A stretch of 40,935 nt of DNA from Methanobacteriota archaeon (GCA_002722695.1 PBMS01000037.1:1-40935); one strand, 5' to 3'; shown: positions 1 to 40,935, numbered from the stretch's first letter. Notes: generated from the letters alone by a model not told the origin. Made by a program: numbers and translations.

Positions 1-9
1 ATGACATCG

Positions 10-2532
10 TCAGGTCTCGAGTTCAGCCACCAGCACGGCGTCCTCGACGTCGTCTTCGGTTTGCAAACGGACGGCGTAGCCGGCGGTCCCCGCAGCTCCG
101 ATGAGCATCAGCAGCGAGAAGATGACGGCGAACGGATGGTCGGCGATGATTCCGCCCAAGGTTGAGAAGAACCCGTCGCTTGACGAGGTGCCACCGCTCA
201 TGCTCTTGGGTTGGATGAGCGAGACGACGGTGGCCTGGTCGTACGCCGGCCGGGTAAAGGTGAGCATGCCGTCCATCGATTCGTCGTACTCATCGGAGGG
301 CGTGGTCGGGTTGAGGTCGGAGTAAAAGTCCGGGCGCTGCTCAAACTGGACGTTCACCGGTTGGGAGAGATCCATCGTCAGCATCACGTCCACGGTGTAG
401 GGGATCCGAGATTCAAAGAACTCGATGTCGTTGAAGAAACCCCACAGCGTAACCGCGGACCCTGAGATGTCGAAGTGGGCCCACTTGCCCCACGCCGACT
501 CGTCGACAGGGAGGTCGTAGTACCACGAATCGGCAAGACGATTGCCCTGTCCTTGAGCGTCGTCGCTCCCGTCTTCACCCAAGTCAATCGCCAACTGGAG
601 AGCACCGGCCTGCCCGGTGTCGAGGTCCACTTCCGTGGCGGAGAAGGTCGCTTCGAGGCGGACGGTGCCGTTGGGGATCCACACATAGTGCGAATCCTCG
701 GTGTAGTAGACCGCGCCCGTTTGACCGTTGTTGAAGTGGTTCCAGTCGCCCTTCCATGCGTGTCGGATTCGGTCGGTGTTGGTCGGTATGGACACGGTGG
801 TCATCATGCTCTCGTAGATTTCAAACGCATCAAACACGGTGTACTCGGGGTGGTCCACAATGCCGTCGGCGTCCTGGTCTCGCATCAGCTGCAGGGTTCG
901 TGCGAGCGCTACGGCCGCATCGACGTCGGTCAGTCCGTGACCGATGCGCCAGTCGTGACACTGACCCGTGGAACTTCGGTAGCATTCCTCGGGGATGTCG
1001 TTGCACGAGTCGTCGCCGTTGCCGTCTTCGCACGAGTTTTCCATGCCTTCGTAGCGTGCCGTCAATTCAAGAATGAGTTCAACCTCGTGGACACGGCTGT
1101 TGTTGCGCTCGTCCCAATCTTCGAATTGCCCGTAGGCAGCCGTGCCGTCACCACCCACCAAACTGTCTCCGAAATCGTGGTCGTCGCGGTGGTAGTCAGC
1201 GGCCCCGAGGGACGGTGCGACGTCGATCAGAATGCCAGCCATGCCGCCAACATGAGGGGTGGCCATGGACGTGCCGGAGATGGACATGTAGTAGAGGTCG
1301 CCCTGTGTTCGTGTTGAAGCGTCGATGGCTGTTCCTCGAGGAGCCGTGGCCCAGATGTCACGGCCCGGAGCGCCCACGTCCGGCCAGGTGTGCTGTTGGT
1401 TCATGCACCCGCGCGACGAAAACGAGGTGACCGCCGTGCCGTCGTGCGTTAGGGCCGCCACAGAAATCGCTGAGGGGGTGTTGGCGTAGACGTTGGTGCG
1501 CAGATCACCCGAGCATTCTCCACCCGATCCGCCCGAGTTGGAAGCCGCAAAGATGACAGCGACGCCGTTTTCGTAGGTCAATCGGTCGGTGAGTTGCGTG
1601 ATGGCACCGTCCGGATTGTAATCACCGTCGCTGCCCCACGAATTCGAAACAACGCGAATGTGGTACGGGTTCTGACCGGGCACGGAATGCGCGTGGGTCC
1701 ACTCCAGGCCTTGAACGCCGGCGAAAATTGACGCGCCATCACCCGCACCCAGGGCGACGAGTTGTCCTCCCTTGGCCACGCCAGCGCGCCGTCCTGCGGA
1801 GGCATCGCCGTTGCCAGCGATGGTACCTCCCACGTGCGTGCCGTGGCCTGAGGACGTGTCGGAATTTCTTGTCTCCACCCAATCGTTGTCAGCTGGCGTC
1901 CACTTGGCAGAGTACAACGTCTTCTCGCCGGTCCAGGGTTCAAGATAATCGTAGTCGGGGTGGCCGGCATCGACACCGGTGTCAAGGTCGACGATGGCCG
2001 TGCCGTCGCCGTCCCACTCGGTGAACGATAGGTCGGTCTCGCGCAGGATTTCACCGCTTGGTGTCACGATGACCCTGTCCCAAGCGTCCGTCGCTCGAAC
2101 CACATGTGTGGTCTCGTGCATCATGATGCCGGGGTTTGGTTGCCCGCCCCATTCTGAGGGGAGGTAGAAGAATTCCAGTGGCTTATCGAGTTCCAAATAC
2201 TCCACGCGCTCCCACGACGATAGGCGACGAACATCGATGGCTGCGCCCTCTAGCAGCCCTCCATCGATAAGAGCGGCGTGGCCGATCACCTCCAGACCAA
2301 GCTCTTCCATGTAGGCCTCATCGCTGTGGGTGACGGGGGAGTGGAGCTGGAAGATGACGGGCAACGTCGTCGCGTCGTCGGCTTCAGCCAAGCGTTCGAC
2401 AAGGTCAGTGTTCATCTTCGAGGCGTCACCGAGCGGGTTGATGTCGTCCGCCAGCGGAGACGCTGCGGCGCCCACCATCAAGAGTTGCAGCACCAGTGCG
2501 GAAAGAAACAAGGCACGACGACGGGTTGCCAT
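10..2532 (-). CDS. Secreted, membrane-anchored subtilisin-like serine protease (S8 family)
   Basis: Predicted extracellular endopeptidase of 840 residues. The N-terminus is a signal peptide: three arginines at residues 4-6, then a hydrophobic stretch ending near AAAS at 22-25. A pro-region follows. The subtilase catalytic domain has Asp184 in a DTG motif, His230 in GHGTH and Ser422 in GTSMA, with the oxyanion Asn in a FAASN segment. A beta-rich C-terminal region leads to one membrane span near 809-829 and a short acidic tail, so the enzyme is probably surface-anchored. The arginine run fits a twin-arginine signal (R-R-A-L-F), and a TatC gene lies at 15290. The frame is open upstream to 2640, but I chose the ATG at 2532 because a TATA-like box starts exactly 29 nt before it and the signal peptide begins there. 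Family assignment is certain; the substrate is unknown. Confidence 0.93.
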   Translation of the reverse strand: MATRRRALFLSALVLQLLMVGAAASPLADDINPLGDASKMNTDLVERLAEADDATTLPVIFQLHSPVTHSDEAYMEELGLEVIGHAALIDGGLLEGAAIDVRRLSSWERVEYLELDKPLEFFYLPSEWGGQPNPGIMMHETTHVVRATDAWDRVIVTPSGEILRETDLSFTEWDGDGTAIVDLDTGVDAGHPDYDYLEPWTGEKTLYSAKWTPADNDWVETRNSDTSSGHGTHVGGTIAGNGDASAGRRAGVAKGGQLVALGAGDGASIFAGVQGLEWTHAHSVPGQNPYHIRVVSNSWGSDGDYNPDGAITQLTDRLTYENGVAVIFAASNSGGSGGECSGDLRTNVYANTPSAISVAALTHDGTAVTSFSSRGCMNQQHTWPDVGAPGRDIWATAPRGTAIDASTRTQGDLYYMSISGTSMATPHVGGMAGILIDVAPSLGAADYHRDDHDFGDSLVGGDGTAAYGQFEDWDERNNSRVHEVELILELTARYEGMENSCEDGNGDDSCNDIPEECYRSSTGQCHDWRIGHGLTDVDAAVALARTLQLMRDQDADGIVDHPEYTVFDAFEIYESMMTTVSIPTNTDRIRHAWKGDWNHFNNGQTGAVYYTEDSHYVWIPNGTVRLEATFSATEVDLDTGQAGALQLAIDLGEDGSDDAQGQGNRLADSWYYDLPVDESAWGKWAHFDISGSAVTLWGFFNDIEFFESRIPYTVDVMLTMDLSQPVNVQFEQRPDFYSDLNPTTPSDEYDESMDGMLTFTRPAYDQATVVSLIQPKSMSGGTSSSDGFFSTLGGIIADHPFAVIFSLLMLIGAAGTAGYAVRLQTEDDVEDAVLVAELET

Positions 2533-2553
2533 GACGGAAAAGCCCCGCCGTAG

Positions 2554-2561
2554 CATTATAA
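2554..2561 (-). promoter_or_regulatory. TATA-like box of the subtilase gene
   Basis: The minus strand reads TTATAATG and its first base lies 29 nt before the ATG at 2532. With the usual archaeal spacing between TATA box and transcription start, the mRNA would begin at or next to the start codon. No Shine-Dalgarno sequence is seen. This is the closest match to a canonical TATA box in the window. Confidence 0.55.
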
Positions 2562-2626
2562 CGCTGATGGTTTTTCGGGCAATAGCAACAAATAGGTTAC
2601 CCACCAGCTCGCACTTGGAGACCACC

Positions 2627-2962
2627 ATGAAGATGCCCACCTCGAGTTATTTCACCGCCTTCCAAAGTGCCCGAGCGTTGTGGAAATGGATTCGCCGTCG
2701 AGACGACGAAGACGAAGCCACGGCCGAGCAGCAGCAGCGCCTCAATCGAGCGAACCACGATCGTGAGGTGGCCATGGTCCGGGCGGGCACTCGCGCAGAC
2801 GTCGAGCGACGGCGCGCTGAATCGCTCATCGCACGGTCGGAGGCGGAGGCCAAGGCGCGTGCTCTCCGACTTGCCCCCGTGATGAAAGCGTTCGAGACGG
2901 TTCAGGCCAACAAACGGGCGCGCACAACCAACGCCGAGAGGACCCGTGTGGAATCGCCGTGA
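2627..2962 (+). CDS. Small highly charged coiled-coil protein of unknown function
   Basis: A 111-residue protein that I do not recognise. A short aromatic N-terminus is followed by a long stretch rich in Arg, Glu, Ala and Gln (about residues 23-100) that looks like a continuous helix or coiled coil. No membrane span or catalytic motif is visible. The ATG at 2627 has GGAG at 2617-2620, 6 nt upstream; the frame is open further upstream, but that part lies over the divergent subtilase promoter. The gene is divergent from the protease and 71 bp ahead of a pseudouridine synthase. It is probably real given the biased composition and ribosome binding site, but its role cannot be inferred. Confidence 0.55.
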   Translation: MKMPTSSYFTAFQSARALWKWIRRRDDEDEATAEQQQRLNRANHDREVAMVRAGTRADVERRRAESLIARSEAEAKARALRLAPVMKAFETVQANKRARTTNAERTRVESP

Positions 2963-3033
2963 GGCCCGTCTTGGGTCCCTGCACCTCAACCGGCTGAAAA
3001 AGCCTAATGCTGCGGCTTCGTGGCCCGACCAAG

Positions 3034-3819
3034 ATGCCGAAAATTCGCCTTCACCAATTTTTGTCCAAGACAGGACGTTTTCCTTCCAAACGTTCGGTGA
3101 AGGACGCCGTTTGGCGCGGTGAGGTTTCGGTTGCGGGCTCAATCGTCAAGGACATTGCGTTTCAGTTCAATCCAAACACCAAGCACGTCGAATGGAACGG
3201 CCAACGGCTCGTCCTTCCCGCAAATCATCGCACCTTTTTGGTGAACAAACCGTACGGCGTGATCTGCTCGAGACTGAACAAACAGGAACGTCGCCTCGGC
3301 AAACAATCGGTCTTTGCGATGATCGAGAACGAGGTCGAAGCAGCTGATTTTGACCGATTTGTCTCGGTTGGGCGCCTTGACGAAGCCACCACGGGTTTGC
3401 TGATTCTCACCACGGACGGTGGCATGGTTCATTCCCTGGCATCACCGGAAGCAAAGGTGGCCAAACGCTACGAGGTCACCACCGCACGTCGCCTCGATGA
3501 CGAAGCCGTGCAGCGCCTGCGAGCCGGTGTGGAAATTGAGTTGGAAACCAACGGGCATATTGAGACGTACATCACGGCCCCTGCAGAGGCGATGATTGAA
3601 AGCGACGGACGACTCAGCATCGTCATCAACGAGGGCAAAAAACGGCAAATCCGACGCATGGTTTCGGCGGTTGGTGGTGAGGTTGTCGCGCTCCATCGGC
3701 GCGCCATTGGGCGGCTTGATTTGCGAGACCATCGTTTGAATCAAGGGGATGTGCTCGACATCAGCGGTCGGGATGTGTTGGCACTGGTCGGTGTGGACGT
3801 CGAAGACAAAAGACCTTGA
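3034..3819 (+). CDS. RsuA/RluE-family pseudouridine synthase
   Basis: Isomerises a specific uridine in RNA, in this family usually rRNA, to pseudouridine. The 261-residue product has an N-terminal S4-type RNA-binding segment (about residues 4-60). The catalytic domain begins with the NKPYG motif at 71-75 and carries the family signature GRLDEATTGLL with catalytic Asp116. A KKRQIRRM segment near the C-terminus is typical of RsuA/RluB/RluE enzymes. An in-frame ATG at 3007 would add nine residues; I prefer 3034 because the S4 domain usually begins within a few residues of the start. The stop codon abuts the next start with no intervening base (TGAATG), so the two genes are probably co-transcribed. 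Target site unknown. Confidence 0.88.
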   Translation: MPKIRLHQFLSKTGRFPSKRSVKDAVWRGEVSVAGSIVKDIAFQFNPNTKHVEWNGQRLVLPANHRTFLVNKPYGVICSRLNKQERRLGKQSVFAMIENEVEAADFDRFVSVGRLDEATTGLLILTTDGGMVHSLASPEAKVAKRYEVTTARRLDDEAVQRLRAGVEIELETNGHIETYITAPAEAMIESDGRLSIVINEGKKRQIRRMVSAVGGEVVALHRRAIGRLDLRDHRLNQGDVLDISGRDVLALVGVDVEDKRP

Positions 3820-5034
3820 ATGAGCAACGCCTGGTTTGGGCGAGGACCACACATGCCCGGTGATATGTCTTGGATGAAGGCTCGCTTCGACGAACTCAAC
3901 GATCAATCCTTGCTGTGGGAACCACCGACGCTCGAAGGCCCGAACGTCCCTCGTTGCCAAATGGACGGAAAACCCACCATCATGCTGTCGGCCAACAACT
4001 ACCTCAACCTCACCACCCACCCGAAGGTCGTCGCAGCGATGCAAGATGCCACGGCAAAGTACGGCGCTGGCAGCGGGTCTGTTCGGGCCATTGCAGGCAC
4101 CATGGACATTCACCTTGAGGCCGAAAAGAAAGTGGCTGAATTCAAGGGCGTTGAGGCGTCGCTGATCTACAGCGCAGGCTACACGGTCAACGTTGGGCTG
4201 ATCCCCGCCTTGGTGACCGGTCCCCAGGACGTCATCATCTCGGATGAACTCAATCACGGCTCCATCATCGACGGCGTCCGTCTGACGAAGGCTTCCAGAG
4301 CGGTGTATGCTCACAACGACATGGGCGAATTGGAAGCGGTGTTGAAGGCGAACGATGACGCTGGCCGAAAACTCATCATCACCGACGGCGTGTTTTCCAT
4401 GGACGGCGATGTTGCACCTTTGGACGAGATAACGGCTCTCGCTCAGGAATACGGCGCCATGGTCTACGTTGACGACTGCCACGGTGAGGGTGTGTTGGGC
4501 GAAGGCGGCGCCGGCATCGTTGACCATTTCAAACTGCAAGGGCAAGTCGATTTTGAAACCGGTTCGTTTTCAAAAGCACTTGGTGTACAGGGTGGCATTC
4601 TCGCAGGCACCGAAATGACCCGTACCCATGCCCTGAATCACTCGCGTTCGTGGCTCCTCTCGGGTTCGCAACCTCCCGGTGTTGCAGCAGCGCAAAAGGC
4701 CGCCATCGAGGTGCTGATGTCGGAGCCTGAACACCACGCACGATTGTGGGAGAACACCAATTATTTCCGCAAGGAGCTCCACTCCATGGGCTTTGACACC
4801 GGCGAATCCGTGACCCCCATCATACCCGTAATGTGCGGTGAATCCTCGACGGCGAAGGCGATGACGCATGCCTTGGGCGATCAAGGCGTCATGGCGGGTG
4901 CGATCGTGTTTCCCATGGTCGCACGGGACAAGGCCCGCATCCGCACCCAGATGTCGGCGGGTCTGACCCGTGAGGACTTGGACACCGTCCTGAGGTGCTT
5001 TGAAAGCGTGGGCCCTCAAGTCGGTGTGATTTGA
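3820..5034 (+). CDS. kbl: Alpha-oxoamine synthase, probably 2-amino-3-ketobutyrate CoA ligase
   Basis: PLP enzyme of the Kbl/BioF/ALAS/SPT family (fold type I), which condenses an amino acid with an acyl-CoA or runs the reverse cleavage. The 404-residue length is normal. Visible features are the substrate-pocket segment SANNYL at 57-62, GSGSVR at 84-89, the PLP-stacking His146 in DELNHGSI, the DDCHG motif (Asp218-Asp219, His221) and the Schiff-base Lys252 in SFSKALG. The best fit is 2-amino-3-ketobutyrate CoA ligase of threonine degradation. No threonine dehydrogenase or biotin gene is nearby, so 8-amino-7-oxononanoate synthase or another acyltransferase cannot be excluded. The start codon directly follows the stop of the pseudouridine synthase. 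It converges with a membrane protein 2 bp downstream. Confidence 0.8.
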   Translation: MSNAWFGRGPHMPGDMSWMKARFDELNDQSLLWEPPTLEGPNVPRCQMDGKPTIMLSANNYLNLTTHPKVVAAMQDATAKYGAGSGSVRAIAGTMDIHLEAEKKVAEFKGVEASLIYSAGYTVNVGLIPALVTGPQDVIISDELNHGSIIDGVRLTKASRAVYAHNDMGELEAVLKANDDAGRKLIITDGVFSMDGDVAPLDEITALAQEYGAMVYVDDCHGEGVLGEGGAGIVDHFKLQGQVDFETGSFSKALGVQGGILAGTEMTRTHALNHSRSWLLSGSQPPGVAAAQKAAIEVLMSEPEHHARLWENTNYFRKELHSMGFDTGESVTPIIPVMCGESSTAKAMTHALGDQGVMAGAIVFPMVARDKARIRTQMSAGLTREDLDTVLRCFESVGPQVGVI

Positions 5035-5036
5035 GT

Positions 5037-5648
5037 TCATTCGGACTCGAACGCATCCACGACTTCGAGCATTTCCGTATCTTCGCCCACCATCTCTTCG
5101 GCTTCGATGGTTTCTTCGCCCTTGGTCTGCAAGCCGATGAACGGGTCTTTCCCGTCTTCAATCATGCACAGCAACCTCCAGCGAGGTGCCCACGACAGGT
5201 GCACGTACATGGGTCCAGGGAGCAAGAGCAAGGCCCAAACCAGCATCGACGGGACACCGACCAAGCCCACACGGTCCACCGTCAGCAACGCCAGTCCGAC
5301 GAAAGGCATCGGGTAGAGAATCTGTCGTGGGGGCGCAACAGGGTGGCGCTTTGAAACGGCCACCATGATCAGCGAGACAAATCCGCAAATGCCGCACGCC
5401 ACGAGCAACAACGAGGTGTGGTAAATCCACTGAACACCCCAGACCTCGTTGTCCTGTTCACCAAAAGCGTAGGGGAGCAGCAGCGCAAGAGCCACCAAGA
5501 GGCCGTAAAAACCACCGATGTTCGCAGGGTGGCTGAGCCACAACGGCAGCCGTGCAAAGCGTCGTGAGAGGGAAGTCCCCAGCAGCGTTTCCTGCTCGGC
5601 TGGCGCCAACGCTTCCACCTTTGACATCCACGTCTCGTTGGTTGGCAC
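5037..5648 (-). CDS. Four-span membrane protein of unknown function
   Basis: A 203-residue protein that I do not recognise. After about 38 residues there are four hydrophobic segments near 43-62, 76-97, 110-125 and 131-149, and a strongly acidic cytoplasmic-looking tail (about 165-203). The GTG at 5648 is preferred because an AT-rich TTCAAAAC box starts 29 nt upstream; an ATG at 5627 is a possible alternative. It is convergent with the Kbl-like gene, with only 2 bp between the stops. No known domain motif is visible. Confidence 0.6.
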   Translation of the reverse strand: MPTNETWMSKVEALAPAEQETLLGTSLSRRFARLPLWLSHPANIGGFYGLLVALALLLPYAFGEQDNEVWGVQWIYHTSLLLVACGICGFVSLIMVAVSKRHPVAPPRQILYPMPFVGLALLTVDRVGLVGVPSMLVWALLLLPGPMYVHLSWAPRWRLLCMIEDGKDPFIGLQTKGEETIEAEEMVGEDTEMLEVVDAFESE

Positions 5649-5669
5649 AACCCCCGGTTTGTTGACCCG

Positions 5670-5677
5670 GTTTTGAA
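5670..5677 (-). promoter_or_regulatory. TATA-like box of the four-span membrane protein gene
   Basis: TTCAAAAC on the minus strand begins 29 nt before the GTG at 5648. The same octamer occurs at the same distance ahead of pheS. No Shine-Dalgarno is seen. Confidence 0.4.
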
Positions 5678-5704
5678 GATAGGGGTGGATTCAAGTAAAA
5701 AGAA

Positions 5705-6361
5705 TCAATCTTTTGCCCTGAAAAACGACACCAGCGGGCTTTCAACCTCCACCTCTGCCTCGTCTTCAAGCCACGATCGGTCCAACAATCCCGTCTCCAT
5801 TGCTTCTCGTTCGCGAGCGTCCTCTATGGGGTCTGGGACAGCGTTCACAGCGTCTCGCAGCGCAATCGCTTGATTGATGAGGGCAAGATGCCGAGTGAGC
5901 GTTCCGCCATTCTCGCTCTTGGCGCTGAAGTGGCCAAGAATGGGGTAGTCTTCCGTGTCCTGGACGAGGTTGTGGCCGCCCAGCAGTTCCTCTGGTGCGG
6001 TTCGGACACGGTGCATTCCTGGGTCAATCCAGCGTCCATCGGCCATTCGGACCATGACTCTGGCGTCGCCCATGGGTACGTCGTCCATGAACGGATGATT
6101 CATGTTCACGGCAAGGGGCGTCGAGGCGTGAGCGTTGAAACGCATCAAAACGACGGTCAGGTTGAGCCCCAACGTGGTCAATGCAATCATCCCAGCGAGG
6201 GTTGAACTCAAGGCGACCCATCGCAGGACAGCGAACAGAACCAAGGCCAACGCAACGCTTCCGGCGAGGGCTGTGTTCCGGCCGTTGACGAGGGGCTGGG
6301 CGACCGGTGTTTGGATGAAGAGAAGCATGTCAGGAGGCAACATCGTCTCTTCGTTGTCCAT
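5705..6361 (-). CDS. Two-span membrane protein of unknown function
   Basis: A 218-residue protein with no family I recognise. A hydrophobic hairpin of two membrane spans (about residues 30-50 and 53-73) is followed by a soluble domain of about 140 residues containing a conserved-looking GRWIDPG segment and ending in an acidic tail. The frame is open to 6514, but the ATG at 6361 has a strong Shine-Dalgarno (GAGGTGA on the minus strand, 6369-6375) with 7 nt spacing, and upstream starts would overlap the DUF309 gene. It lies 31 bp downstream of that gene and is probably co-transcribed with it. Confidence 0.6.
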   Translation of the reverse strand: MDNEETMLPPDMLLFIQTPVAQPLVNGRNTALAGSVALALVLFAVLRWVALSSTLAGMIALTTLGLNLTVVLMRFNAHASTPLAVNMNHPFMDDVPMGDARVMVRMADGRWIDPGMHRVRTAPEELLGGHNLVQDTEDYPILGHFSAKSENGGTLTRHLALINQAIALRDAVNAVPDPIEDAREREAMETGLLDRSWLEDEAEVEVESPLVSFFRAKD

Positions 6362-6368
6362 GAGCGCT

Positions 6369-6375
6369 TCACCTC
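6369..6375 (-). promoter_or_regulatory. Shine-Dalgarno sequence fixing the start at 6361
   Basis: GAGGTGA on the minus strand, 7 nt before the ATG. It decides this start over longer in-frame alternatives. The same heptamer precedes the gene at 22951. Confidence 0.6.
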
Positions 6376-6392
6376 TTCCTTTCCTTTGAACC

Positions 6393-6779
6393 TCACGCTC
6401 TGGGTAGGCGGTGGTCGTTGGCGATGAGGGTCCAGACACCGGCGTCCGACGCGTAGCCTTCGATGACCTCGACGTGCCGGGCGACGTCGATCCCCCATGC
6501 GAGCGTCCATCCACTGAGTTTTGGGGTTAACTTGGCCCACTGTTTGCGAACGCCGACCTCGTTATGGCGTTCATAATGCAGCAGCAGCGCCGCTGTTTGA
6601 ATCAGACCTTGCACCAGAAGGATTTCCTCGATCGGCGCCGCTCTTCGTTTCAAATCGTTCCACAGGTCTTCCCACGATTCGTGGGCGTGCCAAAACTTTC
6701 CGGCATCAAACAATTCGACCCCTTCCTCAAGCAACGCCGCTTCCTCGTTGGAGAGGGGTTGGGCCGAGTGAGAGGGCAT
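6393..6779 (-). CDS. DUF309 family protein
   Basis: A 128-residue all-helical protein matching DUF309. The signature is a GVELFDAGKFWHAHESWEDLW-like stretch (about residues 20-40, key residues His32, His34, Glu35, Trp37 and Trp41). The second half carries the LLVQGLIQ segment that lines a small putative metal or ligand pocket in this family. The biochemical function of DUF309 is not established. It is the first gene of a minus-strand pair and is divergent from the DUF835 gene. An AT-rich box lies 29 nt before the start and no Shine-Dalgarno is visible. Confidence 0.8.
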   Translation of the reverse strand: MPSHSAQPLSNEEAALLEEGVELFDAGKFWHAHESWEDLWNDLKRRAAPIEEILLVQGLIQTAALLLHYERHNEVGVRKQWAKLTPKLSGWTLAWGIDVARHVEVIEGYASDAGVWTLIANDHRLPRA

Positions 6780-6800
6780 GGTCCGCTCGTGTCAATCATC

Positions 6801-6808
6801 ACTTGAAA
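6801..6808 (-). promoter_or_regulatory. TATA-like box of the DUF309 gene
   Basis: TTTCAAGT on the minus strand starts 29 nt before the ATG at 6779, in the 105-bp divergent region shared with the DUF835 gene. A weak match by itself; the position is what supports it. Confidence 0.35.
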
Positions 6809-6884
6809 CGGTTCGCCTTTTCCCAAACCTGCCGCACTCTTCAAGAGGGGGGGTGCAAAAGGTGCTTCCATAGGGTGCTGCTGC

Positions 6885-8834
6885 ATGGTCATAATTGAAC
6901 ACGGCGACTTGATTGAGCAACGACGCGGCGGCGTTGATGTTCTCCGTGTTTTGGTGCGCAATTTAGCCGTACACGAGCAGTCCGGTGCGGTGTTGATTCG
7001 CTCGCCGGAGGATGAGGATTCAAGGGGATGGCTCCTCTTCCGCCTCGGTCAACCGGTGATGGCTTTCCACGCAGGAGGGGAAGGACGCATGGGCTTGGAG
7101 GCGTTGTTGTCCATTGAACACGACGCTTTGGCGGTCGAAAATGAACTCTTGCTGTATGAGCTGACCATGAACGCCTTGCGAGCCACCATGAGCCAACACC
7201 CCTCCAGTGTTCTTCATCTCGAGCACCAAGAGCAGCAACAAGGAAGCGAGACTTGGTGGTCCAGCGTCCGTTTACCGTCCTCGTCCTGGCGCCGTGCGGC
7301 GCGATTGGAGGACATCGAAGCGATGGCGCTCGAGACCGAGGAACGTCAGCGCACCAGACCCGAAAACAACGGCGACCGGACGGTCCTCGAGCCCGGATGC
7401 GTCTATCTCCTCGATTCACCCGACCCCCATCCAATGATTCAACTGGGCGTTGAACTCGCTGAGCGAGGCATGCCGTTGCTGGGTCTGTTCGGTCTTCCGC
7501 ACGCCGAGACCGAACATACATCTCGGCTTCCAGACCCGCAGTGCTACGCTTTACTCTCTCCCCATGGCGGCTACACCCTCTTGGATGAACGTTCGTCGAT
7601 GGAGGCCGTCGTCAACGTCTTTCAGTGGGGCAACGAGCGCTCTGTGATTCTTCTCGACGGACTTGACCGCATCGGGAACGCCTTTGGCGAGGGGTCGATG
7701 ATCGACGTTGTGCGTTCGGTTTGCGACGGCGTGCGTTTCAACGATCACGTGGCGCTCATCACCACGGATCTCGAACTTTTCGAGACGGCGATCCAACGAC
7801 GTCTCTTGGCTGAGGCAACCCCGCTTCGCTTGCGAGTGGTTGAGGCGTGGAATCATGAACCGGACGCCCTTTGGGACCACCCCGTTTTGCTGGCTCCCGA
7901 CGAGGAAGAGGAGCAATGGCTTGCTGCGCAAATTCAACATCAAGGATCGAAGGTGGGCGCACCCAGTTCCGTGCACCAGAACGTGGTTGAGGGAGGGAGC
8001 TACGAACCCGACGAAGAGGAACGTGCCCAAGCCGTCCAAGCGCTTACGGACGTGGTTGAGGCCTGGCCGAACGAAGACCCGATTCAAGAGCGAACCCCTG
8101 CGGCCAGTCCATCGCCGGTTTCGGTGGGTGAACAGGCTTGGCGTCCACAACACTCCCAACCTGTGAACGAGGGTCGATACGTCAGCGATTCCCCTCGAGC
8201 TCCACCGGAGGACCTCGCTGGACCGCAGCCCTACCCTCGCATGAGGGTCGCTCAAAAACGGAAGGCAACACCCAATGCCCCGCCACAACTGCGATCGCCT
8301 CAACGCATGCCTCGGCGTAAACCAGAGGCCTCGCTTCCCACCATTGCACCGGGTCTTACGCCTGCGCGCTCAGCAGCCGTCACCGAAAGCGCTCCAGAGT
8401 TGCCCAATTGGCCCACGCCGCCCACCACCAAACAGTCTTATCGAAAAGAAAACATGGACGTGTTTGTCCAGAAGCAGGCCATCGCTGAAGAGCGGCACAG
8501 CGTCGTTCAAACACCCGTACAGACCAAGGCCCTCAAGGACAGCGCAGCCAGTTCTCCAAATTTGGACAACATCGCCTTGCCCGAACCCATCGTTCCGCAA
8601 ACCGTGAACCTCCCTTCGACTTCAACCGACGAGCCGTTGACGAGCAGTCTTCGGCCGGTCGCGACAACCTCCAAACCCGCCCGTGAAGCATCGGCCAAGG
8701 ACCAACGAAGCTTGGACATGGAGGACATTTACGAGCGTTGGACGACGTTTGACGATCTGGAAGACATGGACACTACGGCGTTGTACAACGATCACGGAGA
8801 GGCTCTTGAGCGATACAAAGGTGATCAGCAGTGA
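6885..8834 (+). CDS. DUF835-domain protein with long disordered C-terminal region
   Basis: A 649-residue, apparently cytoplasmic protein. Residues 15-95 form a small alpha/beta domain (segments GAVLIRSPED and GWLLFRLGQPV) of unassigned family. Residues 168-316 match DUF835, an archaeal domain with a degenerate RecA/KaiC-like look: it opens with LEPGCVYLL, then an alternating strand/helix pattern and the VILLDGLDRIGNAFG hallmark at 254-268, a Walker B-like strand. No Walker A motif is present. Residues 360-610 are rich in Pro, Ser, Arg and Gln and look disordered; a final acidic helix follows. The stop overlaps the GTG start of the DnaA-like gene (GTGA), so the two are translationally coupled. 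A TGCAAAAG stretch 31 nt upstream is a weak promoter candidate. DUF835 proteins are often linked to signalling in archaea; the role here is unknown. Confidence 0.75.
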   Translation: MVIIEHGDLIEQRRGGVDVLRVLVRNLAVHEQSGAVLIRSPEDEDSRGWLLFRLGQPVMAFHAGGEGRMGLEALLSIEHDALAVENELLLYELTMNALRATMSQHPSSVLHLEHQEQQQGSETWWSSVRLPSSSWRRAARLEDIEAMALETEERQRTRPENNGDRTVLEPGCVYLLDSPDPHPMIQLGVELAERGMPLLGLFGLPHAETEHTSRLPDPQCYALLSPHGGYTLLDERSSMEAVVNVFQWGNERSVILLDGLDRIGNAFGEGSMIDVVRSVCDGVRFNDHVALITTDLELFETAIQRRLLAEATPLRLRVVEAWNHEPDALWDHPVLLAPDEEEEQWLAAQIQHQGSKVGAPSSVHQNVVEGGSYEPDEEERAQAVQALTDVVEAWPNEDPIQERTPAASPSPVSVGEQAWRPQHSQPVNEGRYVSDSPRAPPEDLAGPQPYPRMRVAQKRKATPNAPPQLRSPQRMPRRKPEASLPTIAPGLTPARSAAVTESAPELPNWPTPPTTKQSYRKENMDVFVQKQAIAEERHSVVQTPVQTKALKDSAASSPNLDNIALPEPIVPQTVNLPSTSTDEPLTSSLRPVATTSKPAREASAKDQRSLDMEDIYERWTTFDDLEDMDTTALYNDHGEALERYKGDQQ

Positions 8835-10816
8835 CGGCGTTGCCGACCAAACTCCGCTCTGAGTTGGAAGATGCCAAGCGCCACCTGCGGTCGGCCGTTG
8901 TCACCGCCAGCACATCACCACCACCCGCGCCAGTCGGCGAATCAACAGCGTCCAATCAGCGTCCAGCGAAGTCCAAACTGAACACGCTGCTGGGCACCAA
9001 GGTCGTCCCGGACCGGTCTCTTGCGTTGTTTCAGACGGTGGGCGTCTCCCAGCGTCCCACATACGACCTCATCGCCGAACGCGTTCTCGGCCCGCAGGTG
9101 GGCGAACACACCTCGTTTTTGGAGGCCGAGGCAAATTACGCCAGCCACGTCGCAAAGCGACTGGTTGAACTTCGGCGTCGTATGGAACAACCACCGGTGT
9201 CTCCAAGCGACGGCGAGGGGTTTTACGTTGGTGTTGAGGACGACGGAACGCCGGTTTGGAGCCAAGTGCTCAGCGAGCAACGGGGCCGGACATCCAACAA
9301 ACTCGGTCAGGAATTGGCTCCACCCGTCGTGGGGGAGCTCCACCACCCAGCTCGAGTGTTGAACCTCGAAGCCGCATGGCCCAAGCGCATGGGGTGGTCC
9401 ACCTCCTCGACGTTCAAGCAGTGGTTTGTCACGGACGAGAACATGCAGGCCACGCGATGTTGTGAACACGTGATCGACCACCCGGGCGGTGCATTCAATC
9501 CTCTCTTCATTTGTTCCGCCCCGCAAGCGGGCTGTTCCCATCTTATCCACGCAACCGGCCAGGCGCTCCTGCGCCGCGAAGAGGGTCATGTGCTGCACAT
9601 TTCCGCTGCCGATGCGGCCTTGGTGGACGCTCATGACACCGCGTGGCAGGACGCATTGCCGGGTGCGAGCGCTTTGCTGGTCGACGACGTGCACGTGTTT
9701 GCAGACGACGATTCATGGAGTCACCAACTTGGCGTGCTGGTGGACCACGCTTTGAACCACGGCGTTCAGGTTGTGGTCGGCGGACGCCATGCGCTCGACG
9801 CCTTCCCTCCCTCAAGGCTCAGCGACGTGCTCCGAGGGTCAACTCAAACCCGTCTGGACGCCCCCCAGTCAGCGTCTTTACTGGCGTTTGGACGGTGGCG
9901 TTGCACGCAAAAAAACATCCTCGTTTCCGACCGTCACCTCGCCCAACTCAGCCGCATGGAACCGGCGGGTTGGCGTGCCATGGAAAGCCGTCTTGAACGT
10001 CTTTCCCTCGCTTTTGAAGGTGGAGCCGTTTTACTGGACGGCGACGATGTTTCGGACCTTCTCGACGGGCACGTGTCCAAAAGCAGAGCAGATGAGCGGC
10101 AGCGCGTCGACGACCTTGCCTCACAGCTCGTTGGCAATGCACTTGACGCCGTCTATTCCTCCGCCACACCGGGCGGCGTGGACCTCCACAGCCCGTTGGA
10201 GTCGTGGGGTGAGGACGACTACACGCCTCCGGAATGGGATGCTGAGCGACTCGGCAGCGATGCAACGATGCTTGAGCAACGCCTCAGGGCCGAGGTGGAC
10301 ACCCTTGAACCCGGCCGCCCGTCCGTGCTCGACGTTCACGAGCGCGAGAACTTCATCGTGCGGGCCAACGACCCGCTCAATCGTGACGATGTGGAACGCG
10401 CCGTCGAGGTTCTGGTGGACATCGACGCCAGCGTCGATGCCCGTGTCAACGCCATGTCCTCAGAAGTGGTCGCGTCCTCTCTTGAACTCCAGAGCTTGGA
10501 GGAGCGCATGGTGGCCTTGGCTCAGCGCGCCGTGGATGCGGACATCGAGGAACTCATCCTCATCGCCGATGAGTTGCGAGTCATCGAAGAACGCCTTGTT
10601 GAAATCGATCCGGACCGTAAGCCTCTGCCGCCGTTTGACGATGAAGCAATCTCCGATGAATCGCACGACCTCGATACCTACGAACCTGAGGGGGAGTGGA
10701 ACATCGATGGAACCGACGTGGATCCCGAAGACTTGCTTGTCCAACCGCCTCAAAAAACGGTGGTTCACCTCTCCCGAATTCGCCCACGCAGTGTCTTGGT
10801 GGGTGAGGAAGAGTGA
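8831..10816 (+). CDS. DnaA-like AAA+ domain protein with degenerate Walker A motif
   Basis: A 661-residue protein. Residues 195-411 align by eye with domain III of bacterial DnaA/Hda: the HPGGAFNPLF segment at 217-226 corresponds to NPGGAYNPLF, and ALLVDDVHVFA at 281-291 to the DnaA Walker B segment ALLIDDIQFFA. The P-loop is broken: the invariant Lys is Cys235 (GCSH instead of GKTH) and the glycines before Gly234 are replaced. Walker B Asp285-Asp286 are intact. The box VII arginine finger aligns with a Val near 333, while a sensor 2-like Arg382 is kept. The DnaA DNA-binding domain IV is absent. Instead there is an acidic C-terminal region with a helical or coiled-coil segment near 515-595. 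The GTG start overlaps the upstream stop, and the stop overlaps the next GTG. It could be an adaptor or regulator rather than an initiator; the homology needs a profile search. Confidence 0.72.
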   Translation: MTALPTKLRSELEDAKRHLRSAVVTASTSPPPAPVGESTASNQRPAKSKLNTLLGTKVVPDRSLALFQTVGVSQRPTYDLIAERVLGPQVGEHTSFLEAEANYASHVAKRLVELRRRMEQPPVSPSDGEGFYVGVEDDGTPVWSQVLSEQRGRTSNKLGQELAPPVVGELHHPARVLNLEAAWPKRMGWSTSSTFKQWFVTDENMQATRCCEHVIDHPGGAFNPLFICSAPQAGCSHLIHATGQALLRREEGHVLHISAADAALVDAHDTAWQDALPGASALLVDDVHVFADDDSWSHQLGVLVDHALNHGVQVVVGGRHALDAFPPSRLSDVLRGSTQTRLDAPQSASLLAFGRWRCTQKNILVSDRHLAQLSRMEPAGWRAMESRLERLSLAFEGGAVLLDGDDVSDLLDGHVSKSRADERQRVDDLASQLVGNALDAVYSSATPGGVDLHSPLESWGEDDYTPPEWDAERLGSDATMLEQRLRAEVDTLEPGRPSVLDVHERENFIVRANDPLNRDDVERAVEVLVDIDASVDARVNAMSSEVVASSLELQSLEERMVALAQRAVDADIEELILIADELRVIEERLVEIDPDRKPLPPFDDEAISDESHDLDTYEPEGEWNIDGTDVDPEDLLVQPPQKTVVHLSRIRPRSVLVGEEE

Positions 10817-11289
10817 GGGCGCCTTGGTGGATGGAAGGTGTTCATTTTTCCTGTCAGAGCAACTGCGGAAAATGCTGCGACCAACCCGGTGGTATCGTTT
10901 ACTTGTCGCCCGATGACGCCAGTCGGCTTGCCGACCATGCTGAATTGTCGGTCGAGGATTGGCTCGAGCGTGACACTCGACGAACCTACGACGGGCGATA
11001 CGTCCTGAAAAGCCGGGAAGTGGACGGAGTCTGCATTCATCTCAACGAACGTCAACAATGCACGGTGTACGAAGTTCGTCCGGCACAGTGTCGAGCGTTC
11101 CCGTGGTGGGGCGAGAATCTTGCCACCCTTTCGGCTTGGAAGAGCGTGAAAGCAGCGTGCCCCGGCATCGATGCAGAGGATGCGCTGCTCATCGATGGAC
11201 AGACCATCCGATTGAACATTTTTGCTGACAGGACGTCCACCAAAGGCTTCCGAACGTGGCCTCCGTCAGATTATCGCATAAAACGATAG
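10813..11289 (+). CDS. YkgJ-family cysteine cluster protein
   Basis: A 158-residue protein of the YkgJ/UPF0153 zinc- or iron-chelating family. The N-terminal cluster is Cys14, Cys18, Cys21 and Cys22 (CQSNCGKCC). Later cysteines lie in a GVCIHL segment and in the VRPAQCRAFP signature, where the family pattern is C...Y..RP..CR.FP. The metal and the reaction are not established for most members; some are associated with protein modification or metal handling. The GTG start overlaps the upstream stop by four bases (GTGA). The gene is thus the third member of a tightly coupled DUF835 - DnaA-like - YkgJ cluster, and their products may work together. Confidence 0.85.
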   Translation: MRAPWWMEGVHFSCQSNCGKCCDQPGGIVYLSPDDASRLADHAELSVEDWLERDTRRTYDGRYVLKSREVDGVCIHLNERQQCTVYEVRPAQCRAFPWWGENLATLSAWKSVKAACPGIDAEDALLIDGQTIRLNIFADRTSTKGFRTWPPSDYRIKR

Positions 11290-11329
11290 ACTGCGCCGGT
11301 GTTGGTGGCGACACCGTTTTTACAATCGG

Positions 11330-11337
11330 TTGCAAAC
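11330..11337 (+). promoter_or_regulatory. TATA-like box of citrate synthase gene
   Basis: TTGCAAAC starts 30 nt before the ATG at 11360. This supports the 11360 start over the ATG at 11390, although a TTTATA at 11348 could serve the latter. Confidence 0.35.
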
Positions 11338-11359
11338 AGGAGCCGACTTTATACAGAAC

Positions 11360-12556
11360 ATGGATGTCGGATGTTGCGAGGCCCTTGAGATGGAGGACGA
11401 CGAGCCCATGTTTGCGGTCCGCCCGTCTCATCTCAACACAGGTTTACGCGGTGTTCCGGTTGGCACGTGCCGCACTTCGTTCGTCACACCCAGCGAAGGC
11501 GTTCACTACTGCGGCTACCCCATTGCTGAATTGGCCCAATATTCACCGGAAGACATCGTTTTCCTTCTGTTCAACAAAGAATTACCCACCCCCGAGCAAT
11601 CCATTGCTTTCAAGGCTGATCTCGCCCGGCGGGGGCGTGTGCCCGACAGCCTGGCTGCCGTGTTCCAGACCCTCCCTCGCGACGGCCACCCCATGGACTG
11701 GTTCAGCGTCGGTGTTCACACGTTGGGCATGCTGGACACAACGGGTGATTGGAAAGAGGACGCGCTCAACCTCATCGCTCGAATGCCTCGCATGATGGGG
11801 CTTTTGTTCCGAATCCGAGAAGGACGCAGCGAGAACATCCCGGATGACGATCTTGATTTAACCATGGTTCAGCGTTTTGTCAGGACTCTGGAAACGGAAG
11901 ACATCGACGATGATTTGATGGATCAAATTCTCTCAACGTACCTCGTTCTTCACATGGATCACGGTGGCGGAAATCTCTCGACGTTCACGGGTAAAGCCAT
12001 CGCTTCAGGTCACGCAACGGTCTATGCATCCATTGCGGGCGCAATGAACGCCCTCTCGGGACCGCTCCACGGTCGCGCCAATCAATCGTGTTTGGAATTC
12101 GTCTTGAAAATTGGGACCAGCGACCCGAGCGAAGTTGAAACATTTGTTCGAAAGGAACTTGCGGCGAAGCGACCAATCTTCGGCTTCGGTCACGCTGTTC
12201 TGAGAGCAGAAGACCCACGAGCGACCGTGCAATTCGCCCTGGGTGAGCGCCTTTGCCCCGACGATGAAAACTTCAAGATCATCCGAACCCTTCGGGAGGT
12301 TGCGCCGCGTGTCCTCGGAGAAAACAAAAAAATCTCCAATCCAAACGCAAACGTCGACATTGCAAGCGGCGCCTTGCTCCATCACATCGGATTCCGGGAC
12401 CCCACCTACTACACCACGTTCTTTGGGTGGGCACGAGTGTCCGGTATCGGTGCGCAGATCATCGACGAACGCACCGTGATGCGGGGTGGTAAGGGCACGC
12501 CAATTTACCGACCAAAGTACATCGCTGAGGAACAAGACCTTCGTCACGTCGACTGA
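11360..12556 (+). CDS. gltA: Citrate synthase
   Basis: Condenses acetyl-CoA and oxaloacetate to citrate, the entry step of the TCA cycle. The 398-residue length fits. The catalytic triad is visible: His237 in GPLHGRAN, His278 in FGFGHAV and Asp333 in NANVDI, together with the conserved LRGV and HMDHGGGNLSTF segments. A 2-methylcitrate synthase cannot be excluded from sequence alone, but no methylcitrate genes are nearby. Start chosen at 11360 from a TATA-like box 30 nt upstream; an ATG at 11390 has a GAGG 8 nt upstream and also fits. The 3' end overlaps the convergent GDPD-like gene by 13 bp. Confidence 0.92.
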   Translation: MDVGCCEALEMEDDEPMFAVRPSHLNTGLRGVPVGTCRTSFVTPSEGVHYCGYPIAELAQYSPEDIVFLLFNKELPTPEQSIAFKADLARRGRVPDSLAAVFQTLPRDGHPMDWFSVGVHTLGMLDTTGDWKEDALNLIARMPRMMGLLFRIREGRSENIPDDDLDLTMVQRFVRTLETEDIDDDLMDQILSTYLVLHMDHGGGNLSTFTGKAIASGHATVYASIAGAMNALSGPLHGRANQSCLEFVLKIGTSDPSEVETFVRKELAAKRPIFGFGHAVLRAEDPRATVQFALGERLCPDDENFKIIRTLREVAPRVLGENKKISNPNANVDIASGALLHHIGFRDPTYYTTFFGWARVSGIGAQIIDERTVMRGGKGTPIYRPKYIAEEQDLRHVD

Positions 12557-13716
12557 ACGTTCAGCACCGGTCTGCTGGTCTTTCCCGACCCCCGATGGCC
12601 GATCATGCGTGGAGCAAACGCAGGAGGTGTTGCCCCATCGTATTGCCCAAGCAGGTCCTCCACCGTCGGCTCCCATCGCCACCGTTTTCGCCACTGGGTG
12701 AGAAGTTCAGTCCGGCGTGAGCGGTCGCATTCGCTCCACAGTGGAGTTTCAGATTCGAGCTCAGCCAGTTGCGCTCGATGGTCTTCCTGAGTGGCGTTGC
12801 CCAATCGTGTCCACTCACCGTCCAGCAGAGGCCGAACCCCCGGTTGTCGCCAGCGAGCATGACCGGACGGAAGCCACGTCAGTTCGGGGTCCGCATGGTC
12901 GGTCAACGCGGACATGCCCGCCCGGACCAAGTCATGCTCCACAGCGGGTTTGGTTGGCCAGACATAGGTCGGCATGCCCTTTCTAACTCGAGTGAGTCGC
13001 TCCAATCCGGCTCCGGTCAACCCGACGTGTCGGCCAACGGGCAGGTGTCGAGTGGACGCTTGGAAGTATTCCATGGCGCAGGGCAGCATGGAACTACCTT
13101 GGGCTTGATGTCGATTGACCAGTCGTCGGAACGGTGTGGTGATGAATTGAGGAAACACTTGCATCCGCTGCGTCGTCCGGTTGCCGTACGGGGGGATGTA
13201 GGGGATCAACGCCGCCCAGGGCCGCTTGGTCTTGGAAACTTCCGCCGAAGCCGGCATCCCTCGGTGGAACGCGTAAAACACCGTGTTGTGGTGAGGGATT
13301 TCTCGGTCATCCAGAGCAGCTTCAGCCAGTTCCATGGCGCGTGCGACGTGACGTATGTGATGTCGCTTGCCAAGGAATCCTCCGCCCGTTCGGCACATTG
13401 GGTGCGGTCGTTTGATTTCCACACACCCCATTTTCCCTTCATCACGCCAAAATCGGAGCACGTCGGGGTCGTCCAAGAACGCATCAAAACTCAAGAAACC
13501 CAAGTCGACCAAGTCGTCAAGGTTCCACTCCTCAAGCCACTTTGAGCGTCCCTTCAACTCGGTCGGGGGGATCGAAACCGTTCGGTCGTGGTGGATGATA
13601 AGGCGGTCGTCAGCTGTGATTCGAACATCGAATTCAACACCGTCGAACATCCGTAACCCGTGCTTGAGGCTCTCGAGCGTGTTTTCGGGTGCTGGAATCC
13701 ACTCCACCGCCTCCAT
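12544..13716 (-). CDS. GDPD-like phosphodiesterase, apparently circularly permuted
   Basis: A 390-residue protein carrying glycerophosphodiester phosphodiesterase motifs in an unusual order. The N-terminus begins with PENT at residues 10-13, then the metal-binding EFD (Glu28, Asp30), the catalytic HHD (His43) and an EIK strand (Glu100, Lys102). A WPTK strand and a TDHADPEL strand near 270-285 resemble the last barrel strands. The HRG motif that normally precedes PENT is found only at 374-376 (GHRGSGK), 14 residues before the C-terminus, after an extra segment of about 85 residues rich in Arg and Trp. A stop codon lies three codons before the ATG, so no HRG is hidden upstream. I infer a permuted TIM barrel in which the C-terminal strand supplies beta-1. 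The family normally cleaves glycerophosphodiesters; the substrate here is unknown. Confidence 0.75.
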   Translation of the reverse strand: MEAVEWIPAPENTLESLKHGLRMFDGVEFDVRITADDRLIIHHDRTVSIPPTELKGRSKWLEEWNLDDLVDLGFLSFDAFLDDPDVLRFWRDEGKMGCVEIKRPHPMCRTGGGFLGKRHHIRHVARAMELAEAALDDREIPHHNTVFYAFHRGMPASAEVSKTKRPWAALIPYIPPYGNRTTQRMQVFPQFITTPFRRLVNRHQAQGSSMLPCAMEYFQASTRHLPVGRHVGLTGAGLERLTRVRKGMPTYVWPTKPAVEHDLVRAGMSALTDHADPELTWLPSGHARWRQPGVRPLLDGEWTRLGNATQEDHRAQLAELESETPLWSECDRSRRTELLTQWRKRWRWEPTVEDLLGQYDGATPPAFAPRMIGHRGSGKTSRPVLNVQST

Positions 13717-13801
13717 GAGGCTTCCTCAATGCGACCCCCCTCAAAGGTTACCACGGCGCGCACCCTGAATGGCCTTCCATGGACGACGGTGTGTCCGAAG
13801 G

Positions 13802-13809
13802 CATAAAGC
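13802..13809 (+). promoter_or_regulatory. TATA-like box of the PAP2-type gene
   Basis: CATAAAGC starts 29 nt before the ATG at 13831, in the 114-bp region divergent from the GDPD-like gene. No Shine-Dalgarno is visible. Confidence 0.45.
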
Positions 13810-13830
13810 CACCTTCCATGCCGACGATTC

Positions 13831-15285
13831 ATGGACCCTTATGACATCATGATGGGCATGATTCTGGTCCTCACGCCGGTCATATGCTGGTTTTTCACCC
13901 GCAGTCAACGGGCCCATCGCGTGCCCGTTCGTAAGTGGGCTGAAGAGTTTCACAACAAACGGTATTATCTTCACGCCATCGGCTACATCGTCATCATTCG
14001 CTGGAAATCCATCACGGACAAACTCAACGAACCCATGAAGCGTCGAACCGGGCACTGGACCGATTGGGTCCACGACGTTGAGGGTGAACTCACAAAATGG
14101 GTTCAAGATGCCTTTCGCAACGATGCACTGACTGAATTTCTGAACTTTCACTACTTGTTCGTGTACCTGTTTTTGATTTATGTGACGACGGTGTACTTTG
14201 CCTATTCTGGCGACAGGGACATGACCGATAAGGTCACACTCAATTATCTCCTCATCTATGCTTTGGCGGTTCCGTACTACCTGTTTTTCAACGTTGAAGT
14301 GACGTCCTCCTGGATTCCTGGCATGGACGCTTTGCTCTACCACGAGGGTTGGTACACAGTCTTCTACGCCCTCCACGACCCGCTGGACAACGCAGTTCCC
14401 AGTCTCCATGTTGCGATTCCCTTCGGTATCATGATGCTGAATTATCTTCACGTCAAAGAGCAGGGGGGAACGCTGCGTGAATGGCGGCATTGGAACTACC
14501 ATTTGTTCGTTTCAATCAACACCCTGCTGTTCATTTTCACCATCCTCTACCTCGGCATCCACTGGGTTGTTGACATCCCTCTTGGCTTGCTGATCGGCAG
14601 CATTGGTGCCCTGTTTATCCACCACCTTCAACCACGATTGCGAAACGACCACGGCCCCGTCTTCAAAGGGATTGGGCGAGAAAAAGTACGCCGGCACATC
14701 TTCGTCGAAGGCGTCGTCATGCTCGTTCTGCTGACGGTCATGATGATGGCTGTCAACTATCAGGAAGAGAACGTTGACGAGCGCATCTCGTTCCGTTTGG
14801 GGGAAGGCGACAGCACGTTCGAAATCATACAGAAGTTCGACCCGGGCGACATGGTTCAATCCAACATCTCCAATCTCAATCAACACTCGAGTCTTGAAAT
14901 CGTGTTGGTCATGGTTGAAACAAGCGTTCCTGCCATGGAAACGGGGTCCATCGATTGGGACGTCATGAGAACCTTGGGTGAGCATCACATCGTTGCACCG
15001 CAGACCACCTTGCCGCTCAACATCACATCGCCAAAGATTTACCATTTCGTGGTGATGCACTACCCAGATGCTTCAGAAGACGAACCGGTCATGGAGGTGC
15101 GCATCATCAACGATTACGGCGACGACAAGATGGGTCAAGCCGTGTTCCTGAGCCTGCCCTCGTTGTGGATGACAGGTTTCGTGGTGTATCGCCTCTATCG
15201 TTTGAGGAAAGAGGGACGCAGCTGGCTCGATTCTACACCCTCTTATGTGTGGGCCACGTCGCCAGCGACGGACGAAGAGGCGTAA
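13831..15285 (+). CDS. PAP2-type (inositolphosphotransferase-like) integral membrane enzyme
   Basis: A 484-residue polytopic membrane protein. About six spans (near 8-24, 105-126, 135-154, 195-208, 225-242, 246-265) surround the PAP2 catalytic motifs: PSLH at 190-193 with His193, and GIHWVVD with His244 and Asp248. The first classical PAP2 motif is not evident, as in the AUR1/inositolphosphotransferase branch. Residues 284-300 form another span, followed by an extracytoplasmic beta-rich domain of about 150 residues and a final span near 448-465. By family it should transfer or remove a phosphate or phospho-alcohol group on a lipid; the substrate is unknown. It is followed 4 bp later by tatC. 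Confidence 0.75.
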   Translation: MDPYDIMMGMILVLTPVICWFFTRSQRAHRVPVRKWAEEFHNKRYYLHAIGYIVIIRWKSITDKLNEPMKRRTGHWTDWVHDVEGELTKWVQDAFRNDALTEFLNFHYLFVYLFLIYVTTVYFAYSGDRDMTDKVTLNYLLIYALAVPYYLFFNVEVTSSWIPGMDALLYHEGWYTVFYALHDPLDNAVPSLHVAIPFGIMMLNYLHVKEQGGTLREWRHWNYHLFVSINTLLFIFTILYLGIHWVVDIPLGLLIGSIGALFIHHLQPRLRNDHGPVFKGIGREKVRRHIFVEGVVMLVLLTVMMMAVNYQEENVDERISFRLGEGDSTFEIIQKFDPGDMVQSNISNLNQHSSLEIVLVMVETSVPAMETGSIDWDVMRTLGEHHIVAPQTTLPLNITSPKIYHFVVMHYPDASEDEPVMEVRIINDYGDDKMGQAVFLSLPSLWMTGFVVYRLYRLRKEGRSWLDSTPSYVWATSPATDEEA

Positions 15286-15289
15286 ACGC

Positions 15290-16090
15290 ATGGCACGTGA
15301 ACCCATTCAGCAGACCGTTGAGCGTTTGGCCCAATCTTCGGGTGGACAAATTCTTGCCTCTGCTCGCAACGGTCTTCAGCGGTCTCTCAAGTACTACGTT
15401 GGGCTGTTTCTTCTCGGCTTCTTGATCGCTTTTCCAATTTCAAGCGATTTCATCTCTTGGCTCGTCGACGAGGCTCGTCTGCCTGCAGGGGTTGAAATCA
15501 TCGTGATCTCACCGGTTGAGTTTCTCTTTCTGCAACTCCGCATCGCAGGGTACGTTGGGCTCCTTCTTGTGTGCCTGATGGTGGTTGTCCAGGTCGCCAA
15601 GCACGGCTTGAACCATGAAGCCGTCAGACGGCGCATCGTGGAGCTGGACGTGAACCTGCCCAAGCCCGGTCCGCGTTTGGTCGCAGCGTCGCTTGCAGCC
15701 ATCGGGCTGATGATCGTCGGGGCGCTTTACGCATGGTACGGCCTCATCCCTCTGTTGCTCGACTACTTGACCACGGATGCTCAGCAGGCGGGCTTGAGCA
15801 CCGAATGGCGACTTTCAAACTACGCCGGGTTTATTGTAAACCTGCTCTCAGCCTCCGCCATCGGTTTTCAAGCCCCCCTCATCACAACGTTGATTCTGCG
15901 TTCCGGTGTTGTTTCACGACAGCAAATGGCAGCCTCACGGCGGGTCGTCTGGTTCGGGGCCTTCGTGTTGGGCGCCTTGATGTCGCCTCCCGACCCGCTC
16001 TCGTTGTTCCTCGTGGCCATGCCGATTCTTTTGTTGTTCGAGGCAGCCTTGGCGGTTGACGGGTTCACTCGACCCTCAGTCGTTGAATGA
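15290..16090 (+). CDS. tatC: Twin-arginine protein translocase subunit TatC
   Basis: A 266-residue integral membrane protein, the signal-recognising core of the Tat pathway that exports folded proteins. Six hydrophobic spans are visible, with the conserved SPVEFLF region (about residues 77-83) before the second. The GFQAPLI segment followed by RSGVVSRQQMAASRR and the LSPP-like LMSPPDPLS loop is characteristic of TatC. The ATG at 15290 is chosen over upstream in-frame codons because those lie inside the PAP2-type gene; GAGG sits 9 nt upstream. No TatA/B gene is present. The 3' end overlaps the convergent PHP gene by 26 bp. Confidence 0.88.
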   Translation: MAREPIQQTVERLAQSSGGQILASARNGLQRSLKYYVGLFLLGFLIAFPISSDFISWLVDEARLPAGVEIIVISPVEFLFLQLRIAGYVGLLLVCLMVVVQVAKHGLNHEAVRRRIVELDVNLPKPGPRLVAASLAAIGLMIVGALYAWYGLIPLLLDYLTTDAQQAGLSTEWRLSNYAGFIVNLLSASAIGFQAPLITTLILRSGVVSRQQMAASRRVVWFGAFVLGALMSPPDPLSLFLVAMPILLLFEAALAVDGFTRPSVVE

Positions 16091-16952
16091 GTGTTGTTGG
16101 TCGCACAGGCATGTTTCCCGGCCGTGGCTGCCACGAGAGTCCGTGAAAATCTGAACCAACGCTGACGGCCAATCCATGCCGCACGGCCGCTTCGGTCAGT
16201 TCGTGGCGGTAGGCGTCATCGTGGCTTCTGTGGACGGCTTCAACCGCATCGACGCCGATCAATGCGAGGTGCTCGATCAACCTCTCGGTCGGCACGCCGT
16301 AGTACAGCGGGTGAGCGAGCGAGGTCACGCCGCCTGCGGCTCGAACGACTCGAACCGCTTCCTCAACGGTGGGTTTGACGTGGGGGACAAACGCCGGGAG
16401 ACCGTCCCCAATCCATGTTTCAAACGCCTCGAACTTGGATGAAACGTAGCCGAGTTCAACCATGCGTTCAGCAAGATGGGGGCGTCCCACTGAACCGCTG
16501 GCTTTGGCGCAGACCGTCTCCACATCCACAGGCATGCCCAGTTCCCCCAAGCGCTGACACATCGCTTCCATACGCGGAAGGCGTCCATCTTGGCGAGGAG
16601 CAAGCCATGCTTTGAACGAATCAACCGAATCGTCGTTTCCTCCGGGTGCATGCTCTGGGAAGTACGCCAACAGGTGCCACGAGGCGGAGGCTCTCTCTCG
16701 TCCGATTCGCTGGAGATGGTTGCGGTCCGGGGGCAGTGTCGGCTCGCAGGTGATTTCCACACCCGGCACAAATCGGAGGCCGAGGCGAGCGGCGGCGGTC
16801 GCCGCTTCCGCCCAACCAGAGGCGGTGTCGTGGTCGGTCAACGACCAGGTTTTCACCCCTTCAGCGTGCATCAGTTCGGCCACCTTCTCGACCGGGTGCT
16901 CGCCGTCACTGTGAAGCGAATGGGAATGCAGGTCGTGATGTTGCGTCCACAT
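16065..16952 (-). CDS. PHP-domain phosphoesterase (RNase AM / YciV-TrpH type)
   Basis: A 295-residue metal-dependent phosphoesterase of the PHP family. Metal ligands occur in the expected order: HSH (His9, His11), Asp16, TDHDT (Asp40, His41), Glu66 in GVEI, GRPHLA, an AHP motif and the final GSDFHG. Members of this branch act as 3',5'-nucleoside bisphosphate phosphatases or 5'-3' exonucleases on short RNA; the exact substrate cannot be read from sequence. Promoter-like TTGAAATC lies 29 nt before the ATG. The 3' end overlaps tatC by 26 bp in antisense. Confidence 0.88.
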   Translation of the reverse strand: MWTQHHDLHSHSLHSDGEHPVEKVAELMHAEGVKTWSLTDHDTASGWAEAATAAARLGLRFVPGVEITCEPTLPPDRNHLQRIGRERASASWHLLAYFPEHAPGGNDDSVDSFKAWLAPRQDGRLPRMEAMCQRLGELGMPVDVETVCAKASGSVGRPHLAERMVELGYVSSKFEAFETWIGDGLPAFVPHVKPTVEEAVRVVRAAGGVTSLAHPLYYGVPTERLIEHLALIGVDAVEAVHRSHDDAYRHELTEAAVRHGLAVSVGSDFHGLSWQPRPGNMPVRPTTLIQRLRVE

Positions 16953-16973
16953 GGTGGTGCGTCGGGCGGGGTG

Positions 16974-16981
16974 GATTTCAA
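16974..16981 (-). promoter_or_regulatory. TATA-like box of the PHP gene
   Basis: TTGAAATC on the minus strand starts 29 nt before the ATG at 16952. It lies in the 38-bp gap behind the gene at 16991. Confidence 0.35.
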
Positions 16982-16990
16982 TCCTCGGAT

Positions 16991-17884
16991 TCAGAACAAG
17001 TCATCCAAATCAGGAAGGTTCGGGACCTCGGGAAGGGCGGATTCTTCCGTGAGCGGTTCAGGTTCCGTGTCGGGAAAGAGACCCACGAGGTCGGGAAGTT
17101 CGGGTGCAGCGGGCGGTTGCGTGGGCGGGTCTGAAGACGAGGGAGCTCCCAAAAACAGATCCTCCAAGTCCGGCATTTCCTGTGGTTCGGGTTTCGTTTT
17201 CACCCCTTGAAGACCTGAGGAAGGTGGGGGGGAGGTTTGATTTGGGAGAGGAGCGGGCAGAGGGACGCTCGCCTCCCCTTGGGTGACGAACACGCGGTTG
17301 GGTTCGAGTCCGGGGAGCTTAGCTGGGTCGATGAGAGGTTTGTCTTCCTGACCGGGCAGGGGAACGGGTTGAACGTGGACGCGCTCAAACTTTCGTACGG
17401 ATTCCTCGTCAGAAATGACGGCTCTGATTTGGATGTTGTTTTGCTGGTTTGCGGTGTCGATGGCGTCCATCGTTCGCTGGACGTTGGCGGCGAACGACCC
17501 GGTGGACAACGTATCGATGGCGGAGTTGACCTGGGCTTCTGTTGTGGTCTGTTGCTGGCCCAAAATGCTGGTTAGAATTGACGCTGTTGTTGGGTTCACG
17601 TCGTTTTGTGGGTTTGAGCGAACGGGGGCCAAGGTCGATTCGAACGTTTCAACATCGCTTCGGGTCCCCGACGCATTCAAACTGGGGATTTCGACTTGTT
17701 TGTTGGCCAATTGTGCCACGATGAGCAAAACCACCATGACGCCCAAGGCCACACCTTCCTCAAGAGAAAAACCAGCCGTTCCCACGCTGTCGAGTACGAG
17801 ATTGACCGCTGCAAGCAACACGAGGACGGCGGCGCTCAACGTGCAAGCAGCCGCAAGACGAGGGGCTCGTGGATCGTGGACCAC
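16991..17884 (-). CDS. Membrane protein with three C-terminal PDLxxLF motifs
   Basis: A 297-residue protein of unknown family. Two membrane spans (about residues 10-31 and 45-60) are followed by a Gln/Thr/Ser-rich helical region (75-160), a short folded-looking segment and a long Pro/Glu/Asp-rich tail (170-297) that looks disordered. The tail carries three near-identical short motifs: MPDLEDLF at 237-244, LPDLVGLF at 263-270 and LPDLDDLF at 290-297, the last forming the extreme C-terminus. Such a spaced array suggests multivalent docking to a partner at the membrane; this is inference. It lies 34 bp downstream of folD and is probably co-transcribed with it. Confidence 0.65.
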   Translation of the reverse strand: MVHDPRAPRLAAACTLSAAVLVLLAAVNLVLDSVGTAGFSLEEGVALGVMVVLLIVAQLANKQVEIPSLNASGTRSDVETFESTLAPVRSNPQNDVNPTTASILTSILGQQQTTTEAQVNSAIDTLSTGSFAANVQRTMDAIDTANQQNNIQIRAVISDEESVRKFERVHVQPVPLPGQEDKPLIDPAKLPGLEPNRVFVTQGEASVPLPAPLPNQTSPPPSSGLQGVKTKPEPQEMPDLEDLFLGAPSSSDPPTQPPAAPELPDLVGLFPDTEPEPLTEESALPEVPNLPDLDDLF

Positions 17885-17918
17885 GCGGGACCTTTGCCGG
17901 CAGGTCTCTTAGGCATTC

Positions 17919-18800
17919 TCATCTCTTGGGATGGGAGGATTCTGCTGCAAAAACGGTGTTTTCCATCAGCATGGCGATGGTCATCGGTCCGACGCCTCCG
18001 GGGACGGGTGTAAGCCAGCCGGCGGTGTCCGCAACGCTTGGATGCACATCACCTGCGAGTCGCCAACCCCGCTCCCTTGCATCGTCGTCCACTCGATTGA
18101 TGCCCACGTCGACCACCACAGCCCCTGGCTTCACCCAGGCGGGCTTCACCAGCTCGGTTTGACCGACGGCGGCGACCAGAACATCGGCTTCTCGACACAC
18201 GTTTGCGATGTCCTTTGTGCGTGAGTGCACAACCGTCACCGTGGCGTCAGCCCCTTTTGCAGCAAGGAGAAGCGCAGCCGGCATTCCAACGATTCGCGAC
18301 CGTCCGAGGACCACGGCCCGCTTCCCCTTGAGGTCGACACCGGCCCACTTCAGCAGCCGCATCACGGCGCTGGGTGTGCAGGGAAGCAGGCCATCGGTAC
18401 GACCCTGCACGAGTCGGCCCAGATTTTGCGGGTGGAAACCGTCCACGTCCTTGGTTGGGGAAATAAGGTCGGTCAGCGCTTCCTCGTCCATGTGGTTGGG
18501 AAGAGGCGACTGGACCAGAATGCCGTGGAGGTCATCCTGAGCATTCAAGTTGAGAATATGTTGGCGAACGACCTTTTCCTCGCAGTGTGCGGGAAGGGCG
18601 ATGTGGGTCGAGCGAATGCCAAGTCTTGCGCAAGTCTCAATCTTGGAATTCACGTACACGTGCGACGCCGGGTCGTCGCCTACGATGATGACAGCCAAGT
18701 GGGGTTGGACGCCGGCGTTGGTTAGGACCTCAATGCGTTCATGTAACTCGGTTTCGACAGCGTTGGCGCACGCCTTGCCGTCGAGTCGTTGCGCAGGCAC
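17919..18800 (-). CDS. folD: Bifunctional methylenetetrahydrofolate dehydrogenase/cyclohydrolase
   Basis: Interconverts 5,10-methylene-, 5,10-methenyl- and 10-formyl-tetrahydrofolate using NADP, supplying one-carbon units. The 293-residue length is typical. The active-site YVNSK motif gives Tyr49 and Lys53; the QSPLP motif starts at Gln97; KDVDGF follows with Asp120; the PCTP segment and the nucleotide-binding GRSRIVGMP loop are present, and the C-terminus keeps TPVPGGVGPMT. Starts with GTG at 18800, with TCAAATCA 28 nt upstream. It heads a probable two-gene unit with the PDLxxLF membrane protein. Confidence 0.95.
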   Translation of the reverse strand: MPAQRLDGKACANAVETELHERIEVLTNAGVQPHLAVIIVGDDPASHVYVNSKIETCARLGIRSTHIALPAHCEEKVVRQHILNLNAQDDLHGILVQSPLPNHMDEEALTDLISPTKDVDGFHPQNLGRLVQGRTDGLLPCTPSAVMRLLKWAGVDLKGKRAVVLGRSRIVGMPAALLLAAKGADATVTVVHSRTKDIANVCREADVLVAAVGQTELVKPAWVKPGAVVVDVGINRVDDDARERGWRLAGDVHPSVADTAGWLTPVPGGVGPMTIAMLMENTVFAAESSHPKR

Positions 18801-18820
18801 GTCTCGGCCAGTGGAAGCGT

Positions 18821-18828
18821 TGATTTGA
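18821..18828 (-). promoter_or_regulatory. TATA-like box of folD
   Basis: TCAAATCA on the minus strand starts 28 nt before the GTG at 18800, in the 51-bp gap after the DUF2892 gene. Confidence 0.35.
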
Positions 18829-18851
18829 GCATTGGCATGTTGATGGCCTGC

Positions 18852-19082
18852 TCACAATGGCGTCCTAAATCCGAGGGCACGTACGACGCACCATCCCGCT
18901 CGGGCTTCCCAGATGGCGAACGCCCCGCCAGCGACTGCGCCGGCCACAGCGTACCAGCCGAATCCAAACGTGAAGGTCTCCGTGGCGAGGAGCATGGCCA
19001 AGACCAATGCACCGACGATGCTGGCCAGACCACCGACGAATCGGGCGGCTTGTCCCTTGCCGTCGATGTTGCATTCGAGCAT
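18852..19082 (-). CDS. Small DUF2892-like (YgaP transmembrane-type) membrane protein
   Basis: A 76-residue protein. It begins MLECNIDG, followed by two membrane spans (about residues 11-31 and 36-55), and ends in a WCVVRALGFRT segment; this matches the DUF2892 pattern of an N-terminal N-x-G, a short hairpin and a terminal CPxxALLGIxT. Function unknown; in other genomes such hairpins accompany rhodanese domains, but none is present here. The frame is open to 19139, but the family N-terminus and the nearby tRNA favour the ATG at 19082. Confidence 0.6.
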   Translation of the reverse strand: MLECNIDGKGQAARFVGGLASIVGALVLAMLLATETFTFGFGWYAVAGAVAGGAFAIWEARAGWCVVRALGFRTPL

Positions 19083-19130
19083 ACCCAGAGGTGCTGTTCT
19101 CAGTATATGAAGCGGTGTTTTCCATGTGAG

Positions 19131-19206
19131 TGGAGCCAACGGAGGGACTCGAACCCCCGACCGTCTGATTACAAATCAGACGCACTACCAGCTGTGCTAC
19201 GTTGGC
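19131..19206 (-). tRNA. trnT: tRNA-Thr (anticodon UGU), CCA encoded
   Basis: On the minus strand a complete cloverleaf can be folded. The acceptor stem GCCAACG pairs with CGTTGGC, the D-arm stem is GCAC/GTGC, the anticodon stem TCTGA/TCAGA holds loop TTTGTAA (anticodon TGT), and the T-arm stem GGGGG/CCCTC holds loop TTCGAGT. The body is 73 nt with discriminator U73, common in archaeal tRNA-Thr, and CCA is encoded at 19133-19131. No intron. The divergent gap to the aminotransferase gene contains the near-palindrome TTGATGAATCAA at 19231-19242. Confidence 0.95.
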
Positions 19207-19277
19207 GCTGGCTGTTGGTGTCGGCACCCCTTGATGAATCAAACGGATGTTGACGCCCTGAAAGACGGACGGTCAAA

Positions 19278-19285
19278 TCAAAAAG
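19278..19285 (+). promoter_or_regulatory. TATA-like box of the aminotransferase gene
   Basis: TCAAAAAG starts 29 nt before the ATG at 19307. A second AT-rich stretch, TCAAATCA, begins at 19273. No Shine-Dalgarno is visible. Confidence 0.4.
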
Positions 19286-19306
19286 TGTGAGCGTCCTCGC
19301 AACGGT

Positions 19307-20605
19307 ATGGTCGAGGATGCGATTGCCATGCAGTACCTCGCCACTCACGGGCAAGACAAGGCTGGCAACGACGTGATCTTTAGTTGGTTTGCGCGCTACC
19401 AAAACGCTGCCGCTGCCGGTGCAGACGCCGTGAACGGTACGGTCGGAGCCTTGCTCGAGGACGACGGCAATCTCGCCATCAACACCGTGGTGGATGCAGC
19501 TTTGCGTCAAGCACCACCGCAGGAATTTGCTGCGTATGCGCCGCTCAAGGGACTGCCTTCCTTTCTCGATCTGTCCGTGTCGTTGGCGCTTGGTGAACAT
19601 CGAGCAACGCTGGAATCCCTCGGCGTCCATGCGGGTGCGACCGCAACGCCCGGTGGGTCTGGAGCGTTGTTTTTGGCGGCGGCAAACTTTGCCGAGCGGG
19701 GCGATGCTGTCCTTCTGAGAGACCGTTATTGGGGCCCTTACACCGGGTTCCTGAAGGGGTGCGGTCTGGACGTTGCAACGTATCCTCTGCTGCCGTCTTC
19801 TCCCTCAGAACAAACCCCGTATCTTGATTTGAGCGGATTTTCTGACGCACTCGAGGACTTGGTTGGTCGTCAAAACACCGTTATGACCTGGTTGAACGAC
19901 CCAGCCCACAACCCCACGGGTTTGTCGCTTCCATCCGAAAGTCGGTTTGAGTTGTTGAAGACGTTCATGGAGAGCGCCATGCGCAACGAGCACACCGGTC
20001 ACACCCTCCTTATCGACGCAGCGTACCATCTCTACGCCGATGAGCCGCACGGTTGGGGCGCCACCGTTGCTGAGGCCCTCGAAGCCGGCTTGCCGTGGCC
20101 GGAGAATCTTCTGGTGTGCTTTGCGCTCTCAATGTCAAAGTCTCACACTGTCTATGGACTGAGAACCGGGGCTCTGGTCCACCTTCACCCCGACCTTCAC
20201 AGCGTTCAGCGATTAAACGACGTGATGGGGGTTACCGGACGCCAAACATGGTCGGCCTCTCCAAGGGTTGCGCAGCACGTGCTGAGTGAGCTCCACGCCA
20301 CGACCGAAGGCGGGTCGGCGTGGTCGAGTGAACGCGATCGCTTGGCCCAACTTTTGACCGACCGAAGGACCACGTTCATCGAAGCGTGTCAGCGCTTGGG
20401 TGTTGATGTGAACCCAAGCCATGACGGGTTCTTTGCCTGGTATGAATGCCCCAACCCTGCCGCAGTGGCCGAGGCCTGTGCGGAACAACACGTTTACCTC
20501 GTTCCGCTGACGGGCGGCGTTCGCATCGGTTTGTGCGCCGTGCCTGAAGAGCAGGTTGTGCGCGTCGCCGAGGCGCTCGGCCACGCTGCGGGGGGCACTC
20601 AATGA
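19307..20605 (+). CDS. PLP-dependent aminotransferase class I/II (aspartate/aromatic type)
   Basis: A 432-residue fold type I aminotransferase. PLP-binding residues are visible: Asn202 in DPAHNPTG, Asp237 and Tyr240 in LLIDAAYHLY, the Schiff-base Lys278 in SMSKSHTVYG and Arg286 after it. The N-terminal region with AYAPLKGLPSFLD at 76-88 and the GGVRIGL segment near the C-terminus resemble aspartate/aromatic aminotransferases, so the amino donor is probably aspartate or an aromatic amino acid; specificity is not readable. The stop overlaps the ATG of the next gene (ATGA), implying translational coupling. Confidence 0.85.
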   Translation: MVEDAIAMQYLATHGQDKAGNDVIFSWFARYQNAAAAGADAVNGTVGALLEDDGNLAINTVVDAALRQAPPQEFAAYAPLKGLPSFLDLSVSLALGEHRATLESLGVHAGATATPGGSGALFLAAANFAERGDAVLLRDRYWGPYTGFLKGCGLDVATYPLLPSSPSEQTPYLDLSGFSDALEDLVGRQNTVMTWLNDPAHNPTGLSLPSESRFELLKTFMESAMRNEHTGHTLLIDAAYHLYADEPHGWGATVAEALEAGLPWPENLLVCFALSMSKSHTVYGLRTGALVHLHPDLHSVQRLNDVMGVTGRQTWSASPRVAQHVLSELHATTEGGSAWSSERDRLAQLLTDRRTTFIEACQRLGVDVNPSHDGFFAWYECPNPAAVAEACAEQHVYLVPLTGGVRIGLCAVPEEQVVRVAEALGHAAGGTQ

Positions 20606-20979
20606 CTCGCTTGTCCCGCGAAAACTTCCTTATCACGGGTTTTTTCTGCATCCTTTTTGGAGCTTCCATGAGCGTGGCAGGTCTCGGGCCGATGGCCATG
20701 ACCGTGGGGCTGTTCGGCGTCGTGTTTTTTGTGGTTGGCATGAGTCTCGGACGGCGGACAGGACTGTCTCCTGAGGCCGTCGCCCAATGGCAACCCGACG
20801 GTGGAGCACTGCCCGATGCGGGTCGGTTCATGTTTCGTGTCGACGTCACGCTCGACGAACCCGTCAGGACTTCGGTGTTGTGTGGCGCATGCGGTCATGT
20901 CGAGGTTCTCAACGGACCCCGCCCTTCCAGATTTACCTGTCCTGCGTGCGGAACAAAGTTGTGGGACGAAGAGGAATGA
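20602..20979 (+). CDS. Two-span membrane protein with C-terminal zinc ribbon
   Basis: A 125-residue protein of no recognised family. Two adjacent hydrophobic spans (about residues 8-28 and 31-50) are followed by a soluble part with a CGAC...CPAC zinc ribbon (Cys94, Cys97, Cys113, Cys116) and an acidic end. The ATG overlaps the stop of the aminotransferase gene by four bases, so the genes share a transcript. The zinc ribbon probably faces the cytoplasm; binding partner unknown. Confidence 0.65.
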   Translation: MTRLSRENFLITGFFCILFGASMSVAGLGPMAMTVGLFGVVFFVVGMSLGRRTGLSPEAVAQWQPDGGALPDAGRFMFRVDVTLDEPVRTSVLCGACGHVEVLNGPRPSRFTCPACGTKLWDEEE

Positions 20980-21011
20980 ATCAGCGTTCTTTCCCTCCGT
21001 TCAACGGTGAT

Positions 21012-21019
21012 TTCAAAAC
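21012..21019 (+). promoter_or_regulatory. TATA-like box of pheS
   Basis: TTCAAAAC starts 29 nt before the ATG at 21041. The identical octamer is at the same distance before the gene starting at 5648. Confidence 0.45.
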
Positions 21020-21040
21020 ACGGGTCCGGCTGGCAAGAGC

Positions 21041-22528
21041 ATGGGTGCACCGAACCTGCTGAATCCTGAGCGGCGTATGCTCCGGGCCATGCAACTCAGC
21101 GATGCAGACCGTTCGTGGGACCTCGCTGCTCTGCTTGCAGCGTGCGATTGGACCGACCAAGCCGTGGCCGTTGGCGCAGGTCACGGGCTTCAAAATCACG
21201 GCTACGTCTCCTTGTTGGAACATGAACATCGAGAAATTCGGCTGGACAGTGAGGGAAAAAAAGCCGTTGAGAACGGTTTGTTGGAGCAGCGTTTGTGGAC
21301 GTGGATCACGGAGCAGGGCACCGCCACGATGCAGGGGCTCCAAGAAGCGTTTGAGCGCCATGAAGCAGGGCCCGGTGTCGGTTTACTGAGGCAGTTGGGC
21401 GTGTCCATTGAAGCCGGTGCATTGGTGGCCCCCGACGGAGACACCATTGAGGCAACCCTTCAGGAACGTGCGGCCTTCTTGTCGTCGCTCCCCGCCCAAG
21501 CCGATGCGCTGGATGAGGACATGATCAAGCACTTTTCATCGAGAAAGAATCTAATTCACGCCGTTGAGCGGACCGAACGTCAATGGACATTGACCCCAGA
21601 AGGCCTTGCTTGTTCTCCTGATGACTTGCAGGAAGCAATGGTCATCACCGACATCACGCCGGAACTGCTTCAGGGTGAAGCGTGGAAAACGGCTGAATTC
21701 CGCTCGTTTGACGTCGGACTTGAGGCGACGACCCCTCGAACCGGACGAAGTCATCCAATGCAAGCGCTCATCGAACGCATTCGTGCGATCTTCTTGGAGA
21801 TGGGTTTTTCCGAACTCGTGGACGACTACGTTCAGTCCGCCGGTTGGAACATGGACGCTCTATTCATACCACAGGACCACCCTGCTCGTGAGATGCAGGA
21901 CACGTTTTACCTCGATGAACCGAGCAGCATCAAGCTCGAACAGGGACTGATGGAAGCGTGGAAAGCCATTCACGAACACGGTGGGGAGACCGGTTCAACA
22001 GGGTGGGGTGGACACTATTCCACCGACGTTTCGCAGCGCCCGTTGCTGCGGACCCACACCACGGTCAACACCATCCAATACCTCGCAGACAACCCCACCG
22101 AAGCCTGCCGTGTATTTTCGGTGGACCGCGTGTTCAGGAAGGAAGCCATCGACCGAACCCACCTTCCCGAGTTTCACCAAATCGAAGGCATCATCATGGA
22201 GGAAGGCGCAAATCTGCAAATGTTGGTCACCACGCTCAAAACGTTCTACGCCAAGATGGGCTACCCGGAAGTACGGGTCCGACCTGCCTACTTTCCGTAC
22301 ACTGAACCAAGCTTGGAAATTGAGGTAAAATGGCGCGGCAAGTGGCTTGAACTCGGCGGAGCAGGTATTTTTCGTCCTGAGGTGACCGAACCGTTGGGCA
22401 TCACCTCTCCGGTCCTCGCGTGGGGGATGGGCCTGGAGCGTCTGGCCATGCTGGTGCTCGGGCTTGACGACATACGACAACTCTACATTTCTGACTTGGA
22501 ATGGTTGCGCAACCAACCCATCCTTTGA
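21041..22528 (+). CDS. pheS: Phenylalanyl-tRNA synthetase alpha subunit
   Basis: Catalytic subunit of the heterotetrameric PheRS, which charges tRNA-Phe. The 495-residue size and the N-terminal winged-helix region (about residues 1-190) are those of the archaeal/eukaryal type. The class II core begins near residue 245 (HPMQALIERIR). Motif 2 is FRKEAIDRTHLPEFHQIEG-like (about 365-383) and motif 3 contains GMGLERLAML near the C-terminus. The beta subunit gene is not within this window, and the next genes are unrelated. The ATG at 21041 is supported by a TATA-like box 29 nt upstream. Confidence 0.95.
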   Translation: MGAPNLLNPERRMLRAMQLSDADRSWDLAALLAACDWTDQAVAVGAGHGLQNHGYVSLLEHEHREIRLDSEGKKAVENGLLEQRLWTWITEQGTATMQGLQEAFERHEAGPGVGLLRQLGVSIEAGALVAPDGDTIEATLQERAAFLSSLPAQADALDEDMIKHFSSRKNLIHAVERTERQWTLTPEGLACSPDDLQEAMVITDITPELLQGEAWKTAEFRSFDVGLEATTPRTGRSHPMQALIERIRAIFLEMGFSELVDDYVQSAGWNMDALFIPQDHPAREMQDTFYLDEPSSIKLEQGLMEAWKAIHEHGGETGSTGWGGHYSTDVSQRPLLRTHTTVNTIQYLADNPTEACRVFSVDRVFRKEAIDRTHLPEFHQIEGIIMEEGANLQMLVTTLKTFYAKMGYPEVRVRPAYFPYTEPSLEIEVKWRGKWLELGGAGIFRPEVTEPLGITSPVLAWGMGLERLAMLVLGLDDIRQLYISDLEWLRNQPIL

Positions 22529-22573
22529 CCGACAACTCATCGCCCAACGGGCCCAGACCATCGCATGCGGATG

Positions 22574-22581
22574 TTGATAAA
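22574..22581 (+). promoter_or_regulatory. TATA-like box of the first YbjQ-family gene
   Basis: TTGATAAA starts 29 nt before the ATG at 22603. The same octamer precedes sufC. Confidence 0.45.
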
Positions 22582-22602
22582 GCAGAGCGTCCACGTACCT
22601 GC

Positions 22603-22941
22603 ATGCAACCTCAAGCGGTCATCTCCATGCACATGTCCAACGTTGAAACCATCCCCGGCAAGACCATCACAAGTTCGCTGGGTCTCGTGACCGGTTCAAC
22701 CGTCCGTGCAAAGCACATCGGCAAAGACATCTTCGCCGGCTTGAAAAACATCGTTGGCGGAGAATTGAAGGCTTACACCGAGCTTCTAAACGAGTCTCGA
22801 AATGAAGCACTCCAACGCATGATCATGCAGGCTCACGGCATGGGCGCCAACGCGGTTGTGAACGTTCGTTTCGCCACCTCAAACGTCGCCTCGGGTGCTT
22901 CAGAACTCTTCTGCTACGGTACCGCTGTCATCGTCGCTTGA
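22603..22941 (+). CDS. YbjQ/UPF0145 (DUF74) family protein
   Basis: A 112-residue soluble protein of the YbjQ family, sometimes annotated as heavy-metal-binding. Typical features are the LGLVTGSTV strand, the IVGGELKAYTELLNESRNEAL helix region (about residues 48-68) and the ANAVVNVRF strand. These proteins form pentameric barrels; the biochemical role is not established. In-frame ATGs also occur at 22627 and 22633; 22603 is chosen because a TATA-like box lies 29 nt upstream. It is followed 9 bp later by a related membrane-anchored protein. Confidence 0.8.
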   Translation: MQPQAVISMHMSNVETIPGKTITSSLGLVTGSTVRAKHIGKDIFAGLKNIVGGELKAYTELLNESRNEALQRMIMQAHGMGANAVVNVRFATSNVASGASELFCYGTAVIVA

Positions 22942-22946
22942 GGTGA
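22940..22946 (+). promoter_or_regulatory. Shine-Dalgarno sequence for the GTG start at 22951
   Basis: GAGGTGA overlaps the stop codon of the preceding gene and lies 4 nt before the GTG. It supports this non-ATG start and co-translation of the two YbjQ-like genes. Confidence 0.6.
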
Positions 22947-22950
22947 TTTC

Positions 22951-23451
22951 GTGGCCGAAGGAACAGCCATCGCTGTTGGGTTTTATGCCCTGCTGATTCT
23001 GATCCCATTTTTGTTTCCCTTCATATCCTGGGCGTTGGGTCGCTGGTATCAGGGAACCTTGTTGACGGCGTTGAACGAGGAGGAAAAACGACTCGGCAGC
23101 ATGCTTCAGAACGCTGAACAATCTTCCACCGCACCGGAGACGAAGTCCATGCGTGCGACCTCATCCACCTTGCTTCACGTGAGCATTTGTGTGGGGCCTT
23201 CGATCGGACAGATGTTCATCATGTGGGCCAAAGGCATCTTTGGGGGCCGTCTACAATCCTACGACGCCGTGCTTGACTACGGCCGTAGGGAGGTTCTATT
23301 GCGTCTCAAAAAGCAAGCCGATTCACTCGATTGCACGTCCATCCAAAACATCCGAATCGAGACATCGGTGATTTCCTTTGCTAAGAACGGCAACGAGAAC
23401 AAACGCTCTTCGGTTGAATTCCTCGCCTTCGCAACCGGACTGAGATTCTGA
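22951..23451 (+). CDS. Membrane-anchored YbjQ-like protein
   Basis: A 166-residue protein with an N-terminal membrane span (about residues 7-29), a short linker and a C-terminal domain (about 68-166) that resembles the preceding YbjQ-family protein by pattern: a GPSIGQMF strand, FGGRLQSYDAVLDYGRREVL helix and an SIQNIRIETSVIS strand. The Ala-Asn-Ala part of the usual signature is replaced. This looks like a diverged paralogue tethered to the membrane. GTG start with a strong Shine-Dalgarno. It converges with the next gene, with 5 bp between them. Confidence 0.65.
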   Translation: MAEGTAIAVGFYALLILIPFLFPFISWALGRWYQGTLLTALNEEEKRLGSMLQNAEQSSTAPETKSMRATSSTLLHVSICVGPSIGQMFIMWAKGIFGGRLQSYDAVLDYGRREVLLRLKKQADSLDCTSIQNIRIETSVISFAKNGNENKRSSVEFLAFATGLRF

Positions 23452-23456
23452 GCCCG

Positions 23457-23906
23457 TCAAGACCACTCGTCTTGGAACCGTTGTTGACGCTTTATTGAAT
23501 CTGCATCGGTGTGCTCCCCGTCCGGTTGATGGTGCTTGGGATCGATGTTCAAAACCGATTCCGACTCTTCGTTCGGTGCTCCGAACGTTCGGTGGAGAAA
23601 GCGTCGCAGTTCCTCCTCATCAACCCCCTGAAACCGCATGTGAATGCGACGTTCGTCTTCTCTGCTTTCCAGACGCTCACGTTTGTGCTGGCGCCAGAAC
23701 GACCGAAAGACGGTGAAACAGAACGTTTCGTTTTCGTCAAGCTTGAACGCGTCCGGCCAATCCATGGTTGACACGTGCGTCACAAAACGATTCAGTGCGT
23801 CAATAAAATCGGGCATGTCTCGGTCCCCAAATTGGTGGAGATGTTCTTCGAGGCTGTGGGACTCCTCATCTTGTTCTGTACGCTTTTCGTGGTCGTCGTC
23901 GCTCAT
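23457..23906 (-). CDS. Acidic protein of unknown function
   Basis: A 149-residue soluble protein that I do not recognise. It is rich in Asp, Glu, His and Arg, with an acidic first 30 residues, a central part with aromatic residues (about 50-75, FCFTVFRSFW) and a charged tail. No motif or membrane span is visible. The ATG at 23906 is supported by TTCATAAA 29 nt upstream. It is divergent from riboflavin kinase. Confidence 0.55.
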   Translation of the reverse strand: MSDDDHEKRTEQDEESHSLEEHLHQFGDRDMPDFIDALNRFVTHVSTMDWPDAFKLDENETFCFTVFRSFWRQHKRERLESREDERRIHMRFQGVDEEELRRFLHRTFGAPNEESESVLNIDPKHHQPDGEHTDADSIKRQQRFQDEWS

Positions 23907-23927
23907 AACGCATCATGGTCGTGAGTG

Positions 23928-23935
23928 TTTATGAA
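23928..23935 (-). promoter_or_regulatory. TATA-like box of the acidic protein gene
   Basis: TTCATAAA on the minus strand starts 29 nt before the ATG at 23906. It shares an 83-bp divergent region with the riboflavin kinase promoter. Confidence 0.5.
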
Positions 23936-23961
23936 GAGTTCAGGCAGGGCTGAACGCATCC

Positions 23962-23969
23962 TCATAAGG
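23962..23969 (+). promoter_or_regulatory. TATA-like box of ribK
   Basis: TCATAAGG starts 28 nt before the ATG at 23990. A GGAG lies 3 nt before the ATG but would be at the very 5' end of such a transcript. Confidence 0.4.
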
Positions 23970-23989
23970 AAAGAACCCGGCCCGGAGCC

Positions 23990-24454
23990 ATGGAACTTAC
24001 CGGGACGGTGAGCAGCGGGCTCGGACGAGCCCATATTTTCATGTCCCAACCTCACTATCAAGACCAGTTTCGAGACGTGTTGGGGGGCAAGGCGTGGCCG
24101 GGAACGCTCAACATGGAAATCGATCAGGCCATGTTTTCTCACTACATCGCGCTGCGCCAAAAAGCGGGCATTGACACGCTCGATGCGCCCGAGGACGACC
24201 GAGCGGCAGCAAAATTGCTGGACGTCTCCGACTACGAGCGCATCCGAATCCGTGGTTTCCTCAGGGACGGTGTATCCTTTGGTGGAGCCTCTGCGTTCAA
24301 AGGCGTCGTCCATCACGACGGTCAAACGATTGAATGTGCGGTTTTGATTCCCGACCTGACCCGCCACGTCGACGTCGTTGAAATCATTTCAATGGCCTTT
24401 TTGCGAGAGCGTATGAATCTCAACGACGGCGACCGAATCACGCTCTCACTGTGA
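23990..24454 (+). CDS. ribK: CTP-dependent riboflavin kinase (archaeal, DUF120)
   Basis: Phosphorylates riboflavin to FMN using CTP, the archaeal route to flavin cofactors. The 154-residue product is the catalytic domain alone, without the N-terminal winged helix found in some archaea. Family signatures are TGTVSSGLGRAHIFM near residues 4-18, the WPGTLNMEID motif at 36-45 and a closing strand LNDGDRITL. Its last 9 bp overlap the 3' end of the convergent truA. Confidence 0.9.
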   Translation: MELTGTVSSGLGRAHIFMSQPHYQDQFRDVLGGKAWPGTLNMEIDQAMFSHYIALRQKAGIDTLDAPEDDRAAAKLLDVSDYERIRIRGFLRDGVSFGGASAFKGVVHHDGQTIECAVLIPDLTRHVDVVEIISMAFLRERMNLNDGDRITLSL

Positions 24455-25381
24455 GCGGTGGTAAACCACTGGCAAGGTCCCCAGTTCGGCCCATTCGTTG
24501 TACAGCATTGCCTTGATTTCATGCTGGGCTGCGTGCTGCCAGCGGCCTTTCCGGGTTCGTTCTGCCGTTCTTCCGGTCGGTGGGGCCGAAAAAATCGCTG
24601 CAGGCCCTTGAGCGGGCAGCGGGGCTCGACTCCAAGCGACCCCCCACAGCACCAACCACTGAGCAGGTGCGACCCCGAAATCCACCGGTTCTTCGGGTCG
24701 CTCAATCGCTGCTTTGACCTCGCGCTCTTGCAGGTCACCCACCGAGAGCCGAAACAGGGCGTTTGCCACACGACGGACCTGATTCCAGAGAAACGCCTCC
24801 CCTTTGATTTCAAACCCCATCAGCCGGTCGCCATCCATCCATGGTTGGGCGTCAAGAATCGTTCGAATCGGATTTTTTCCCTCCTCGAGTCGGGCGAAGT
24901 TTCGGGCATCGTAGGTCCCAACGAACATCGACAGCCACCGACGAAACGTCTCATGGTCGGGTTCGTCCCAGTATTCCATGGCCTCTAGGCGATATCGGTA
25001 CACACGATGCAGCGCCAATCTGGGATTAAAATCGGCTTCGACCTCCTCCACCGTGAGGAAGGCGATGGTGCCGTCCAAACGATCGTCCACCGCTCGAATC
25101 ATTTTCCTGGGGGACAAGGCTGCCCAGAGATCCCGTTCCAAATCGACGATGCCTCCGTTGATGCGGACATGAACGCCTGCGTCGGTTCGACTGGAGAGGA
25201 TTAGCAGTTGATCCTCAGCAGGTCCCGTTAGCCACTTGAGCGAACGAAAGACTCGAATCAATTCACCTTGAACGGTGCGGACATCGGGTTGAATTTGACT
25301 GCCGTGGTACCCATCTCCGAGGTAGCCGATCCGGAAAAATAACCGAACCTTCTCGGTCAGTGGACCATCTCCTTCACTCAT
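24446..25381 (-). CDS. truA: tRNA pseudouridine(38-40) synthase TruA
   Basis: Modifies uridines in the anticodon arm of tRNAs. The 311-residue length is slightly long for the family. It has the YLGDGYHGSQIQP opening (residues 20-32), the catalytic Asp67 in SSRTDAGVH, the RVYRYR strand and the GEAFLWNQVRR segment of the second half-domain. A C-terminal extension of about 50 residues after the core is basic. The start overlaps the upstream TPR-like gene by 8 bp and the end overlaps ribK by 9 bp. Confidence 0.92.
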   Translation of the reverse strand: MSEGDGPLTEKVRLFFRIGYLGDGYHGSQIQPDVRTVQGELIRVFRSLKWLTGPAEDQLLILSSRTDAGVHVRINGGIVDLERDLWAALSPRKMIRAVDDRLDGTIAFLTVEEVEADFNPRLALHRVYRYRLEAMEYWDEPDHETFRRWLSMFVGTYDARNFARLEEGKNPIRTILDAQPWMDGDRLMGFEIKGEAFLWNQVRRVANALFRLSVGDLQEREVKAAIERPEEPVDFGVAPAQWLVLWGVAWSRAPLPAQGPAAIFSAPPTGRTAERTRKGRWQHAAQHEIKAMLYNEWAELGTLPVVYHRSQ

Positions 25382-25892
25382 CAGCGTTCAGCGCCGACAC
25401 GGCTTCTTCGGTGGAAAAGCCGAGCGCACCAACCGCCCATTCGAGGGCCTGCTTGAGCCAGGGTTGAATCATGGGAGCCTGACGGCTGGGGTCCATCACC
25501 TCAATGGCGTCCACCAGATTTCTGCTGGCCGTGAAGAGGACCTCATCGACGGGAATGTCTTCAAGTTCAAGGCGTCGAGCGTAGCGCTGGAATTCCTTGA
25601 CCGCCACCGGGATACGGCGGCATTCGAGGGCGAAGGATGCAAAATCGGCGATGTATTCCATGTTGTCCTCGTCGAGTTCCATGGCTTTCTTGTAAGCGTT
25701 CATGATTTTACGACCGGCGATCACGTCGTCTTGAGCTTCCATGTTCTTCATGTTGGCAAACTCGGCCCACATGTGGTGGAGTTCAGGGACGTCGGCGTTG
25801 CTTTGTATCTTGTCTTCGAGGTCCGCAAGCGCACCGTCAATGTCGCCTTCTCGAAACAGGTGAATGGGTTTCTCCAACAACGCTTCAACCAT
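25374..25892 (-). CDS. TPR-like helical repeat protein
   Basis: A 172-residue, all-helical acidic protein. Segments around residues 14-28 (FREGDIDGALADLED) and 68-100 show the spacing of tetratricopeptide repeats, so it probably acts as a protein-binding scaffold; no exact family is recognised. It overlaps the start of truA by 8 bp and is thus co-translated with it. Unlike most first genes here, its ATG is preceded by GGAG 8 nt upstream and the AT-rich TTCAAAAG box is 41 nt away, which would allow a short leader. Confidence 0.6.
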   Translation of the reverse strand: MVEALLEKPIHLFREGDIDGALADLEDKIQSNADVPELHHMWAEFANMKNMEAQDDVIAGRKIMNAYKKAMELDEDNMEYIADFASFALECRRIPVAVKEFQRYARRLELEDIPVDEVLFTASRNLVDAIEVMDPSRQAPMIQPWLKQALEWAVGALGFSTEEAVSALNADE

Positions 25893-25925
25893 GGTATCTT
25901 CTCCAACCTGCGCTGCGCCAGCGGC

Positions 25926-25933
25926 CTTTTGAA
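25926..25933 (-). promoter_or_regulatory. TATA-like box of the TPR-truA unit
   Basis: TTCAAAAG on the minus strand starts 41 nt before the ATG at 25892. With standard spacing this gives a leader of about 12 nt containing GGAG. Confidence 0.3.
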
Positions 25934-25956
25934 GGCTCGCTCCAACACCACTGCTC

Positions 25957-27012
25957 TCAAGCTTCGGATTCGTCTGCGTTGTTCAACGCGCTCTTGATGT
26001 CTTCAAGCATGTTTGATTGAGAATGTTTGCGATGCATTTCGTTCAGCATCATTTTGACATCTTCCCACTTTCGAATTTTGTAGAAGCAGTGGCGCGGGTC
26101 ATGGTCGACCCGGCGTGTGGTTCGCTGGTAGGTGAGGAAGGCGAACATGGAACGGAGCACCCCTTTTCTCACCTTGTCGGCTGTCGAGTCGTCTCCACTG
26201 GTGGTGCTTCCTCCGGCCAACCCTGAGGCTCCAGCGCCAACGCCGACGGATTCTTCAACCAAACCCACCCCGGAATCGGTCATGATGGTCACCGTTGCAT
26301 AGCCCAACAGTGTGCCCATTGGGGTTCGCTCAACCATCACCTCTGAAATGCGGTCAAACAAGATTCGCCGGTGGGACCGAGACAACAAAAACGCATGCTG
26401 GAATATGATGGCGTTTGTTGTTATGGCGTATGAGAAACTGCGCTGATATTTGTACGTAAACGCCCAAAACACCACGAGGAACATCAGGCCGGAAATGAAG
26501 TAGTTGTAGGTGTCTGGGAGAAACGGGATCTCAAATGCGCCATCGGCTGCTCCAAACCACCCTGCTATTGTGCTGATCAGGTTGTCAATCGTGATGACGA
26601 CCGGTAGGAAAGTGATCAGTAAGAGGGAAACGGTGACCCACTTGCCGGAGGTTGAGATGTTGAGCATTCTGTTGGCCCACACAAGAAAACACATGACCAG
26701 AACAAAACCAACCGGAAGCGTTTCCCAATTCGTGAGCTCGATCAAGGTCGCAGTGAGTTTCAGTAAGATGGAAGCGTCGTCTGCCGGGTCGATGCCGTTT
26801 TGAAACAGCATGTGGACACCGAACACCAGAGCGCCAAGGATGTACATGCCGAGGAACGCAAGGGTGCTCGGTCGTGCCTCACCGTTTTCGAGGATTTCTT
26901 CGCCTGAAATCAACCGGTATTTTTCACGATTTGCATCGCCTTGGCCACCGGTTTGTTTGACATCTTGGGTCGCCTCTCCCGTCGCTTCTTGGACGGCTTC
27001 TTCGTCGGTCAC
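25957..27012 (-). CDS. Multi-span membrane protein with bacterial-type PH domain (YdbS/DUF304-like)
   Basis: A 351-residue protein. An acidic N-terminus (about 45 residues) is followed by four membrane spans near 49-70, 99-117, 125-145 and 173-192. A PH-like domain (about 195-330) then follows: the YAITTNAIIF strand, SHRRILFDRISEVMVERTP and the GYATVTIMTDSG strand are typical of the bPH_2 / YdbS group. A glycine-rich loop of about 25 residues (255-280) interrupts the domain. Function unknown. GTG start with GAGG 8 nt upstream. Confidence 0.7.
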   Translation of the reverse strand: MTDEEAVQEATGEATQDVKQTGGQGDANREKYRLISGEEILENGEARPSTLAFLGMYILGALVFGVHMLFQNGIDPADDASILLKLTATLIELTNWETLPVGFVLVMCFLVWANRMLNISTSGKWVTVSLLLITFLPVVITIDNLISTIAGWFGAADGAFEIPFLPDTYNYFISGLMFLVVFWAFTYKYQRSFSYAITTNAIIFQHAFLLSRSHRRILFDRISEVMVERTPMGTLLGYATVTIMTDSGVGLVEESVGVGAGASGLAGGSTTSGDDSTADKVRKGVLRSMFAFLTYQRTTRRVDHDPRHCFYKIRKWEDVKMMLNEMHRKHSQSNMLEDIKSALNNADESEA

Positions 27013-27079
27013 GTTCAGTCCTCAATCTCCTTTGGTACGGGGTAAGGGAAATAACTTCCCCTCCAAGGGCACCTGAAAT

Positions 27080-28276
27080 TCAGTGAAGGACGCCCCATGC
27101 GTGCTCGGCGTTGCCTCGGGCCCACCCGTAATCGCGCCGCGTACGCTTGCCAAATTCGTCTTTGATTTCAAGACGAGTGAGCGACAGCGGATATTCGTTG
27201 TAGGTGAGGTGGGACCACAGACCACCTCGGGTGGGTTGGTCAAAATGCCAATTTGCCCGCTCCACGGCCTTGACGGTGAACTTGATGCTCGTTCGGCCGT
27301 TCCACATGTGGACGTTGAACATCGGTAGAGGCGCTCCCGGGCTGTTCCCGTGGGAACCCTCCAAGCGTTTCGATGCCAATTTCTCCACCTTGACACGTGC
27401 GAATCGCTCCGTGCGCTGGTTCATGGCATCGTGGAACAACCCGCCTTGGGACAGCGCGATGTGCTGGATGTCTCGACGTTTCCACGGTCGCGGTGTTCGG
27501 GCGGTCATGGTCGGGGAAAGGTGAGGAAGGAACCAATCCATGTAGGAGCCGTCTTCGAAGTGAAGAACGCCCCAGTACCACGGCGGCGAAGGTGCTTGAA
27601 CGCACACCTTTTGGAAATAAGCGCTGCCGGTGACGGGTTGACCGTCGATCGTTCCACCGACCTTTGCACCGTGCACTCGGAGAATGTCGTAGCCCATTCC
27701 TCCGGCGTAGGTTGCGGTGGATGGTCGGGCCACGGACATCGCGGGATTCCACGGAGACATCGTGAGTGCCATTTGTTTGGGTGCACCTTCCGAAACCGGG
27801 ATTTTATCCCCCTTCAAGTTGAGCCAAAACGAGGTCTTGTCGGTGTGGAGGCCCATCGACAAATCGTCGGGGAGCAACGGCACGACGGCGCCACCGCCAT
27901 CTCCGCCGCCCTGTTTTGGCCAGGCAGGGTGTGCATCGTCCATCGCAATCATGTCGCAGGTGCGCTTGATGTAGGGCTCGTGCATCCGCTGACCGTCGAA
28001 CCACCAAGCACAAACCATGCCGTCGATCAGCATTCCACCGTGCTCATCAAACCCCGGCCGACCGCTCGGCGTCCATGGCGTTCCGTTGACTTCGACTCGG
28101 TCGTTGTCCTTGGTGGACCAGAGAACCATGAGTTGTTTTCCCCATTCTTCCCCCTCCGGATCGTCGATCATGACCAACCACCACCACCAATCCCATGTCA
28201 GATGCCAAAGGGGTTCTCGGACGCCGAGGCGCCACATGGTGGAAAAGTCGCCCTCGAAGGTGTCCGTTGTGCTCAT
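27080..28276 (-). CDS. Tryptophan-rich beta-structured protein, possibly AttH/CrtC lipocalin-like
   Basis: A 398-residue protein with many tryptophans and alternating short strands but no membrane span or signal peptide. The segment around residues 210-250 (GSAYFQKV, PPWYWG, HFEDGSYMDWF) loosely resembles the AttH/CrtC lipocalin-like hydratase fold; this is only a visual similarity. Shine-Dalgarno GAGGTGG (28281-28287, minus strand) lies 4 nt before the ATG, and the gene is 9 bp after the second ABC permease. It is therefore the last gene of the ABC operon and may act on the transported or membrane substrate. Confidence 0.5.
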   Translation of the reverse strand: MSTTDTFEGDFSTMWRLGVREPLWHLTWDWWWWLVMIDDPEGEEWGKQLMVLWSTKDNDRVEVNGTPWTPSGRPGFDEHGGMLIDGMVCAWWFDGQRMHEPYIKRTCDMIAMDDAHPAWPKQGGGDGGGAVVPLLPDDLSMGLHTDKTSFWLNLKGDKIPVSEGAPKQMALTMSPWNPAMSVARPSTATYAGGMGYDILRVHGAKVGGTIDGQPVTGSAYFQKVCVQAPSPPWYWGVLHFEDGSYMDWFLPHLSPTMTARTPRPWKRRDIQHIALSQGGLFHDAMNQRTERFARVKVEKLASKRLEGSHGNSPGAPLPMFNVHMWNGRTSIKFTVKAVERANWHFDQPTRGGLWSHLTYNEYPLSLTRLEIKDEFGKRTRRDYGWARGNAEHAWGVLH

Positions 28277-28285
28277 ATCGCCACC

Positions 28286-29584
28286 TCATTCGATTTCTTT
28301 GGACTTGAACAGCGTGCTTCCCAACAACCAGCACGCAACAGCTTGGAACACCAGCACGAGCACGGAGACCACGACGGTGCCCAATGCGCCGAGGCCGAGC
28401 CCCGGTGTTGACCAGAACACGTTCAGCGCCTCGGCCCCTTCAAGCGCTTCGTTACCTCCGCCCCACAACCCCATCTGGATGAGCAAGGGTGTGTCCTGCC
28501 AGGCCATGGCTGCCCCCGCATCGACGATGTTCATGGCCCAACCGATGACGGAAAAGCGGAGGATGGCTGCATCGGGTGCGCCCAAGGTGGTCAGAATCAT
28601 GCCGAGTTCCCACGCTGCAAAAGGAAGTGCGAGGACCATCCCGTGCTTCCACATCACTCCAAGGGTGCAAAACAACATCCCGTACACCGTGATGGCGAGG
28701 ATGGACGCTAGCCAAACCGACATCCAAACCCCGAGGTCCTCAAATCGGTACAGGCCGTCGCCGGGTCCCATCAACCCGGCAACCAACGCCAAGGCGGCGA
28801 TAAGTGCGGTGAGGTAGGTCCATGCCAGTGCATAGAACCCCAGCAAACGGTACAAAAACACCTCCCCGCGGGCGATGGGTTTAGCGAGCATAAAATGCAT
28901 CGTGCCGGAGGTCATTTCGTTCCGAATGAGTCCGGTGGCCATGAACAGAGGAACGAAGATTCCGATCAAGAACACGACGCCCAGTTTCCCAATCGCAAGG
29001 ACAAAACTGCGGTGAATGGCCTCAAGAGCGTACGCTTCGTCGTCCGGGTCTTCGTCAACATTCCCGTCACTCTCAATCGTGAACGTTCCCTGACCGTAGC
29101 GGTCAGCTCGGATTTGAATGTCGCACGGCACGCCGTTTCCGTTGGCGTCCTTTTGAGATTCCGTCCTGCGCTCTGTATCGCAATCACCGTTGTCGTCAAC
29201 ACCAACGCTGCCTTCCTCCAAGGCGTCCCAGTCAAAGTCGTCTTCGTTGATCCAATCGCTTGCGTCGTCCGCAGCGATGGGCGGGTCGAACAGCCCGGGG
29301 TGGTCCAACGGGTCGAAGATGTTGGTGCCGTGCATCTGCTCTTGCCCGTTGGGATAGCCGTCGTTGTCCCAGTCGTAGGAATCGCCATCGTTGTCCACGG
29401 CTTCGTAGTCCCGCGTCATGGCGTCCACGTAGAACATGGTCAAGACGCCCATGGCGGCAACGCCGACCAGCAAGACCACCCACGTCGAAAGCCGTTTTCG
29501 TTGCTGTCGGAGGGTGAACTCACCGATGGCCAGGGCCTTGCGGTCCATGCCGCTCCAGAGGCTGGGAAGATTGCTGCTCGCCAT
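28286..29584 (-). CDS. ABC-2 type permease with calcium-loop-rich external insert
   Basis: A 432-residue membrane protein. The first span (about residues 34-53) is followed by an external loop of about 140 residues and then five or six spans (from about 196 to the end). The loop holds Asp/Asn-rich calcium-loop motifs: DNDGDSYDWDNDG at 64-76 with a GTNIFDP end resembling thrombospondin type 3 repeats, and DANGNGVPCD at 146-155 resembling an excalibur motif, with Cys135 and Cys154 positioned to pair. The permease core matches ABC-2 transporters (SGTMHFMLAKPI segment). The ATG overlaps the stop of the partner ATPase by one base (TGATG). Confidence 0.8.
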   Translation of the reverse strand: MASSNLPSLWSGMDRKALAIGEFTLRQQRKRLSTWVVLLVGVAAMGVLTMFYVDAMTRDYEAVDNDGDSYDWDNDGYPNGQEQMHGTNIFDPLDHPGLFDPPIAADDASDWINEDDFDWDALEEGSVGVDDNGDCDTERRTESQKDANGNGVPCDIQIRADRYGQGTFTIESDGNVDEDPDDEAYALEAIHRSFVLAIGKLGVVFLIGIFVPLFMATGLIRNEMTSGTMHFMLAKPIARGEVFLYRLLGFYALAWTYLTALIAALALVAGLMGPGDGLYRFEDLGVWMSVWLASILAITVYGMLFCTLGVMWKHGMVLALPFAAWELGMILTTLGAPDAAILRFSVIGWAMNIVDAGAAMAWQDTPLLIQMGLWGGGNEALEGAEALNVFWSTPGLGLGALGTVVVSVLVLVFQAVACWLLGSTLFKSKEIE

Positions 29585-30573
29585 CAGACCTCACCGCCTG
29601 CGAGGTAGTGGAGTAGGGATTCAAGGTCGTCGTCAGGGTTGTCGATCAGGTGCACGTTGTGGCCGTTCTCGACGATTAATCGGGGCAATTCTGCATGCAT
29701 CTGACCGAAATGGTAGGTCTGGATGAGCAATTCCGTCTCGTTTGGGAAACTGACGCCGAACACGGCTGGGTGGCTCAGGATATCTTTCGCCAGGGACCGG
29801 GCGTCGTCGCCCACGATACGAATGGTGTGAGGGATTTCATCGAGACGCTCACGAATGGCGTGCAGGTTGCCCAAGGCCACCAATTTCCCCTGGTGGAGAA
29901 TAACGATTTGTTCAGTGATGCGCTCAATTTCGCTGAGGATGTGGCTGCTCACAAGCACGGTGCGACCCAGCTTTCCAAGTTCACGAATGACGTTCATGAT
30001 GGTGGTTCGTGCCAGCGGGTCGCACCCTTGTAGGGGCTCGTCAAGAACGATCAGCTCCGGATCGTTAACCAGGGCGTGGGCGATTTTCGTCCGCTGACGC
30101 ATGCCCTTGGAAAAACGACCGATTTCCTTGTTGGCGACGTCGCTCAATCCAACGAAATCGAGGACGCGAGCGGCCTCGGTTTTCGCTTCACTCCGAGTCA
30201 TTCCGTGCAGGCGGGCAAAGGTGCTCACAAACTCCAGGGCCGTCATCCAGTCGTGCATCTTCTCGTGCTCGGGCACAAAGCCAACTTTCGCGTACGGAGA
30301 CGGGTTCTTCCAGGGGTCAACACCGAAGAGTTTCACTTCACCTGCGCTCGGGCGAAGTTTCCCCATCAGGAGTTTGAACAGCGTTGATTTGCCCGCTCCG
30401 TTCATCCCTAAAATTCCGGTGACACCTCCGCTAAGTCCCAGCGTCACGTTGCTCAGGGCGTGAATTCGGCCGTAGGATTTTGAGACGCCGTTGAAGTACA
30501 CGACCGGTGCGGCCGGTGCGTTGGGTGCAGGCGTGGGTTCCCCCGCCCCTTGCTGGGTGAAGTCGGGCATCAT
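29584..30573 (-). CDS. ABC transporter ATP-binding protein (second pair)
   Basis: A 329-residue ATPase. Walker A GMNGAGKST is at 56-64; the signature is the degenerate FSKGMRQ; Walker B LIVLDEP is followed by QGCDP in place of the usual xGLDP, and the H-loop lies in SSHIL. A proline/alanine-rich N-terminal extension of about 22 residues precedes the domain, and about 90 residues follow it. The frame is open upstream to 30666, but the ATG at 30573 has GGAGGTGA upstream and overlaps the preceding permease stop by four bases. It probably powers the permease at 28286. Confidence 0.88.
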   Translation of the reverse strand: MMPDFTQQGAGEPTPAPNAPAAPVVYFNGVSKSYGRIHALSNVTLGLSGGVTGILGMNGAGKSTLFKLLMGKLRPSAGEVKLFGVDPWKNPSPYAKVGFVPEHEKMHDWMTALEFVSTFARLHGMTRSEAKTEAARVLDFVGLSDVANKEIGRFSKGMRQRTKIAHALVNDPELIVLDEPLQGCDPLARTTIMNVIRELGKLGRTVLVSSHILSEIERITEQIVILHQGKLVALGNLHAIRERLDEIPHTIRIVGDDARSLAKDILSHPAVFGVSFPNETELLIQTYHFGQMHAELPRLIVENGHNVHLIDNPDDDLESLLHYLAGGEV

Positions 30574-31583
30574 TCCCGGGTCACCTCCATGGAAGCCACA
30601 CGGGAAGCCAGGACGTAGAGTGCGACGGCGTTCATGGCGATCAGGGCCACCAAGGAATAGGTCCACGAATATTGATCGTAGGTCGTTTGGGTTCCGATGA
30701 TGGCCTGTCCGACGTGGGCCACGCAGTCGTATGGAGAGATGAGATAGAGGAGTTCTCGGTCAAAGAGATTCTTGACGATGCTCGCCAGTGTTTTGGTGCC
30801 GAAGACAATGGCCAGCAGTCCGATGCCGGGGAAGAACCGCCCGGTGGACACACTTGACAGGCTGAGCCCGATGCTGGTGTAGGTGATGATGAGCAAGGCA
30901 CCGGCCAGCATGCCGGCGAGGAACATTGGAAAGATGTCGACCATCCAAGCCCAGCCCCTGCCGTACGCCACCACCTCGGCGAGGAAGTAAAGCACGTAGG
31001 TGATGAGCACAACAATGGCTTGTATCATGGCGACCGAGAGGAATTTCATGCCCACGTAGTCAAACCTCGAGACGGGGCGGGAAAAATAGAGCGCGGACGT
31101 ACCGTGCTGACGGTCTTCGGAGATGACACCACCCACCAACAAGGCCGCAACGATGGGGTAATACAGGACATTGCGGGGGAAGAAGCCCAGGACGTGTCCG
31201 TACAGGTTATCCCGACTGACACCAAAGAGTGCGTGGAATTCTGCACTTCCAACCAACCCGGAAAGCAGGGTCATGCCCGCATCAGCCAGCGAGGCAAGAA
31301 ACGCAATGAGAATGAAGATCCGGGTCGGCATGGTCCACGGTCGGTGGCCTTTTCTGAACACACCCAAAAGGTGATGCCTTAGAATGGACCAGTTTCGCAT
31401 CCAGCGAGGGTTGAGTTGTCCGGACCAAGGTGTGTAGCGCTGCTCGAAAATCTCCCCGCTTTGCGCTGTGTTTGCAGTTTGTGCTTGCTCGGGATGTTCG
31501 TCGCCTGTGTTGGCCCCCCACGCCACGTCCATCCGGCCCTGTCCGGTGACGGGGGCCTCGGCTGTTCTTTCCTCGTCGCTCAT
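30570..31583 (-). CDS. ABC-2 type permease (first pair)
   Basis: A 337-residue membrane protein with a cytoplasmic N-terminal region of about 85 residues that is partly disordered and then six hydrophobic spans. The EDRQHGTSALYFSRPVSR segment between the second and third spans is the conserved cytoplasmic element of ABC-2 permeases. Unlike its partner at 28286 it has no large external insert. The ATG at 31583 overlaps the upstream ATPase stop by four bases, with GGGAGGTGG about 6 nt before it. Confidence 0.85.
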   Translation of the reverse strand: MSDEERTAEAPVTGQGRMDVAWGANTGDEHPEQAQTANTAQSGEIFEQRYTPWSGQLNPRWMRNWSILRHHLLGVFRKGHRPWTMPTRIFILIAFLASLADAGMTLLSGLVGSAEFHALFGVSRDNLYGHVLGFFPRNVLYYPIVAALLVGGVISEDRQHGTSALYFSRPVSRFDYVGMKFLSVAMIQAIVVLITYVLYFLAEVVAYGRGWAWMVDIFPMFLAGMLAGALLIITYTSIGLSLSSVSTGRFFPGIGLLAIVFGTKTLASIVKNLFDRELLYLISPYDCVAHVGQAIIGTQTTYDQYSWTYSLVALIAMNAVALYVLASRVASMEVTRE

Positions 31584-32590
31584 GAACCGCCACCTCCCAT
31601 TGATTCGGGCGCATCAACCCGACGCGCTTCAGCGGGGGATCTCAGCAGGTCGTCGCTCGATTTGACGCTGTAGCCAAGGTTGTCCATGATGGCGAGGAAC
31701 AAGTCCTCCAGCGAGGCTTCGTATTCGTGCATGCGGCGGATTTGTGCACCCACATCGGCCGCAGCTTGGAGAATTCGCGTGGTGGTGTGGTCCTGCGTAT
31801 GAGCGATTCGCATCACGCGCCCTTCGCGGCGAACACGGAAGCCTTGGTCGGTCAAGCGTTCCTCGAGGGGAGTGGCTCCGCCCCATACGTGAATCTCGAT
31901 CTCCCTGTCGATGGCCTTGAGATCCTCTATTTTTCCCTGAGCAGCCAAGGTCCCTTTGTGCAGCAAAATGATGTTTTCACACACCCGCTCGACGTCTTCC
32001 ATCAGGTGGCTGGCCATCAGAACCGATCGCTGAGCGTCGTTGACCATCGTGTTGAGCGTGCTGATCATGAACTCCCTCGCTTTCATGTCCAATCCGTTCG
32101 AAGGTTCATCCGCAATCAACAAGTCTGGATCGTGGATGATGGCGCATGCCAATTTTGTCGCCTGCTTCATTCCTGTGGAAAAACTCCCTATTTCTCGATA
32201 GCGCTGCTCACCAATCCCAACGAATTGGAGAGCTTCATGAGCGCGATTCATCGCAACGGTCGGGTTCATCCCGAGCAGTTCCCCCGAGTATCGAACCTGA
32301 TGAATGGCGTCCATGTCAGGGTTGAGGGCATCGTACTCGGGCATGTATCCAATGCGCTGACGAATCTCAACGCCCTGAGTCCGAATGTCATAACCGAGCA
32401 CGGATCCCTCCCCCGATGTGGCCTGAATCAAGCCCAGAACGGTCTTCAGAAACGTGGACTTTCCGGCCCCGTTTTGACCCAGCAGGCCGGTCGCTCCCTG
32501 CGGGATGCTGATGTTCAATTTGTCCAGCGCCACGTGCGGGCCGTAGGACTTGGATAGCTCCTTGGTATGGATGACAGGTTCATCCGACAT
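31580..32590 (-). CDS. ABC transporter ATP-binding protein (first pair)
   Basis: A 336-residue ATPase. Walker A GQNGAGKST is at 38-46, the signature is FSTGMKQ near 137-143 (degenerate LSGGQ), Walker B LLIADEP is at 157-163 with Glu162, and His195 is the H-loop. About 110 residues follow the ATPase domain, including an AxxxxLEDLFL-like element common in CcmA/NatA-type ATPases. First gene of the operon ATPase-permease-ATPase-permease-beta protein, each joined by one- or four-base overlaps apart from the last. No clear promoter octamer is seen in the 63-bp gap behind tgtA, so read-through from tgtA is possible. Confidence 0.9.
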   Translation of the reverse strand: MSDEPVIHTKELSKSYGPHVALDKLNISIPQGATGLLGQNGAGKSTFLKTVLGLIQATSGEGSVLGYDIRTQGVEIRQRIGYMPEYDALNPDMDAIHQVRYSGELLGMNPTVAMNRAHEALQFVGIGEQRYREIGSFSTGMKQATKLACAIIHDPDLLIADEPSNGLDMKAREFMISTLNTMVNDAQRSVLMASHLMEDVERVCENIILLHKGTLAAQGKIEDLKAIDREIEIHVWGGATPLEERLTDQGFRVRREGRVMRIAHTQDHTTTRILQAAADVGAQIRRMHEYEASLEDLFLAIMDNLGYSVKSSDDLLRSPAEARRVDAPESMGGGGS

Positions 32591-32653
32591 GGTTCTCTCC
32601 GTTGCTGGGTGGGTGAAGACGACTCATGAAGGCTTGGGGTGATTCGTTGACGC

Positions 32654-34882
32654 TCAGTCGTCCATGCCGCCCCGTGTTTTGATGGCGATGCCCTTGGTCA
32701 TCGACGCCATTTCGGTGGACGTGCACTCAGAACGTCCGTGGCCCAGGAGTTCTCCGGCCTCGCTGGCGATCAAGCAAGCCTCACCGGGTGCAAGCCACGC
32801 ATCGCACGCCACCACAAAGCCATGAAACACGTTGCGACCCTTTCGAACAAAGGGTTCTGCATCAGCGTTCACCACCACCACAGCGGGTCCCTTCCCACCG
32901 TTGCCCCACCATTCCGTTCGCGGCAGACCGGTGGGCAGAGGTTCGCTTCGGTGGTCGAACAAAGCACGAGCCCCTTGATTGGCCACGGACATGCCACCGT
33001 CTCTCAGGCGAGGGCTGAACAGATGACGTCCTTCCGAATCGTTGATGTTCTTTACCCGCCCTTCTCGGTTGACGACAAACGTGGCTCCCTCCATGATGGA
33101 GCCGGCGGTTTCGGCGTCGGTGTTCAGCAACACCATCTGTTTGGCTTTTCCCTGTTCAGAGCGCAGGGTTGAGCGGGCACGGTTTCGTTGTTCCGCAGGA
33201 AGTGGTTCGTGAACATCGTTGTCGAGCGACATGGATTCCAACGCCGCTGCGAGGCGTTGTTTCATACCGTCGCCCGCAACATCAACCGTTGCAACATTCG
33301 TTTTGCTCATTCCCAGACGGTGCAACTCGCGCCGAATCCATTCGGCCTCGGGTTCATGTCGCAGCACCCAACGGGGTGCGTCGATGTGAGCGAAGGGGTT
33401 GAGGTCCTCAAGGGACGCTGGAACGAGGCCGATCGGCGTGAGGACGAACGGTTGTAACGTCGGATGATGAACGGTGAGCCATTCAAGAACGTCGTTGATT
33501 CGCTCTCGAAAAGGGCCTCGAATGCCGTGGAACACCACGGCGTTGTTGGCGTGTGCAGCGGGCTGCCATCGCAGCTGAAGCGTTCGTCGAGCCTTGGCGA
33601 TGTGCGGTCGGCTGAACGTGTCGTCGCCGCCCCACATCACGCCTCCGGTTTTCGGCGTCCGCTGACTCCAGACAACGTAGTCCCATGCGTCCTCCCACAT
33701 GCCTTGGTCCTGACCGATGTCTCTCGCAGCGTCTCGGTCGGTGTAGAATCGCTCGGGTCGGACGTTTCGGTCCAAACTCGGCGCCGTGGTTAGCCATAGA
33801 AAGGCCTCCCGCAGTGCAGGGTGTTGGTGACTGCGTTGTTCGGCCAGTTGCCAGATTCGACCTTCCCGTACCGCCTGTTTGCAACGCGCCAGTTCAGCAA
33901 GCGTCACTTCGAGATTGTAGAGGGCCAACAGGCGTTCACGATCGATGGGCTTCATCGCTCGAACCTCTGCGGGCGAGGTGGTGGCGACGCAAGGCATCAA
34001 CAAGGGCCAGTCGACCAGTTCATCGATGCGTTCCGTTCCCCAAGGGGTCAGCAATCGGCCGTCTCGCGCAAACAGGGCGTAGGCGGCGGAGTCAAACAGA
34101 TCAGCGCCCAAAGCGATGGACATGGGAAACAGCATCGGATGGCCGCACCCAAACATGTGAACGGGTCGATTTGGGGGCAGAAGGGGCATGCTTGCCATCA
34201 TGATTTTTGCATAGTCTTTGTAGCGTTGCTGTTCCATGACGGGAACGATGCCTCCGATGGGGTGGACGGCGAACGGGTGTTGGCCCATGAGTTGGGCAGA
34301 AATGTGCCGAAGTTCTCGAAACACACCGCCTTGAATCGGCCCGTTGAGCATCGTGTCCTCTGCTGCATCCAGGCTTCGTTTGGCCCTTGCCTCCGTCTCT
34401 CGCACGGCGTCCTCAACCTCGCTCATCTTCATGTCGGGGCGCGTAAACACGTCCAGCATGGTGGCGATGTCAACGCCAATGGACCGCTGGAAGGCCACAA
34501 TCTCGTCCACGCCGACCTCAACGTCGCCGTACACATAGGACTGGAAGGTGCCCGAGTCGGTCATGATGACGCCGGGGAAATCAAGGAGGGTGTGAACGCC
34601 GTCGTTCTGCGCAACCTTACGCAAATCCTCGTGTTTCCACATGATGTAGGAATTGGTGATGAGGGCCTGAATGCCGTATTTGTCCCACATCACTCGGGGC
34701 TCCACGGTTCGAATGTTGGGGTTCACCACGGGGAGCAGGGCCGGCGTCTCGAGCACCCCGTGATGCGTGTGCAATTTTCCGAGTCGCGCTCTTCCGTCGC
34801 GTTGGGTGATCTCGAACCGACCGTGATCCTGCTCTCTGCAAGGTGCCGGGTCGTCCCGTCGCCCATCGCTCCAAGCAGTCAT
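32654..34882 (-). CDS. tgtA: Archaeosine tRNA-guanine transglycosylase with C-terminal PUA domain
   Basis: Exchanges guanine 15 of archaeal tRNAs for the archaeosine precursor preQ0. The catalytic domain (about residues 20-350) shows TDSGTFQSY with Asp109 and the nucleophile Asp264 in LFDSAAYALFA. A large middle region follows, and a PUA domain (about 668-742) closes the protein. At 742 residues it is longer than typical archaeal enzymes (near 580). The zinc site normally formed by CxCxxC and a His in HNLYV is largely gone: only Cys298 remains (PCVATTS), and the His position is Tyr322 (LYNLEV). TTCAAAAA starts 29 nt before the ATG at 34882. Confidence 0.92.
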   Translation of the reverse strand: MTAWSDGRRDDPAPCREQDHGRFEITQRDGRARLGKLHTHHGVLETPALLPVVNPNIRTVEPRVMWDKYGIQALITNSYIMWKHEDLRKVAQNDGVHTLLDFPGVIMTDSGTFQSYVYGDVEVGVDEIVAFQRSIGVDIATMLDVFTRPDMKMSEVEDAVRETEARAKRSLDAAEDTMLNGPIQGGVFRELRHISAQLMGQHPFAVHPIGGIVPVMEQQRYKDYAKIMMASMPLLPPNRPVHMFGCGHPMLFPMSIALGADLFDSAAYALFARDGRLLTPWGTERIDELVDWPLLMPCVATTSPAEVRAMKPIDRERLLALYNLEVTLAELARCKQAVREGRIWQLAEQRSHQHPALREAFLWLTTAPSLDRNVRPERFYTDRDAARDIGQDQGMWEDAWDYVVWSQRTPKTGGVMWGGDDTFSRPHIAKARRTLQLRWQPAAHANNAVVFHGIRGPFRERINDVLEWLTVHHPTLQPFVLTPIGLVPASLEDLNPFAHIDAPRWVLRHEPEAEWIRRELHRLGMSKTNVATVDVAGDGMKQRLAAALESMSLDNDVHEPLPAEQRNRARSTLRSEQGKAKQMVLLNTDAETAGSIMEGATFVVNREGRVKNINDSEGRHLFSPRLRDGGMSVANQGARALFDHRSEPLPTGLPRTEWWGNGGKGPAVVVVNADAEPFVRKGRNVFHGFVVACDAWLAPGEACLIASEAGELLGHGRSECTSTEMASMTKGIAIKTRGGMDD

Positions 34883-34903
34883 GCGCTCTCCTCTGGACCT
34901 TCT

Positions 34904-34911
34904 TTTTTGAA
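34904..34911 (-). promoter_or_regulatory. TATA-like box of tgtA
   Basis: TTCAAAAA on the minus strand starts 29 nt before the ATG at 34882. A GAGGAG also lies about 5 nt before that ATG, so this gene carries both signals. Confidence 0.45.
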
Positions 34912-34923
34912 AGGCTCGCCGGT

Positions 34924-35397
34924 TTACGCCTCGGTTGCTTCGGTTGTAACGTCAACGAAGTCCACCTTTCCGTGAGCAAGAATGAATTCTCGTCCAAGGT
35001 CGTCGAAGGTGTCGAGGAGGGCCGATGAAAAGCGAACCCGTTCGACTTCGTCGTCGCTCTCGAGGTCTGATTTCACCCCTTCGAGCGTCCCAGGGGCCGC
35101 TCCGCATGAAAGGCAGGCACCGGTCAGGTCCAGCACGAGGTCGAGACGTGCATCGGCGACGTCCACGCTCGACACGGCGATGCCTCCACCGTGGCCGTCC
35201 AAGGCGGCGCGAACCGCTCCGAGTCGTGCGAGCAAGGCGGGGATGAAATGGATGGTTTCCACGACGTCGTGGAGGGAAAGATTGCGCAATCGCTTCTCTT
35301 CTTGTGGATCGGTTGTCTCCTCCACGCGGCGCGTCGCCTCGGCTTCCATTGCAGCTTTGGCTTCGGCGGCGTATTTGGCCACCAAATCGTCGTCCAT
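34924..35397 (-). CDS. Nfu/NifU C-terminal-domain-like Fe-S scaffold or carrier
   Basis: A 157-residue protein. A charged helical N-terminus (about 45 residues) is followed by a domain resembling the Nfu/NifU C-terminal domain: ARLGAVRAALDGHGGGIAV, the strand LDLVLDLTGAC and the CxxC pair Cys95/Cys98 (ACLSCG), then a TLEGVKSDL helix. Nfu proteins bind a bridging Fe-S cluster between two CxxC motifs and hand it to targets. It is divergent from the suf operon, 135 bp away, which supports this role. TTGAAGTT starts 28 nt before the ATG. About 50 residues after the domain are unassigned. Confidence 0.75.
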   Translation of the reverse strand: MDDDLVAKYAAEAKAAMEAEATRRVEETTDPQEEKRLRNLSLHDVVETIHFIPALLARLGAVRAALDGHGGGIAVSSVDVADARLDLVLDLTGACLSCGAAPGTLEGVKSDLESDDEVERVRFSSALLDTFDDLGREFILAHGKVDFVDVTTEATEA

Positions 35398-35417
35398 GAC
35401 CGTGCTTCGACATGGTC

Positions 35418-35425
35418 AACTTCAA
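35418..35425 (-). promoter_or_regulatory. TATA-like box of the Nfu-like gene
   Basis: TTGAAGTT on the minus strand starts 28 nt before the ATG at 35397. The identical octamer precedes the lipoprotein gene at 40728. Confidence 0.4.
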
Positions 35426-35499
35426 CCCTCGCATCGGCGCAGAAACCTCGAGCGGTTGTTTTGTTTGACGAATTCTTGACCACTTGAGAACTACATCCA

Positions 35500-35507
35500 T
35501 TGATAAA
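35500..35507 (+). promoter_or_regulatory. TATA-like box of the suf operon
   Basis: TTGATAAA starts 33 nt before the ATG at 35533 (39 nt before the one at 35539). The same octamer precedes the YbjQ-family gene at 22603. It implies a very short leader. Confidence 0.4.
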
Positions 35508-35532
35508 GGAGGGACGAGACGCAAAAGCGGGA

Positions 35533-36288
35533 ATGACCATGGCCGATGAAATCCTGAGGGTTGAAGACCTTCACGTCAGCGTTGAGGACACGCCCATCCT
35601 CAACGGCATGACGTTGACGATTCATCGCGGAGAAATCCACGTCGTCATGGGACGAAACGGTGCCGGCAAGTCCACACTGGCCAGCGTGATTATGGGCCAC
35701 CCCGCCTACGAAATCACCAAAGGAACCATTCACTACATGGGCACCAACATTGAGGAGATGAGCGTGTTTGAGCGTGCCCGCGCCGGCATGTTCCTCTCGT
35801 TCCAGTACCCCGCTGTTATACCCGGTGTCCAAGTTGGTACGTTCCTCAAGAAGTCGGTTCAATCGGTTCGTGATGAACCCTTGAAAGGCCGGGCCTTCCG
35901 CAAGGAGCTCAACGCAGCCATGACGGCCTTGGACATGCCGAAAACCGTTCTATCGCGATACGTCAACGATGGCTTCAGCGGTGGAGAAAAGAAGCGTTTG
36001 GAAATTCTTCAAATGCTTTTGCTGAAGCCAAACCTTGCCCTCCTTGACGAAACCGACTCGGGGTTGGACATTGACGCTCTTCGCATTGTGGCCAAAGGCA
36101 TCAACAGCGTTGCTCCTCAAGCCGGCTGTCTCATCATCACGCACTACCAGCGACTCCTTGACCACGTTCAGCCGCACTTTGTTCACGTCATGATCGGTGG
36201 GGTCATCGCACAAACCGGGGGTCCTGAATTGGCCCTCAAGCTCGAAAAAGATGGCTATGAATGGCTTGAGGCCACCACGGAGGCTTGA
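35533..36288 (+). CDS. sufC: Fe-S cluster assembly ATPase SufC
   Basis: ABC-type ATPase that drives the SufBCD scaffold. The 251-residue length is normal. Walker [10 protein letters not shown] lies about residues 40-48, the signature is GFSGGEKKR, Walker B is [14 protein letters not shown] and the H-loop is in IITHYQ; these are the SufC-specific forms. Starts at 35533 and 35539 are both ATG; the latter gives the usual MADEILR N-terminus and an in-frame TTG at 35500 is unlikely. First gene of sufC-B-D-S-E-T; 2 bp separate its stop from the sufB start. Confidence 0.95.
36279..36283 (+). promoter_or_regulatory. Shine-Dalgarno sequence of sufB
   Basis: GGAGG at the end of sufC, 7 nt before the ATG at 36291; it supports that start over the in-frame TTG at 36285. 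Confidence 0.55.
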
Positions 36289-36290
36289 AC

Positions 36291-37697
36291 ATGAGTGATG
36301 AAGCACGCGAGGCAGTCGGCGATTACCAATTCGGGTTCCACGACCCCGAGAACGCCACGATTCGATTTGACAAGGGTCTGTCCGAAAAGGTCGTCCGAGA
36401 CATTTCAGCCCTCAAAGATGAGCCGGAATGGATGACGGACATCCGCGTCAAGGCCTATCACCATTTCATGGAACGAGCCATGCCGGACTGGGGTAACTGC
36501 GGCGAACTCAACAACATCGATTTTGACAACGTAACGTATTTCCTTCGTTCATCCGACGCCACCGAAAAGAATTGGGACGACGTTCCAGACGACATCAAGA
36601 ACACCTTTGATCGACTCGGCATTCCCGAGGCAGAACAAAAGTGGCTCGGTGGTGTCACTGCACAGTACGAATCGGAAGCCGTTTACCACTCCATTCGGGA
36701 AGATTTGGAAGATCAAGGCGTGCTGTTCCTTGACATGGACAGTGGACTCAAGGAACACCCAGAGGTGGTCAAGAAATACTTCGGAACGGTCATTCCATAC
36801 AGCGACAACAAATTCTCGGCCCTCAACACGGCGGTGTGGTCGGGCGGCTCGTTCATCTACGTACCGAAAGGGGTGCACGTTGAAATGCCGGTTCAGGCTT
36901 ACTTCCGAATCAACGCCCAAAACATGGGGCAGTTCGAACGAACGCTCATCATCGCCGACGAAGGCAGCAGCATTCACTACGTCGAAGGGTGCACGGCCCC
37001 CACGTATTCAACCGACTCTCTCCATTCTGCGGTGGTTGAGCTCATCGCCATGAAGGGTGCAAAGATTCGCTACTCAACCATTCAGAACTGGTCTGCGAAC
37101 GTCTACAACCTCGTGACAAAGCGAGGCGTTGCGCACGAAAACGCCACCGTTGAATGGGTCGACGGCAACATTGGCTCGAAATTGACGATGAAGTACCCCT
37201 CCGTTCTTCTCAAAGGTGAAGGTGCGCACGCCGAGGTCATCTCGGTGGCCTACGCTGGAGCAGGGCAACATCAGGACGCAGGAGCGAAGGTCCACCACCT
37301 CGCCCCCAACACAACCTCAAGCATCCTGTCCAAATCCATCTCAAAGAACGGCGGTCGGTCGTCGTATCGTGGCATGCTCCAAGTGACACCAAAGTCCCAT
37401 GGATGCCGCTCAAAAATCGTCTGTGACGCTCTTATGTTGGACAGCACTTCGCGGTCCGACACCTATCCGACCATGGAAATCGGTAATCCAACAGCCGACC
37501 TCGAACACGAAGCCAGCGTTTCCAAAGTCTCCGGCGACCAGCTGTTCTACCTGATGAGCCGTGGCTTCACCGAAGAAGAGGCCATGGGTCTCATCGTCAA
37601 CGGCTTCTTTGAACCCTTTACCCGTGAGCTCCCGATGGAATACGCTGTGGAGCTCAACAAGTTGCTTGAATTGGAAATGGAGGGTTCCATCGGATGA
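36291..37697 (+). CDS. sufB: Fe-S cluster assembly scaffold SufB
   Basis: Scaffold subunit of the SufBCD complex on which Fe-S clusters are built. The 468-residue length is typical. Conserved SufB stretches include [18 protein letters not shown] (near 184-201), [19 protein letters not shown] (near 227-245) and, towards the C-terminus, [12 protein letters not shown] with EPFTRELP. The beta-helical core lies between. Its last four bases overlap the sufD start (ATGA). Confidence 0.95.
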
Positions 37698-38734
37698 AGT
37701 ATGCCGACATGGCCGTTCCCTCCCGTGCTCTTCATCTGTGGCGATACACTCCGTGGGCCCGCATTCACCCCTCAAAGGTCGATGAAGTACCACAAGCCAA
37801 CGGCGTGCGTTTCAACGCGCTTGAGGGCGGAGAACTGGTCGAGGGTGCCCCTCGCATCATCGATGCAGACGACATCAGTCGAGTGTTCTTGAGCGAACTC
37901 GGTGGCTCGGCATGGACCTTTGAAACCAACGGTGCGTCTGACATCGTCCACCTTCAGGCCGTGGCCTCTGGACACGTGGCTGTCGGCCATCTTCATGTTT
38001 CACTCAATCATGACGTGACGGTTGTGCTTCACCTTTCAGGGGAATCGGACTGGACGGGGCTGCACGTCACGGGTGAGGTTGCACCCAACGTTCGTGCGGG
38101 ATTCGGACTGGTCAATGAACTCTCATCCAACGGTAAATACCTCCACTGCGAAGACTGGCGAATCGATCGGGACGCAAGGCTTGAACTGGCGGGTCTTTCC
38201 ATCGGAGGGTTCCGATGCAAGAGCGACATACGAACGCGATTCACTGCGCCAGGCGGCGAATTGACGCAAGCCATATCCGTACACGGCACCGGACAGCGGC
38301 ACATCGACCATCACATCGAAGTTCATCACGATGTGCCTCATACAAATTCAGCCCTCAGCATTCACGCAGCGTGTGACGATCAAACGCACTCCATCGCCAC
38401 GGGCTTGCTCAGTATTTCGAAAGGAGCCAACCACTGCGATGCCGGTCAGGTCTTCAAGAATCTCTTGCTGTCCGACAAAGCCCGGGCCGAAGCCATTCCC
38501 GAACTCGAAGTGCTTGCTGACGAGGTCGCTGCCGCTCACGGGGCCGCCAGCGCGCCGGTTGACATGAATCAACTGCACTATCTGATGAGCAGGGGGCTGG
38601 ACGAAGAGTCGGCCGTCGCTCTGCTCATCGAGGGGTTCATGCAGGATGGTTTTTCGAGCCTCAGCACCAAAAATCTTGTTGACGAGATGCGAACCCGACT
38701 GACGGTCCATTTGGAATGCGAACTGAAAAGGTGA
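37694..38734 (+). CDS. sufD: Fe-S cluster assembly protein SufD
   Basis: Partner of SufB in the SufBC2D complex. The 346-residue protein is shorter than many SufD proteins (about 400). The beta-helical middle (about 80-270) is less conserved; the C-terminal part keeps the [32 protein letters not shown] region and the [21 protein letters not shown] helix shared with SufB. Start overlaps sufB (ATGA); the next start is 4 bp after its stop. Confidence 0.9.
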
Positions 38735-38738
38735 TGAA

Positions 38739-39932
38739 ATGTCTCTACGCGAACAATTCCCCATTCTACAGCGTAAGGTGAACGGTCACCCGCTGGTTTA
38801 CCTTGACAACGCTGCCACGACCCAGAAACCCCAGGTTGTGCTCGACGCCATGAACGCCTACTATTCTGAGTCGAACGCCAACGTCCACCGAGCCGTTCAC
38901 ACCCTTGCAGGAGAAGCAACCGAAGGGTATGAATCGTGCAGGACGAAGCTCAAAGAACGGTTCAACGCCTCCCGAGTTATCATCACCAGCGGCACGACCG
39001 AGGCGATCAACCTCGTCGCCCATGCATGGGGTCGGGCCAACCTGGAGAAGGGTGACGCCATCATTCTCACCGAAATGGAACACCACTCCGACATCGTGCC
39101 GTGGCAGATGCTTGCCGAGGAGCGTGGCATTGAACTTCGGTACGTGCCGGTCACGCAACAATTTACCCTCGACATGGAAGCCTTTGCTCACGCACTGGAC
39201 GGCGCAAAACTCGTGTGTGTGGTCCACACATCCAACGTGTTGGGTGTACGAAATCCTCTCGAAGACATCATTTCCGCCTCCCACGCTGTTGGAGCCAAGG
39301 TGCTCATCGATGCGGCCCAGGGCGTGCCTCACTCAACCGTTGACTTCACCTCGTTTGGCGCCGATTTCATGGCCTTTTCAGCTCACAAGATGTGTGGACC
39401 AACCGGCATCGGTGCCCTGCTCGTTCAGCCGGACGTGTTCGAAGAGATGCAGCCGTTCATGGGCGGTGGCGACATGATCGAAACCGTCACTGTGGAAGGT
39501 TCGACCTACCAAACCAACGAACACAAATTCGAAGCAGGCACCCCGCGTATCGCCGAAGCCATCGGCTGGTCAGCGGCGCTTGACTGGATGGATTCCTTTG
39601 ATTTGGACGCTGAGCACGCCCGTTTGGTGGGGATTGCCTCATGGGTGTCGGGTGAACTTCGTGCGATGGGCATGACCGTCTACGGTCGCCACGATGAAGA
39701 CGACGCCGCCGTGGTTTCCTTCCTCCATCCAACCATCAACAGCGAGGACATGGCGCACCTGCTCGACGCCCGAGGTTATGCAGTGCGAACCGGGCACCAT
39801 TGCGCTCAACCTCTGCTCACCCGATTGGGCATCTCGGGTACCGTTCGAGCCTCGTTCTACGTCTACAACACTCGTGAAGAAGCCGAAGGGTTGGTCCGAG
39901 AACTCAAGGAAATCGTGGAGAAGTTCGCATGA
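38739..39932 (+). CDS. sufS: Cysteine desulfurase SufS
   Basis: PLP enzyme that removes sulfur from cysteine for Fe-S assembly. The 397-residue length fits the SufS (group II) type. Landmarks: YLDNAATTQKP at 21-31, SGTTEAIN at 84-91, EMEHHSDIVPW with His115, Asp191 in LIDAAQG, the Schiff-base Lys217 in SAHKMCGPTGIG and the active-site Cys355 in RTGHHCAQPLL. GGTGAT about 4 nt before the ATG is a plausible ribosome binding site. Its end overlaps sufE by four bases. Confidence 0.95.
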   Translation: MSLREQFPILQRKVNGHPLVYLDNAATTQKPQVVLDAMNAYYSESNANVHRAVHTLAGEATEGYESCRTKLKERFNASRVIITSGTTEAINLVAHAWGRANLEKGDAIILTEMEHHSDIVPWQMLAEERGIELRYVPVTQQFTLDMEAFAHALDGAKLVCVVHTSNVLGVRNPLEDIISASHAVGAKVLIDAAQGVPHSTVDFTSFGADFMAFSAHKMCGPTGIGALLVQPDVFEEMQPFMGGGDMIETVTVEGSTYQTNEHKFEAGTPRIAEAIGWSAALDWMDSFDLDAEHARLVGIASWVSGELRAMGMTVYGRHDEDDAAVVSFLHPTINSEDMAHLLDARGYAVRTGHHCAQPLLTRLGISGTVRASFYVYNTREEAEGLVRELKEIVEKFA

Positions 39933-40345
39933 CGTTCTACCCCGCAGCTCTTCAGGAACTCATTGAGGAGTTTCAAGAGGTCGCTGACAAGAGGGAGCGA
40001 TTGGAAATGGTGTTCGAACTCGCTGATGAAGTGATGATTCTCCCAGCTGACCAGTGGTCGGACGACACTCGCATCCGGGGGTGTCAATCCGAGGCTCACG
40101 TTCTCATCGCCGTGGACGAAGGTCTGGTCCACATGGTTGGGGCTGCCGACGCCAAATTGGTTCAGGGGCTTATGGGCGTGTTGAGCATCGCCATCGAAGG
40201 ATTGACCCCTGCGCAGGCTGTGTTGATTCCGGTGGACTTTGCGGAAGACATGGGGCTGCTCAACAGCCTCACTCCCAGCCGGTCCAACGGCTTTCGAAAC
40301 ATGTACGACAAGGTCATGGACGAGATACGAACCAGCATGGAATGA
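39929..40345 (+). CDS. sufE: SufE-family sulfur acceptor
   Basis: Accepts persulfide sulfur from SufS and passes it to the SufB scaffold. The 138-residue protein shows the SufE pattern: helical start LIEEFQEV, the acceptor Cys52 in RGCQSEAHV, DAKLVQGLMGVL, and the LTPSRSNGF signature near the C-terminus. Coupled to sufS by an ATGA overlap, as expected for partners. Confidence 0.92.
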   Translation: MTFYPAALQELIEEFQEVADKRERLEMVFELADEVMILPADQWSDDTRIRGCQSEAHVLIAVDEGLVHMVGAADAKLVQGLMGVLSIAIEGLTPAQAVLIPVDFAEDMGLLNSLTPSRSNGFRNMYDKVMDEIRTSME

Positions 40346-40668
40346 GGCGCATGACGACCAAAGAAGCCGTGATCGAGAAGTTGGACGAGGTCGAGGACCC
40401 GGAATTGGACCTCTCCATCGTCGAACTCGGACTGGTCTACGACGTGCGCTTTGAACAAAAAGACGAGGGCCTGCACGCCGAGGTGGATTTGACCCTCACG
40501 TCTCCCGGCTGTCCAGCGGCCCCCGAAATCATGGCCGCAGCTCACCGAGCCGCGCTCCAAACCGAAGGTCTTGATTCCGTTCACATCAACCTCGTCTGGA
40601 CCCCTCGATGGGACCCGAAGGTCCACGCCAGCGAAGACGCACGCATGGACATGGGTATTTGGGACTGA
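40342..40668 (+). CDS. sufT: MIP18/DUF59-family Fe-S maturation protein (SufT-like)
   Basis: A 108-residue protein of the MIP18/DUF59 family, which helps mature Fe-S proteins. It has DPELDLSIVELGLVYDV near residues 19-35, TSPGCP with the conserved Cys at about 59 and the WTPRWDP end. The ATG at 40342 overlaps the sufE stop (ATGA); an ATG at 40351 would remove three residues. Last gene of the suf operon; the following gene has its own TATA-like box. Confidence 0.88.
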   Translation: MRRMTTKEAVIEKLDEVEDPELDLSIVELGLVYDVRFEQKDEGLHAEVDLTLTSPGCPAAPEIMAAAHRAALQTEGLDSVHINLVWTPRWDPKVHASEDARMDMGIWD

Positions 40669-40698
40669 AGAGCAACGCTCAATCAGGCCTGAACAATC

Positions 40699-40706
40699 TT
40701 GAAGTT
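40699..40706 (+). promoter_or_regulatory. TATA-like box of the lipoprotein gene
   Basis: TTGAAGTT starts 29 nt before the ATG at 40728. It marks the end of the suf transcript unit as a separate promoter. Confidence 0.4.
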
Positions 40707-40727
40707 AAGGCGAGCAGCCCTCAACTC

Positions 40728-40935
40728 ATGCGACCGGTCCACTTCATGTTGATGCTGGTCCTGTTCACGTCCCTTTCGGGTTGCTTGGGCCTCGGAAACG
40801 CCTCCGATGAAACACCCGGCACTTTCACCGTTGAATCAACGATGACGTCCATCGAGGTGGAGACCAAATCCGCTTACTATCAAGACGGCCAAGCGGTGGA
40901 CTGGACGGTCGAATCCAGCAGTGTGGCGGACGCCA
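40728..40935 (+). CDS. Putative secreted lipoprotein, 3' end outside the window
   Basis: Only 69 codons are visible. The N-terminus is a signal peptide with a lipobox: Arg at 2, a hydrophobic stretch at 6-15, then LSGC with Cys19 as the predicted lipidated residue. The following residues are Ser/Thr/Glu-rich. No domain can be assigned from the visible part. Start supported by a TATA-like box 29 nt upstream. The gene runs off the right edge. Confidence 0.7.
   Translation, partial: MRPVHFMLMLVLFTSLSGCLGLGNASDETPGTFTVESTMTSIEVETKSAYYQDGQAVDWTVESSSVADA

Follow-up and report, generated by a model that had tools for sequence, protein, structure and literature searches.

A DnaA-type AAA+ protein without Walker A lysine or domain IV, paired with a DUF835 protein in a genus of Thermoplasmatota

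A 40,935-nucleotide stretch of DNA from a Methanobacteriota archaeon (GCA_002722695.1 PBMS01000037.1; hereafter the window) contains a gene whose product, P1, resembles DnaA, and the locus raises the question of what such a protein does in an archaeon. DnaA is regarded as the bacterial replication initiator, and archaea normally use Orc1/Cdc6 instead. The source genome is about 71% complete and comes from an order that the initial annotation places among the marine Poseidoniales. It contains two Orc1/Cdc6 genes, and one or two were also found in each of the 20 relatives tested, in keeping with the earlier suggestion that P1 has a role other than replication initiation. PADLOC gives no match, on which ground a defence system was rejected, and a PHROGs search gave nothing of note. 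The features of the locus are listed in Table 1.

Table 1. Features of the P1 locus, in window coordinates.
Feature	Position	Strand	Basis
Divergent membrane protein without Pfam match, predicted to have one or two TM helices	5705..6361	-	
P2; N-domain (1-113) and inactive-KaiC-like DUF835 domain (about 165-340), with a long disordered tail	6885..8834	+	
P1; DnaA-like AAA+ protein, 661 aa, GTG start	8831..10816	+	ORF, Pfam, NCBIfam, predicted fold
P1 residues 190-412; AAA+ core of the DnaA domain III type	9398..10066	+	Profile match, predicted fold, motifs
P1 residues 413-661; acidic region with long predicted helices at the C-terminus, replacing domain IV	10067..10813	+	
Protein with a CxxCxxCC metal-chelating domain; overlaps P1 by 4 nt, absent from the block where P1/P2 are missing	10813..11289	+	

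The DnaA-type AAA+ core of P1

Residues 190-412 of P1 are a DnaA-type AAA+ domain, by both sequence and fold. Pfam model PF00308 (Bac_DnaA) matches residues 193-317 with 41.2 bits (cut-off 23), and the top NCBIfam models are those of DnaA (TIGR00362, residues 186-394, E 1.8e-14) and Hda (TIGR03420, E 9e-9), although their scores of 53.6 and 35.2 bits do not reach the respective equivalog cut-offs of 343.9 and 194.8. An AlphaFold model built on a 44-row alignment has pLDDT values >90 in most blocks of residues 190-400, and the best 19 matches to it in the PDB (Foldseek) are all DnaA or Hda. The top match is domain III of Bacillus subtilis DnaA (8bv3; E 4.2e-14, target TM score 0.82), and the Hda structure 3bos matches with E 6e-11. 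The profile and fold matches agree that the family call is right, and the assignment of residues 195-411 to a domain III-like module, made by eye in the initial annotation, is thus borne out.

The DNA-binding domain IV is missing, as had been noted from the sequence. A domain IV profile built from 78 bacterial DnaA sequences finds no match at E<=10 among 110 archaeal entries, in which some genes occur more than once, and the same profile matches all three bacterial DnaA controls with E values of about 1e-30 or better. The C-terminal region that takes its place is acidic and partly helical, also as described earlier, with 62 D+E and 23 K+R, a pI of 4.2, and long helices predicted by AlphaFold at residues 518-568 and 572-592. 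Between beta 2 and Walker B, at the site of the initiator-specific motif in bacterial DnaA, the chain is mostly shorter by 5-8 residues, with 24-26 residues in the order (29 in two rows) versus 31-32 in nine of ten other Thermoplasmatota homologues.

Stepwise loss of the catalytic motifs

The Walker A motif of P1 reads SAPQAGC(235)SHL, with Cys235 where lysine is expected, and the box VII arginine position is occupied by Val333. The functional Walker A lysine and arginine finger by which a DnaA initiator is recognised are therefore both absent, and the initial annotation had read both positions correctly. The sensor 1 position is Gly317; this loss and the shortened beta 2–Walker B stretch had been overlooked. 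Walker B (Asp285 and Asp286) is retained, as is the sensor 2 Arg382 recognised earlier.

These positions were surveyed in an alignment of 55 P1 sequences from the order, 25 of them from the source genus, alongside the ten homologues from elsewhere in Thermoplasmatota. None of the 55 has the box VII arginine, which 9/10 of the others have. The Walker A lysine is kept in 20/55, comprising all sampled members of family f2 and some genera of family f1, and is arginine in a further 10/55; in all 25 sequences of the source genus, which form one supported clade in the tree, it is C, I, T or G. Sister genera of the source genus have either arginine or an intact GKS/GKT at the P-loop, and in several the conservative change to arginine is accompanied by a mostly intact sensor 1. 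Sensor 1 is Thr/Ser in 20/20 of the lysine-bearing group and Gly/Ala in 25/25 of the source genus. Since the arginine is gone throughout the order and the lysine and sensor 1 only throughout the genus, the arginine finger was lost first; both this loss and that of domain IV predate the loss of the P-loop.

The AAA+ domain is under strong purifying selection in the genus without a P-loop, with dN/dS of 0.02-0.12, similar to the values in lysine-bearing lineages. As these values are far below 1, P1 is conserved and not decaying. The initial annotation had considered that close relatives with an intact GKT would make the change a local mutation. Such relatives do exist, with GKS or GKT, but the loss affects all 25 species of the genus under strong purifying selection, so that both local mutation and decay are ruled out. 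The dead P-loop is thus a property of the genus, whereas Cys235 itself, whose conservation had also been raised, varies.

The losses of arginine finger, P-loop lysine and sensor 1 make a nucleotide-independent scaffold the most likely form of P1. We regard as rather unlikely the alternative that P1 binds but hardly hydrolyses nucleotide and serves, in a complex with P2, as a switch that senses ATP or ADP. Some AAA+ domains without a P-loop lysine may still bind nucleotide, and Gly234, Ser236, Asp285 and Asp286 are invariant in the genus and Arg382 is present in 19/25; the substitution pattern of the sister genera would also suit a switch. However, in the source genus the lysine varies freely and the sensor 1 Thr/Ser is always lost, and the box VII arginine is missing from the whole order.

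The DUF835 partner and its distribution

The gene for P2, a context that had been overlooked, lies directly upstream of P1 and its 3′ end overlaps P1 by 4 nt. Given a similar overlap between P1 and the CxxCxxCC gene, the three genes are likely to form one operon. A P2 orthologue is located directly upstream of P1 in all 21 fully read loci, and Pfam detects DUF835 (PF05763) in 18 of the 21 orthologues (best E 2.6e-19); DUF835 is also recognised in the source genome (E 3.4e-6). The DUF835 call for P2 rests on its orthologues and on profile comparison because P2 itself has no Pfam match at E<=1. Its DUF835 region is modelled as a RecA/KaiC-like fold, with Foldseek E values of only about 1e-3. A PATAN/DUF4388 label for the N-domain, based on likeness by eye, was rejected, with no such Pfam match in the 21 orthologues at E<=1. 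DUF835 has been described as an inactivated KaiC-like domain (iKaiC) of archaeal response regulators in Methanomicrobia and Thermoplasmata (PMC5847659).

Outside the order, the two proteins correspond to single chains. An N-domain, DnaA-type AAA+ module and DUF835 are found in one chain in families f8, f18, f37 and f38, and AAA+ plus DUF835 in f24; the DnaA-DUF835 fusion of a named Methanomassiliicoccales MAG matches query residues 26-660. Comparison of fusion and pair by hhalign gives 98.5% (E 2.4e-15) for the N-domain, 99.5% (E 4.5e-22) for the AAA+ segment and 99.0% (E 2.9e-18) for DUF835, and at the level of sequence profiles these three separate homologous segments tie P1 and P2 to the single-chain relatives. 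The genes for DnaA, a KaiC ATPase and DUF835 are consecutive in f20, the DnaA and DUF835 genes adjoin one another in f33, and in f8 and f18 the fusion gene is followed by one for a RecA/KaiC-type ATPase. DnaA modules of f11 and f28 have no neighbouring DUF835. A tree of archaeal and bacterial DnaA modules is poorly resolved, with intermixed rows and a very long branch to the source order.

Some DnaA modules belong to much larger proteins. Coiled-coil proteins of 1200-1400 aa in f11 (L176 and L187) and f33 (L172) carry the AAA+ module near the C-terminus, and in a related f11 locus (L053) zinc ribbons follow it.

P1 orthologues are present in 180/293 genomes of the order (three of the 180 being mis-binned bacterial DnaA). 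The occurrence of P2 and of the divergent membrane protein largely matches that of P1, and so does that of a second, stand-alone DUF835 protein encoded elsewhere in the genome. Genomes without the pair keep the flanking genes, from between which P2, P1, the CxxCxxCC gene and the membrane protein gene have gone. Strong KaiC matches (E below 1e-40; 60 genomes sampled) are found in 36 genomes of pair-bearing genera and in 0/24 of the others. The genera without the pair form one clade, which rules out many independent joint losses; the loss of the pair together with KaiC therefore counts as a single event. In one genome (G035) P1 was not found and P2 was partly found, and in another (G030) KaiC and the stand-alone DUF835 protein are present and P1 was not found. 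Weak P1 matches in three genomes of the pair-less clade are not exceptions but bacterial DnaA with domain IV on mis-binned contigs (G289:C42, G091:C23 and G264:C16; L229:6283-7734, L230:3093-4466 and L231:5017-6453).

The stand-alone DUF835 gene (L228:6014-6886 on source-genome contig C18; also L186, L235 and L236) is divergent from a gene for an EF-hand and zinc-ribbon protein, and in the source genome it adjoins an aromatic amino acid lyase gene. The KaiC gene (G000:C5:4392-5084) lies in a conserved cluster (G000:C5:4077-6536, L226; also L232, L233 and L234) with a lamin-tail-domain protein gene and two degenerate KaiC-like genes.

The conserved pairing and the fusions point to KaiC-type signalling and do not support the earlier idea of a decoy, in the sense of a lone mimic of DnaA or a replication protein, as P1 is one half of a conserved DUF835 pair whose homologues are fused. 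They also weigh against an adaptor, similar to Hda or DnaC, with a regulatory role in DNA replication or towards the Orc1/Cdc6 initiators. The AAA+ core is nearest to DnaA and Hda in sequence and predicted fold, and Hda is likewise of DnaA type without domain IV; however, the partner and fusions indicate DUF835/KaiC, an entire clade replicates without P1, and Hda targets DnaA, whereas P1 is the only DnaA-type match found in the source genome. We consider such an adaptor improbable.

Even less probable is a regulator of the archaellum, which as a dedicated role is largely refuted. FlaH, a member of the KaiC family, is an archaellum component, and archaellin and P1/P2 co-occur in most f1 genera and in genera g15 and g19. 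However, P1/P2 and KaiC occur without archaellin in g17, and archaellin and a FlaH-like match occur without P1/P2 or strong KaiC in g14 and g21. As strong KaiC tracks P1/P2 and the archaellin distribution is mismatched to them, the link, which counts as a single evolutionary event, is to KaiC-type signalling and not to motility. The idea that P1 is a decaying gene, a mis-binned bacterial DnaA or a sequencing artefact can be dismissed, since the three mis-binned contigs that might favour it are set against the wide occurrence of orthologues, a conserved neighbourhood and dN/dS far below 1.

A proposed scaffold role and known systems

The best explanation, to which we give roughly even credence, is that P1 serves as a scaffold in a KaiC-type signalling complex and does so independently of nucleotide. 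Its constant position beside a signalling-type gene makes this likelier than a role in starting replication. The ancestor may have been a DnaA-type AAA+ ATPase working outside replication, in a KaiC/DUF835 signalling assembly of Thermoplasmatota. In the single-chain relatives, an AAA+ module with all catalytic motifs lies between the N-domain and the inactive KaiC-like DUF835, and it would probably oligomerise with ATP and pass its state to DUF835/KaiC partners. In the source order this protein appears to have been divided between two genes that are neighbours and in most cases overlap, with P2 receiving the N-domain and DUF835, and P1 the DnaA module and the helical acidic tail. The arginine finger would then have been lost across the order, and the P-loop lysine and sensor 1 additionally in the source genus. 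P1, presumably devoid of ATPase activity, would hold P2 in a physical complex and link it to KaiC ATPases through its conserved AAA+ surface and C-terminal helices, with a putative signalling output. Against this scaffold reading, the P1 and KaiC genes are non-adjacent in the order, P1 was not found in G030 despite its KaiC and stand-alone DUF835 protein, Walker B and the sensor 2 arginine are retained, and the joint loss of the pair and KaiC, a single event in a lineage with smaller genomes, may be a coincidence.

A broader and more tentative reading, possible but with less than even support, is that a DnaA-type AAA+ domain was recruited from replication as a motor for KaiC/DUF835 proteins and has here become a dead scaffold by stepwise catalytic loss within one order. 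If so, a DnaA-type engine without domain IV has been reused for signalling in archaea, and the poorly known DUF835/iKaiC network gains a concrete, testable partner. Judged by motifs, abundant archaea also offer a natural series of one protein in ATPase-intact, arginine-substituted and dead forms.

P1 shares with domain III of bacterial DnaA the AAA+ core fold, the NPLF motif, Walker B and the sensor 2 position. It differs in lacking domain IV, the Walker A lysine, the box VII arginine and sensor 1, in its shorter initiator-specific region, and in having a DUF835 protein as its partner. Hda is also a DnaA-type AAA+ protein without domain IV, but its nucleotide site is intact and its target is DnaA, whereas P1 is a protein of 661 aa with additional N- and C-terminal regions in an archaeal host without a DnaA initiator. 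The P2 orthologues match the DUF835 signalling proteins of archaea, with the difference that the domain here has a DnaA-type AAA+ module as its partner or in the same chain, a pairing on which no paper was found in the open-licence literature. AAA+ proteins of SSV-type archaeal viruses (arCOG07960) have also been termed DnaA-like (PMC4158269); going by their description, these are virus-associated, whereas P1 lies in a conserved chromosomal neighbourhood.
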